This document shows, one piece after another, positions 1 through 64,000 of a stretch of DNA of 64,000 nucleotides. The notes beneath the pieces were generated by a model that was given only the letters and a program-made list of their open reading frames with translations, was not told the origin of the DNA and did no database searches. The position numbers and the translations under genes are program-made. Source of the DNA: Zarea fungicola (Eukaryota; Ascomycota; Sordariomycetes; Hypocreales; Cordycipitaceae); contig FWCC01000357.1 in the NCBI GenBank assembly GCA_900169235.1, forward strand, positions 1-64,000. Reading direction: 5' to 3'. Every line of letters starts with the position of its first letter. Positions within the stretch are counted from its first letter, which is position 1.

Positions 1-415
1 AGCCATGCCCATTGGGAGTAATCGTCAGTCACCAGGGTGCTTGCCAAGCGCTGAGGCAATGGCCAATTCAGATAACTTTTATGACCCAACCAGTCTTGAA
101 GTCGCCTACTACGTAGATCCATGTCAACATAAATTGAAACAACTATGCGTCACAATAAAAGGTTCCAAAAAAGTTGAAAATTGTGCTTGATTATCATTTC
201 ATTTCAGATCATCAAGTTGAGGTTTTTAGCAGTCCTAAAGACAGCAGCAGACCAGCCGTCCATCGTTTTGTTTGAACAGCCAATATGGTCGATATGTATC
301 ATGCAGTCCCTTTTTGTCCGAATGAACACCAAAGCAATGAACCCATTTCACCGTCTTTCCGCCAACAGAAAACAAAGGAATAAATTTTTCAGCTTAAAAT
401 TGGTTATGAATCCAT
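1..415. other. Intergenic, no gene seen
   Basis: Only short unspliced reading frames with no recognisable motif. The right end probably holds the 3' UTR of the minus-strand eL34 gene. Confidence 0.5.
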
Positions 416-1197
416 TTATTTCTTCTTGTTGCCCTGCTCCTGCTCCTTGAGAACCTTCTTGACAATCTTCTGCTCCTCGATCAGGAAGGCGCGGACAATG
501 CGGTCACGGACGCAGTTACCGCATCGCGAACCACCGTAGGCGCGCTGGACGGTCTTCTTGGGCTTGGAGAGGGTGGCGTACTCGCGGGGGCGGAGGGCAG
601 GGACCTGAGACAAGACGTTAGTTGGGGTTGTTCTGATCGTTCAGAAGTTAGGTCGACTCGAGTGGCATTCCTAAAGACTGGCAGGACTGGTTGCATGAAG
701 AGGAGTTCCGGCGTTGTCCAGTATGTTCCAATACTCGAGCAAAATTTTGGCAGCAATTCAATCCGAATACCCATTGCTCAGCCGTCGCCCTCAAGTACCT
801 AATTCACATCGCCTTTCCTCATGTCCGGTTCCCGAGTCGTTTCACTGAAATGCCATTCGAGTCTTCATTGTCGTCGGAATTGGACTTACGCCGGGCAGCT
901 TGGAGCCGCAGTCGCCGCACTTGGGGGCAGTGCCGCGCTTCTTGAGGTGAAGCACACGGAGCTTACCACCGGGAGTCTTGGTGACTCGGGTGATGTTAGA
1001 GGCCGTGTTGTAGCTGTAGCGCCATTATTTGTTAGCCTTCAACGTCCTTCTTTTGACACTCCGACGAAGGGACATCGTCGCAAGCCGGAGAGATTGAATT
1101 CGACGGTATTTGTTTCGAATCGATATTTCTTCTCGCGACTAGTAAGGGGAAGCACTCACGGCGTGCGGCGGCGGTAGGTGACGCGGTGGTTGACCAT
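416..1197 (-). CDS. rpl34: 60S ribosomal protein eL34
   Basis: Cytosolic large-subunit ribosomal protein eL34. Three minus-strand exons are inferred: 1197-1160, 1013-890 and 604-416. They join in frame to a 116-residue protein, the normal family length. It starts [11 protein letters not shown], continues with [10 protein letters not shown] and ends in a lysine-rich tail. Two CxxC pairs (CGDC near residue 47 and CGNC in the last third) are the zinc-binding cysteines known in this family. Exon 1 is only 38 nt and splits a proline codon at a GTGAGT donor; exon 2 ends at a GTAAGT donor. The 146- and 285-nt introns are longer than most others in this window, as is common for fungal ribosomal protein genes. 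Identity is secure; the exact acceptors are inferred from frame and family sequence. Confidence 0.95.
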
Positions 1198-1916
1198 TTT
1201 GGCGGTATTGCTGTGGTTAGATTGCAAACTGGAGGGATCACGGACAAGGACCAGAAGCGAAGAATTTCGAGATTTGGTGGAAAATTTGTGTGGGTGGTGC
1301 TCGAAAATGTGCCCGCTAAACCGGCGAATCAGGGCGAGAGGCAGACTGCTGAGGATCCACTACCGCACGTGATTTGTCGCCTTCTTGATGTGGGTGGTTT
1401 CGGGGCGGGCGGCGCTGGTTTTGGTGGAGCAGTCTCGCAACCAGCGATAACACCAGCTCTTTCGCAGGTCACCTAGAGATATACTACCAACCTTAGATAT
1501 TGACGAAGACACGACCATAATATGTCCAAATATGCCAAAATATGTCCAAATATCTCAAAATAGAGAATTAATTAAATTCATGTGCTAGACGGAGAAGACG
1601 ATAAAATACATATTTCTTTAGTGAAGCAACGCACAGGTAGCCGGCGGAACTGCCCAACTAAGAAATGAAAATAAAATCATCATAAATAAAATTTCCAAAT
1701 TCAGAAAAAAATCAGACAGTTTCTTGTACATTATATGTGTAATCAATATCTCTTAAACGCCAAGCTGTGCCCATGGTATCTATAAAAGAAGCAACCCAAA
1801 CTAAAGTCTTGCCAAATAAGCGCGATTTACTTGCCCAGAAGTTCGATGAACTGAAACCCGCTAGTTCTTACTTCATTCTCGTCATCATCGCCCTTGAAAC
1901 TAGGAAACTGTGGTGT
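1198..1916. other. Intergenic between two minus-strand genes
   Basis: Holds the eL34 promoter and 5' UTR on its left and the 3' end of the next minus-strand gene on its right. AT-rich from about 1490 on. No gene seen apart from the small tandem repeat listed separately. Confidence 0.5.
1517..1562. repeat. Short tandem repeat, ~20-nt unit
   Basis: A unit close to AATATGTCCAAATATGCCAA is present about 2.3 times with small changes. AT-rich and non-coding, upstream of eL34. No function is apparent. Confidence 0.6.
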
Positions 1917-2409
1917 TTAGTCGTCAAGTTCCATGTTGAACCAATTTGGATGATCCTTGTGACGCCAAGGCTTGATTCCAAATGGGTTTTCCTCCTTGCT
2001 CTTGTCGGCAAGGGCGAATACTTCCTTGCTCTTATCATTGCGCATGAGCTCAGTAAATTCCTTTATGTTACCTTGAGCCTCCTCCACGGCTTTCATGAAG
2101 GCAGCGTACATGACCTCAGCTGGGGGTACAGTTAGCTGCTGTTTGAAGAACGGACCGGAGTTTAAAGTTGCTTACGCGTCGGATGCTTCTGAACCAGAGG
2201 ATCTAGCATCTTCGGGATAGTATCCCTTAACATGCGAGACTGATATCAATGATGTTAGCAGCCTGTCCATCGCAATCCCTTGCGTGGAGGGGCACGCTTA
2301 CTTTGATATGGAGGAGTTTGAGCTGCTTCAGAGCCTCCTTGAGCTGAGCCTCATTAGGAGAGGCATCGGAATTCACCGGCTCGTTGCCGGAAGTTTGCTG
2401 GCCGTTCAT
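1917..2409 (-). CDS. Small helical protein of unknown function
   Basis: I do not recognise a named family. Three exons are inferred: 2409-2302, 2239-2176 and 2119-1917. Donors are GTAAGC at both introns and acceptors are CAG. They join to 124 residues. The N-terminus is Asn/Ser-rich, followed by an amphipathic helix (LKEALKQLKLLHIK), a second segment (SRMLRDTIPKMLDPLVQKHP) and a third helix (YAAFMKAVEEAQGNIKEFTELM). The end is a charged, Trp-containing tail (KPWRHKDHPNWF). Perfect frame across two introns and clean splice signals argue for a real gene. There is no signal peptide or membrane segment. The helical layout would suit a subunit of a nuclear or cytosolic complex, but that is only inference. 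Confidence 0.75.
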
Positions 2410-3615
2410 CTTGACTACAGACCGCCCGGATTCTGATGATGTTAACAGTACAGTTGTACATTAATAGAAGATCAAGTACGCTAGAGGGGTGTGTCTGCAA
2501 CAAAGGATGGGGTGGATCCTGGCTTTGAATGTCAGTGCACACGTGATGACAAACTCATAAGATACGCTGGGCGGTACTTGGGTAGGTACAGCAATTGTAA
2601 ATACATACTGTCATGCGGCCCCTGAAAAAAAAAAAAAAAGGAGAGAATACTGTACCAACCCTTTATTCTTTATTCAAGGTTAAACTATCATCAAAAGATA
2701 GTTGATAACTTTGCCCTGCGCACATTGCTCTGCCATGATGTGTGCCACAATTCTACGATAGATCCACCGAACAGTGACTTGGTACTTTCCTGTGGCGCAT
2801 TGAGCCGATCCATGTTTATGTACTGGTGGCTGTTCTTCTGAAACTGATGGATTAAAGAAAAGATAATTTTATTTCATAGCCTCCAAGAAGAATTGGTTCT
2901 CCTGCAAGCAATATCGGCCAGCCAGCGAAGCAGTCCTTGACATTGTGTGTCCTATACTGAGCTGCCTGCTACACCAGTTCCGTAAGTAAGCAGCTCATCC
3001 TTGTGTACAGTGTACTGAGAGGGGGCAATGTACAAAGGTGCAACGGGTAAAAGCAGTCTAGAATTTGAAAGCTGCAGCACATGAATTTTTAAGCAAAGTT
3101 TTGTTGGATCGTTTGTGTAATAAATCGAAAAATTGAAGAACAGAGGAGAAAGAAATTAAAACTGTACGAGGTACGGAGTACAGCTGCACCACTGGTGGAA
3201 ACGCGCTAGAAGTAATTTACGCGCATTGCTTCGGTGCTTTGATTGGGCACAACACAGTGCCGGACCGGATCAACACCAAACCTAATGGGCATGCTGACAG
3301 TGCGGATTGGAAAAATTCCTCACACTTCGCGTTTGCACTGTACGGCAAGCAAACATAACCAACAGCTACCAATCCCCCTCACTTCCCATCTGGCGCCAGC
3401 TATATTCGTACGTCTCGAATTGGATCTGCACCGTTGAGCGAAGCAGATACTCTAGGTGAATTTTTTATTGCTGGCCGACTTTCTTGTCATCCACCCGCCC
3501 TCAACAGTTTTTATTCACTGTTGGCTTCAACCCGCGGTTTCTCGCACTGTCGCGTCCGCTACGTCACCCACTGACCACCTTTGACGGCCCCCCATCTATC
3601 AAAAAACCACCCGCC
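2410..3615. other. Divergent intergenic region
   Basis: Lies between the start of the minus-strand helical-protein gene and the plus-strand FAR1-type gene, so it should contain both promoters. A run of 16 A residues sits near 2624. The right end (3440-3615) is pyrimidine-rich and probably 5' UTR. No gene seen. Confidence 0.5.
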
Positions 3616-4260
3616 ATGTCGAGCCCAGACGTCGGGTCGCCCTCTCCGGCGCTGCTCCCGCCGCCAGAGGGTATCTTCCGATCGTTTGATGATTTGATGG
3701 CGTCGGTCCAGCGCGTCGCTAAAGACCAGGGCTACGGCATCGTGAAGCTGCGGGCGTCCAACTACCGTGAGGGCAAGCCCACGCGGTACGACCTTGTCTG
3801 CGACCGCGGCGGCGTCAAGTACAGCAGCACAGCCAAGAAGCGTAACCCGTCGACGCGCAAGATTGACTGCCCATTCCGCGCCAAAGCCGTCTGCGAGGTG
3901 CAGCTCGGCAACCAATGGCGGTTCGCGCTGCAGGATGAGAACCACAACCACGAGCCTCGCCTGCCGTCGGGCAACCCAGGTGCCGAGGCGCCGCCACTGG
4001 CAACGTCGATTCGATCATTCACCAACAAGATTGACCGCATCAGCCATGACATTGCGCAGGGGTTTGAGCGCATCGAAGAACGGTTGGAGAGGATGGAGAA
4101 GCGGATCGAGGGCATCGAGACCCGGGCCGCCGGGTACGAGCCCCGTTTCCAGACAGTAGAGAATCGTCTCTTGAGCATAGAGGGAATAGAAGGAACGCGC
4201 ATGGATGGCATTGGGATCAGCGATACCGACTCACAGCTGCTTGCCTCGGCTGTCATGTAG
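3616..4260 (+). CDS. FAR1-type zinc-finger DNA-binding protein
   Basis: A 214-residue single-exon protein. Residues ~22-113 match the FAR1 DNA-binding domain (WRKY-GCM1 zinc-finger superfamily): a SFDDLMASVQ helix, then C62, C85 (DCPFRA) and the H110-N-H112 pair as probable zinc ligands. Residues ~140-190 form a charged coiled coil (IEERLERMEKRIEGIE), suggesting a dimer. The frame is open from 3484, but I chose the ATG at 3616 (context CCGCCATGTCG) because the upstream extension has no resemblance to the domain. FAR1 domains usually precede a Mutator-like (MULE) transposase; none follows here, so this is a free-standing FAR1 protein. A transcriptional role is inferred from the fold. Confidence 0.8.
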   Translation: MSSPDVGSPSPALLPPPEGIFRSFDDLMASVQRVAKDQGYGIVKLRASNYREGKPTRYDLVCDRGGVKYSSTAKKRNPSTRKIDCPFRAKAVCEVQLGNQWRFALQDENHNHEPRLPSGNPGAEAPPLATSIRSFTNKIDRISHDIAQGFERIEERLERMEKRIEGIETRAAGYEPRFQTVENRLLSIEGIEGTRMDGIGISDTDSQLLASAVM

Positions 4261-6146
4261 GGCGCTGGCCAAGACGAGGACCTGGATAAGTCGGGTAGCA
4301 ACTGAATGGACAGGAATGGCTGCAGTATGTCTCCTGTATGTGCGCATATTCAGGAGGACAAGGGCGCTGGCAAATCCTCGCACGATTATTTGGCACTCCT
4401 TGGGCACTGCTGCTGCTGGCTATCGTTGTATCAGCGACATGTTGTCAGAAAACTCTGCTTGCGTGAAGGAGAGCAGTGTCGAGTGAAAGAGGCGTGTTAT
4501 GAATGCAATGTGCGTCAAGGAAATGCAATTTGGGATGAAGCATTTGTTACATTTTGTTACGATTTTTTTTCCGTTCTGGTTTGGGGTTTATGGATTGGAC
4601 GTTTTGATTGCTACTAGCCAGGTATTTCGGCATTCATGATTCGTACTGCTTTTTCTCAATCCCGTCAAAGTCGGGATGAGACATGTGGTCGACAGTTACT
4701 GGCGTTTGGGAGATTACGAAACAAAGGACTATTTATGGCAATGTTTTGGAGCCAAGGATTACGGAGCAGCTACTGCTCCTTCATTTTTTTATGAGTTTAT
4801 GTCATTTGGTGCGCAGAGTAATGTAATGCGTGAAAGTCATAAAGCTCGTCACATTTCATCGAAATGGCTACATTTAGCCAAGGCCCTGAGATAGATATAG
4901 ATATTAACCGATGCCTATAAAAAAACCTGGTCCCGATAAATACTACTGATAGCTGGAGACCACAAAATACAGCAGTAGGGGTTCATGCACCGTTTCTCGG
5001 CGGCAGCCTTGTAGGGCAGGAGAAGATTAGCTCGCCTTTTTAGGTGAGGCGGATAAAAAATCCCGGGAGCCACTTTGGGCCTCCTAACGGCAATGGCGTC
5101 GTGCTAATCTGAAAATTCCGCTGCCAAAGTATCTGCTGGGTGGTGAAGAGAAGGGCTGGGTATTCACCCCTGCTTGGTAACGTACTAACTCGATTGAACA
5201 CCTGAGAACTCCGTAGCGGTGCTCTAATAAGCGTGCCTGCCAATGAACAGATGGGTGTCAGCAAATTCCAGCTACACTAGAGGTTTGGTGTCGGGCATTG
5301 CGACATCCAGTCGTTAATTTAAATGGCTTACCCAGCATTATTATTGGCACCTATAATAATTGGGCGACCTGGCGACTGGGTGTTGGGGTCTCCGCGGCGC
5401 GGCATAATAATAAATTAGGCCTGCATCAGGCTACATTTTTGCCTTTGGTAGGCCCACAGCCACTGGTCAGTGGTGGGTGGGTGACTGGAACAACGGTACT
5501 GGAACTGCCACTGCCGTTCCCCGTCATCAAGCCATGGCTGCTTCGGTCAGCGGCGTTGCCTCTCACTCTTTGTCCTCATCTCATCTCGTCACACGTCAAA
5601 AACGCACATTTCAACATTGCCGCATTTACCTGCATTCTATCGGCTGTGATCACCACAACAGCAGATCGTAGTCTTAACACACTTCTTCACTTTTTCTTGG
5701 GACTAAACGACACGGGATACACAATAGACTGGACCGACATAATTGTCAAACTCAGTTTATGCGGAGAGACGGCATACTGGAATAGCCCAGCGGATTGACC
5801 CCAAGGAACCATATAATGCCTCATGTATAATCTGCGCTTTTTGGACAGCTTCAAGAGAGCCTCCCAAGAGTTTGGGGGCCTGCATCGCAATTATCCTGCG
5901 AAAGCAGGGGGGAGCTAAACGACGACAACCCCCCCAGTTCCTCGCCTTCGTTTGCGCTGGTCGCATTCGTCATTGGCCACGCATCTATTCCATTTAACAC
6001 ATTTCCCCGTTTCGGAATACTCGTGATCTACAAAGGGTGCAGTGCTATCTTCCCATACCCATATACTTTCGTTTGCTCCCTGTGCGCCACAAATCAGTGT
6101 GACGTCTCCCTTCACCAGTGCCCACTATCATACAGACTATTCCGTT
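4261..6146. other. Intergenic, no supported gene
   Basis: About 1.9 kb between two plus-strand regulators. Several frames of 60-166 codons exist (longest 5298-5798), but none shows a motif, good codon pattern or convincing splice partners. The right end should hold the promoter of the Zn2Cys6 gene. Confidence 0.5.
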
Positions 6147-7837
6147 ATGCCGGGTGTGCCAACGTTTCGTGGCTGCGATGCCTGCCACAAGCAAAAGAAA
6201 AAGGTATTCTACTACACATAACTAGTAGGCCAAATGGCAACGGCTAATAAGCCCGACAGTGCGACCAAGGCACCCCGCAGTGCGCGAGGTGTGCTCGTCT
6301 CAAGATTCCCTGCCATGGCACGGGACAGCTACGGTACAAGTTCAAAGAGCAAACCGTCACGTTTATAACGACCAAAACGCCACGATCCAAGAGCTCATCG
6401 CCCAAGGCCCTCTCGCTCCCAGCTTCCCCAAACAACGAAATCAACAGTCTTGCCAACCGTTTCGAGGCCGCCCTCCAAATCCACGACCCCAAGTTTGACC
6501 TAAAATGTTTCGGTGAATGGTTTGCCAACATCCCTATTCGCATGGGGTCAAATACGCTCCTGGACAGTGCTACGGAAACCTTTCTCGACGCCTTTGATGA
6601 TATGCGAAGCGGACAGCAATCATTGACCACACTGGCCAAATATGGCAAGTCACTCACCAACCTCACAGCGGCACTGCAAGATCCAAAACAAACAAGATCC
6701 CCTTATACACTCTGTTCGATTTTCATGATCATGATTGCCCAGGTATGTTGACGCCTTCAATCTAGCCACAGCGTACAGCAGAAACTAATATCTTGACCCA
6801 GATGTGGGCTTCAAAGTCAGCACAAGGCTACGTTAGCCACATGGAGGGCATTTGCCACCTGCTAAACGCCACTATTGATGAGCCATGGAATGATGAGTTT
6901 GCACAGTCACTGCGCTATCATTTGGTAATACCTGCGGTATGTTCCCACCCGTAATCGACGCGCACTCACTCACTAAAAGCATCCCCAGTGCATTGAAGCT
7001 ATTCTAAACCCCAACATCACCATTGATCCACGATATTTGAAGGTTATCAAGTCTACAGTCGGGCCGTATCAAGCTCTAGACGAGGAGCGGGGTCAGCCCA
7101 TCGAGAGCCTGGATCTGCCGTCGCTGATGCGATTTCCTTTTTATATCCGCCAGCCAGAGCTGCACCGCAAGGAGATGATGGCTGAATATGCCCGAATGCA
7201 GATCGAATGTCCATTCATCCGCCGGCGCTTCATGGATCTGACCAACATGGTCAAGGCGACGAGGAAAACACAACCTGCCCTAGTGCGGGCGCAAATCCAA
7301 ATGGGCGTTGCCTATACGGTGATCTTATGCTTTACTCTCACCATAAACGCCTTCTCATCTGCTATGGATCCCACGAATATCAAACTACAAGAGGAAGCCC
7401 TGTATTACGCACAGGAAGCAATATGGATCAGTCGAATCACCGGTAGCCAGCTCCCGATCGGCGCTGGCTTCATGCCGGCGGCGCTATTCTCCGCATGGGT
7501 TGCCACAGATGACAGTGAGGTCCTCATGAACATCGCATCCACGATGAAGGAGTATGACAGCTACTGGGCTGAACCTCATTATGTCCGCCAGTTTAAGAAC
7601 ATGAAGGAGCACGTTCGCCAAATCAGAGACAGAAAACTACGGGAACTCCGTGACGACGGACTCAATGGACTGGACGTGACAGACTTCACCACTTCTGATG
7701 GGCTTGAATACACGTGGGGCATTGATGCAAGCATTTTGGACGGAACAGTGGCAGTCACCAGTGAGCAAAGCCTGCCACCGGTAGAGTACTATTACAGTTG
7801 GGGGCACAGTCATTTACCATGGCCGCCATCATCATGA
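6147..7837 (+). CDS. Zn2Cys6 transcription factor
   Basis: Fungal binuclear zinc-cluster regulator of 507 residues from four exons: 6147-6203, 6260-6742, 6802-6936 and 6989-7837. The zinc cluster lies at the N-terminus with cysteines 10, 13, 20, 27, 30 and 37 (C-x2-C-x6-C-x6-C-x2-C-x6-C), exactly canonical. The first intron interrupts the cluster just before its third cysteine, a common position in these genes. The rest is mainly helical with no named domain that I can assign. No metabolic cluster surrounds it, so its targets cannot be read from context. The last exon is long and uninterrupted. All three donors are GTATxx and all acceptors are AG with phase 0 joins. Confidence 0.9.
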
Positions 7838-9659
7838 AGATGGCTTGGTTGACAGGTATATAATAAATAAAGTAGAGCCATTTTTGTTAATAATAAACTA
7901 ACATACATCATACCACTGCGGATGCATTTTCAACAATGGGAGCGAGTGGAGGGTGAAGAGATTTGCTTAAGCATTATTAGATTAACCATAAGCACTAATA
8001 CATAAACTGGGAGAATATAAACGATAAGGAATAAATTAACGTAATTGTCTCATGATCTTACGGCCTTTTAATTGCTTCCCTGCCAGTGTAAAATGTTTGG
8101 CGCCGTGGAATTCTCATACAGGGGGTTGCATGGAGGCTTCTGATTGGCCACAGCCGCTAATAATTCACGTTTATGGAAGGTGGGCTCTTTTGGAACTGTG
8201 AGTCGGACAATAGGCATGCCAAACAAAACACGGGGCGCAATTTGTAAAAGATTTTCTTTACAGATTATTTGTGAGTTTTGAGAACGGGAGGTGACACACA
8301 AAACTTGGCAGAGGGCAAGGCCGAATTCTGAAAAGACCATTCGTGGCGGACATGAGAAAGGACTGTGCCCACTCCAGAACTGTCTCCCCCGCGACTGTTG
8401 ATTTACTCAAGGCGATGGGACGCACCTAGTAACTCCCCCAACGAATGTTTCTGCTCAGCTGACCCCAATTTTTTTTCTGCGTAGGCCGTAGACTTCAAGA
8501 ATATTTGCATGGCGGCGCCTCCCCCATCCCTACCCCCGCGTGGCTTTCCCCGCAATGCTCTGTGTAAGTGGAATTTTCTGAAGAGCGAAATTTCTTCGGC
8601 CAAAAGTCTCATGCGTACCATGGTGTGTATGTGGTAGCGAATGCTTGTAAGAGTATTATCTGTATGCCATGGCCTCTGGACCATTTATGGCCGACTGTAT
8701 CCAGGCCGCCAAAAAAGGAAACGTGGACAGATGACTGTCCGGGGACGCATTCAGATTAACTGCCCCAGAATCATTCTTATTTTCAAACTTTTTCCCGCAA
8801 AACTTTTTAATGCACTCCTGCAGACGTCATCATATTGAATTTTGTGTACTGAAAATTCAAGCCGTAATTTTGTCCGTAGTGTCTGAAAACTTTTCGCCTG
8901 AGAGGCGCCCAGCCTCTGAAGGCTGCTGGAGAGCAACTCACCCAAGAAAACTTTTCCACTGCACTCAAAATTTACGCAAGAAGGGCTTTTCTTATCAAAT
9001 AAATAGATATAATTTATTTCTATCTATCAAATAGGCCAATATGTGATTGGTTTGAAGTGTCCTGCGAGCATAACGTTCATCCTGCAACACCATTGTGCGT
9101 AGTTTTGTGCTCTTGACCACTCGACCATAAGGCAAGGGAGTAGAGTAGAAACTTTCTAGATGACAACTTGCAATTTTTCCCTCCACTTCTGCAGGTACAA
9201 TGTTAAAAAGGGTTGGTTGTTCCTGTACGGTTCTGTAGCGAAAATGAGGCTTTCTCCATTCAGGTGCGGTACTTTGTACTGCGATTTCTGGCCACCCAAT
9301 CCGAATCCCACTACTTGTCTGGCCAGGGTCGAGTCGGCCAGATAATAATCCTAGAATAAAAACAAATGGGTATAGATGTCAAAGTTTTAAGTAAAGTTAT
9401 TGGATCTGGAAAGTTTGAGCAATTTTCTTCACAGTGCTAAGGCAGACCTATCTGTGGCTTGTCTGTGAGAAAACTTGACCTCAGTTCTCGTGGCTGCTTG
9501 CCTAAAAGATGAAGTTGTAACCTGCTGCCCAGGGATATGAGGCTTCTTTGACTTTTCCACATATGAACACGCCATGGAAATACTTTTTAGTGTTTGATCA
9601 AGGCTTCGTCTCTGCAAAATCTCGCTTGGAAGCAAGCCATCTCGCTTAAGCTTCCTATA
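7838..9659. other. Intergenic, AT-rich
   Basis: Long gap after the Zn2Cys6 gene with only short, unconvincing frames (≤93 codons). No RNA gene or repeat family is recognisable by eye. Confidence 0.5.
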
Positions 9660-10281
9660 TCTTTCTTTGCATCCCCCGTCCAGGACCAGTTCTCTTTTTC
9701 CCCAAAACAAAACTCCAAGAACCAAATTCTACAAGCAAATCGCTACTAGACCTATCAAATCATACTCTGATACTCTCACAACTCTCTACCAAATCACTAT
9801 TCAAACTCACAAACAGTCGTGCACTGTACTACAAATAACCAACACACAACAAACAACAACACAAACCACACAACAAATAACACACATACACATTTTGAGT
9901 ATACACAAATTATACCCTGGTTTCTTCACAATTCTTCTACCAAAACCACCATTGAAACCAATAAACAGTCGCGCACTGTGCCACAAACAACCAAGAAAAA
10001 TCACAAGTATACGCTTTGAGTATACATAACATATCACTTGGGGTCTTTCACAACTCTCTATCAAACAACCCATTCAAACGCATAATCAGTCGCGCACTGT
10101 ACCACAAAAAACCAACACACATCGCACTATACACAAATTATACCCTGGTTTCTTCACAATCTTCTACCAAAACAACTATTCAACTCACAAACAGTCGATA
10201 CTGTACTGAGTATACGCAAGCACAACCAATACACAACTACACACACTTTTGACCTCACAACATATTTGGAAATCATAAAAA
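9660..10281. repeat. G-poor leader with degenerate palindromic repeats
   Basis: About 620 bp just before the F-box gene is A/C/T-rich and strongly depleted of G on the plus strand. It contains a degenerate repeat of 105-152 bp spacing. The best conserved part is a hyphenated palindrome, ACAGT-CGCGC-ACTGT. Copies are at 9813-9827 (CGTGC centre), 9965-9979, 10086-10100 (first base changed) and 10191-10204 (shortened centre). Flanks also repeat a TTTGAGTATAC element and a CCTGGTTTCTTCACAAT block. Likely 5' UTR plus promoter of the next gene. Confidence 0.75.
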
Positions 10282-12351
10282 ATGCCGGCCAGAATTGCAA
10301 TTCCACCTCCATCTTACAAGGAGGCCATCACCGGCACGGCCTCAGCAGCCCCTCAGGTTGCTCCCTACTGTTCTTCCGTCAAATGGATGCTGCCTTTTGC
10401 TGCACCTCGGGAAAACTTTAAAAACAGCCCTTTGATGCGCCTTCCGGACAACCTTCTCGTCAAAATCATGAAGTCGACATCATCGGACAGTGATACCCTG
10501 GCCCTACGACACACAAGCCGCACCTTTATGCGCCTCTTCAGCGAGAACCAACCTTTCTCAGAGCTGTGGGACGACGGCCACGCCATGAAAGAGGGCCATG
10601 TCTGGACCCGACCCAACAAGAAGTACAATGGACAGGGCATTGCGTCCTTCTGCAGCACTTGCAACGTTGTGGACAAGACTGGCGAGGAAGTTTTGCAAAA
10701 TATGGACTTGCTCTATTGCTCCGGATGTCGCGCTGACCACACTGAGATGCATTTTTCTCGTATCCAGCGTCAAGAAATTGATGAGGAGAGAGTTTGTATT
10801 GGCCGAGAGAGCCGCCTTCGCCTATGTTCCCATCTATCCCTCAGTTGGAGCCAGGTCCGCGTGATGGCAAGCTCCGGCCGCGACCATAGATTTGGCTGCA
10901 ACCATGCTAGCCATGACGGGCTGTCCTGCCCGGGCAAGAAGTGCATGTTGGATTCCTTTCCAATGGCCTCTGTCGAAATGGACGATGAAGACAATTACCT
11001 CATTCACCTCGTCAACCGTTCCCACATTCCGTTCAACAAGGGACCCGAGGGCGAGAAGCCATTCTGGGCTCACGTCCTCCTGGCAATCAGCGATAGCCTG
11101 GGAGCGGCCGACAAGCAGCAGATGCTCCCCAGTGCCAAGTTTGAGGGCTGTGACGTTATGCGCGTCTTTGACCCCAACCACTGCAACTGCCTCAACTGGG
11201 ATGTCAGGCCAGAGGAGCAGGTGACTGCCACCAATGCATGCTTCAAGTGGCACCTCGCAAACACCGACTGCGGCAACTGGCGCGGCGAAAATATGCCTGA
11301 GGTGGATGAATATGGTGGTGAGTCCAGCATTGCCGCCGTCGACCTTCCCACAGACCGCTGCTTCGGCAAGCGCCACGGCTTTACGAAGCGCATGAACGGC
11401 CGCATTGTCAACATTGACCTTCTTCAATGCCCCGACGACAGCAACATGTTGGTGCTGCAGCAGTCTATCATCATCAAGGTACAGGACCCCACTGATCCTG
11501 GCTGGGAGGAGCTTATGGATGGGGACATGGTCTTCCTACAGAGCGACAAGAAGATGCGCGGCAAGACATGGTGCGACGAGAAAAAGTGTGCCGTCAACTA
11601 CCTTAAGAGAAGCAACAGATCGCTCCGGGTCTTGGAGCATATGATCCAGCATGAATATGCTTCACGGGATCAGAGAAACAACAATCCCACAACCGAAAAT
11701 GAGGAACATATCGATTACGGTACTGATTACACCACTGACGACTCTGATGAAGAAGCTGAAGTCTCCGATATTGACGTCAGATACGTCGATGTTGACGATA
11801 TCGACGATGCTGAAGCTGAAATCGGAGCAATCGAGAACAATCAAGACGTTCTGGAAGCCGAGAACGAATCCAGCTTAATTAAAGACAACCAATCCGTTAC
11901 AACAACCGCGGACAACTGCTCCATCTTCAGCTACGAAGATCCAGCCGCGTTTCCTTCTGACGATGAATCCACCACGTCCTTTGAAGATGACTTTACTGAT
12001 GCCGATACTGACTGCTCTAATGATGATGTCTTGATTCTCTCAGACGATGAGGAAAACTTTTGCGACAATGTAATCACCCAGAATTCCTCCCATGCTGTTA
12101 ATGATGGGGTTGCTAACATTGACTCAAGTGGTTTTCACCAAGCCGTCCGTCCACAAGACAGTAATTCCACTGCACACACAAACAACAATGCAGATGGCTC
12201 CGGCAACAAAAACAGTGTCAACGCCATAATTTCATCATACAGAACTATCGCGGCTCCATGGGACTTTCGTGCTCTTTCCACACAATTTCGACTGTACTAT
12301 CCAGATCCGGAGTCCGCAGCGCTCGCGCATATACGCGCACTATGGAATTAA
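10282..12351 (+). CDS. F-box domain protein with zinc-like Cys pairs
   Basis: A 689-residue single-exon protein. Residues ~53-90 form an F-box (LPDNLLVKIM with a following helix and RHTSRTFMRLF), the Skp1-binding module of SCF ubiquitin ligases. Two CxxC pairs (CSTC near 123, CSGC near 145) and a following RLCSHLSLSW stretch resemble the cysteine-rich segment of uncharacterised fungal F-box proteins. The middle (200-450) has more Cys/His but no named repeat. Residues ~460-600 are very acidic (Asp/Glu/Ser), then the protein ends in an Asn/Ser-rich tail. By family it should recruit a substrate to an SCF complex; the substrate is unknown. Its ATG has an A-rich context and follows an unusual leader. 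Confidence 0.8.
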   Translation: MPARIAIPPPSYKEAITGTASAAPQVAPYCSSVKWMLPFAAPRENFKNSPLMRLPDNLLVKIMKSTSSDSDTLALRHTSRTFMRLFSENQPFSELWDDGHAMKEGHVWTRPNKKYNGQGIASFCSTCNVVDKTGEEVLQNMDLLYCSGCRADHTEMHFSRIQRQEIDEERVCIGRESRLRLCSHLSLSWSQVRVMASSGRDHRFGCNHASHDGLSCPGKKCMLDSFPMASVEMDDEDNYLIHLVNRSHIPFNKGPEGEKPFWAHVLLAISDSLGAADKQQMLPSAKFEGCDVMRVFDPNHCNCLNWDVRPEEQVTATNACFKWHLANTDCGNWRGENMPEVDEYGGESSIAAVDLPTDRCFGKRHGFTKRMNGRIVNIDLLQCPDDSNMLVLQQSIIIKVQDPTDPGWEELMDGDMVFLQSDKKMRGKTWCDEKKCAVNYLKRSNRSLRVLEHMIQHEYASRDQRNNNPTTENEEHIDYGTDYTTDDSDEEAEVSDIDVRYVDVDDIDDAEAEIGAIENNQDVLEAENESSLIKDNQSVTTTADNCSIFSYEDPAAFPSDDESTTSFEDDFTDADTDCSNDDVLILSDDEENFCDNVITQNSSHAVNDGVANIDSSGFHQAVRPQDSNSTAHTNNNADGSGNKNSVNAIISSYRTIAAPWDFRALSTQFRLYYPDPESAALAHIRALWN

Positions 12352-12370
12352 TCAAACAAAGAGGAGGATA

Positions 12371-12413
12371 ATTAAAAGGGGGAAAGTTAAAAGGAGGAAA
12401 GTTAAAAGGAGGA
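12371..12413. repeat. Short purine-rich tandem repeat
   Basis: A 15-nt unit AGTTAAAAGGAGGAA occurs about 2.8 times directly after the F-box stop codon. Probably slippage-generated 3' UTR sequence. Confidence 0.7.
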
Positions 12414-12598
12414 TTCTGCTTAATGATGGGAATTTAAAAAAGCCCATCCTGGTGATGGTGGGGAAAACGGGAAAAGTACTACTGTTGGAGGAAACAAAAT
12501 TTGTTTACAGCACTTGGAGAATTCCGTGCTTTTATGTCTTTCTATTGTTTAAGATGGATCTTGAATTTGGAAGAAAGCCCATTGGATGCGGCGGTTAT

Positions 12599-12638
12599 TA
12601 TTTCCTTTGTTCTATTTCCTTTGTTCTATTTCTTTTGT
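12599..12638. repeat. Short pyrimidine-rich tandem repeat
   Basis: A 14-nt unit close to TATTTCCTTTGTTC occurs about 2.8 times. Non-coding. Confidence 0.65.
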
Positions 12639-12977
12639 TGGGTTTTGTTTTGAAGATCATCATACACGATGGGGTTATTATTTTTAATAATAATCTAAAC
12701 TTTCACTTCCAACCGGATTTAACGGACTTTGTTTCGCGGAAGTGATATGGCAACGCTTTACCAGAAGTTATAGAATAATAAATGAGCATATCCTATGATG
12801 CTGTCTAGTGGTGAGGTTTGGGCGTGCTCAACTGAAAGAACGCGCTTGTCTTGACTCTCCATAACTGCCTCACTGTTCTGCGACAGTCATCTCTGTCAGT
12901 ATCTCGCTGTTGACCAGTACGGTAGCAGGAGTAGTAGAGTACATGGAGAATTTTAATAAAAATAAAATAAAACAAAG

Positions 12978-14217
12978 CTAGGCTGTATCAATGATCGCCA
13001 CTAGTTTTGTACCTGAAACGCCGGCCTTCAGTTGTTTTAAACCGTTCGGTATCCTGCTCAGCCCTACACCACTGGCAATTGTGGTGACAGGCAGGGGAAG
13101 TCTGTAGGATCCGCTTTGAAGCAGTCCTGTCAATGCTGGGAATAGCTCTGAAGCACCTGGCGCACTCATGACCTTCCTGCCAAAAGTCACAACATGACGA
13201 ATTTCGGGTGGCACTTCCTGGGCATTCTCCCCAGCTGCTAGCTCAGCGAAAAGCTTCAATCCAGTGAGCGTCTGCAAAAGCACACTGTTGAATGCGACGC
13301 CATTAACTAAATCAACAATTGCATCAACACCCCGGCCACCGGGGCTATTATCCATAATCTCACTTGCGACTCGAGGGGACTTGTAGTCAACAGTCGCGGC
13401 TGCCCCAAGGGTCTTAAGATGAGTGTGATGCTTGGATGAGCTGGTCGCAATGATCACAGCCGACGGAAGAGTCAAGTGCAAAAGCTGGATAACCGCAGCA
13501 CCCACAGCTGAGCTGCCCCCAAGTACCTTCATACGCGTTAGTACATAGCGAATTGGGCTCAACCGGAATACAGACAACTTACTAGTATTGAAGAGGGAAC
13601 TGGGTACTCTATACCGACCATAGTAAGAGATAGAAGCGGAATGCCTAACCCATAATATATCGTTGATGCAGCGGTCATGAAGCCCATGCTAATGGTATAT
13701 CAGCGAACATCTAATTACATCAACTTGCTCACGTACGGTATAGAAGCCGCTTGCTCGAATGACATTGCAGCTGGCTTCAGTGCGACTTGAGTAGCCTTTA
13801 TGTTTGCAACAGTCTAGAGTGGCCAGTAAGCATATGCAAAGCTATAATCTGTAAGAATTAATGGTGATTGAACCTGAAATGCAGCGGAAGATGCGACAGC
13901 GGGTTCGAATCGAGCAAGAACCTCATCTCCTACTGTGAACTGTGAAATTCCTGAGCCAACTCTCTCCACAATGCCAGCCGCTTCATTCCCAAAGGCTGCT
14001 GGCCACGATGAGACATTGATGCCATGATCTCTATTTTACAGTTAGTTTTTGGCCCGTTGTGTATCGTAACATCCACGTACAGTTGTTTCCAGTCGATTGG
14101 GTTTAAGCCAACGGCCTTAATGCGCACTTGTACCTCTCCCTCGGCTGGAGAGGTCACAGAAGTTCTGACTTCCTGCAGAGGGCCACCGACCTTCGAAGCT
14201 AGAAGACGGAAACACAT
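12978..14217 (-). CDS. MDR-family NAD(P)H oxidoreductase (zinc-free type)
   Basis: Medium-chain dehydrogenase/reductase of the quinone-oxidoreductase or trans-enoyl-reductase type. Five exons are inferred: 14217-14081, 14030-13874, 13813-13737, 13688-13583 and 13526-12978, giving 341 residues. The N-terminal GroES-like half carries GLNPIDWKQL, GNEAAGIVERVGSG and FTVGDEV. The cofactor-binding half carries VLGGSSAVGAAVIQLL, the nucleotide-binding loop of this family. Catalytic-zinc ligands of true alcohol dehydrogenases are absent, so zinc-free NADPH-dependent reduction is expected. Fungal relatives often serve as stand-alone enoyl reductases in secondary-metabolite clusters. It is divergent from the EthD gene about 1.3 kb away, and with the following genes may form a small cluster. 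The substrate is unknown. Confidence 0.88.
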
Positions 14218-15562
14218 TATAAAGATCTCCGTTAAAAAAGCAGCTCAGCGCGAAGAAAATGAGGGCGAATAGCCTGACTTAAAAAGTACTACTGATACTA
14301 GATGCACCAGATCGTCTGCGATCATTTTGTGGGCTATATATCAAGTGACAAATAGCCCCAGCTTATGAAGATGTTCTGACCGCCCTTGTTGGATTTGTAA
14401 ACATCCCCAACGCCTGATCATTAGTCCCGAACAGGTACTTCCCTCGTCCGACGGGTACCAGAAGATCTCCGAGGGTGGTGCGAATCACTCGAGTAACAAC
14501 GGCATGAGACCTGTAAAAAGGGTTAAAGCCCAAGTTGAAAGATGATCCAATTTCCTAACAAATTGGAACAATCTACGCCAACGAGGCGATTACCCCGACA
14601 GGTAATTCTAACTTAGCTTAGTAATTGTATGGCCGAGAATGGCGGAAGGGAATCGAGGACGCAGTGCGTGTAGTTATTGATAGGAAATGACAGACTGACC
14701 AGGTCATGAACACCATGAATAATTTCAATACAACTTGCCGTTTTTAAGAATTTCCTAACTAGCAATAAAACATTTTTACCCTCCCATCAACACATCAACA
14801 CAACAACAACAACAAGTGAAACCAATTTTTTTTTTCTTGGCTGTCAAGCTGTGGCAGTACTCCTAGTGGAAATCTCTCCTTCCATATGCCACTTTTTAAT
14901 TGGATGCAGATTTACATAGCTAGTTATATCTAGTGGCCTTTTTTTTATTAAAAAAAAAACACAAACAAATTCAAATTGAGTTTTCATTAAAGAAGACGTT
15001 TGCTTTCGCTACTCTGCCTCTTCATACCTTGAATTCCGTTTCGCTTACATATCTTTGGGCTGTAAGGGAAATGGAGCCTACCATAGCCTGAGCCCTGTTT
15101 ATGGGTTCCAACTCAGAAGCTTCTTGGCAAGAGAAACCAAGCCGAGACCAAACATTGCCACGGTCTCGATTCCCACCATAACAAGGAATAAGCTGTGTAT
15201 CGATGTGGACAGCGAGTTCTATTAGTAAACTACTACATTGCATAACCAGGCCCCGTATGCTTTCCCACAAAAACTATGGGTTGGACTAGTCTGCAATAGG
15301 TAATTCGCTCGTCCTACTTGTGGTGGAAGAGGTTGCTGCCCTGATGATTAATTGGATATGCATTCGCAGGTGCTTGGTAAGTGCGTGTCCGAAAATGGCA
15401 ATCCAGTCGCCAAATGTTATCCAGCATAGGAGATAATTCGAATACCAGTAGCTGAAGGAGTTGACCTTGTATAAATATGGCTGGCCTAGAATTCTAAAAG
15501 TGAGCTTTTTATCATCACTATTGCTCAATCTACTTGCACGTCTTCCATCAAATCATCTCATC
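14218..15562. other. Divergent promoter region (MDR / EthD)
   Basis: About 1.3 kb between divergent starts of the MDR and EthD genes, so a shared regulatory region is plausible. It contains an ACA/CAA-rich run near 14800 and poly-T and poly-A runs near 14827 and 14940-14960. A 5' UTR for EthD probably begins near 15500. No gene seen. Confidence 0.5.
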
Positions 15563-16054
15563 ATGGCAAGAGAGAAACTGCTGCGCCTGACTATCATGCA
15601 GGTTAAGAGTTCTAAACTTAGCGATGAAGAGTTTCATAAGCACTGGACTGGGCATCACGCCCCGAATGCTTCAGCATGGCTTTCACGCAACGGAATTCTT
15701 GGCTACACCCAGGTTAGTATGAGCCTTGCCATCAGACTGAGCTGCTGGAAAAAGCACAGCTAACCGCATGCACAGTATCATACCTCACCTGAAACTCGGC
15801 AGACGGTAGCAGGCCTGGCGGAGTATGCGGGTGCCACCATCGCGCCATTTGACGCCTACGTTGAATTCATGGTTCGCAGCGTCGATGACTTAATGAAGGC
15901 TACGCAGGATCCGGAGTACCCGGTTAAAATGCAACCTGATGAGGGGTACCTGTTTGAGCATGGGAAGATGCAAATTACCACTGGTTGGGTCGAGGCTTAT
16001 GTGGAGGATGGAAAGGTAGTCAACATCGTAGACGGCAAATCGGCTTTTCTCTGA
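15563..16054 (+). CDS. EthD-domain protein
   Basis: Small dimeric ferredoxin-like fold protein of the EthD family. Two exons, 15563-15712 and 15776-16054, encode 142 residues. The opening LLRLTIMQVKSSKLSDEEFHKHWTG with HHAP is the family signature (short beta strand, then a helix ending in HW and the HxP motif). EthD-family proteins in fungi often act as dehydratases, cyclases or monooxygenase-like enzymes in polyketide pathways; others assist oxidative degradation. The intron donor is GTTAGT and the acceptor CAG. It lies between the MDR gene and a Zn2Cys6 regulator, which fits a small biosynthetic or detoxification group. The exact reaction cannot be inferred. Confidence 0.88.
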
Positions 16055-16717
16055 TAGGTCGACTAATGAACCAGCTCTTTACTCTCTCTCTCTCCCTCCC
16101 TTTCTCTCTCTCCCCCTCCCTTTCTCTCTCTCTCCCCCCCTACCTTTTTCATTTTGCTTGTTTGGTGTATTTGACTATGTACAATTGTCAACAGTGTCTA
16201 TTCGAGTAAACTGTTGTGCCCAGATGCGTGATGTCATACTGTCGAAAGGGCATGGTTTGTATCTGGTCGGAGTTACCATATTTTAGGCAGATTGAGATGT
16301 TATCTAACATCTTACCAGCCAATTAAAAACCAGCATCCAGCGTCTTTCCGCAGAGAATAGTTTGGGCGTGTTAGTTGTTTCGAGCGCTACCCAAATGCCC
16401 GACTAAAAAGAATTAAAAAAAGATTACTGCCCCGGACAGCAGGAATTAGGCAGGCGGCGTACGAATTGATTCATTGCGACAGAGGCTACCAACGCAACAC
16501 CCGCCCCCGCAAAAAAACGTATTGCCATGACTAGTTACAGCTTCTCGCAACAATTAAAGAACTGTAGTGATTGAGTGGGTAATCTTTCAATCCGGTGATG
16601 ACATAAGCTGCGGATATTCTTCGTATATAATAAGATGCGAACAGACCGAAATGTTAAACCTCCATCTCATAACCATACACAACAGTAGCCTTAAAGACTG
16701 ACAGGAAGACAGATAGA
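16055..16717. other. Intergenic with CT-rich microsatellite
   Basis: Starts with the EthD 3' UTR and ends with the promoter of the next Zn2Cys6 gene. A pyrimidine microsatellite is listed separately. No gene seen. Confidence 0.5.
16083..16140. repeat. CT/CCT pyrimidine microsatellite
   Basis: An almost pure pyrimidine tract made of two or three copies of a CTCTCTCTCCCTCCCTTT-like unit, located in the likely 3' UTR of the EthD gene. Confidence 0.85.
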
Positions 16718-18332
16718 ATGCCAAAACCAACTTCAATGAGATTTACAAACGGTAGGAAGGCGTGTACCAACTGCAGAAGGAGAAGAATCAAGGTAGCCAG
16801 GGCAGATAATGTAAGGCACTAAGTTGATTCGAGGCTGACAGTCGCAAACTTGTAGTGTAGCGGACCGAATCCACCATGCTTGCAGTGTATCCGTTTAGAC
16901 CTGGCTTGCGAGGGATTTCGTACTGATCTTGATTTGATGTTTGTACATCAAACAGACACGGTGTTGCGTAAATTCAAACCACAACGAGCACCGAAAGTCC
17001 AGCAGGACCGGTTGTCGGAGCTTGAGCGTTTACAGCACGACCAACAGAAAAGCCCGCTCATTTTATCTCGCCTTTCTGACGCCTCTTGTATTGATTCTGC
17101 TGCCAAAAATGCATACCTCGAGAGGTTTTCATTCTGGACTAGAGATCCGCACGCACGGCCACCCGAAAACACCATTGTTGAAATGAAGGAGTCGGCTCTG
17201 CTAGCGGTCGGTTTCGCAGTTCTGGCCAGATCGCGAAAGGAGGTCAAGATTATGAAGCTGGCAAGGGCCAAATACCAGCTCGGCTTGAATATTCTTCATC
17301 GAATCATACAGGACAGTCAGGAAGAAACGCAGCAAGATATTTTAGCGGCAATCAATAAAATGGCAATGTTCGAAGTACGTATCGTGGCCTCAGACGCGCA
17401 TTACGGGTTTCTCGTTGACTGATTTTTGGTGAAGCTGTTGACGTATGGCAATGGTTCAGCTTCAAAAGCCTGGCTTGAGCATATGCGCGGCGCCGCAGCC
17501 GTTCTACAGCGCTGGACGGCACAAGACTGGACTCGCGTGACAAACTGGCCTGGGTTGTTTCACATCCTATTCATGGTGGTAAGCTAACAACGGCCTACCA
17601 ATTTCGTGGTAGTTTCGACTGCTCTGAGAAACTCACACTCATTATTTTTTATTATTTCTGGCTTGGTAGATTGTAGGCTGTCTTGTCGAGAAGAAACCTG
17701 TCCCACAGCATATATCCGCACTGGAGCGCTTATTTCGTGTTATGGCACCAACGACGAGTCAAAAGCCAGCACGACGGCTTTTTGAGATCCTATGCAAATT
17801 CGCCAACTTCTACTCTTGCCACAAAAATCAATCTGTAATCAGCGCGACAGAACGGATTTCTACAGCTGTGGCCATTAGTGAAGAGCTGGAGGACTCAAAA
17901 TCTGCCTTTGTCCTCGACTGTACTGCCTCCGATAGCTATTTTACCGAAGAGATTGAAAACGCACTCGAATCCTGGGAGGGTTGCGTATGGATTTTCCATC
18001 TTGTATGCTCAATTCTGCTTCAGGGTGAGCTTTTGAGAAGTCTTGATGTCGTTGGTGCACCGGTATTCAAGGCAGGCCAGGCTGATCTAGTGTCGGCGTA
18101 CAGGCTGCGGCGACATCTTTCTGAGTTAAAACTAAAGCACACAGCACAAGTGCTACAGAAAAACCTATTGCGCGTACCTCCGTATTTGTCATGCAAGCAG
18201 ATTAACCAGCAGCCTGGTGTGTTTATCCTTATTGGGTCGCTTCAGGCACTTGCCAGCTCTGAAGAGGAGGATACTGGCCAAAGTCAAAAATGGGTACATG
18301 ATCTGCTAGCAGAGCTCTATCAGAGAGTTTAA
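16718..18332 (+). CDS. Zn2Cys6 transcription factor
   Basis: Fungal zinc-cluster regulator of 466 residues from four exons: 16718-16792, 16856-17374, 17435-17578 and 17670-18332. Cysteines 16, 19, 26, 33, 36 and 43 form a perfect C-x2-C-x6-C-x6-C-x2-C-x6-C cluster with a basic stretch (CTNCRRRRIKC). As in the other zinc-cluster gene, an intron interrupts the cluster before its third cysteine. The C-terminal region is helical and resembles the fungal transcription-factor regulatory region, without a sharp motif. Its place between the EthD gene and the DUF4267 and desaturase/SDR genes makes it a good candidate pathway-specific regulator of this stretch, which is inference from position only. 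Confidence 0.9.
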
Positions 18333-18754
18333 TTCTATCGCCTTTCTGCCCTCAAATAAAAGAATAGTCAGTTAATATAGAGAACAGTATGAGCAGGCCA
18401 TGTCGTGAGCTAATACTTCAAAATAGCCATGAGTGGCGACTCATTTGGGAAGGAGTTGATTGTTCGACTGAATTCAATCGAAGGATGGTGATTAGAGTTG
18501 TAGGAAGTATATTAAGTGTGAAGTGTCCCACGCGATCTATAAAATGAAGTCCGACTAGGCTCTTTTCCTCAACGGAAGCAAGAGAATGAGCACCTACTAT
18601 CACGTAGTGAGTGATAACTGCCGCGAAGGCTAACCATGCGATGCAGTTCGCAAAACAATCACTAAAATCATTCTGCCCAATTATGCCTCAGTGACGTGCC
18701 TTAACCCCGCTGCTTCGTTTCATCGCCAAAATCCAGGCACATCGTCACATATCT
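18333..18754. other. Convergent intergenic region
   Basis: Between the 3' ends of the Zn2Cys6 gene and the small minus-strand membrane-protein gene. No gene or repeat seen. Confidence 0.5.
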
Positions 18755-19105
18755 TTAGTTTTTCCTCTTTTTCTCTGCAGAATTTGGCCCCGACATCAAT
18801 GCAATCAGTGTCAAGATCGCGCCCGTACCCTCCCATACTGACGGCACCTTCCAATCATAGTACCAAAACACCGAAGTCGTTAGAAGCCGCATAGGAACGG
18901 TAAACTTGAAGAATGTAATATTCTCCTGGTAGGCGGCAAGAGGGTAGTAAATGCCCATGGCGATGGCTGCGACGGCATTTCCGGCCTCGACGGGACGCCA
19001 GGCCGCCGGCGCATCTTGAGTCGGATTGAGCAGAGAAAAGACGCCTGCTATGAGTGAAGTGATTCCAAAGGCGTAGCCAGTAATGGCTACGAAGCTCGAG
19101 GCCAT
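18755..19105 (-). CDS. Small four-helix membrane protein (DUF4267-like)
   Basis: A 116-residue single-exon protein with about four hydrophobic segments: residues ~5-26, 42-60, 64-82 and 92-106. It ends in a lysine-rich cytosolic tail (AEKKRKN). The pattern of a glycine-rich first helix, a short central loop and four helices resembles the DUF4267 family of fungal integral membrane proteins. That assignment is from pattern memory, not alignment. The lysine-rich end could act as an ER-retention signal (inference). It sits beside a zinc-cluster regulator and a desaturase/SDR fusion, so it may be an accessory membrane component of the same pathway. It is too small for a known membrane terpene cyclase. 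Confidence 0.65.
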   Translation of the reverse strand: MASSFVAITGYAFGITSLIAGVFSLLNPTQDAPAAWRPVEAGNAVAAIAMGIYYPLAAYQENITFFKFTVPMRLLTTSVFWYYDWKVPSVWEGTGAILTLIALMSGPNSAEKKRKN

Positions 19106-20675
19106 GATTATGTGTTATGTCTTCTATTTGGTGTTGAATGAGGGGGATGGCGCAGCGAATGGCCAGTGATCTGGTTATCCACAGTCGGGCCTAACCACCC
19201 TTGATGAGTAAAACCCGAATCTATAAATAGCACGAACAGATCAATTAGAAAGGAAACCCACTAGAAATCCAATTTGGCCGTAAATAAAAAATAGTTAACT
19301 AGTTTACTTTTGTAAATAAATAAGTAGTTGGCCGCCAGGTAACCAGCGCAAGACAATGGCTTCAAACAGGCTCTAGTCGCTTTGCGAAGGAGTCAAGGCA
19401 GATATAACCGAGGACAGCATGCAAATACAAGCAATTTGCCACTCAACAATATACCTCTGAAATAATCGAATACTTTTTCATCTTCGAAATCTTGGGATTA
19501 TTCTCTCTGCGTATTAGCGTAGTGCCATGCACCATGCCTACATGCCAAATTGTTTAATTTGTACAACACCAAATTACCCAACCAACGACTCTGGCGTTAG
19601 GTCAGTCATTTTGCACGTCGTGGAATTTATTTCTCTTCAACTGAGATAAAGATGTATGCTAGCGATATGCGATACTCTAGAAAATACTGTGTCACTCTAT
19701 ACAACTACTACATACGCCAATGTCGGACTCCGAACAGTAGCCGAACAAATGCAGCCGCCATTGCCAAAGACCCTGGGCAGCAAAATTATCCTCCCAGTAT
19801 TTCCGTGTTGGAAGCTCAATCTTATTTATTTTGATTTATGAATCACAAAAGAACTTGGTCCCATATTTCAATGTGTCTTTAGCGCGCGACCATGCCTTTC
19901 CACCGGGCCGTATCTTGCATGTTGGGCTACGCGGCTCGCGGAATGAATCGCAAATGAGCCTTCGGTCGTCGTCACCTTGCTCTGTTGAAGTCGTTTGTTC
20001 ACCCCAAGAGAATTTAAGCTCTTGAAACGCCACGTCCCTTGCATAATTTATGGGCGGACCACCCAAATATAGCAACAGACGGGCCACAGCCTTACCATTG
20101 TAGTGGAGCGGGCTGAAGAAACAGGGCCAACAAAGAGGGCCACCGGGTCTTCTACTTGACATACTAGTTGGGGAGATGGACCCAAAATGGAATGGATTCA
20201 AAACGCTTGCGTAGCCAGCGGCATGGAATCCGACGAAGTTTCCACAGCTACGGGATAGATATTGTGTTATGGAGATATCAAACGTTGCTGCGGAACTCTT
20301 GTTCCACGGCACGAAGAAAGGCTCAAGGCCACTAGATAGTGGCTATGGAACTTGCCGTTCGGCGAACTAATCGGGTAACAGTTGAAAAGTTGTTTGAAAC
20401 ATGGTAATAGAATCAGCCTTCAATGATTGCGCGTCGTGGGAAAAGTACCAGCTTTATGGCTAGATTCTTGACGATTTACTCTATCTGCACCTAAGGAGGA
20501 CACTGTAGGTGACTATTTTTAGCAGAAGCTTCAATGATCTGGGGATTCAATAAAAAATGAGACATATGTGAATTGAAGGGAAATTGCTATAAAGTCATCT
20601 CTACAGCATCATGGAGCAAGATGCAAATTATAAAAAAAAAACTCATCCCACCACAATCCCGCGTCCACTTGCATC
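19106..20675. other. Intergenic, no supported gene
   Basis: About 1.6 kb between divergent genes (membrane protein on minus, desaturase/SDR on plus). The largest frame (19836-20312, minus) has a weak GST-like look but no complete domain; see rejected items. The right end should hold the promoter of the fusion gene. Confidence 0.45.
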
Positions 20676-21881
20676 ATGGCTTTCACTTTTATATCCTCTT
20701 ATCAGACTTGCATTTATCCAGGAGTCATTTTGGGCTGCGCAATAATACACTACATTGTCGGCTCTCTACTCTTTGATCTTGTTCACTGGAAGGCACACCA
20801 ACGATCTCGCAATAGGTTCACCAGATGGCTGAGCCGCACTCATTCTGCGCACCATCAATACTTTGGACGCAATCTCAAGTTCAATGCCAAGCTTCGATAT
20901 ACAAACCTCGTCTCCCATATGCCCTTGGAATTCTTCTGTCAAACAACTGGCAGTTGTATCAGCTGGTTGGTCCTCCGTGGACTCTGTTCGACGGCAGGGT
21001 ATGACTTGCTCCTAGTAATGCTGGTGCAGATCATCAGATCCAGCGTTGTCGCCTGGAATCTAGGGGACGACTCGAACCATCCCTCTTATGAGATTTTGCC
21101 AAAGGATCCAAGTAGTATGCTTGTTGGTCCTCAATATCATGTTCTGCATCATGTTGATCCTCAAAACTACTTTGGATCCATGGTTCGGCTTATTGACCTG
21201 GCGTTTGGCACCGCTTCTACACTCAAGGGACGTCGAGTTACCATTACAGGATCGAGTGGTGCATTGGGAAAGGCCCTCACAGCCCATCTACGTGCAGAAA
21301 GAGTCGCATCAATTACACCACTCCGACACAGCATGAAGTGGTCGTCCGACAATTATTCCGCCATTGTGCCAGTGCTCGCGAAAACCGACATTCTCATCCT
21401 TGCCCATGGAACAAAGGACGCCGCCACAGCTCTCCAAGCAAACTGTAAAACTACTGTTGACATTATTGAGCTTTTCAAGCAAAATCGGCCCAGAATAGGG
21501 CCAGAACTAATTCCTGAAGTGTGGTGTGTTGGGAGTGAAGCTGAGCTTCACGGATGCTGGTCTGATGATAAGGATATGCAAGCGTACACGAGATCAAAGC
21601 GAGAGTTTGCGTCATTTGCTCGGGCGTACTATGAAGACGATGCGATTCTATATCGACATATTGTTCCAGCAGCATTTGATTCTCGCATGGGTATGGCAAT
21701 TGTCACAGCGGACTGGGCTGCCAAGGTGGCACTATGGTGGATTCGACGAGGAGCGCAATATGTCCCAGTTACATATACCGGATTCGCGTTCCTGAACTAC
21801 TTTCGATTCATGTATTGGGTGCAGCCCTACAGAAAAACCAATGTAGTGCTAAGTGATGGGATGGTGACAAGAGAGGGCTAA
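20676..21881 (+). CDS. Sterol desaturase/fatty acid hydroxylase fused to short-chain dehydrogenase
   Basis: A 401-residue single-exon two-domain enzyme. Residues ~10-180 are a membrane di-iron hydroxylase/desaturase: histidine boxes H37-x3-H41, H56-x2-HH60 and H155-x2-HH159, plus two or three hydrophobic segments. Residues ~184-400 are a short-chain dehydrogenase: cofactor loop TGSSGALG at 191-198, catalytic Ser287 and Y304-x3-K308. Proteins with this layout are annotated in databases as bifunctional sterol desaturase/short chain dehydrogenase. A logical reaction is hydroxylation of a lipid or terpenoid followed by oxidation of the alcohol, which is inference. The hydroxylase part is shorter than stand-alone sterol C4-methyl or C5 enzymes. 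The lack of introns contrasts with several neighbours. Expected in the ER membrane. Confidence 0.85.
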   Translation: MAFTFISSYQTCIYPGVILGCAIIHYIVGSLLFDLVHWKAHQRSRNRFTRWLSRTHSAHHQYFGRNLKFNAKLRYTNLVSHMPLEFFCQTTGSCISWLVLRGLCSTAGYDLLLVMLVQIIRSSVVAWNLGDDSNHPSYEILPKDPSSMLVGPQYHVLHHVDPQNYFGSMVRLIDLAFGTASTLKGRRVTITGSSGALGKALTAHLRAERVASITPLRHSMKWSSDNYSAIVPVLAKTDILILAHGTKDAATALQANCKTTVDIIELFKQNRPRIGPELIPEVWCVGSEAELHGCWSDDKDMQAYTRSKREFASFARAYYEDDAILYRHIVPAAFDSRMGMAIVTADWAAKVALWWIRRGAQYVPVTYTGFAFLNYFRFMYWVQPYRKTNVVLSDGMVTREG

Positions 21882-23076
21882 TTTACTGTCACACGATCTA
21901 GAATGCACCAAGATGGTCCCTGTCAATCAATACCTTGGGGGGACTTGCTAGAATAGATGCATCCACTTAAGTTTGAATAAAGCGTGACCAATAAAGCTTC
22001 AAGTATAGTTACCGAAACGTTTTTCTGAGCTACCGTGGAGGCCTGCTGCTGCCAAACCTGGTTCAGCCTTGTAGCGTTGTGAGGCGTTGCAGCTGAAAAG
22101 CCCGGCTGCCTCCAGCATGGAGGACACGCCGACAGGCCCATTTCGGCAAACCAGTCAGTAGCGCATAGACCTCAATTTCTTTAGCGAGGGCGTATGGAGT
22201 CTTAAGGGTCACTCCAAGCTAAAATCGACTAAAAACGCCAAATTGTCTTGAGGCAATGCCTCAGTGGAGGCCTCGAGATGTGTTGTACGAGTTGCTGAGA
22301 AGCACGAATGCGATGGCACTCACCATGTCGCACGGTTGTGCGCCACGAACACTCATAAATACACTGCGTTTCCCCTTCAATGAGTTGGACTTTAGATTAA
22401 GCATCCTTGGCAGAAAATCATACCAAGACTTGAGGCACTTACACCATCCGCTACCCTTTCACCAATACCGTGAGTTATATCCGAACAATTTTGCAGTGGC
22501 CAGTCACGAAAGAAAGAAAGCTCGGTTAACATTCTTGGTAGAACAGTCCGTCAGTCATGGGTCTTTACTTTTCCAAGTACTTTGGGGGCAAGCATTTTGG
22601 CACCAGTATCTTCATTGACAAGCACGGCGTACAAAAAGGGTCGACCCGATTCAGCTTTTGTGGCTGGAACTGCTTCAAGAGTTGAGGGCTGTTAGAATGA
22701 ATGACATGCGATGACCATGTTTCCTTATGTTTTGCATTGCTATTTTCATTTTCTTCAATCGATACCACATGAATTTAATAGTCCCAGCGGGCATTTTCAC
22801 TTATCCTTTACTCATTAAATTCCTTCACGGCATACCTAGGTACCTCCTAGGCTAGGTAGGTGCTGGCGGTACTGCATTTTAGGGGTCTGCCGCTATAGTC
22901 GTGCTCCGACGCCCTGTAGCTTTGTTGCGACACAGGCTTGCTGCCCCACCATGCACCCTCACGCAAACTTCCCTTCTCACGACCACCACCAACAACTTCG
23001 CCCTGTCACGTCCACCATCCACATTGTCGTTAGGCATTTGCCCAGAACCCACCGCTCAGAGGTCTTTCATGGACTC
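21882..23076. other. Intergenic region upstream of rad9
   Basis: About 1.2 kb with short unconvincing frames. The right end is the rad9 promoter and leader. The frame open from 22951 through the rad9 start is treated as leader. Confidence 0.5.
22835..22860. promoter_or_regulatory. Clustered CCTAGG palindromes upstream of rad9
   Basis: CCTAGG at 22835-22840 and again at 22846-22851, followed by CTAGGTAGG. The motif overlaps ACCTAGGTACC, itself palindromic. TACCTAGGTA-type motifs recur in promoters of filamentous ascomycetes as I recall. It lies about 220 bp before the rad9 ATG. The binding factor is unknown. Confidence 0.4.
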
Positions 23077-24716
23077 ATGGCTGTATTGACCTTTACCCTG
23101 AGCGAGGAGGGCGTCTCCGCATTCCGAGATGCCCTCATCTGCCTCAACAAGTTTAGCGATGATGTATCTCTGGAAGCACGAAAGGACTCGGTCAGTTGTT
23201 CTTGGCCGTCGGCGGCTATGCCAGACAGAAAATCATGTGCTAAACGAGTGAATAGTTTACTTTGAGTACCTTGAACAGCTCCAAGTCGGCCTATGCCAGT
23301 TTCAAGTTTACTACCAGCCGATTCTTTTCACGTTACAACTATCAGGCTACCGGCCAATTTAAGGAGCGATTCCACTGCAACATGTACATTCGGGTACGTG
23401 GATTTGGAACGCGATTGACTATTCTCCGAACAAGAAAAATAAAGCTAACCTGTAGGGACCATAGGCTCTCATCTCGCTCTTTCGCAGCCGTTCCGCAGCC
23501 GACACGCAGCGTGACCGCGATGCGGAAAGACAGACACTGATTGACCGCTGTGACATTGCCATTGAAGACGGCCAAGACGTCAAGAGCCGGTTCATTGCCC
23601 GCATCGTTTTTAGGACGGGCCTCACTTCTACCCACCGCCTGCCTTTCGAGACGGGAGTGCCGGTGCACGCCAAATTTAGCAAGCAGGATGCACCTCATCA
23701 CTGGTCCATCTCGTCTCGTACGCTGCGCCAGCTCATGGACCATTTCGGTCCCGGAATCGACTACCTGGATATCAACACCGATGGCGACCATGTTAATTTC
23801 ACGTGCTTCAGCGAAAAGACGGTCAGCGAAGACGGTACGTGGCATGGCTGTTTGCTTGGTCATCACTATGTAACTAACGGGTGCTACAGCTGTTTTGAAG
23901 AAACCCTTGCAGACGTCAATTGCCGTTGAAGCAGACGAGTTTGACGATATCGAGGTCGAGGATAAGCTTCACATCGTCATTTCCGTCAAGGACTTCCGCG
24001 CCATCATTCAACACGCTGGCATTGCCGGCTCTGCGCTATCTGCTCGATACTCCGTCCCTGCCCGTCCAATCCAATTTTCCTATGCAGGCGATGCCTTGTC
24101 GTGCGAATTCCTTATCATGACAGTCGGCGAACGTGGCTCCAACCCTGCCCAAAAGACAAAGAAGGGCCGCAAGGCTGCTCCGTCAAGCAATGCACCGCGA
24201 CTCGAGCCCACTTCCCGGAAGACGAGCGTTGCGCCATCCGAAGTTCCTGCACCGAATCCTGTGGTGTCCCAGGCGCCACCACAGGCTTCAGCCAGAGTCC
24301 CTCCCTCTACTGCTTCGCGGCCTGTTGGCACTATTAGAGCCAGTGTCTCACGCATGTCTGCCTTTGATCTTCGGCCATCCCAACGACCACCGCCTCCCAC
24401 TCTTCGATCGGAGAGTTTATTTGTAGATGACGAGGGCTGGGAGCCAGTACGCGACGAGGATGAAGATGCAGAAGAGAACGCACAGTTGGGATGGGACCAT
24501 AGCGCGGATCCCCACCCCATTTCGGTAAGTATTGTGTATCAGCTAGAGCCGGACGAGATTCTAACCAAGCAGACGGATTCCTTTCTGCGACTCAGCCGGC
24601 CAGAGGAAGCACCACGGGCAGACAACCGAGTCAACCCCCCGGCGGAATACTCCACCATTCTCGAGCCGACGCAGAAGCTGTCAGATGTACAGAACCTTGC
24701 CCTCTTCCCCGACTAA
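23077..24716 (+). CDS. rad9: DNA damage checkpoint protein Rad9 (9-1-1 clamp)
   Basis: Subunit of the Rad9-Hus1-Rad1 clamp, which is loaded at damaged DNA to activate checkpoint kinase signalling. Exons: 23077-23190, 23256-23393, 23465-23834, 23890-24524 and 24573-24716, giving 466 residues. The start is placed at LTFTLSEEGVSAFRDALICL, which matches the family N-terminus; the frame is open upstream but unlike the family. PCNA-like Rad9 domain covers ~1-285 (FTTSRFFSRYNYQ, TGLTSTHRLPFE, CEFLIMTVGER). The tail is Ser/Pro-rich and then acidic, ending LEPTQKLSDVQNLALFPD, a site for phospho-regulation in the family. The last intron is 48 nt with GTAAGT, CTAAC and CAG; its length is a multiple of three with no stop, so retention would give 482 residues. 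Confidence 0.92.
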
Positions 24717-24745
24717 GTGGCCCGTCCCTCCATGACTGTCAAGAA

Positions 24746-25873
24746 TCATCGAGGCGTTATGCATACCCAGCTGGTGGCGCAGCCCGCACCGATGCTGGCG
24801 ATTTGCGAGTCTGCTGGTACATACTTGGTCGAGGCGATGACGTTCCAACGGCCCTTGACGTCATTGTTCTCAACCTTGGGTCCGCAATTGCCATGCTCAC
24901 CCCAACCCCAAGAGATGACATCGCCCCCCTTTGCAATTGCAACGACATGTTCGCTGCCAATAGCGATTTTGGTGAGCTCAGGCAGATTCGGTGGCGGCAG
25001 CTGGCCGTGGTCGTCACGACCCCAGCTCAGCAGAGCGCCGTCCGCACCAAGGATGTATATATTTCCCCAGCTAGCTCCAACATCGGACCACCGCGGTGCC
25101 TTAGACGGCACTGTCGAAGAAAGCTTCCATTTGTCGGAGCCAAATACTGTAATACGACCGCTGGAAGGCTCACCAAAGAATGCGCTCGATTCCTTTGCAC
25201 AGACCGCACGCGTGACCTTAAAATCCAAGCCTTCGACTTTTCTCGGTGAATAGAGAACTTGCTCTGGCGCACCGGCCTGTCCTTTGCGACAGTTTCCCCA
25301 CCCGTAGGCGTCGCCGTTGCTCAACACCACTATGATATGTCCCATGCACGCCGATATGTCGATAATTTCTGTCTCTGCAGGTGGAAAGTCTTTAAATTTG
25401 GTGGCTGAAGGTGTCCGTACAATGAGCTCACCCAAACCGAGCTCCCCTTTCATGCCCACACCAAAACTGTAGAGCTTGGTGTTTTTGCCCGCAGTATCTC
25501 GGGCAACTATAAAGGTCGCCTCCCAGGTGCATGCAATCAATGAAATTTTCCCAAGACTTTCACTTGCGTCTTTATCCAGACGAATTTCTTGAAATACTGG
25601 AATATCCGTGACTGGACCTAATCCGCATGCGCCAGTTGTAGAATCGCCACTCCAAAAGACTTGCCCTGCATCATTCAGCAGCACTGTATGGTTGCCGCCG
25701 GCAGCAACCTTGATAATAGGTGAGTCTGGCTGCTCCGGGTGGAAATGCGCAGGCTTGGGGACCGAAACATCTTCGTTGTGGCCAATTCCAAGCTGACCCG
25801 AGCCATTAGAGCCGAGAGCGAAAAGAGCATTCATGCTGGGCAAGCTACTTTGGTTGCTTGGAGCTCCATTCAT
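24746..25873 (-). CDS. RCC1-repeat (ATS1-like) protein
   Basis: A 375-residue single-exon beta-propeller protein. Repeats are seen as successive G-x-n-G-Q-L-G-like blades: LFALGSNGSGQLGIG near the N-terminus, LYSFGVGMKGELGLG, AYGWGNCRKGQAG, LLSWGRDDHGQLPPP and VISWGWGEHGNCGP. This is one full propeller without other domains, closest in layout to yeast Ats1, which partners Kti11/Dph3 in diphthamide and tRNA wobble modification. True RCC1 exchange factors are usually longer and more regular, so Ats1-like is preferred but not certain. The first ATG is at 25873; another possible start is the Met before NALFALG. It converges on rad9 with only 29 bp between stop codons, and diverges from prephenate dehydrogenase. 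Confidence 0.82.
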   Translation of the reverse strand: MNGAPSNQSSLPSMNALFALGSNGSGQLGIGHNEDVSVPKPAHFHPEQPDSPIIKVAAGGNHTVLLNDAGQVFWSGDSTTGACGLGPVTDIPVFQEIRLDKDASESLGKISLIACTWEATFIVARDTAGKNTKLYSFGVGMKGELGLGELIVRTPSATKFKDFPPAETEIIDISACMGHIIVVLSNGDAYGWGNCRKGQAGAPEQVLYSPRKVEGLDFKVTRAVCAKESSAFFGEPSSGRITVFGSDKWKLSSTVPSKAPRWSDVGASWGNIYILGADGALLSWGRDDHGQLPPPNLPELTKIAIGSEHVVAIAKGGDVISWGWGEHGNCGPKVENNDVKGRWNVIASTKYVPADSQIASIGAGCATSWVCITPR

Positions 25874-26157
25874 CAATTTCAGACCCGTGTTAGAGGTACT
25901 TTCGCCTCACGACCAAGCGGGAACGCTGAGGTAATCAGAAAACTGCCCCACCAGCCCGCGCTCATTTATTGAGCTCCGCTCTGAACTTTTTTTCTCTTCC
26001 TGCTTCTTCAACCTCTTTCCATTGCGACAAATATTCTCCAACTGCTTGCAAACGCAATTCGCATTTGCTCCATTGCAGTCTCTTGAGTGGGAATGTGAGC
26101 CATTGAATCTAGTTTTCGCATCTGCCTCCATCAGATATTCGAGAATTCGAAACAAAA

Positions 26158-28141
26158 ATGGCACAAGCCACTCGAGTCGTCCCCGCTGGGATGGAAAACT
26201 TTGTCGTCGGCTTGATTGGCATGGGCGACATGGGAAAGATGTACGCCGAGAAATTGTCTGAAGCTGGCTGGAGGTAAGTTTGTTGCAATTGTGCGATCAA
26301 TTTGTGCATCCACCCAAATGGTAAGCTTTTCTATTTCTCCCCTCTTCCAAAACTACCCGAGAAAAAACCACCCGAGACGCCACTGTATCTTTTTCTATGA
26401 TGACTAGAGCGCATTTGGCTCGAGTATTACCCGGTGAAGACCCTCTTACCGTTTTGGTGATTGGGAAGGACCCAGGTTTTCCTTGATGAAAACGCTAGCT
26501 ACCTTAACAATAACTACTGTCTGATGAAAAACGTTACAATTGGCTTGGCTATCCAGCAGCTATTCTCAATTCACCGCTCTGTTCTACAATGTCTTGACAG
26601 GGAGAGCATTTCGCTAACAATTGCGACAGTTTCTTTCGTAAACCATACAATGATACCCAATGAATTTATACTCGGCCTGATAACCAGCAACACGCGTGGC
26701 TAACTGCCAAAACTTGTTTGCATAATATAGAATTCTGGCCTGCGACAGAGAAGATAGATATGATAGCCTGAAAGAAAAATACTCTGCCAATGTACGAACA
26801 ATCTGCCTGCCTGCTCCTTTCTGCGACCCTTAATTTTGTTGCTTGTACTCCGTGATCCGGATGCTGAATGGTCTTTCGTGTATAGAAGAACATAGAAATA
26901 TGCCGCAACGGGCATCTTGTATCGCGTGCCAGCGACTACATCATCTACAGCGTTGAAGCTGCAGTGATTGATACCGTCATTAGCAACTATGGCCCTTGTA
27001 CGTGAAGATGAACTGCCCCTTTCGCCCTACTCGTCCCTAACAGCTAGGTTTAGCGACAAAGATGGGTGCCATCGTCGGCGGGCAGACGTCGTGCAAGTCG
27101 CCAGAAATAGCGGCCTTTGAAAAGCATCTCCCGGCGGACGTCGATATCATCTCTTGCCACTCTCTCCACGGGCCCAGTGTCGACCCGACCAACCAACCGC
27201 TCGTGCTCATCCAGCACCGCGCGCCCGATGCCGCGCTCCGAAAGGTCGAGACCGTCCTCAGCTGCCTCAAGTCCAAAATTGTCTACCTCACTGCCCTCGA
27301 GCACGACCGCATCACGGCCGACACCCAAGCCGTCACACACGCAGCCTTTCTCTCCATGGGCAAAGCGTGGCACGCCAACACTCAGTTCCCCTGGACCATG
27401 AGCCGCTATGTCGGCGGGATCGAGAATGTCAAGGTCAACCTCATGCTACGCATCTACAGCCAGAAGTGGCACGTCTACGCCGGCCTGGCCATCCTCAACC
27501 CCGAGGCCAGGAAGCAGGTCGCGCAGTACGCCCGCAGCGTCACGGATCTGTACAAGCTCATGCTCATCGGCGACCTCGACGGGCTCCGCGCGCGCATGTA
27601 TGCCGCGCGCGACAAGGTCTTTGGAACCAAGGCCTGGGGCGCGGCAGCAGCAGGGGATGCCGAAGATGGGGATGAAGGCTCGGCGCGACGACCGCTCATT
27701 GAGCCGTCGGTGCTGTCCTCGTTTGCGCTCGGCAAGCCCGACGACGACGACGAGGCGACGCGCCGCGCCAACAACCACCTCTCGCTCCTCGCCATGGTCG
27801 ACTGCTGGGCGGAGCTCGGCATCGTGCCGTACGACCACATGATCTGCAGCACGCCGCTGTTCCGCCTGCGCCTCGGCGTCACCGAGTACCTCTTCCGCAA
27901 CGCGGCGCTGCTCGACGAGACGCTCGAGACGGCGATTGAGGACAAGACGTACCGCAGCGACGACCTCGAGTTCACGTTTGCGGCACGCGGGTGGGCCGAG
28001 TGCGTGAGCCTGGGCCACTTTGAGACGTGGGAGAAGCGGTTCGTCAGCACGCAGTCCTTCTTCGAGCCCCGGTTTGCCGAGGCCAAGATTGTGGGCGACC
28101 AGATGATGAAGAGGGTCTTTGAGAGCAGCAGAAAGCCGTAA
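26158..28141 (+). CDS. TYR1: Prephenate dehydrogenase (NADP+), tyrosine biosynthesis
   Basis: Converts prephenate to 4-hydroxyphenylpyruvate with NADP+ in cytosolic tyrosine synthesis. Four exons: 26158-26273, 26731-26791, 26886-26997 and 27054-28141, giving 458 residues, the usual size for fungal Tyr1. The Rossmann motif is GMGDMG at residues 21-26. Exon 2 is a 61-nt exon encoding ILACDREDRYDSLK, found by its match to the conserved NADP-binding segment. Exon 3 encodes NGHLVSRASDYIIYSVEAA. Exon 4 holds QTSCKSPEIAAFEKHLP, the SCHSLHGP motif and the helical C-terminal domain (HMICSTPLFRLRLGVTEYLF). Intron 1 is 457 nt, far longer than the others. The exon 3 acceptor is TAGAAG, so one lysine may be in or out. 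The shared promoter with the RCC1 gene is about 285 bp. Confidence 0.94.
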
Positions 28142-29421
28142 AATCTGTACATGTGACGAATGCAAACCTGTTGTGGTGGTATATAAAATGAGCGCTGTTT
28201 GTCTTTTCTCAGATTTATGATTCTGGAGCCATGTGGATTTCAATGGCAGCACATAGTTGAATGAACTTTTATGTTTTACTTTACTTATTTACTGAAGTAC
28301 AACGTAATACGAAGTTTGAAATTCTTTTATTCCCTATTTTGCAGCGAAATGTTCTTACAAAAAACTCAAAATCTGTTAGCATATGGCCTATGGCTACAGT
28401 TCCAATAGCTTCACCTCGCTCATCGAAAGACATCAAAGAGTGAAAATCCATTATATACTACGTATAAGTATTATTATTGACTGTAGCCATAAACCATTTG
28501 GCAGTTTATTAGGTAGAATTTGAGCCAAGATTGTCTCTAGCTAAAGCATTGTAGAGGCAGTGACGAGTGGAATAGGAACTCGGTCTGTTATCGGAAAAAG
28601 TTGAAGCATGGAATTGCACAGTAACGAGTGGCAAGTTCTCGCATTTAGAAGCAGAGTCCTGCTGCGACTTCCTAGAAAGGCACGGCAATTTCTATTCAAA
28701 TGCCGGACATGATACTCAGAACGGCAACCACTTCAACCATGGCTTAGGTATAAAATGGTTTGAACAACGTGGCACCTTTAACTCCGGAGGACTTTTGCGA
28801 GTCTCGATTCCCATTAATCGTATCTAGCCCTGTCGGCCCGTGTTTGCCGGCATGCATATACGCCAAATAAGCCCTTCCCGTGCCGATCTGAAGGCGAATC
28901 CCGGGGAAGTAGCGGGCCGATATGAGCGTAGCCCGTTAAAAAGGGTGTAACTGTACGTTAATTGAACTTTCTTTAATTATAATTCAACGCTTTATATACC
29001 ACATACGCATATATTTAGGTTGCATTGCGAAGCAAACATGCCATTTAATTGGCAGACGCGCTCGTCGTATCTGCGGACACCGGCATTACTGTGGCCTGAG
29101 AGGAGGAAATATTTTTTGTTATAGTCCCGTCGGTCATATAATAATGTTTAACTAAATGCACTTATGAGATTCTTTAGCGCCGGTAAATGGTTGTATGGCG
29201 TAGCTGGAATAATGTCCTTGGAACTAGAGATACGTAGAGTTATTGCACTTGCCATCGTCCTACTACAAGTCATCTCCTATTTAGACTGCATTTCTGCCGT
29301 CTATATATATTGAGCCTTTCCTAAACTATGGGTTTAGCCTTCTTCTCTTCCTTCCTATACTAGCACTTGAATTGGTACTCTTATCCTGTACTATCCCATA
29401 TTATTACTTCTTCTTGTGGCC
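28142..29421. other. Intergenic, AT-rich
   Basis: About 1.3 kb between TYR1 and a secreted-protein gene. AT-rich with no gene seen. A TATATATA stretch near 29301, about 120 bp before the next ATG, is a possible TATA element. Confidence 0.5.
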
Positions 29422-30756
29422 ATGGTTAAATCTGCCCTCCTAGCTGTGGCCTTTGCCGTCCTTTCCGTCGTCGCAGACGTCACATTCTCTGTCAGCGATG
29501 TGCCTCCTCTCCCCCTCCGCAATAACACTGCTGTCACATCGGCCGCGGACCTCTGGGCCAAGAGCTGCCCGGAACAGCGCCCTCCAAGCACCCCGTACAA
29601 CGCCAGCCTCCTGCTCTCTTCGTACACCACGTTTGGGGAGGACGGCGGCGCACAATTATTCCCCCCAGGCACCATCTATCCATCTTCGGACAGCGTTGTG
29701 CGCGGCGTACTCGAGGCCTGGACGCAGCATCAGCACCTCGTCCTCCGCCCAGACGAGATTTGGTTCGAGGTCCTGGTGCAGCTCAACTATTACATGACTA
29801 CCCACGCTGAGGAAGTGCGCCACTTGTTTGTCGACTTTAGCGGACAAGAGACGATTTTTGTCAAGGAATTCACATGGCAAAAGGTCATTGGGGCCTTTGC
29901 AGACGAGATTCAGAAGCGCGTCAAGACAGAGTGGCTCAAGGCATGGATCATGCCAGGCTTCAGCACGAGCAATGAAAACGACGGACTCACGGCCACGGTG
30001 CTCATGATGGGCCTGATGAAGCAATACTTTCACTATGAGGGGAGCGTTACGTGTGGCTTGCCTCGAGTGACATTGCTGGGCCAGAGGGAGGACTGGGTTC
30101 AGCTCCTCGCGAAACTCGATCGCCTGCCCGAATTCGGCAAGGAGCCAGAGCAGTATGCGCAGAGCTTGCGCCCGATTTTTACGCGCTTTGTCCAGTCGTT
30201 TGATGAAGCCCCGATGAGTGAGGCTCTCAAGTCATTTTGGGGACAGATTGTCTGGGCAGACTTTCACTTCGAGTGCGTGTCGGACCCGAGTGAGTATGAT
30301 ATCTCGGGATGGATCATGGGCTTCCAGCACTGGAACGAGAATGGAGAGTTGCGAGTGCCGGAGAGGAAACGGGCAGCCTTCACCTCGTCCCCCCGCAAGC
30401 GCGGCGGCACCCCGGTGACGCTCGATGGCATCACGTATGTGCCACAGCCCATGTACGATCTGAAAGCAGGGTATGCATCTGTGCCGCTTAAGATGGTCGA
30501 TTTCCCGGTGCTGGGCACCAATACCTCTGCCTTCTTGGTGGCGGGCAATGTAGGTGTGAATAGGACGGAGAAGTCCGGAAGCTATGTGCGTGCGCAGCCA
30601 ATGAGCTCGTGGTTCATGTATGGCCCTGTGAATCCGGATGCCCATACCACTGGTAGTGTTGTGGGCAGTTTAGATGAAATGGATAACATGTATGATGGCA
30701 TGGTGGTGCAGGAGAGCTGTCCGGGGTATGAGCCACCACGTGGCCATGGAAATTAA
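29422..30756 (+). CDS. Secreted DUF4419 protein
   Basis: A 444-residue single-exon protein. Residues 1-18 form a signal peptide (MVKSALLAVAFAVLSVVA, then DVTF). The mature part carries WFEVLVQLNYYMTTHAEEVRHLFVDFSGQE and a later SEYDISGWIMGFQHWNE, features of the DUF4419 family common in fungi. About five N-glycosylation sequons are visible (for example NNT near 35, NAS near 60, NTS and NRT near 370-385). There is no membrane anchor after the signal, so it is probably extracellular. The function of DUF4419 is unknown; no catalytic motif can be named. The frame extends two codons upstream through a GTG, but the ATG at 29422 is preferred. Confidence 0.85.
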   Translation: MVKSALLAVAFAVLSVVADVTFSVSDVPPLPLRNNTAVTSAADLWAKSCPEQRPPSTPYNASLLLSSYTTFGEDGGAQLFPPGTIYPSSDSVVRGVLEAWTQHQHLVLRPDEIWFEVLVQLNYYMTTHAEEVRHLFVDFSGQETIFVKEFTWQKVIGAFADEIQKRVKTEWLKAWIMPGFSTSNENDGLTATVLMMGLMKQYFHYEGSVTCGLPRVTLLGQREDWVQLLAKLDRLPEFGKEPEQYAQSLRPIFTRFVQSFDEAPMSEALKSFWGQIVWADFHFECVSDPSEYDISGWIMGFQHWNENGELRVPERKRAAFTSSPRKRGGTPVTLDGITYVPQPMYDLKAGYASVPLKMVDFPVLGTNTSAFLVAGNVGVNRTEKSGSYVRAQPMSSWFMYGPVNPDAHTTGSVVGSLDEMDNMYDGMVVQESCPGYEPPRGHGN

Positions 30757-31502
30757 CGGTGGGCAGGGCAGAAACAAAGACAAAGATTAAGAAAATCTAC
30801 AGAATTATTGTGTACACAAACTACAGAGCACTAGCAAGACAAGGAACAAGTAACTTGATTTGCTGACAGGAACCGACCTGCTGCGTCCAGTGGACAAGCC
30901 CGGCACGAGAAGAATTGGCGAGAAGTCCCTTGACAGAGTTCATCACCAGAAATTGAGTGCTACATGTGCTTTAGTTATTGTCTATTGTACAAATATCCAC
31001 AAATCCACATATCCACATATGACGTGAATTGGATGAAGTTTAGCTGGCCGAGGTACAAATACCCCTATGTACAAATGGCACTGTGACATCACAGGAACTG
31101 TTGGTAACCTTCTATTCCAAAAGTTGCAAAAGCTAGGGGGGTGGGTGAATCCACGGCAATACAGCAACAGCACCGCCGTGTCAAGCGGGAATTTTTCTCC
31201 TATTATAAAAAGTTATAGGTGAATGACCATTCACTACCGTTTCTCTTCTTCTTCTTCTTTCGTTACTTGTCGAAAATTTGTCATTATGCTGCAGTGATTA
31301 TATCAGATATTCCACGATCAAAACCAGTTCCTGACGCAGCACCACCAGCGAGTCCCAGGCTGCTGTAGCTTGTTTCTGTGTCGCTGTGTGCATGCAAGTT
31401 GAGCGTCGGAGGCTGCGGGCTGCGTCTCGCACGTTAGAATAAAAGGGCGAAAAGAAGAGGGGGAGAGGGGCCATGGATCTGCAAAGAACAGATGAGACCG
31501 AC
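30757..31502. other. Convergent intergenic region
   Basis: Between the 3' ends of the DUF4419 gene and the minus-strand amber-interrupted gene. Contains a TTCTTC-rich run near 31243. No gene seen. Confidence 0.5.
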
Positions 31503-32697
31503 TTACATATCAAATAGAGGAGAAGCGTCACCGTCAAATGCCGGCTCAGGTGAGCTTACACACACAGAAGAAGGCTCCCCCGGTGTCTGCAGGTCCTCCA
31601 AGTTGTTACATGGAGGCGAATGTGTTAGCTGTCCACCCGCGCACGCTGCTTTTTCAACCATCATGGAACAGTGCGGAATCTCGTCCGCCGAGTCCTCGGT
31701 CCCCGCTAAAAGGTCGCTGCCGCAGGCAATCTGTCGCTCCAGAAGGTCCATGAGGCAGAGACTCGAGTTAATCCACGACATTCGCGGCGGGCTGTCTGGG
31801 GTGCACTTTGGGGATACATGTTAGTTTGCAAAAAACGGGAAAAGGGACAAAGTCAAGAGATACAATCTTACAGTTGGAGTAGGAAGGCGCCGCTGACCAA
31901 TGGTTCGTACAATCTGGGCATCAGTCACGGGCCGGCCTGAGATTGCATAGAAGCCAAACCCCGTGACGCCGGTCGGGGGGAGAATGCCCTTTGCCACACC
32001 ATCGAGGCTAAGATATGCGCGGTCGACGCATGTTGGTCTGCAGCGCGAGCAAACCTTGTATAGACATTCATTGCGAGCAGCGCTGCCCTACAGCTTTCTG
32101 TACTCGTAAGGACTGGGCAAGGGTTCGGCGAGGTCGCGGATGCCTTCGTGGGCAAGCAGTGACGCGCCATTTTGACTCATGCGCTCACGCTGGACAATTG
32201 CTTGAACCTTTGACGGTGTTAGGAAAGCCTTTTTTTAAGATGAAAAGTTAAAATTTGTATTTACCTTTTCTTTTTGGCGTAGGAGAGTGGCAATTTGGTC
32301 CGGACGGTAGTTGGCCATTTGCTCGGGGCTGATCTGATCGAGAAGACTGAATTTGTCCTTGCTTGTGGGAAGCACGGTCCGCTGCTTGTTCATGTGGGCA
32401 ATCATGGCGAGACCGATGTGGTCATAGCATTCCTACAGGACGTTTAGAGACACGGACGGAGGAAGACGAGACGCGCCTTGGCAAAAGACTAACAAGATCT
32501 CCGTGGGCGATGGCATCGTCAAGGATGCCTTCTGTGTCTTGTGTGCACTGGTACACCCATCCAAGGATGCCTGGCTGAAGACACGAGCTGCATACGTGAC
32601 TGGCCCCGTATACTCTTGTCATGGTCGTATGTGTACACTGAGCCTCGAGATTAGGAGGGCGTGTAGTGAGAGCTTTCAAGGCTTTGCGTAATGGCAT
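31503..32697 (-). pseudogene. Unknown Cys-rich protein gene with in-frame amber codon
   Basis: I do not recognise the family. Four exons are inferred: 32697-32494, 32432-32265, 32207-31872 and 31805-31503. All junctions keep one frame over 337 codons, except for a TAG at 32090-32088, codon 164. Before it: CSSC at residues 36-39, the HIGLAMIAHMNKQRT helix, DQISPEQMANYRPDQIATLL and LPSPYEYRKL. After it the frame continues with a cysteine cluster (C172, C177, C180, C184), VDRAYLSLDGVAKG and GFGFYAISGRPV, then splices cleanly into a Ser/Glu-rich tail. Continued coding character and splicing beyond TAG suggest a recent nonsense change (CAG to TAG would suffice), a readthrough site or a sequencing error. 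A real 163-residue short protein is the alternative. Confidence 0.6.
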
Positions 32698-34285
32698 TGT
32701 TGGGGTGCCGTCTTATGCAGCGGCGGTGTGGATAGTTTGATTTAGGAAGTGGCGAATAAAAAGACTATTGAATAAATGCTTTTGTTTAAGCGATTGCAAG
32801 TAAAGAATGCAAGAGTTGATGTGTGGCGAAGGAGCTGTTGGCAATGGAGAAGCAGCAATTGGCATCAAGATAGGCGAGCGGGCGAGGAACAGTTTCAATC
32901 TCCAATGTTGGCAATATGGAGAGGCTGACACGAACAGAGAAAGAATATTCTACAACGCGGTTCAAAAGGGGACGGTTTTGCGAGGTAAACAAGCTGCTGC
33001 TGCGCGGTTCCAGTTGGCTGGCACCTGGCAGCTGCCAGCGGTGGTCCAGTGCTGTCTATTGGGGAGAAGGTTAGGTTTGCAGGTCACTGGAGATTAGAGA
33101 TGTATGGGAGTATTTATTCCAACAATCCATAATCGATAATTAACATTTCACCGAATCGCGATTTCACAGGAAAAATTGGAATAACCTCATTTACAAGGTG
33201 CAGAGTGGTGTCGCTGGACCATTGGTACGTGCTCATGTATACAGAGAGAGTGGGCGCGCTTGCTATCAAAGGAAGGACCTCGGCTCAACATGCGCATGCC
33301 GTTTATTGCAATTGCAATGCAAGTCTAAATTATTAGTTGGCCAGTGCGAAACAAGACAGTCTCTGCATAATGGTACAGCGGGCGGCACAGGATGCACTGG
33401 ACAGTAGGTAGTCGGCACTAGCTCACTAATTTAACCAACGCGAAAACGAATGTCAACAAAGCCATTGTGGCTAGTGGTTGCCAGGGACACACAACAGCCT
33501 CGGAACAGAGGAGAGGCAGGTGCCGACAACCAATGACGGGCCACCTTTTGCGTCCCTCTCGATCCACCAGCCGAAAATGGCCCGCCACTGGCAATCCGCT
33601 GTCGCCGGCCAAGGCTGCCAGGCACAAGAGTTCGCCCGGAAGCCCCCAAAAAGGCCGCCCCCGTCGCGACTCGCCGAGCTCCTTCAGCGCCCAACGTCCC
33701 TATTTTTAGCGCCATCCTCCCCGGTCTCAGCACTCTGCACGACAGCTTTAGTGCCTGCAGTGGCGTAGCCCAGGGCATCATCGGTACTAAACTTGTCCCC
33801 CTCTCTCCGGCTTGAATCCAAGCTCCCCTTCCCTCCTCCTAACAAACCAAATGCCGTCACGCTGAATCAGTCAATTCGCCGTTGGCCATCTTGTTCATTG
33901 ACACAATTTTCCTCTCCAGTACGTCTGTGGCTGCATCCTCACCATTTGCTGTCTTGAGCTGGGCACTGCGCTTCCACTCTTAGCGTTTCCTACGCGCAAA
34001 CGGCGTGCGTGTCACCTGTTGTAAACAAACCCGTTGGGTTGCTACTGGCACAAGGCACCACTCGCTGCGCGCATTGAAGCCCAAGGCCCAGCTTCAAGAA
34101 GAATATTTGCAAAAAGGAACCAGAATTTGTGGCCGGGAGAACCTTTCCTCTAACAATTCCATTAGAAGCCTATTTTTAGGCCCTCTCCGCCCGGTTTTTA
34201 ATCGATTTAAACACGACAGACCCATTCCCGAGAGACACACACTACCCGCGTTCCCAAATCGAAACCACGCCATCCTTCGCCCACC
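32698..34285. other. Divergent intergenic region
   Basis: About 1.6 kb between divergent starts of the amber-interrupted gene and the Mpv17-family gene. Frames here (for example 33431-33781 minus) have no recognisable motif. The right end is the Mpv17 promoter and leader. Confidence 0.5.
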
Positions 34286-35303
34286 ATGTCGGTCAAGTTT
34301 GAAAAGGATACATTCCAGACGACAACGCAAAATGTCATGAACAAGGCTGCCGACGGTAAGATCCCCGGCACCAGCGGCAAGCACCCGATTTCTGAAAGAG
34401 TCGGCACTGCTCTCACCGGCGGCATGGCCAACGCCGGAACCAAGGGCTACCTCGCTGTGCGTATTCTCTTCTCTTTTCTGTCCGGTGCCATTGTCGTCGC
34501 ATGGATGATGCGATCCGGGACATCCTATCCGTGAAATAACGAGCTAATTTTCTCATTTATTTTCCATCATGAATAGGCTTATATCAAGCAGCTCGAGTCC
34601 AATCCTCTCCGCACCAAGATGCTCACCGCTGGCAGCTTGGCTGGTCTCCAGGAGCTTCTCGCTTCGTTCCTCGCCAAGGACCGCAACAAGAACGGCCACT
34701 ACTTTACCTCGCGAGTTCCCAAGATGGCTGCCTACGGTGCCCTCGTTAGCGCCCCTCTCGGCCACGTCCTCATCTGGATGCTGCAAAAGGTCTTCCGCGG
34801 CCGCACCAGTCTCAAGGCCAAGATCCTGCAGATCATTGTCAGCAACCTGGTGGTATGTTTATATGCTCTTCTTTTACTCCTCACTGTACCGAGACACCTC
34901 TAACTTGTTTCAGATTGCTCCCATCCAAAACAGCATCTACCTCGTCGCCATGGCCCTTATCGCCGGCGCCCGTACTTTCCACCAGGTTCGCGCCACCGTC
35001 AAGGTCGGCTTCTGGAAGGTCATGAAGGTGTCCTGGGTCGTCTCTCCCCTTTCGCTGGCATTTGCCCAAAAGTTCCTGCCCGAAAACCTCTGGGTACCCT
35101 TCTTCAACGTCATCGGCTTCATCATCGGTACATACGTCAACACTGCCACCAAGAAGAAGCGTCTCGCGGCCCTCCGCAAGAAGCACTACGGCGACGGCCG
35201 CAACAACATGGGCCGCCCTGACGACTATCCTCCTCCCGGCATGGGTCCTGGTATGGGTGGTCCTATGGGAGGCCCTATGGGCGGTCCCAACCCGCCTTAC
35301 TAA
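34286..35303 (+). CDS. Mpv17/PMP22-family membrane protein
   Basis: Integral membrane protein of the Mpv17/PMP22 family, found in mitochondrial inner or peroxisomal membranes. Exons 34286-34456, 34577-34852 and 34914-35303 encode 278 residues. Family features: AYIKQLESNPLRTKMLTAG at the start of the domain, GPLxHxWY-like segment APLGHVLIWMLQKVF, IAPIQNSIYLVAMAL, and the C-terminal ENLWVPFFNVIGFIIGTYVN. About four hydrophobic helices are visible. An N-terminal extension of ~58 residues precedes the domain. The last ~35 residues are Pro/Gly/Met-rich with GMGGPMGG repeats, an unusual addition. Family members are linked to channel activity and metabolite or redox balance, but the precise role is unknown. 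Mitochondrial or peroxisomal location cannot be decided from sequence alone. Confidence 0.85.
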
Positions 35304-35923
35304 AGGCAACGTTCAGGATTAGGAGGCGACTGGATAAGTGTAGCCTCTGTTAGGAACACGTACGTTGGATCTGGAGCCTGCTGAGGACTAGATGCAGAGG
35401 GCACATCGAGAAGACGGCTGCCCTTTACAGTACAAGAGCAGGTTTAAAAGGATAGAGCCTAGGTGCGTTTTGCGTGTTGTAAAACGCAGAGGGGAGGGGT
35501 TTACGAAATCACTGGTGTTTATTTGCGCGCATGGACCTTGTATAAATCTCTTTGGCTGGAGGTGTTGATGTATTTTTTGAATATCTATTGAATGCTATTT
35601 TATGAGTATGTTTATCGTGTTGCTTTATTACTCTATCATGTGCAGATGATACTGTATAGAGTATTTTACAGGCAGGCCTTTTATCAATCCTTGACAAACT
35701 TGATCGTGGTGATTTGTAAATATATAATCTATTGATGAGTCTGAATGGGCATTTGCCGGGTATCTTGAGTCTATCGTCTAACCATATGCGCGTATATCTA
35801 ACTGTTTCTAGGAACCTCCTCATAAACTTTGTGCCATTAGGAGGGGGAACAGGAAATTTGCAACCTTTTTATCCTTCTTATCAGTTTCCATCTTGTTTTT
35901 CTTTCCTTCTTTTACTTTCCCCA
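35304..35923. other. Convergent intergenic region
   Basis: Between the 3' ends of the Mpv17-family gene and the minus-strand Vps22 gene; AT-rich 3' UTR-like sequence. No gene seen. Confidence 0.5.
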
Positions 35924-36751
35924 TCAATTTATTGCCCCTCCTCCACCTCCTTCTAGTCCCGCCGCCATAAACGCTGGGCTCCAATACTGCCGCTCCCCTC
36001 CAGTCTGCGCGTCCACCCACAGCATCCCCTGCGCGACCAGGTCCTCAATCACGGTCCTGCACCGCGCCGCCTCCCACGCCAGGTTGTCCCTCAGCAGGGA
36101 CACGCTCACGTAGCCGAGCGCCTGGGCGGCCTCGACGCAGCTGGCCTGGTCCCCGCTGAGCTCGCGCGGGACGCTCCGAATGTACTCCTTGTTGCCCACG
36201 GCCACGATGGCGTAGCTGCCCCCGAGCGGCTTCAGCGTGGCCACGGCCCGCCGCACGTCGTCCTCGGAGACCTGGCTCCCCCCGCCGTCGACTTTTTCCC
36301 GCGACACGCGCTCGCAGACCTGCGCGAGGGAGATGAGGCCCCCGTTCTCGGCGCGCGTGGCGCCGCAGACCTGGACGACGCGCACGGCCACGTCAAAGTA
36401 AAAGTCGTTGACGGTCTTGCCGAGCAGCTGGGCCCAGATGGAGCTCGGTGACGAACCACTGCCACCGGAAGAAGAGGAGGATGTGGCGGTGGAGGAGGAG
36501 GCGAGGGGGTCTACGCCAATGGCGGCGCACATGCGCGCAAACTGGGCGCGAAAGGAAGGGTCGGAGCGAATGTCCTTTGCGTGGGTTTGGGCGAATTGCT
36601 GGAGGAGCGTGCGGAAGACGGAGAGCTGCGTCTCGAGGGCCTGGGCGTTTGTGGCGCGGAGGGAGGAGCCGTGGGAGGCGTACTGCGCAGATGTGAGCCG
36701 GGAGCGGTCAAAGGCGCCGATGCCGACGCCTTTACGCGCCCTGTTGGACAT
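35924..36751 (-). CDS. vps22: ESCRT-II subunit Vps22/SNF8
   Basis: Component of ESCRT-II, which with Vps25 and Vps36 sorts ubiquitinated membrane cargo into multivesicular endosomes. A 275-residue single-exon protein, close to family length. The N-terminus MSNRARKGVGIGAFDR is diagnostic, followed by a coiled-coil helix (ALETQLSVFRTLLQQFAQTH) and two winged-helix domains. In the first, FYFDVAVRVVQVCGATRAENGGLISL is clear; in the second, LGYVSVSLLRDNLAWEAARCRTVIEDLVAQGMLWVD. A Ser/Gly-rich insert sits near residues 84-100, between the helix and the first winged helix. High GC compared with the surrounding intergenic DNA. Confidence 0.95.
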   Translation of the reverse strand: MSNRARKGVGIGAFDRSRLTSAQYASHGSSLRATNAQALETQLSVFRTLLQQFAQTHAKDIRSDPSFRAQFARMCAAIGVDPLASSSTATSSSSSGGSGSSPSSIWAQLLGKTVNDFYFDVAVRVVQVCGATRAENGGLISLAQVCERVSREKVDGGGSQVSEDDVRRAVATLKPLGGSYAIVAVGNKEYIRSVPRELSGDQASCVEAAQALGYVSVSLLRDNLAWEAARCRTVIEDLVAQGMLWVDAQTGGERQYWSPAFMAAGLEGGGGGAIN

Positions 36752-38145
36752 TGTTGATGTTATGGCAAGGGGCCTGTAGGTTTACCTTGGAACAGTTGTA
36801 GATTGGAGCGCTCGCCATGTGGTGGGTGACGTTTGGTGGTAGAATGACATGTTGGTGGGGCCGGTTTTGTGGTGTGGCGGGGTATAAATGAAACTGCTGG
36901 GAACTACACTTCAACGTCTATCGACGGAAGCGATTTGATTCGGTAGTTTGATTTAATTTTACCGCTTGCAAATCTCTTCTAAGAGACAAGGATGTTCTAT
37001 ACAGCTGACTCTTATTCACCCTTACATCTTAGAAGATGAGGAAAATCAAGTGGTTCGCAGAGCCTTCAACAGAGCTAGGAAGCATCATTTGAAGAGGGAG
37101 GACTCACTATCATGTCAGACTACAGATAACGCCCATACCGGCGCTGGATAAGTTTCTGGAAGTATCACGCATAGGGTCCGCTCCATAATGCATCTAGCTG
37201 AGAATTTTACGCTTCCTCAAAGTTCTCGAATTTTACCGGCTTGGGGAGTTGTTAGCGCGAAGTATCGCTACCTCAATCGGTGAGTTGCTGCTGGAAACGA
37301 ACAAGCAAAGGCATTAAGAATCGTAAGTAGCAGCAGAAACAGCAAAAATATGAAGAGAAAAAAATGGGTATAATTCTAATTTGAACTTATCTGTATTTAC
37401 AAGCCCAGCCTTCATTGAAACAGACATTATTCTGCTGTAGACTGCACATCTGGAAGTATCAATTATGGCAGTGTGAATAATGAAATACGTATTCTGAAAG
37501 TGGCAATTATGTGGGTTATGATGAAGGATAATTCTTAAATTTCTAAATTGTTGTGTAATCGACAGTCTACATCTTGCCAGGATGTTATCTGCTGTGCATG
37601 TCAGAAGCTGCAGCGTCGAAGCACTGCGTCGGCCCAACAGCCTGCTGCGCAATGGAACGCATCTCAGTGGCCGAGCTGTGAAATTAGAGCCTGCGCCAGC
37701 TGACAAGAACTGCATCGCCACAACAATATTTACACCAGCCACTCATCACCTAAAGTCCGCCTTGAGTTACTGAGCATGTACAACAGCTTCAACAGAACCG
37801 ACTGGAACAAACGAGTCTCTAAATATATTATCTAAGCACCACTGGTATCTGAACCAAGGAGATTCCTTGTCCAATACTAGGCTGCATGCCCATGAACCCT
37901 GACACTCGCCAGCCACCACACTGCGATCAGCCAACCAGGCAACGCAAAGCGCAGGCTGACGGGCGGCGGTAGGACCGCCTCACCAGGCTGCACTAGCCTT
38001 TCACAGATGCAGATGCAGTAGCATCAAGCACCCCCACTACAGATTTTCAAACAACGGATCCCCTCTAGAAAAAAACCCGCCTCATTGCTTGCGTCTGTTG
38101 CTTTTCCCATAGCCATACAAATCTACAACATAGACGATATAAAAA
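36752..38145. other. Divergent intergenic region
   Basis: About 1.4 kb between divergent vps22 and DnaJ starts. Frames such as 37314-37742 (minus) have no recognisable motif. The right end is the DnaJ promoter and leader. Confidence 0.5.
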
Positions 38146-39597
38146 ATGGCAGACGGTTTTCCTGGTGCCGGCGCTGATGGCCAGGTGGAGATTGATCTCT
38201 ATGGTAAGTTTTAGGCAAAGTTACCAAAGCCAGCACCGTCCACGCAACTGGTGTGACTGACCAAAGCCCGCTCCGCCATCTAGAGGTCCTCTCTATCGAA
38301 CGAACAGCCACCGGCGACGAGATCAAAAAGGCCTATCGCAAGGCCGCCCTCAGATACCACCCCGACAAGGTACCCGAGGACCAGCGTGAAGAGTCCGAAG
38401 TCAAGTTCAAGGAAGTCACTCGCGCCTACGAGATCCTCGCCGATGATGAGAAGCGACACCTCTACGACACACATGGCATGGCTGCCTTTGACCCCTCCCG
38501 TGGAGGCCCCGGCGGTCCAGAGGTCGATCTTAACGATATCCTCTCGCAAATGTTTGGGTTCAACATGGGCGGCGGTCCCGGTGGTCCCGGCGGCCCTGGT
38601 GGCCCTGGTGGCCCGCGCCGTCCTCGCAAAGGCCCCGACGAGGAGCAAGAGTACAAGGTGACTCTTGAGGAGCTCTACCGAGGCAAGACTGTCAAGTTCG
38701 CCGCCAACAAGCAGGTCCTCTGCGGCCAGTGCAAGGGCAGCGGCGGCAAAGACAAGGCAAAGCCCGCAACCTGCGAGCGCTGCAAGGGCCAGGGTATCGT
38801 CGAGGCCATCCGCCAGATAGGACCGGGCATGATGCGCCGCGAGACTGTTCTCTGCGACCCCTGCCAGGGCGCCGGAAGTGTCTTCAAGGAAAAGGACCGA
38901 TGCAAGAAGTGCAAGGGCAAGCGTACCACCGAGGAGAAGAAGGTCCTCGAGCTCTACATCCCCCGCGGCTCCATGCAGGGCGAGCGCATCACGCTCGAGG
39001 GCGAGGCCGACCAGTTCCCGGACCAAATACCGGGCGATATTGTCTTTACCCTCGTCGAGGAAGCCCATGACACATTTTCCCGTCTGGGTAATGATTTGTC
39101 AGCCGAGCTCAAGATCTCTCTCGGCGAGGCGCTGGCCGGCTTTAACCGCGTCGTTCTGGAGCACCTCGACGGCCGCGGCATTGCCATGGAGCGCAAGCAG
39201 GGTCAGATCCTTCGCGCAGGCGACTGCATCCGCGTGCCTGGTGAGGGTATGCCGGTGAAGCGCGGTGACGCCAAGGGTGACCTGTACCTGCTGGTCAGCA
39301 TCGAGTTCCCCGACAACGACTTCCTCAAGGACGCTGCTGCATACGAAGCCCTGCTCAAGATGCTGCCTCCTCCACTCGAAGCACCAAAGACGGAAGAGGT
39401 TGACGAGGTCGAATACGAAAGCGATGCCGATATTGAAACCGTAAGCACCTGCTAGTCGTGTTTTTTATGCGTGTGTGATTAGAATTGATGCTAATAACTT
39501 GAAACAGATGGGTGAGAACTCGGAAGACCCCCGATTCGGCAACGAGTGGGAAGATGAGGACGCTGAGGACGGCCAGCCCCAATGCCAGGCGCAGTAA
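38146..39597 (+). CDS. Type A DnaJ/Hsp40 co-chaperone with CaaX end
   Basis: Hsp70 co-chaperone. Exons 38146-38203, 38284-39440 and 39508-39597 encode 434 residues. The J domain begins at IDLYEVLSIERTATGDEIKKAYRKA with HPD at 45-47. A Gly/Pro-rich linker (GGP repeats, ~115-132) follows. Four CxxCxGxG-type zinc repeats are seen: CGQCKGSG, CERCKGQG, CDPCQGAG and CKKCKGKR (the last is altered). Then come the two substrate-binding beta-domains. The final exon ends in QCQAQ, so the last four residues (CQAQ) form a CaaX box for prenylation, as in yeast Ydj1 and Xdj1. This predicts a membrane-tethered cytosolic protein of the Ydj1/Xdj1 group. Which of the two is closer cannot be settled by eye. Confidence 0.92.
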
Positions 39598-40275
39598 ATG
39601 TCACTACACGGCAATACAAAAAAGCCATCGATATATAGTTATACATTGACTTGGTATAAGAACAGCAAAAGAATTTGGTAATGGGTACTTGCATAGAGAA
39701 GCGTTGGTTGGTGGTGAGTGCTGGTTGCTAATGACGAGTGATGAATTTTTATTGGTTTTTTTGGCCAAGGAAGAAAATGGCGAATTAAAGGGGAGCATTA
39801 TGAAACCAGCGATATGAAATGGGGATGCTAAAAAGCGTAAAGAAGAAAGACATTCCTCTCAATAGTTTTATTCTGCACTTTGGACTTGTATAGAGAGTAT
39901 TTGGATATAGTAACGTCTTGCCTTGAACGAATATATGATGCTAAGAAGTACACGGGCATGGCTAACAAGAACATATACTCCGACTAGTGTGATGGGCCAA
40001 ATCAACGTTTAGTTTGTAGATTGATCAGAATACTGGTTGATTTGGATCCTGGAAATGCAAGTCCAACAGCCATTGCTACTTTGAAAGACAAGCACCGGTT
40101 ATATGGTAGTACATCAAGGACTTTCATTTGTATTCATAATCGAAATTTTTGAGCCTAGGCACGGTTATCATATCCAATTCCAGCAAACTTAAGTTTGACG
40201 CTCGCTTTCCAATAGATATACATAGATACTCTGCACTCGGATGATATGATTCCTCTTTCAAAAGACAAGAAAATA
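39598..40275. other. Convergent intergenic region
   Basis: Between the 3' ends of the DnaJ gene and the minus-strand TPR/ankyrin gene. AT-rich; no gene seen. Confidence 0.5.
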
Positions 40276-43257
40276 TCACATCAACAAGTTCGTCTGTCGC
40301 TCCAAAAAGAAAATCTTTTCCCGATCCGCCTCAAAACTCAGCTTTTTATCCCGCGCCGAGATGAGTCGATCCTTGGGTCCAGCGCGCAGACAGTTACCGC
40401 CAGCCTCGTTCACATCCTGGCTCTGTTCCCGCGGCAGCTGCGTTTCGGGCTGCTCATACCACAAATGATACCCATATTCGCGACAGAGCTGTTGAATCAG
40501 CATGGCCTCAACGGTGCACCACGCTCTGTCGTAGTACTGATCGTCAATTAGACTAATGACGGCGTTGCACTGCGCGACAATGATGGGCAGGGCGGCGACT
40601 CCTCTCTCCGGGTCGTTTTGATCAATGCATGCCACATCCTGTGTACTGTTAGCTTATTTCTCAATTCTACCACTGTGACAATAGCGAAGGGATGGGAACA
40701 AGGGCCACGGCTCGCTGTGACTTACTATCCATAAATACAAGTTACCTGGCGTAACATGAGTATGCAGCCGCATAAACCTCTCACAGGCGTTTCTTATCCG
40801 ATGATATTGCGTATGCTCAGCATCATCTGCCTGTGCGTTTTGTGAGTTTAACCATCGATAGGAGATGAAGAGGACAGTCTGCTGCTGCCATAGCGGATCA
40901 TCTCTCGGGGCGCCTTCCAGCGACGACAGCTCCTGGGTTAGCCCGTCGGTGAAACGGGGGAGCCGTCCCAGCTCCGCAAACACGGAATACGGCACCGCCC
41001 TCAGGCTATCAAACAGCGTCGCATTCTCGCCCGACACGTTGAACTCGTGTGCCAGCGCGGCGCGCAGCCGACCGATGCAGCCCGCGTCGCCGGCACCGCC
41101 GGCGCCGCGCAGGATGGGCCGGAAGATGTCCTGAAACACCTCGCGGTAGCCCTTTCGCCGCCTAGCCTCGACGAGCTTCCCGCGCAGGTGCGCATCCACA
41201 TCGTCCTCTTCCTCGTCCCGCCGCCCACTAAGAAGCTGGCGCCGCAGGCCGCGGACGAGCAGCGCCACGCTCTCCTCGTCCGAGCTGAAGACGGCATAGT
41301 CGAGCGCCGTGTAGCCCTGGCCGTCGACAAGCGTCAGGTCTGCGCCGGCCGCGATGATGGTTTCGAGGTAGCCTCGGTGCTCGTCGGACGGCTCCTTGCT
41401 AAAGGCAATGGCCGGCGTGCAGCCGTCCTCGTGGGCGTTGAAGTGCGCAAAGGCTTCTTGGGGCTGGCTGTCAGCGGCGAGGGCGAGGCCGTGAAAAAAG
41501 TGCGAAATGGCCACGACGGTCGGGTCGCCAGTGGCACGCGCGTGCTCAATCGAGGTGCGCGTGACGTGCACAGCCTCTGGGACGTCGCCCTGCGCGATGA
41601 GGCAGAGGGCCAGCCGCGAGAACCCCACGGCGGCCCAGACGGCAATCTGTCGCGGCAAGCCGCCGCCGCCGCCGGTTCTGCTGGCGTGCTGCCGCTGGAT
41701 TTCTCTGCATAGCCGGAGGCGCTCGCGCAGCTGGCTGACGGCGAGCGCGAGCAGATCCTCTTCCCCTTCGGATGTCTCTGCCTGTTCGTCAAGAGTAGTT
41801 GTTGGCGTCAGCAGCATCTGAATGGGGACCGCAGTTGACTGCTTCGGCGTTTTTGAGGCGGCGTCGAGTTCGACTTGCCGTTTGGCTTGCCTCTCCTCCC
41901 AGAGCTGGTAGTTGACCATTCCAATGTTGCCAATCGCTTGGCACATTCGTGGCAGGATCGCCAGGGCCTTGGCTGCGTCGTATTGCATCTCAAACGAGGC
42001 GCGCGCCTCGACAAGACGGCCCAATTGCCTATACGCGGTACCTAGCTCGCCGCTCAGCTTCACCTTGTCGACTGAGTCTTCGAGGTCCGCGCAGGCAGAC
42101 TGCAGCTGCTCTGCAGCAATGGCGTTGCGGCCAAACTGCCTATTAGTTCGGCCCAACTTGCCCAGTGTGATGGCTCTGTATCGTTTTGCGTTGGTCACGC
42201 CGTGCTCGGCATCCAGCGTAGCCAGGGCGCGGTCAAAGGATTGTTTTGCATGCTCCCAGTTTGCAATCTTGGCATTGTGCTCGCCATCTGCAACAAAGCT
42301 TTTCCATGATTGAATCTGCAGGATCTGATCAGCCAGTGCCTGTGGTGAGATCGTTTCGGTGGATGACTCTTGAGCCTGTGTGAAGGAATCTCCATGGATG
42401 GGACCGAGAACGGGCAGGTCGGCGGTGAACCCATGAGAAGCGTCAAAGTACGAGAGTCTCGCATACAGGCTTTCACTCTGAACCTGGGTCTTGTGAAACT
42501 TGCCCGCGGGAATGGAATACGTGGTGTCTGTGCCAAGAAACTGGCTAGAACTCTGCGTACAGTTTACAATTGCCTCCGATTTTGCAAGAGTTGCCGCATC
42601 ACGGTCTATACGATACTCGGCATGTGTAGCATCTGATTCATCCGTGACAGAATGTACATCATATTGGGATTCCGCTCCCTTTCCAGCTAACACCCAGCTC
42701 TGCGTATAGGTCTGATTGGAGCGGATCGTGAAATCAGGATTCCCCCGGTTTCCATCAGGTAGCCATACGTCCAGTCGGATGACCTCATTTTGTGCGCTGT
42801 CGATTGGTGGCCGGTATAGTGGCAAAGTCAAGAATCCATACGCGCTCCTCGAAGCAAGCCAGCGTTCCTGCAAACTAGGATGTTTCATAGTCTTGCATAT
42901 GTGCGGCCACAGCGAAAAAATACTCTTTGCGGCGGCTTCGTCATCGTTTGAGGTATGGGCAAGACGCTTAAGCGCAGTGATGGCGATTGTCAAACGCGCA
43001 ATGGCGACAGCCTGGCTATCGCGCCCTAGATCCCACCGCGACAGCGCTGAAAACCACGAGTCAACACTGATAGATGCAAGGTTATCAGATTGGACGTGTT
43101 CCTTTTGCTGAATATAGTCTAGACGCTGGAATCGTTCTCGAACGCTGTCTGAAACATCTGTCGATGTCTTTGTAGCCGCTACTACGCCATCGAGGGAACG
43201 CAGAATCTCATGAGCATAAAAGCTGCCCGCTGTGAAAATGCGGCTCATTGTCTTCAT
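40276..43257 (-). CDS. TPR/ankyrin protein with C-terminal TIR/HET-like domain
   Basis: A 964-residue protein from two exons, 43257-40726 and 40638-40276. The intron has GTAAGT, GCTAAC and CACAG and joins ...LYLWI to DVACIDQND.... The frame is open a little upstream but through a TTG, so the ATG at 43257 is used. Residues ~324-605 form TPR-like helical repeats (WEHAKQSFDRALATLD, GELGTAYRQLGRLVEARASF). Residues ~612-680 look ankyrin-like (GADLTLVDGQGYTALDYAVF). Residues ~790-895 contain FISYRW, LWIDVACIDQ and RAWCTVEAML with Glu888. This order fits the related TIR and HET folds: WCxxE recalls the TIR catalytic glutamate, IDxxCIDQ recalls HET. Such architecture suggests a fungal immune or allorecognition receptor/effector. 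Biochemical activity is unproven. Confidence 0.8.
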
Positions 43258-44326
43258 TATCGCAGCGATGAACAAAGAGAGGAAGCACTACAGCGCTATT
43301 TGAGAGCACTATCGTTCTTTTCGTGATAGCAGCATGTTCAACTCTTCAAGTGGAATAGAAATTGGTTATGACATGTGCGAAACCCCGTTATGAAGGGAAG
43401 TAAAAGCTGTAGTGAGTGGAGAAGATACCGTTTTGGTTGTCAACCAGTAGAGATGAAAAAAGAGATTTGATTCATACGCAATAGAGAATATTGTTACGCT
43501 TCATTATGATTTTGTAAGATGTCGACGTCAGATGCGCAGCGCCAGTTTCTTATGTAACAAGAATACGCGGCGAAAGGCCTCCGTCGGTCAACTCATCGAC
43601 CGAGGGCAGCCTGATAATAAGTGAAACAGCCTGTGCTAAAAACAAAAGAGGCGGGGCAGCGAATTGAAGAAAAGGGCCACTAATTAATAAGTTGTGCTGT
43701 CAGCTCACTTAATTTATACGAGGATATATTTTGCCTATAATTTGCCCTGTAAATCCACTATAGGTAGGCACGGACATGGTGTACCTATTGCCCACCTGGG
43801 CCATCAACCGAGCTTGGAGGCAACCAGCGCTCCACAGCAGGCATTCACCCTGGTTATCGTCGTCAACCAGCATAGGGTAGCGTCCTCCAACTTGGATTTG
43901 TTCACCTTCAGAGCCGCTGGTATCTCTCGCGTGGATATTATTTTGAGAAAAAAAAAAAGGTATACTTGCAGATTGTTTTTCTCCCTTTTTATTGATTTAT
44001 AATTATCTTCCAAATGTACGCAGTGGCTGGTTTGACGAAGCCCTACGTTACGTTCTACTTGGTTTCCAAATTACAAAGTAGAGGAAAACATGAAACGAAA
44101 CCCATAGAGTGATAAGATGCATCTCTCAGGTGATGAATATCTATATAGGAAATGATAGTGAATCACACGTTAATACCCCAAGTTGAAAATTATTATACTC
44201 ATATCTGGACTGACGAAATGTATACCAATCTGCTGGAGTCGGACACTACTCAGGGCATGGTCCATCTTTGCACCGACACTTTCGTTACAAAGACAAGATG
44301 AAATAAGGGCGCCAGAAGTCATCTGA
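43258..44326. other. Intergenic region upstream of the TIR/HET gene
   Basis: About 1 kb holding the promoter of the minus-strand TPR/ankyrin gene and the upstream region of the tRNA. One inverted repeat is listed separately. AT-rich from 43680 to 44250. No gene seen. Confidence 0.5.
43584..43603. promoter_or_regulatory. Inverted repeat TCGGTC-N8-GACCGA
   Basis: A perfect 6-bp inverted repeat with an 8-nt spacer, about 330 bp upstream of the TIR/HET gene start. CGG/CCG inverted half-sites are the kind bound by Zn2Cys6 dimers. A chance occurrence is possible. Confidence 0.35.
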
Positions 44327-44475
44327 TCCCCCATGGCTCAGTTGGCTAGAGCGTTGTAAGTTCTCACTCAGCTCCAAGATCTCCGGTTTTCGGTGGACAC
44401 TTGTAAGCACATTACTAACTAAGATATCAGGGACTGTTAATCCAAAGGTCGGAAGTTCGAGCCTTCCTGGGGGAG
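44327..44475 (+). tRNA. tRNA-Asn(GUU) split by a GT-AG intron
   Basis: Exons 44327-44355 and 44431-44475 join to a 74-nt tRNA. Acceptor stem TCCCCCA (44327-44333) pairs fully with TGGGGGA (44468-44474). The D arm is GCTC/GAGC. The anticodon stem TTGGA/TCCAA exists only after joining. Anticodon loop CTGTTAA gives anticodon GTT. T arm is GGAAG/CTTCC with loop TTCGAGC, and discriminator is G as expected for Asn. A box (TGGCTCAGTTGG) and B box (AGTTCGAGCCT) are intact. The insert falls between positions 28 and 29, not at the usual 37/38. No standard anticodon-loop intron is present. T-runs near 44511 and 44521 could end Pol III transcription. Confidence 0.88.
44356..44430 (+). other. Spliceosome-type intron inside tRNA-Asn
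   Basis: A 75-nt insert beginning GTAAGTTC and ending GATATCAG, with TACTAAC at 44413-44419 (branch A at 44418, 12 nt before the 3' end). These are the donor, branch and acceptor of U2-type fungal introns, and 75 nt matches nearby protein-gene introns in length. Removal restores every base pair of the tRNA anticodon stem. It does not make the short stem-loop intron next to the anticodon expected for the tRNA splicing endonuclease. Confidence 0.8.
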
Positions 44476-45389
44476 CTAACATGTTGTGTTCTTCTCACAA
44501 CATGCCGCCTCCTTTTTTGCTCTTTTTATTTCTATATTGTTAGCCGGCGTGGAAATGAGACAGACGCTCGTGCGAATGCAGCATTCGACACCGACATCTC
44601 AACTCAACAGCTGCAGCTGCAAGGAATATATTGTTGTGAGCCTGCACGTTCTTTTTAACACTCTCTTTCTGCCCCTATCCATTCCTCTCCATAGCAGAAA
44701 CGAACGGAATCATGGTAAAATATATGGCGTGATAAAAGAGAAAGACGGCTCCATCTTATGTGCCCATCAGGAATGTGCATGCCCGCCGTGGAGCCGGGCG
44801 GCCCTCCGCGTCGCTGGGCTTCGGCGGGCTCCGGCCCTTGGCGTAGGCGGCTCCCAACTCCAACGCCCATTACTCGCGAATCAGCGCCGGTTGTAATCTG
44901 ACAGCACGCCAAATGTGCCATGTCCTCGACTGTGACAGTTGTTAAAGTAGCCTAAAGTAGATAGTGGACAGAACGGATCGTGCAGAGAGGCTTGCGAGAG
45001 CAACAAACCCACCCGGGGACATCTCCGGACTCCTTTCCTCGAGCAACGGCCCTTATCTTTATAAATACTCTGCTGACACTCGCATTCTCTTCACCCGGTC
45101 ACCCCTTGAACCAGTTTCCTCGTCGTGACTTTTTTGAAATATTTCCAGCCGCTTGAGCACGCCACACCTCAGCGCCAGCCACCAAGGTTACTCGCAGGGC
45201 CGACCAGTAAATAAAGTACGGGGAGATCCGATAAGAGCAAATCAAGGTTTAAAGGCTTACGTCGAATCCGGCTCTCACTCATTTCTCATCTCATTCAGAC
45301 AAGGACGACTTTGACTCATTCCAATACTCTTCAACTGTCATTTCTCACCGTTTTACTTTTATACTAAAAATTATAAAATTACCGTCATC
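44476..45389. other. Intergenic region upstream of uricase
   Basis: Follows the tRNA and leads to uricase. A GC-rich block at about 44785-44850 stands out from AT-rich surroundings. T-runs just after the tRNA are possible Pol III terminators. The right part holds the uricase promoter and a pyrimidine-rich leader. No gene seen. Confidence 0.5.
45052..45235. promoter_or_regulatory. Pair of GATA sites upstream of uricase
   Basis: CTTATC at 45052-45057 (GATAAG on the minus strand) and GATAAG at 45230-45235, about 335 and 155 bp before the uricase ATG. GATAAG is the core bound by AreA/NIT2 nitrogen regulators, which activate purine-use genes in Aspergillus and Neurospora. Function here is inferred from motif and gene type. 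Confidence 0.45.
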
Positions 45390-46383
45390 ATGCCCTCTAT
45401 CACAGCTGCCCGCTACGGCAAGGACAATGTCCGCGTCCTCAAGAACCACCGGGACCCCAAGACGGGCGTGCACACCATCACCGAGACCGTCGTCTGCGTG
45501 CTCCTCGAGGGCGCCATCGAGACCTCGTACACGCGCGGCGACAACTCGGTCGTCGTCGCCACCGACTCGATGAAGAACACAATCTTCATCCTCGCCAAGC
45601 AGCACCCCGTCACCCCGCCGGAGCTCTTCGCCGCCACCGTCGGCGCGCACTTTGTCCAAAAGTACAGCCACATCCACGTCGCCAACGTGCGCATCGTGAC
45701 GACGCGCTGGGTCCGCATGAAGGTCGACGGCAAGCCCCATCCGTACTCGTTTGTCAAGGAGGGCGAGGAGAAGCGCAACGTGGTGGCGCGGGTGTCCCGC
45801 GGCGAAGGCATCGCGCTCAACAGCGGCATCTCGGACCTGACGGTGCTCAAGACGACGGGCTCCGCGTTCCACGGCTTCGTCCGCGACGAGTACACGACGC
45901 TGCCCGAGACGTGGGACCGCATCATGTCCACCGACGTGGACGCCTCCTGGGACTGGGCCGTCTTCCCCACGCTCGACGCCGTCCGGGCGGCCGCCCCCAA
46001 GTTTGACCGCGCGCACGAGCAGGCCCGCGACATCACCCTCAAGTGGTTCGCCGAGGACAACAGCGCGAGCGTGCAGGCGACAATGTACAAAATGTCCGAG
46101 GACATTCTCAAGGCCGTGCCCGAGGTCAACAAGGTCAACTATGCGCTACCCAACAAGCATTACTTTGAGCTTGGTAAGTCCTTTCCCCCACCCCGGCACT
46201 CTACCCTTTCTTGAAATGTTGCATTGGATAAATAGCCGAGACTAACTGTGGAAATCAGATCTGAGCTGGCACAAGGGCCTCAAAAACACCGGCAAGGACG
46301 CTGAGGTCTATGTTCCCCAGAGCAACCCCAACGGCCTTATCAAGGTGGAAGTCTCCCGCAACGGCCCTTCCTCCAAGTTGTAA
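45390..46383 (+). CDS. uaZ: Urate oxidase (uricase), peroxisomal
   Basis: Oxidises urate to 5-hydroxyisourate and hydrogen peroxide, allowing purines to serve as nitrogen source. Exons 45390-46173 and 46259-46383 encode 302 residues, the standard length. Signature segments are present: VVVATDSMKNTIFILAKQH (active-site Thr-Asp), SAFHGFVRDEYTTLPET, and LPNKHYFELDLSWHKGL near the end. The protein ends in SKL, a perfect PTS1 peroxisomal targeting signal. Exon 1 is GC-rich with strong third-position C/G bias. Two GATAAG sites upstream suggest nitrogen control. The gene name follows the Aspergillus convention. Confidence 0.97.
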
Positions 46384-46787
46384 ATTAGACATTTGCGTTT
46401 TGACTGCACGGGGTTTCTCGTTTCTTTTGTTGGTGTCTCGAATTACTAAGCATTTGTGCCATTTGGCACCAGCGTCCTCAAGTTGTCGATATTTACATAT
46501 ATTTACATATATTTCTATACATCATCTTTGCTAAACTAAGTGGTGTCACAGAAAAAGAATAGTGTTGCACGTAAATCGAGTGTATTCGCATCATGCGTAT
46601 TCGCCTCGTCATTTATGCAAAAATTGTACCTTGATTGCCCAATGGCGTGTCTCTGAATGCTTTAGATTTCTCTTATTTAGTAAGCGTGAGGCTTCCATAC
46701 CGACGCTTTTTTGACTATATTATACAGAATAGTACATTGTACATCGAGGTTCTCTAATCTTTGATATAAACCTCATTCAATAACCTC
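46384..46787. other. Convergent intergenic region
   Basis: 3' UTRs of uricase and the minus-strand uL13m gene. AT-rich with a repeated ATATTTACAT element near 46490-46510. No gene seen. Confidence 0.5.
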
Positions 46788-47502
46788 TCATAACCTCTCC
46801 TTGTCCGCATCGCGTATTCTCTCCACCATGCTCTCCCAGCCGTTCTCGCCCACTGGCACACCGCCAAACCGTATGACATTCTCCTTGTACGGATGCGCAT
46901 CGCCCTCAAACGCCTTGAGACGGGCCAGACGCTTTTCGCGCAGCCTGTTCTTGGGCAGCATGCCGCTGACCGCTTTGCGCAGGACCTCGCTCCCGCCATG
47001 CTTCTCCATCAGCACGTCCATGGTTACGGCGCGCAGGCTGCCGGGCCGTGTGTTGTGGCGGTAGTACGTCTTGCGCCATTTCTTGTTGCCCGTCGTGTAG
47101 AGGGCGGCGCAGTTGGTGACCACGACGTAGTCGCCACAGTCGCTCGACGGGTCAAAGGTCGGCTTGTGCTTGCCCATGAGGAGGACAGCGATGCGGGAGG
47201 CGAGGCGACCGAGAGATGGCGGGGTGATTTCGTCATCGACGACGGCAGTGGTGGTCGTGGTGGCTTCTGCTGATGCCGTCTTCGTCGTCGTTGATGCGAT
47301 GGCGGCAACGGCAGCCTTTTTGGTTGAGAGCACGGGATGTAGAGCCTTGGCAGATACGTGGTGCCATACGCGCGAGTAGGCTAGTCGGGTCTATTTTGGT
47401 GGAAAATGTTAGCTGATTTGCTCTTGTGCCTTCAATCTTTCAGAATCAATATCAAGATGGAGAAGCAAAAGGGCAACCTACAAAACCGATGGATTGTGAC
47501 AT
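46788..47502 (-). CDS. mrpl23: Mitochondrial ribosomal protein uL13m
   Basis: Large-subunit mitoribosomal protein of the L13 family. Exons 47502-47482 (seven codons) and 47390-46788 encode 207 residues. The tiny first exon (MSQSIGF) joined to TRLAYSRVWHHVSAKALHPVL gives the known fungal N-terminus; starting instead at the internal Met of MLSTKK would lose it. The L13 core follows: SLGRLASRIAVLLMGKHKP, DCGDYVVVTNC, and GSEVLRKAVSGMLPKNRLR. Between the leader and core lies an Ala/Thr-rich low-complexity stretch (~28-60) that I do not recall in relatives. The intron is 91 nt with a GTAGGT donor and an ATAG acceptor. It diverges from the CCS1 gene. Confidence 0.92.
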
Positions 47503-48185
47503 TGTAGCGGATTTGGCCTCAATACGAGGTTCAATTCAGGCCAATGGTATTCCTCAGAGTCAGATTTCGTCTTCAAGGCAAATCTCCAATGCCTTGTATC
47601 CGTCTCAATGCCTGCACAGCAGTCGTCAGTCTGATCGCCAAATGCTCACGAGCGCGAGCTTCAAAAGTTTGGCCCCCGTTTCTTAGACAGAAAAGTTGGC
47701 TGACTAACCAAGCCCCGTTGCACGGGTCAGCTGATTCGCCAACCAAAGCAGCGACATTTAGCTGGCAGTGGGCCATTTTGTTAGCACCATCTCTAACGAC
47801 CTACAGGCGTCACGGCCGCTGCAACAGCACGGACAACGGCGCTGTCATGGGCAAAGACTAGCTCGGCCTCCGAATGGAGGGGCAGCATCTCGCACTGTAA
47901 TAGTGGCGACATGGAGCTCTCGATTTCAAAGCAAAATCGCGCCAGTTCCCCTCCGGATCAGGATTCACACAACTCATAGAGATATTGCCATGCTATGCTA
48001 AAGACTGTAGCTTCTAGAACTGTAGCTGCTTCTTCGGTTTGTTTGCTCACAGGCTATTCTGTTTATCGCTACAGAAAATCGCACACAGACACACAGTCGC
48101 TTGTCACTGCAAGTAAGGTCACTGTTCCGCCCTATCTTGTCTTATAGCCGACACACTGACTGGGATACCAGAAACGCCAACCAAC
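47503..48185. other. Divergent promoter region (uL13m / CCS1)
   Basis: About 680 bp between divergent starts. No frame here has a recognisable motif. Confidence 0.5.
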
Positions 48186-49357
48186 ATGACTGTAAACCAC
48201 ACCTTTCAGGTATGTCTCGCAGTCTTTGCTCTTCTACCAGTTTCGTTTCCCCCTTTAATTTTATCTGCCTTGAATTTACAAGATTAAAAATTTATGCTTG
48301 TTCACCCTGTTTACTCATTTTTTTCCGCCACTGCCTGGGTGCCACACCTTGTTACTGATGAAACACTCGACAAAACTCACAGACCCTCTTTGCTGTTCCG
48401 CTGTCCTGCGACGGCTGTGTCAAGTCTGTTTCGGACGCCATCTACAGCCTCGGAGGCATCACAAAGGTCGAGGGCAACCTCAAGGACCAATTGATTGCTG
48501 TTGAGGGCTCTGGTATGTTTCGCTACACCAGCTGGGCGGGGTTGCATGCAGCCCTACAGACACATGCAAAAACTGGCTGACACTTGCCGCTTTTTCTTTT
48601 TTCCCTTCCCGTAGCCGCTCCATCCAAGATTGTCGAAGCAATCCAAGATACCGGGAGAGATGCCATCCTGCGAGGATCAGGAAGTTCAAACAGTAAGCTT
48701 CCGTCTGATCTTCCCGCCCCTCCGCCTCACACCCCCCCTTTTCCCTGCCCTTGCCGCATCTGGGACACGGGTGGAGGGATCTCGCGACGCGGCAGAAGGA
48801 ACAAAAAGTTTCACTGACACAACGTCATCACAGGCGCGGCGGTAAGCATCTTGGAGAGCTTTGCCGAATCGGCCACGCAGCAACCAGGCAATGACCCCAG
48901 CCGTGAGGTCCGCGGCCTTGCGCGAATGGTGGAAGTAGGCTCAGGCAGAACTCTAGTTGACCTGACGGTCCGGGGTGTCTCACCGGGCACCTACACTGCG
49001 ACTGTCCGAGAATTTGGGGACCTCAAAGATGGTGCCGAGTCGACAGGCCCCGTTTGGCAGGGCGAGCAGAGCGGAGAGCAGCCCAAGGGTCTGGTGGGCA
49101 CCGTCGAGGTGGGCAAGGACGGCCGTGGCTCCGTCTTTGTCGACCGCGAATTCTACATTTGGGAAATCATTGGCCATGCCATGGTGCTCACCAAGCAAGA
49201 GGAAGGAAACGCAAGTCTGAAGAATGACCTAGACACCGTTGTCGGTGTCATTGCCAGGAGCTCGGGCATGTGGGATAATGACAAGACCGTGTGTTCGTGC
49301 ACCGGAAAGACCCTGTGGGAGGAGCGCAAGGACGAAGTCGCAAAGGGAATGCTATGA
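48186..49357 (+). CDS. ccs1: Copper chaperone for superoxide dismutase
   Basis: Loads copper into Cu/Zn superoxide dismutase and forms its disulfide. Four exons: 48186-48209, 48383-48512, 48615-48692 and 48834-49357, giving 251 residues. Domain 1 is an Atx1-like metal-binding fold with C17-D-G-C20. Domain 2 is SOD-like (GLARMVEVGSGRTLVDLTVRGVSPGTYT, DREFYIWEIIGHAMVLTKQE, VVGVIARSSGMW), lacking most catalytic copper ligands as usual. Domain 3 has a C-S-C motif in VCSCTGKTLWEE, the copper-transfer and disulfide site. Donors are GTATGT, GTATGT and GTAAGC. Expected in the cytosol and mitochondrial intermembrane space. Confidence 0.95.
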
Positions 49358-52300
49358 TCAACCCTTAGCGTGACATACACCTGGTACTCTGCATATCAAG
49401 GCGTTGGCGGGTTGAGAATTAGTAGAGGAGGCACACCGTTGAATGAGTTTTGAATAAATGACAAAGCATGACTGAAATGAGAAATAGACACAGTACAAGA
49501 TGACCGCCTGAATAGTGGAATGGATTGCGGCGGATTGAGATTTGGAACCGTTCATCTACACTGCACCAGTTCGGATGACAGCACCGACTGGGTCCGACAT
49601 GGACCGTCGCCGCTTCCCTGTCCGCTTGTAAGGGAATGGAGAACCTGACACGGCACCTCTATGAGACGGGAAACAAACCACATTAGGTGGATACTTTGAG
49701 AAAAATGAATCGCTCCGAATATGATGCCGTCAAACTTCGGGTGCTCCATCTTACAAGTTGCTCCTGTTCTGCATTTTCATCTTGGCTCGCCGTCCTCTGT
49801 ACTGATGTGACGGTTCGTATCGTGACGGCTCTGACGTGCCGTTGTTGAAATGTAAATCCTTTCTGTATAATGACGTTCCTTGCCAAGCATTAATTGGACA
49901 TTGCAAATCTATTCTTAGCCTCAGGCGTGGCTTGATGTCACCGCGGTGGCCCGGCGCGTAACTTTGAATCTTAACTGGACGCCGCAGCTTAGCTCTTTTG
50001 AGGCCATTTCCTTGCGGGAAAATCGTCGCGATGAAATAATGCGGTGTGACAAACGGCAGTGTCTGCTTACTTCCAGTATCACATGGTCAAGTGCCGTGAA
50101 TGGGGCCATGACGAGGGGTTAAAGGGACAAGGAACGAACGGTACGTCTGTGCAATGGGATCATTTTGATAGAGTGATGAGAAACGGAACAGAAAGTGACA
50201 TGATGTTTCTATGTTTAGACCGGGAGTGGCTTCTTTTTCAATCTGCATGCATGCTGCAGGTTCCATGGAGCTAATAATGCACATGGCCGGTGGTATCCGG
50301 ATCGGGTAGGATGAACAAATTGCATTCTACTATTTTCCTCGGTATTGGATATCTTACCCTCAACTGCCAAGAACAGCCGTATCATCCGCCTAACGTAGGT
50401 GGCTTTCAAGTAGGCACAGCGTACTGGGCAAAAAAAAAAAGAAATTGCTCGCAGGTTATCACTTTGCAATAGGAGGACGTCCGCTCCTGGCTGAATATTT
50501 CTGCCTCTTTATGAGCATCAGAACAGTCCGAAGAATAAATGTCAGGGTTCCTTTTTCTTTTGACTATCAAGTACCAGGCTTAATCTGGCGTTGATTCCGT
50601 CTCCGTCGCAGACATGTGTTGCAGGGGTTAGAGCTCGGCGCTTGCACTGGGACCAATGAGGGGCCAGAAGTACGTTTTCTGTAACCTCCAGTGTCCCAAG
50701 ATAGCAACACGCTAACGCCATCGACTGCTAGAACGTGGTAAAACATCCCCCTAGCAGCTGTGGCGCAAATTCTATCATCGGCCGTCACTTTTTGGCAGCA
50801 TCGACTGCTGTTTGTGGTGTATAATGGTATAAGGCGGTGTCTTGGTTTCTGTTTGCATTGCCATCGGAGTCGTGCAAGTATACTTCCCACTGTTACAGTA
50901 TGTGTTTCCATGCTATAATGGCCACGATATGAAAACGATTCGGTCCCGACTGTGGGTGCTCAGGCACGGGCAACCTCAGATACGGCTAAAACGAGATGGT
51001 GCTATCAAGTTCAAACAACGCCAAGAGTGCACCGCAAGATTCTCAGCTGAGCCAGTTTTCTGGTAAGGGTAGCCAAGATTGGCAGAAAAAGCCCTTGTTC
51101 GTTTTGGATGATTACATAGATTCCTGCTCCCTGGTAAGTAGTCTCTTTACTCATGGCCCAGAATTGCTTACTCGCAGCACTTTGGACCTGCATCGTCGTG
51201 CAGAAATGGTCTTGTGAGTGCTGCACAAACGGCAGATTTGATGCTATTATTAACTCTTGGGCCGTGGCTTATCACAAAGCTGGAGTGGGTTTGGCCGAAA
51301 ATTTAGTAGAAATGGAACGTGGACTTGGTTGAGATGCATGTGCGTCTAGGACCAATGCCCAAATGGTGGCTTGAGGCGATTTAGCATCGAGTTTGTCCGT
51401 GGGCATACCCTGTTCGTGCGGCAGACGGTGGGATGGGACGGACAGAAACTAGAGCCGACAAGCAAGCCACGTTGTAGTCTTGTCAACTAGTCTGTGACAT
51501 CAGTTTCCGGATCCAACACACTATAAACGTCTGTGAGAGCCACGGTCAATGTCAGGACCGTGGAGTCGAGTTGGGGGAGGAGGAGCCAGCCCCCTGCCCC
51601 TCCTTGGTGGGTGAGTGTATCGAGTCGAGCATGGAATGCGTAACTTGTGGAGGGCCGCAATCCCCAGCCGTGAAGCAGACGAGGGTCCCTAGTCTCTGAG
51701 GCTAATGCAAAGAAGAAAGTTGAGATGGATGACTGTCGGAGGATGAAATGAGGAGGTGGGAACGAAAAATTTCCATGAGGTTGCAGTGTGCATGCAAAGT
51801 GCAGCAATCTAGGGACTTACTCGCAAGCTGCAGTCTACAGCCTGCAAGCGTTCTTTGCCTCTACCTCCTAGGTGCCAATAGCCACCGGCCGGCCACCGCC
51901 AGGTGGTGGCTCACAGCTAAAATACTAGCGTTGCAGGTCAGCCAACTGCAAGCCAGGGTGGGTGACAGCAGTGGGTGTCGGGTCTTTCCCCCATGTTGCA
52001 TGGGCCTGCATGGAGGTGCAGGGCAGTACCTGGTCCGACACGCATTGTCGCACCCGGATTTGAAGTAGCAACTAGAACGCCTGCTATAGAGGCTCCGTGC
52101 AGGCTTCTCCAACCGCCATGGAGTCAGTCCTTGCTTGAGGCTACAAGCCCGTCGCCTCCCATGCTTGTGTCCCATCATTGACTCTACATTCACGTTCCTT
52201 TTTCCTGTTCCGACTTTTTAACTGGCCATTCCCTTTCCTTTCCTTCTCTTTTTAGACTTTTTTTTGGGCCTCTTTCTGCAAGCCACCTTGCCTGTCCCCT

Positions 52301-53368
52301 CAACGCCCAATTTACACGGTTGGCTACCGTTGCATTCTCTTCATCCTTCGTGCGAACACAGCTTCGTTTGTCTACGGCCGGTCCAGACAACACCACACAA
52401 TCGAGCAGTCTGCTTACAGAAAGCTTGGCTCCTCAATAGTCAACGTCATCAGCATCATTCATTCCACTTCCCCCCGCTCAAGCCGGCTAAAGCGGTCCTG
52501 TCGTTTCCGAAGTACAATCCTTTTCAACCGATATCAATTTTAATCAAATAGGCTCTGGCAGTCTACACTTTCATTTACACAACATAAAGTCCGGACAAAT
52601 TACTGAGATTTAACTACATCAATCAAGCTATGAAACTTGGACTGCTCAATCCCCCATCGGCTACCAGACGTTGCTTCAACTTTCACCATCGCTTACAGTG
52701 GTATTACTCGGCTGCTTGAACCGACTTGACCTAGCCAGATCAACCGCTTGAACGCAGCCACTGTACCACGATCCAGTCGAGTGCCAATCTCCAGCTGGCT
52801 GGTCTTATTTGCAGACCCAATACCAAGCCTTTTACCGGACCACGGTCAATCATTCAATCCTCACCAACGCCGAGTGCCAACGAGCCATTTCGGAGCAACC
52901 CAAGAAGTGGGGAGGACGCCGCCAAATCGGGCGTGCCACACACACATCCTTGTACTAGCAAACTTAGCTTCTGCTGGGTCATCTCGTGCCTCTCGCTGTA
53001 CCTGACCAGTTTTTGGGTTGCGGCGACTGACTGGGGGCTCGTTCTAACTGGGCCCGCCACTTCAAGTCCCGGCCTCCACCGGACGCACCTCCACTGAACA
53101 GGACGGCCCGCCCCCCTCTTCGTGGCAAGTATTGGCTGCACGGCATCCTTTCCACTGGTGCAAGCTATACTAATAAGCGCCCAATTCGCTGCTACCCCAG
53201 CCGCACCTCTGCATTGTCCTGCAGCATTCCCACCGTTCTTCCCCGTCTACTCCCCTTCTCTGCTTCTTCGCCTTCCGCACTCTTGGTTTTTGACTTTCTG
53301 TGCCTGGATCTGTCTCATCGCGGCCAACTCGTTTTCTTTTGCTTCTGTAGAGCCAGCGTTTGGCCATC
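49358..53368. other. Large 4-kb intergenic region upstream of noxR
   Basis: The longest gene-free stretch of the window. Frames are all ≤114 codons and lack motifs or splice partners. The last 1.2 kb (52180-53368) is C/T-rich on the plus strand, typical of a long fungal 5' leader. A GCCACC-N7-GGTGGC hairpin sits at 51892-51910. It may contain non-coding RNA or distal regulatory sites, which I cannot confirm. Confidence 0.5.
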
Positions 53369-55278
53369 ATGTCTCTGAAGCTGGTAAGTACATGCAACGG
53401 TTCTTCACCATCACCCCCACCAGTCTTGGACCCCTCGCATTGACCTCATTCTAAGGAAATCGAGACATGGGTGGCGGCCCTCGCACGCTACGATAACAAT
53501 GAATTCGATGATTCCCTCGCCGAGTTTGACAAGATATGTGATACCAGCAAGATTTTGTTCAATATGGGCGTCATCCATGCCACCCTTGGTGAGCACGAGA
53601 AAGCTGTAAGTCTGGCCATGGCTTGATTGCCACACTCCTTGGATGCTAACCTATGCGTATTGCAAAGGTCGAATGTTACCAGCGATCCATCCGCCTCGAC
53701 CAGTATCTCGCAGTCGCATATTTCCAACAAGGTGTTTCCAATTTCCTCCTGGGAGACTTTGAAGAGGCTCTTGCCAATTTCAACGATACCCTCCTCTACC
53801 TTCGCGGCAACACCATGATCGACTATGCTCAGCTAGGCTTGCTTTTCAAACTCTATTCTTGCGAGGTCCTCTTTAACCGTGGTCTTTGCTACATATATCT
53901 TCAGCAAAAAGAGGCCGGTATGCAGGATTTGGCATTCGCTGTCAAGGAAAAAGTTGTTGAAGACCACGACGTCATTGACGATGCGATCCGCGAGGAAGCC
54001 GATGTAAGAACAGTCTAGATTTGGCTGAATTTTCTGTATACTAATCGACCACCAGGGATATACCGTGTTTTCGATTCCTGTCGGAGTTGTATACCGGCCC
54101 AATGAAGCCAAAGTTCGAAATCTGAAGACGAAAGATTACCTTGGCAAGGCAAGATTGGTCGCCGCCTCGGACCGCTCTAATGCCTTTACTGGCTTTGCTG
54201 GATCGGAAATGAAAACTGTTGGTTCAAGTTGCCAGCTCATATGGAACCCAAGCTGACATGGTTATAGGCTGCCAAGACTGAAGTAAAAGACGACCGACCG
54301 GCTGACAACATTTCGTTTGCTGCTACCAACTTGGTAAAGCCCGGTATCCAGTCGCGAAGACAACAATCGGAGCCACCGAGCAGCAGCCGCAATGTATTCC
54401 CTCCCACCCCCCCTCCCGAGAACGATCGTGGCCCGTCCCGTGGCGCTTCCGTCCGTAGCGGTGCCAGACCGATGCTCGCGAGGTTAAACATCCAGTCGCA
54501 AGAGTCTAATCGCAAGTACGAGAAGGCTTCCCCTCCGGATGCCGGACGCACACCGCTTGTCACTCGCTCAGCATCGAGTGCCCTGCCCTCCCGGGGTTTC
54601 TCTCAAAGAGAGCCACCACCGATGCAGCGCCGACCTACCAAGACGATTGAAGAAGACGCCTATCCGAGCGAAGTATACGATATGTATTCAGGGCGCAAGT
54701 CGAGAGATTCAAGAGCAGGAGGCGGCGGCAGTCGACAGGATAGCCGTAGAAGGCAACAACGATATGAGGAAGAGGAAGACGTTGGATCCGACTATGACGA
54801 CGGTTCCCTGGATGGAGCTGAATTCGAGATGGTATCAAACAACCGACGCGGTCCCAGCTCTGTGTCCAACGCCTCCCGCAACACATCAAGGCGCCCTGAT
54901 GTACGCAAGTTCCGCGTCAAGGTACATGCCGAAGACGTGCGCTACATTATGATTGGTGGTGCTGTCGAGTTCCCCGACTTTGTTGACCGCATTCGAGACA
55001 AGTTTGGTCTACGCAACCGCTTCAAGCTCAAGATGAAGGACGAGGACATGCCTGATGGTGATATGATAACCATGGGGGACCAAGATGATTTGGACATGGC
55101 CATGATGAGTGCCAAAGAAATTGCAAAGAGGCAAAGACAAGATATCGGAAAGATGGAGGTGAGTTTTCCACCACATAATGACGTGGACTGTCTTCTAGTC
55201 GTTGCCCCATGGCTTGGGGTTGCTATTGAGGAACCAATAACTAACCAAGTAATTTAGGTTTGGGTTTTTGACGTTTAG
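53369..55278 (+). CDS. noxR: NADPH oxidase regulator NoxR (p67phox-like)
   Basis: Activator of fungal NADPH oxidases NoxA/NoxB, acting with RacA to control reactive oxygen at hyphal tips, development and, in some species, host interaction. Six exons: 53369-53383, 53456-53605, 53668-54003, 54056-54217, 54268-55158 and 55258-55278, giving 524 residues. Four TPRs occupy ~1-165 (LFNMGVIHATLGEHEKAVECY, AYFQQGVSNFLLGDFEEALANF). A conserved segment after them (GYTVFSIPVGVVYRP) is the putative oxidase-activation region. The middle is disordered with a Pro-rich FPPTPPPEND motif. A PB1 domain lies near 433-510 (FRVKVHAEDVRYIMI, KDEDMPDGDMITMGDQDDL). First and last exons are very short (five and six codons plus stop). 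A 4-kb upstream region precedes it. Confidence 0.94.
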
Positions 55279-55836
55279 ACTTTGGACCAATCCTATACCC
55301 CTAAGTGCAGCGCAGCCACCTGCCGCATTGGTTCCAATTTGATTTTTTGATTTTTTTTGGACTTTATTTCCGTTTATGTTTTGCATCTTCTTTCCCATCT
55401 TTCCTGCTCCTTTACTTACATTTTCTTGTCGGTATATCCTGCTTTGTCGAGGCCCCATCTTGTATCATATTACTTCCTTTACACCTTTACACCTTTTTTT
55501 CTTCATCACTGACTCTGGTCGTTCATTGCGGATATACACAATACTTTCACAACATCTAACGACTTAATGGTTTCATTTACCCTTCAAGGGACTAGGCATA
55601 CTTTCCATACTTCACATCTCTCTGGAATTTCAGTCAATTCGCCACTGAGCCACCATAATATAAAAGCATTTTTCATTTGTTGTAAATTGATTGCATGCTT
55701 CTGCACAGCTACTATCCCCTTGAAAGTGTTGTATGAGTAGATTTTTGGGTATATTTAGTAGTGGTACATGATATATGATAAATGATGGATGGTACACGAT
55801 GAAGCTAATTTACATCTTGATCAGTCCACATGCCTT
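55279..55836. other. Convergent intergenic region
   Basis: 3' UTRs of noxR and of the mitochondrial glutamyl-tRNA synthetase. T-rich on the plus strand near 55340-55500. No gene seen. Confidence 0.5.
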
Positions 55837-58950
<3,114 letters not shown>

Positions 58951-61900
58951 ATGCTCGCCAATTCCTCCGAAGTAGGCCAAAAGGGTGGTGCTGGCCCTAC
59001 CACTACCCAAAGCACCCAACCGCAGTATGGACGTTCCAGCCTCGACCGGGAGCGCTCCAACGGCCTGCAGCCCCCCAACGGCGGCGGTTCGAATGCCGCC
59101 TCTGGACGCAATCTCTCCTCATCAGTCATGTCTTTTGGCCCGCGCGGAAGCAGTCTGAATCCGAGCGCCGCACCTGGTAGCTTCAGTTCCGAGCTTCGGA
59201 GTCAGATGATGTCGAGCCGCGCAGGTAGCAGGCTCGATGTCGGCTCCGTGTATAACGGCGCCGCCATGGACAAAGTTCTCGAAGAAGGTCCCGACTACGC
59301 ATCGGAGCAGAAGCTGTTACAGCTCAAGGACAAGCTTAGCCGCGAGATGAAGATCAAGGAGGGCAGTGAGAACATGCTCGAGGCTCTCAATGTGAAAAAA
59401 GCCAAGCAGACCAAGGATCAGCGTCTGAGGGTCGAGGCAGAACTGAGTGCCAGCAACTTGCGCATCCGGGAACTACGACTCAAGATTTCAGATACCCAGC
59501 AGCAACATAAGCGGCCCGCTACGCCCACTCGGAAATGGACCCAGGAGAGCAACGGCACTGGTTCCAACCAGAGTCCCGCCAAATCGGCGGCCGGCGAATC
59601 CGACATTGATGAATCTACCGAAAGCCCTTCGTTTGCGCTGGCAGAGCTGCTGCAGGCTCTCGAGGTGGAGGGCATGATGCCGGAGTACTACGTCGGCCGC
59701 GCCAATCAGCTTGTTGGCTTGTTCAAGAGACATCCTGCCATCAAGTATGACTTGGTGTGGTCCATCTTTGGCTTGCGGATGCAAATGATGCTTCTTAGTG
59801 AGAGCCGAGAAGTGGTCGCCGCCGGCTATCGAGTCACGCGATATGCCATTTCCGATTTGGCTTCACTCAAGAAGATTCGAGATCTCAATACAGACTTCTT
59901 AGTCGTCCGATCACTCAATAACTACCGCAAAGCTGATGTAGAGCGCGAGCAGGCTCTTAAATTTGTCAGGGCCTTTCTTGATGTCAAAGATGGTGTCAAG
60001 GAAATTTCCAGGGCGGTAGTGCGAACCATCGTCGCCGTGGCCGAACAGGGCGACGATCGGCGGTCAACTGTTCCCGCCATCGATCAAAATGTAGATCGAC
60101 TGCGCCCCATTTGCATAGAGACCCTGGCCGAGATTCTTGTCAAGGATCCTGCATTGCTAGTAGCATCAGGTGGTCTTGGTCCGCTATCTGATTGCCTCTC
60201 CGAAGGCTCATACAAGGCGTCTGAAAGTTTGACTGCGGCGTTTCTTTTCCTACTTGACACGCCGCAGAAGCGCAAATATCTCCAGCCCAGTTACGGCCTG
60301 GATGCGCTCTTTACGGCATTTACAGACCCTCTAGGCACCAACGAAATCATCTTGAAGCAAAGTTGTCGCGCTGTCTCCGTTGCTATGAGATCATGGTCCG
60401 GCATCATGACGCTCAGTATGTTCGACTTTAGGCCGATACGATCGCTCATCTATAGCATGCTTCTTCCGAGCGAATTCGTGAGGGAGACGGTGCTGGACCT
60501 CTTGTTCTCTATACTGCGAATCAAGCCGCCGGCCTGGGCGACTTCGTTCCTGGCCGGCCGTCGGCTGACGACGTATGGCCGCGTTGCAAACTTGAAGTCT
60601 GGCAACTCAAAAGAAAAGTCCTCGCCGTACATGGAGGAGGATGGAAGTGAGCAAAATTTTGTCGAGCACTACACAGCCCTCCTTCTCGCTATTCTTATCA
60701 AGTCCGGGCTGCTGAATAGCCTGCTACATATTGCTCAGACTGAGGAGGATCCCATGTTGAAGCGCAAAACGTCATTGCTAGTCTCTGAGGTACTCAAGCT
60801 TGCCAGTCGACTTTTGCCACCCGCCTGGAGCGCGGAGCTTCAGCTACTGCCGGAGCTATTCAAAGCAGCGGCTAACTTTGACAATGAGGATCACTTTGTG
60901 GCATCTAGCATCGTATATCAGATCAGCAGCGTGAGTAGAACACTGTACAGAAGCGCACCTTCAGAAACCATGGCTGGCATATTGCCTTCCAGCGATAGCA
61001 TGGTCGATTTGGCGGCTTTGGAGGGGCAGCCCCGAGCCACAAACGCCCTAGTCCTCGACGATACAACGTTCCGACAGCTTTTGATTGACTCTGGTGTTCT
61101 CAACAGCTCCAATTATGCGAAGTGGGACTGGGATGCTATTATGAAAATTATCAATGGGCCATTGCAAAACGGCAAACGGTTGGACGAAGTGGTCCGAGCA
61201 TCAAAGTGGATGAAGCGAATCATGAGCTTCTATCGGCCCTTCAAATACAAGTTTTCCGAAGTCAAAAATACGCGCAATACGCAAAAGTATGTACGCGCTG
61301 GCTGTGCTCTTATGCACTCGCTGCTCCAATCCAACGAGGGTGTCGGTATCCTATCAGACAGCAAGCTCGTTCGGCAAATGGCTGAGTGCCTCGCACAATG
61401 CGACCCGACAAGTGGGCTTACAGCCCAGTTCCCGTTGTTTGCCAAGGACCGTCTGACCGACACACTTTGCAACGGGTATTTCGCCATGTTGGGCGTCTTG
61501 ACTGGCGATCCCAAGGGTCTCATGCTTCTCGAGCGATGGAAAATGTTCAACATGATGTATCATATTGTCGACTTGAAGCAACGGCCAGACCTGATTAAGC
61601 TGCTGCTTACTAACTTTGACTACACCCTCCAAGGACACCATCGTGTGTTGCTCGCAAAGGCCTTGACTGCAGGTAGCAAGGATATCCGAATCTACGCAAC
61701 AGATGTCCTGCGCAAATGCACACTCCGCCACCCAGTTGCTTCAAATGCCCTGGGGGATGTCAGTGACTCCCGGTGGGCTATTCAGCTTCTGTCGACGCAG
61801 CTTTATGATCCTGAGATTGATGTATGCGCAACGGCTGTCAAGATTCTGGAAAAGGCTTGCAACCGAAAAACATATCTGGAGTATGTTGTTGAATGTAGAC

Positions 61901-63252
61901 CGGCATTGGACCACCTTGGCGAAATCGGTGCGCCTCTGCTGCTGCGTTTCCTCTCTACATCAATTGGATACCACTATCTAGACGGTCTGGATTATATCAG
62001 CAATGAAATGGATGACTGGTTCTTGGGTAGAAACGACAGTTATGTCAGCGTCATCGAAGCCTCTCTTGCCAAGTCGTTTCTGGTCGAAGCAGATGAGCAA
62101 GGGAATCAATCGGGCATGTTTGACGAAGCCGAGACTGAGGCGGAATTCCACGACAGCCACATGCCACCTCACTTTTACCGTGAGTTGACAAGGACAAAGG
62201 AAGGATGCAAGCTTCTGCGAGACAAGGGACATTTTGACGAATTTGCTGCCACGATACTTGAGCATGGAATGCAAGCCGAGGACCCGGAGCTAATCACCAA
62301 AGTCAAGGGTTGCATGTGGGCTGTCGGCAACGTCGGGTGCATGGAGCTTGGGGCACCATTTCTGGAAGGAAGCGATGTGGTTGAACAGATTCTGAAGATT
62401 GCAGAATCACACGAGGTCATGAGTCTCCGCGGCACAGCCTTTTTCGTCCTCGGTCTCATTTCCCGCTCAACGCACGGCCTGGAGATTCTGTCGGAGCATG
62501 GATGGGATTCTAGCACGAATTCCATGGGCAACTCGCTCGGTTTCTGCATCCCCACTGATCTCACCAAGCTGCTATCGCTGAAGCCATGGGACTACATTGC
62601 ATCCACGGCCATTACACTGCCGAGGACCCAGCGGACGGTGCAGGAGGCACCGCCCACGCCGCCACCCGCAGGCCCAAGAGACACGACCGACGTGCCGCCT
62701 CTGGCCACGGACGAAGAAGTCAATTCGCGTATTGTCGAGCTTCTCGTAGAATTAGGCAACACGGTCACGTACAAAAAGGCCGTGGTTGAGCTACAAAAGC
62801 TTAAGCAGCGCAAACCCTCGGCGTTTCGCAGTACCGACTTTTTCAAATATGTCATGGGTCGGCTGGAGTGGAATCGCTACCGGCTCGGCGTGCGCAGGAT
62901 GGTGATTGACATGTTTGATAAAAATGTCATGCGGCAGATTGTATTTGATGAGGAGTCTGAGGAGTCTGCGGAGTCTGAGGAGGATGAGAGCAGCAGTGAG
63001 GAAGAGGAAGACTCGGACGAAGAGGACGAGGCCATTTCGCGGCGCGCGCAAAAGGAGGAGCAGGAGCGTCAGAAACTTCACCCACCAAGGAGGAATGGCA
63101 AAGATGGGGACGATGATGACGAGGAAGGTGATTCGAGTGGCCGCAGTTTGAGCGATGACAATAGAACCGAGAGGCAACGAAGTGTCAGCGAACCGACGGA
63201 ATATCTACGAAACAGCATGCTGCCTCCGCCTCTTAACCTGGGAGGTCGCTGA
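58951..63252 (+). CDS. TORC2 subunit, Rictor/Ste20/Avo3 homologue
   Basis: Rapamycin-insensitive companion of TOR, a scaffold of TOR complex 2 that controls AGC kinases, actin and membrane homeostasis. A 1433-residue single-exon protein, within the range of fungal homologues. The N-terminal ~100 residues are Ser/Gly-rich. An HR1-like coiled coil follows (~115-185, EQKLLQLKDKLSREMKIKEGSENML). The Rictor N-terminal ARM-like region starts near LLQALEVEGMMPEYYVGRANQL. Conserved mid and C-terminal segments include SWSGIMTLSMFDFRPIRSL, GHHRVLLAKALTAG, PHFYRELTRTKEGCKLL, KGCMWAVGNVGCMELG and GTAFFVLGLISRSTHG. A very acidic stretch (EESEESAESEEDESSSEEEED) near residue 1340 precedes the basic end. Lack of introns over 4.3 kb contrasts with most neighbours. 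Confidence 0.93.
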   Translation: MLANSSEVGQKGGAGPTTTQSTQPQYGRSSLDRERSNGLQPPNGGGSNAASGRNLSSSVMSFGPRGSSLNPSAAPGSFSSELRSQMMSSRAGSRLDVGSVYNGAAMDKVLEEGPDYASEQKLLQLKDKLSREMKIKEGSENMLEALNVKKAKQTKDQRLRVEAELSASNLRIRELRLKISDTQQQHKRPATPTRKWTQESNGTGSNQSPAKSAAGESDIDESTESPSFALAELLQALEVEGMMPEYYVGRANQLVGLFKRHPAIKYDLVWSIFGLRMQMMLLSESREVVAAGYRVTRYAISDLASLKKIRDLNTDFLVVRSLNNYRKADVEREQALKFVRAFLDVKDGVKEISRAVVRTIVAVAEQGDDRRSTVPAIDQNVDRLRPICIETLAEILVKDPALLVASGGLGPLSDCLSEGSYKASESLTAAFLFLLDTPQKRKYLQPSYGLDALFTAFTDPLGTNEIILKQSCRAVSVAMRSWSGIMTLSMFDFRPIRSLIYSMLLPSEFVRETVLDLLFSILRIKPPAWATSFLAGRRLTTYGRVANLKSGNSKEKSSPYMEEDGSEQNFVEHYTALLLAILIKSGLLNSLLHIAQTEEDPMLKRKTSLLVSEVLKLASRLLPPAWSAELQLLPELFKAAANFDNEDHFVASSIVYQISSVSRTLYRSAPSETMAGILPSSDSMVDLAALEGQPRATNALVLDDTTFRQLLIDSGVLNSSNYAKWDWDAIMKIINGPLQNGKRLDEVVRASKWMKRIMSFYRPFKYKFSEVKNTRNTQKYVRAGCALMHSLLQSNEGVGILSDSKLVRQMAECLAQCDPTSGLTAQFPLFAKDRLTDTLCNGYFAMLGVLTGDPKGLMLLERWKMFNMMYHIVDLKQRPDLIKLLLTNFDYTLQGHHRVLLAKALTAGSKDIRIYATDVLRKCTLRHPVASNALGDVSDSRWAIQLLSTQLYDPEIDVCATAVKILEKACNRKTYLEYVVECRPALDHLGEIGAPLLLRFLSTSIGYHYLDGLDYISNEMDDWFLGRNDSYVSVIEASLAKSFLVEADEQGNQSGMFDEAETEAEFHDSHMPPHFYRELTRTKEGCKLLRDKGHFDEFAATILEHGMQAEDPELITKVKGCMWAVGNVGCMELGAPFLEGSDVVEQILKIAESHEVMSLRGTAFFVLGLISRSTHGLEILSEHGWDSSTNSMGNSLGFCIPTDLTKLLSLKPWDYIASTAITLPRTQRTVQEAPPTPPPAGPRDTTDVPPLATDEEVNSRIVELLVELGNTVTYKKAVVELQKLKQRKPSAFRSTDFFKYVMGRLEWNRYRLGVRRMVIDMFDKNVMRQIVFDEESEESAESEEDESSSEEEEDSDEEDEAISRRAQKEEQERQKLHPPRRNGKDGDDDDEEGDSSGRSLSDDNRTERQRSVSEPTEYLRNSMLPPPLNLGGR

Positions 63253-63888
63253 GGCTTTCTGTCAAAAACACTCATTTTCGCACACAGGCAGACACGTACA
63301 GAGCAGATGTTTATACAACATATTACATGTTTTATTTTTTTATCTTTCTTTGTCGTTTTGTATTTATTTGTGATTTTCGTGTTTCTTGTCGGCAGCACAG
63401 CATGGCGTCAAGGGCAAATCTAGGGAGAAAGAAAATTGATTAGGCATGCTCAAAGGCAGGCAACTTTTGCGGAGCATGTGAAATTTTGTTCATATTCATT
63501 TGGACGAAGACGAAAACACAGAGCTGCCAACAAAATAGATGTTTTGAGAAAACATTTGCGCGCCTGGTTTTTAGCAGCTTCAACATGTATTTGATTCTTT
63601 ATCGGTTGGGTTTTAAATAAAGTTTTCACGTTTCAAAAATCTCCTTGGATTCTTTGTAGTCTGGAGAAGTGGCATGTTGGTATTTCATTGAAGCGTCATC
63701 GGAGGTCAGAGACAGTCCGCGGCCAACCGCCAATGACCGACCCCACAGTATGGGGTGAGTGAAATATAGCGACTTTTGATTTTGTCAGCACATTTCTTGG
63801 CCTATTAATCTTTGCCGTTTCCTCATTTCATCTTTGATTGAACAAGTATCAATTCCGTTCTGAAAATCATTTCAAATTACTACAAGTC
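63253..63888. other. Intergenic between Rictor and HMP-P kinase genes
   Basis: T-rich 3' UTR of the Rictor gene followed by the promoter of the next gene. I looked for a TPP riboswitch because the next gene belongs to thiamine metabolism; the conserved CUGAGA-type core is not seen. Confidence 0.5.
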
Positions 63889-63941
63889 ATGGCTCAAGGC
63901 AGGGTGCTGGTTGTCGCTGGCTCCGACCCTTCTGGCGGGGC
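63889..63941 (+). CDS. Hydroxymethylpyrimidine (phosphate) kinase, first exon only
   Basis: Partial gene cut by the window end. The first exon encodes MAQGRVLVVAGSDPSGGA, then a GTAGGT donor at 63942. The AGSDPSGGAG-type motif is the nucleotide and substrate loop that opens ThiD/Thi20-type HMP and HMP-P kinases of thiamine biosynthesis. The rest, including any fused TenA-like domain as in yeast Thi20/21, lies beyond the window. The call rests on 18 residues plus the correct phase, so it is moderately sure. Confidence 0.75.
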
Positions 63942-64000
63942 GTAGGTTTACACATGATTCTTTTTCTGCTCTGGTTTATTCTTTGCTTGTTTTTATTGGG

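Follow-up and report, generated by a model that had tools for sequence, protein, structure and literature searches.

Candidate spliceosomal introns in nuclear tRNA genes of Zarea fungicola

Introns of nuclear tRNAs are regarded as a single mechanistic class that is removed by the SEN endonuclease and lies nearly always at 37/38, a site that SEN, in the established view, measures from the folded tRNA body. The tRNA-Asn(GUU) gene at 44327–44475 of the window (the 64,000-nucleotide stretch analyzed here, contig C323 of a 43.1-Mb, 456-contig genome) is interrupted instead at 28/29, by a 75-nt insert with the ends and branch motif of an mRNA-type intron. The locus raises the question of which machinery would remove such an insert, and whether the gene is alone. 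Judged from sequence, the insert is very probably a U2-type spliceosomal intron in a nuclear tRNA gene, removed by the spliceosome. A spliceosome-type intron in the tRNA gene was the core claim of the original prediction, and it is backed by recurrence, by empty sites in paralogues, and by conserved splice signals.

The interrupted tRNA-Asn gene of the window

On one side of the tRNA-Asn gene is a minus-strand gene that has TPR and ankyrin matches; on the other is a plus-strand uricase gene that is 82–86% identical to its best named matches in Akanthomyces, Aphanocladium, Cordyceps, and Beauveria. As a single gene, the uricase suggests a Hypocreales host close to Cordycipitaceae, whereas a Rictor-like piece gave no information on the closest organism. 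The locus reads TCCCCCATGGCTCAGTTGGCTAGAGCGTT, then GTAAGT...TACTAAC...CAG, then GGACTGTTAATCC...GGGGGAG, which matches the layout of exon, 75-nt insert, and exon that had been claimed for it (Table 1). The joined exons are 74 nt long and can be drawn as a cloverleaf with a GTT anticodon, a 5-bp anticodon stem, A and B boxes, and a discriminator G. The perfect cloverleaf of the original prediction survives as such a drawing, with GTT and a paired stem, but the lowest-energy RNAfold structure of the bare 74 nt differs from it. The lowest-energy fold of the joined exons is the cloverleaf for Asn copies 3–5 and for the Thr gene described below, and not for Asn copies 1 and 2. Neither ARAGORN (bacterial setting) nor Rfam (gathering cut-offs) called a tRNA in the window, so routine annotation could overlook genes of this kind. 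The 3' trailers of Asn copies 1 (CATGTTGTG/CACAACATG) and 2 (ATGTTGTG/CACAGCAT, one G-U pair) have a hairpin in common that precedes a T run, and the flanks farther out look diverged.

Table 1. Coordinates of the tRNA-Asn(GUU) gene of the window and of the related tRNA genes in the genome. The A- and B-box assignments are presumptive and follow the Pol III promoter consensus.
Feature	Location	Strand	Remarks
tRNA-Asn(GUU) 5' exon (positions 1–28)	window 44327..44355	+	Identical in second copy, C391:228762-228898
75-nt GT-AG insert at 28/29, putative spliceosomal-type intron	window 44356..44430	+	No second copy found by genome DNA search
5' splice site GTAAGT	window 44356..44361	+	GTAAGTT identical in 5/5 Asn inserts
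Branch-site motif TACTAAC, presumed branch A at 44418	window 44413..44419	+	TACTAAY in 5/5 Asn inserts, always 11 nt before exon
3' splice site CAG	window 44428..44430	+	AG in 8/8 inserts
tRNA-Asn(GUU) 3' exon (positions 29–73)	window 44431..44475	+	Sequence reading
Anticodon GTT	window 44436..44438	+	Sequence reading and excision geometry
A box TGGCTCAGTTGG, presumed Pol III internal promoter	window 44334..44345	+	Fits consensus
B box AGTTCGAGCCT, presumed Pol III internal promoter	window 44454..44464	+	Fits consensus
3' trailer inverted repeat CATGTTGTG / CACAACATG	window 44480..44504	+	By eye; mostly conserved in copy C391
T6 run, candidate Pol III terminator	window 44513..44518	+	Sequence reading
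tRNA-Asn copy 1	window 44327-44475	+	Insert 75 nt
tRNA-Asn copy 2	C391:228762-228898	-	Insert 63 nt
tRNA-Asn copy 3	C175:282767-282898	+	Insert 58 nt
tRNA-Asn copy 4	C175:283060-283190	+	Insert 57 nt
tRNA-Asn copy 5	C175:283848-283984	-	Insert 63 nt
Lys(UUU), interrupted	C355, D-arm 33725, insert 33750-33803		54-nt GTGAG...CTAAT...AG at 33/34 plus ordinary 37/38 intron
Lys(UUU), uninterrupted paralogue	C252:13679-13767	-	Only a 15-nt 37/38 intron
Leu(UAA)	C98, about 27449-27604	-	58-nt GTAAG...CTAAC...CAG at 34/35 plus 17-nt 37/38 intron
Thr(CGU), interrupted	C172:235090-235230	-	69-nt insert at 35/36

Excision geometry was examined in the five Asn copies and in Thr. Among 30 excisions of suitable geometry in each of the five Asn genes, only the GT-AG excision and one shifted by 1 nt leave a 5-bp stem, a 7-nt loop, and the GTT anticodon. 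Because the shifted excision also passes, the exact edge of the window insert is ambiguous by one base: the GT-AG excision originally claimed as exact does restore the tRNA, but a 1-nt-shifted edge does so equally in the window copy. Asn copies 1 and 2, like Thr, have splice edges that can shift by one base. The sequences of Asn copies 3–5 do not slide, and there the 1-nt shift still gives a stem by using a wobble pair. Of 20,131 GT-AG excisions that were scanned with ARAGORN in the window, 10 produced a tRNA spanning the join, and the 8 listed all lie at the Asn locus, on one strand or the other. With five control pairs of end dinucleotides the yield was 6–10 tRNAs each, and those listed also lie at the Asn locus. 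The control dinucleotides perform alike, and the scan therefore supports the locus and not the placement of the edges.

Recurrence and empty sites

Five nuclear tRNA-Asn(GUU) genes were found in the genome, and all five carry a GT-AG insert at 28/29. A genome DNA search with the joined exons recovered only two of them, both split at the same site, and missed the other three. An anticodon-loop-to-T-arm pattern had 13 matches in the genome, consisting of the five nuclear genes, one mitochondrial tRNA-Asn (C218), and seven that were not tRNAs by eye. The mitochondrial gene is intact and is the sole uninterrupted tRNA-Asn found. A D-arm pattern with one mismatch (15 matches in the genome) returned the same five nuclear genes and no intact tRNA-Asn, and an intact nuclear tRNA-Asn is also absent from the 63 matches of the genome Rfam scan, which is lossy. 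The original prediction had named an intact nuclear copy elsewhere as the main argument against it, and the patterns and the scan turned up none. The five genes have exons of two types (TCCCCCA... and TCCCCTG...) that show no decay, and their insert bodies are divergent. Three of them, one inverted, lie inside 1.2 kb (C175:282767-283984); their exons are identical and their inserts are different, which indicates that these local copies kept their exons and lost insert similarity.

In three further tRNA genes a GT-AG insert splits the anticodon arm: at 33/34 in Lys(UUU), at 34/35 in Leu(UAA), and at 35/36 in Thr(CGU). None of the GT-AG inserts lies at the canonical SEN position. The same arrangement in four more Asn genes with differing insert bodies and in the Lys, Leu, and Thr genes argues against chance. 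Two of the three have an empty site. With its insert removed, the Thr gene on C172 equals an intact gene on C170 at 72/72 nt, and the flanks of the two look unrelated. The interrupted Lys gene after removal and its paralogue are both 89 nt long; all 5 mismatches fall within the ordinary 37/38 intron and the exons are identical. A second CAG lies 7 nt downstream in the Lys gene, but the paralogue is matched only when the first AG is used. Leu(UAA) without its GT-AG insert is a cloverleaf whose 17-nt 37/38 intron pairs with the anticodon, and it was found solely as an interrupted copy (class-II D-arm pattern, 9 matches). Exact removal of the insert thus restores the product as 72/72 nt in Thr, identical exons in Lys, and the stem and anticodon in Asn. 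The Lys and Leu genes retain an ordinary 37/38 intron, so a single tRNA seems to need both splicing systems.

In all, 8 of the 67 nuclear tRNA genes seen have a GT-AG insert, a count that excludes 14 mitochondrial matches of the Rfam scan and an odd tRNA-like match on C309. This census is incomplete, since the genome Rfam scan missed several Ile, Glu, and Leu genes that were found later, and further interrupted tRNA families may be hidden in the genome. Other D-arm patterns (14 and 11 matches in the genome) revealed no further GT-AG insert, no tRNA was recognized by eye among the matches of the pattern GGTNARRGC..GTAWGT in the genome (49 matches, control 100), and one 26-letter pattern had no match in viral and prokaryote contigs.

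Several other features of the tRNA set were noted. Ordinary 37/38 introns are common: a 13-nt intron is present in all three Glu(UUC) genes found (C188:71665, C342:14382, C396:162676), and introns occur in 8/8 called Lys(CUU) genes at eight loci. The odd match (C309:13985-14057; Thr GGT by ARAGORN) has no T4 run in the next 100 nt; it could be a relic or of foreign origin. Among the 63 matches of the lossy Rfam scan, none was recognized as a nuclear tRNA for Ala, Phe, Tyr, Trp, Cys, or Pro; a tRNA-Cys with an ordinary intron is present at locus L087.

Splice signals and the machinery of removal

All eight inserts have GT...AG ends and fit the 5' splice-site consensus GTRAG, with GTAAG in seven and GTGAG in one. 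A GTAAG pattern (18 matches; control 14) had served to find or recover seven of the eight. Of these 18 matches, seven are the tRNA inserts; inspection by eye discounted the other 11, of which two overlap ordinary tRNAs. CTAAY is present in 8/8 inserts, 11 nt before the exon in seven and 10 nt in one. When the five Asn inserts are compared over 40 columns from each end, the invariant parts are GTAAGTT (plus offset 14), TACTAA 13–18 nt before the exon, and the final AG. Conserved spliceosomal signals within diverged bodies point to the spliceosome as the remover.

The intron background of this genome was estimated from signal-enrichment counts, because a search based on open reading frames yielded too few clear introns in the window. 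An intron-like stretch was defined as GTRAGY or GTATGY, a length of 45–80 nt, and CTAAY 8–14 nt before the first YAG, with the 8–14 bounds set after a prior count. The sample was 238 kb of genome DNA from 74 non-mitochondrial loci, in which seven interrupted genes and an intact Lys gene had been masked. It contained 29 such stretches, whereas 20 shuffles averaged 5.5 and never exceeded 9. Their distance from branch motif to AG is commonest at 9–12, and the 10–11 nt of the inserts is within this range. The inserts are 54–75 nt long across the eight genes, and intron-like candidates in sampled genome DNA, tRNA inserts included, are in excess at 45–65 nt. A group I intron was also considered and rejected: the catalytic core of these introns normally takes over 200 nt, and the window had no Rfam match at gathering cut-offs.

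The inserts could in principle be unusual tRNA introns that are cut at ectopic sites by SEN and joined by the Trl1 ligase, with GT, AG, and CTAAY incidental. We consider this very unlikely. Ectopic nuclear tRNA introns with bulge-helix-bulge removal are described in Cyanidioschyzon merolae (PMC3978253, PMC4090602), and the 1-nt shift in two Asn copies reaches 29/30, which PMC4090602 gives as an archaeal site. None of the seven inserts tested, those of the Asn, Lys, and Leu genes, has a strict 4-bp central helix at its junctions, a weak result because two of three ordinary 37/38 introns also lack it. Relaxed bulge sizes allow such a helix in two of the seven, Asn copy 3 and Lys, and the canonical 37/38 controls scored 1/3 by either rule; with two relaxed helices and mixed controls, the absence of the strict motif is no proof. 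A further objection is that the conserved parts of the Asn inserts are GTAAGTT, TACTAAY, and a fixed 11-nt spacing, and SEN is not known to need any of these. It is equally improbable that the interrupted genes are pseudogenes while intact tRNAs encoded elsewhere do the work. Uninterrupted paralogues do exist for Thr(CGU) and Lys(UUU), and the census has gaps; against this, neither the two Asn patterns nor the Rfam scan gave an intact nuclear tRNA-Asn, the five Asn copies have exons free of decay, and Leu(UAA) came up only interrupted in its 9 pattern matches.

Introner-like elements are a source of spliceosomal intron gains in ascomycetes, and the original prediction had offered them as one origin of the insert. 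The four different insertion sites in tRNAs, two with empty-site paralogues, would suit a mobile introner family that is still spreading in this genome. However, each of the eight inserts matches only itself in the genome DNA search, and pairwise alignment counts of seven compared bodies gave no clear likeness beyond the splice signals. The search missed three of the five Asn genes and so sees close copies only; within that reach the introner option is not supported, and we give it the slightest of chances. A further alternative accepts spliceosomal inserts but has the genes transcribed by Pol II, with the tRNA ends then cut from a longer RNA. Spliceosomal splicing is usually coupled to Pol II, and a T5 run occurs inside two of the eight inserts, those of Asn copy 2 (C391) and Leu (C98), compared to no internal run of T5 or longer in 59 uninterrupted ARAGORN-called genes. 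Intact genes also most often have T5 as their first T run downstream (25 of 58 genes with such a run). The T5 runs within these two inserts are thus in tension with full-length transcription by Pol III, and a leaky T5 or transcription by Pol II could explain them. On the other side, the A and B boxes are intact, runs of T5–T11 start 1–37 nt downstream of all seven interrupted genes tested (those of Asn, Lys, and Leu), and U6 is a precedent for a Pol III transcript that is spliced by the spliceosome. Transcription by Pol II is an unlikely reading, and the boxes and downstream T runs favor Pol III as most likely the transcribing polymerase.

Proposed route, consequences, and known systems

From the sequences, their recurrence, the empty sites, and the conserved signals, we infer transcription, splicing, the polymerase, and the order of steps as follows. 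The gene would be transcribed, most likely by Pol III from the A and B boxes. The spliceosome would recognize GTAAGT, TACTAAC, and AG, the 75-nt intron would leave as a lariat, and positions 28 and 29 would be joined. A normal anticodon arm would fold only after the insert is removed. All five nuclear tRNA-Asn(GUU) genes found would mature by the same route, and the decoding of Asn codons in the cytosol would then depend on the spliceosome. Exact removal of the GT-AG insert from Lys and Leu leaves an ordinary pre-tRNA with a 37/38 intron, which suggests that the spliceosome acts before SEN. The insertion sites all fall within 28–36, possibly through reverse splicing into the exposed anticodon arm or through tolerance in the spacing of the A and B boxes.

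Inserts in several tRNA genes, including every nuclear Asn copy found, suggest that the mRNA splicing machine is needed for essential tRNAs. On balance we lean toward a broader proposal, in which the spliceosome is a second, essential tRNA-splicing machine of this lineage. Every cytosolic tRNA-Asn and the only Leu(UAA) found would depend on it, some tRNAs would pass through spliceosome and SEN in a fixed order, reverse splicing into the exposed anticodon arm would have produced repeated intron gains, and tRNA supply would be tied to splicing. If the genes are spliced in this manner, the divide between mRNA and tRNA splicing is broken, translation of Asn codons and of UUA is spliceosome-dependent, and the empty-site pairs are available to test spliceosomal intron gain. 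The genes are also a warning that essential tRNA genes can escape routine tRNA annotation.

What is new here is a set of nuclear tRNA genes with apparent mRNA-type introns, two of which carry both intron types. We know of no described spliceosomal intron in a nuclear tRNA gene. The original prediction knew of none either, and none was found in the open-access literature as available in part, a scope that excludes subscription papers and preprints. According to the tRNAscan-SE 2.0 paper, tRNA genes of eukaryotes have at most one intron (PMC8450103), and nucleomorph exceptions are reported in PMC4090602, whose main text does not contain the string 'spliceosom'. The available portion of a Diplonema paper (PMC10161547) contains no tRNA case.

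Like canonical SEN/TSEN introns, the inserts interrupt the anticodon arm of nuclear tRNA genes and sit between the A and B boxes; a canonical intron is present as well in Lys(UUU) and Leu(UAA). The inserts differ in their positions (28/29, 33/34, 34/35, and 35/36), GT-AG ends, and branch motif. Ectopic tRNA introns are described in a red alga and a nucleomorph (PMC4090602). In Cyanidioschyzon merolae, the Guillardia theta nucleomorph, and archaea, introns likewise occupy sites other than 37/38, sometimes two or three per gene, but as described there these introns use bulge-helix-bulge or related folds, or are very short with the mode of removal unknown. The inserts of Z. fungicola have conserved spliceosomal signals and no strict bulge-helix-bulge. 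They would share spliceosomal intron gain with the fungal introner-like elements, but no repeated family was found for them and their hosts are tRNA genes. The closest parallel is U6 snRNA, a Pol III product that holds an mRNA-type intron in Schizosaccharomyces pombe; this intron is thought to derive from reverse splicing (PMC10484740, whose reference list includes Tani and Ohshima 1989 and 1991 on the U6 mRNA-type introns). Both cases would place a spliceosomal intron in a small non-coding RNA, a Pol III product in U6 and most likely one here. However, U6 is itself a part of the spliceosome, whereas the hosts here are tRNAs of four families, including all the nuclear copies found of one tRNA.
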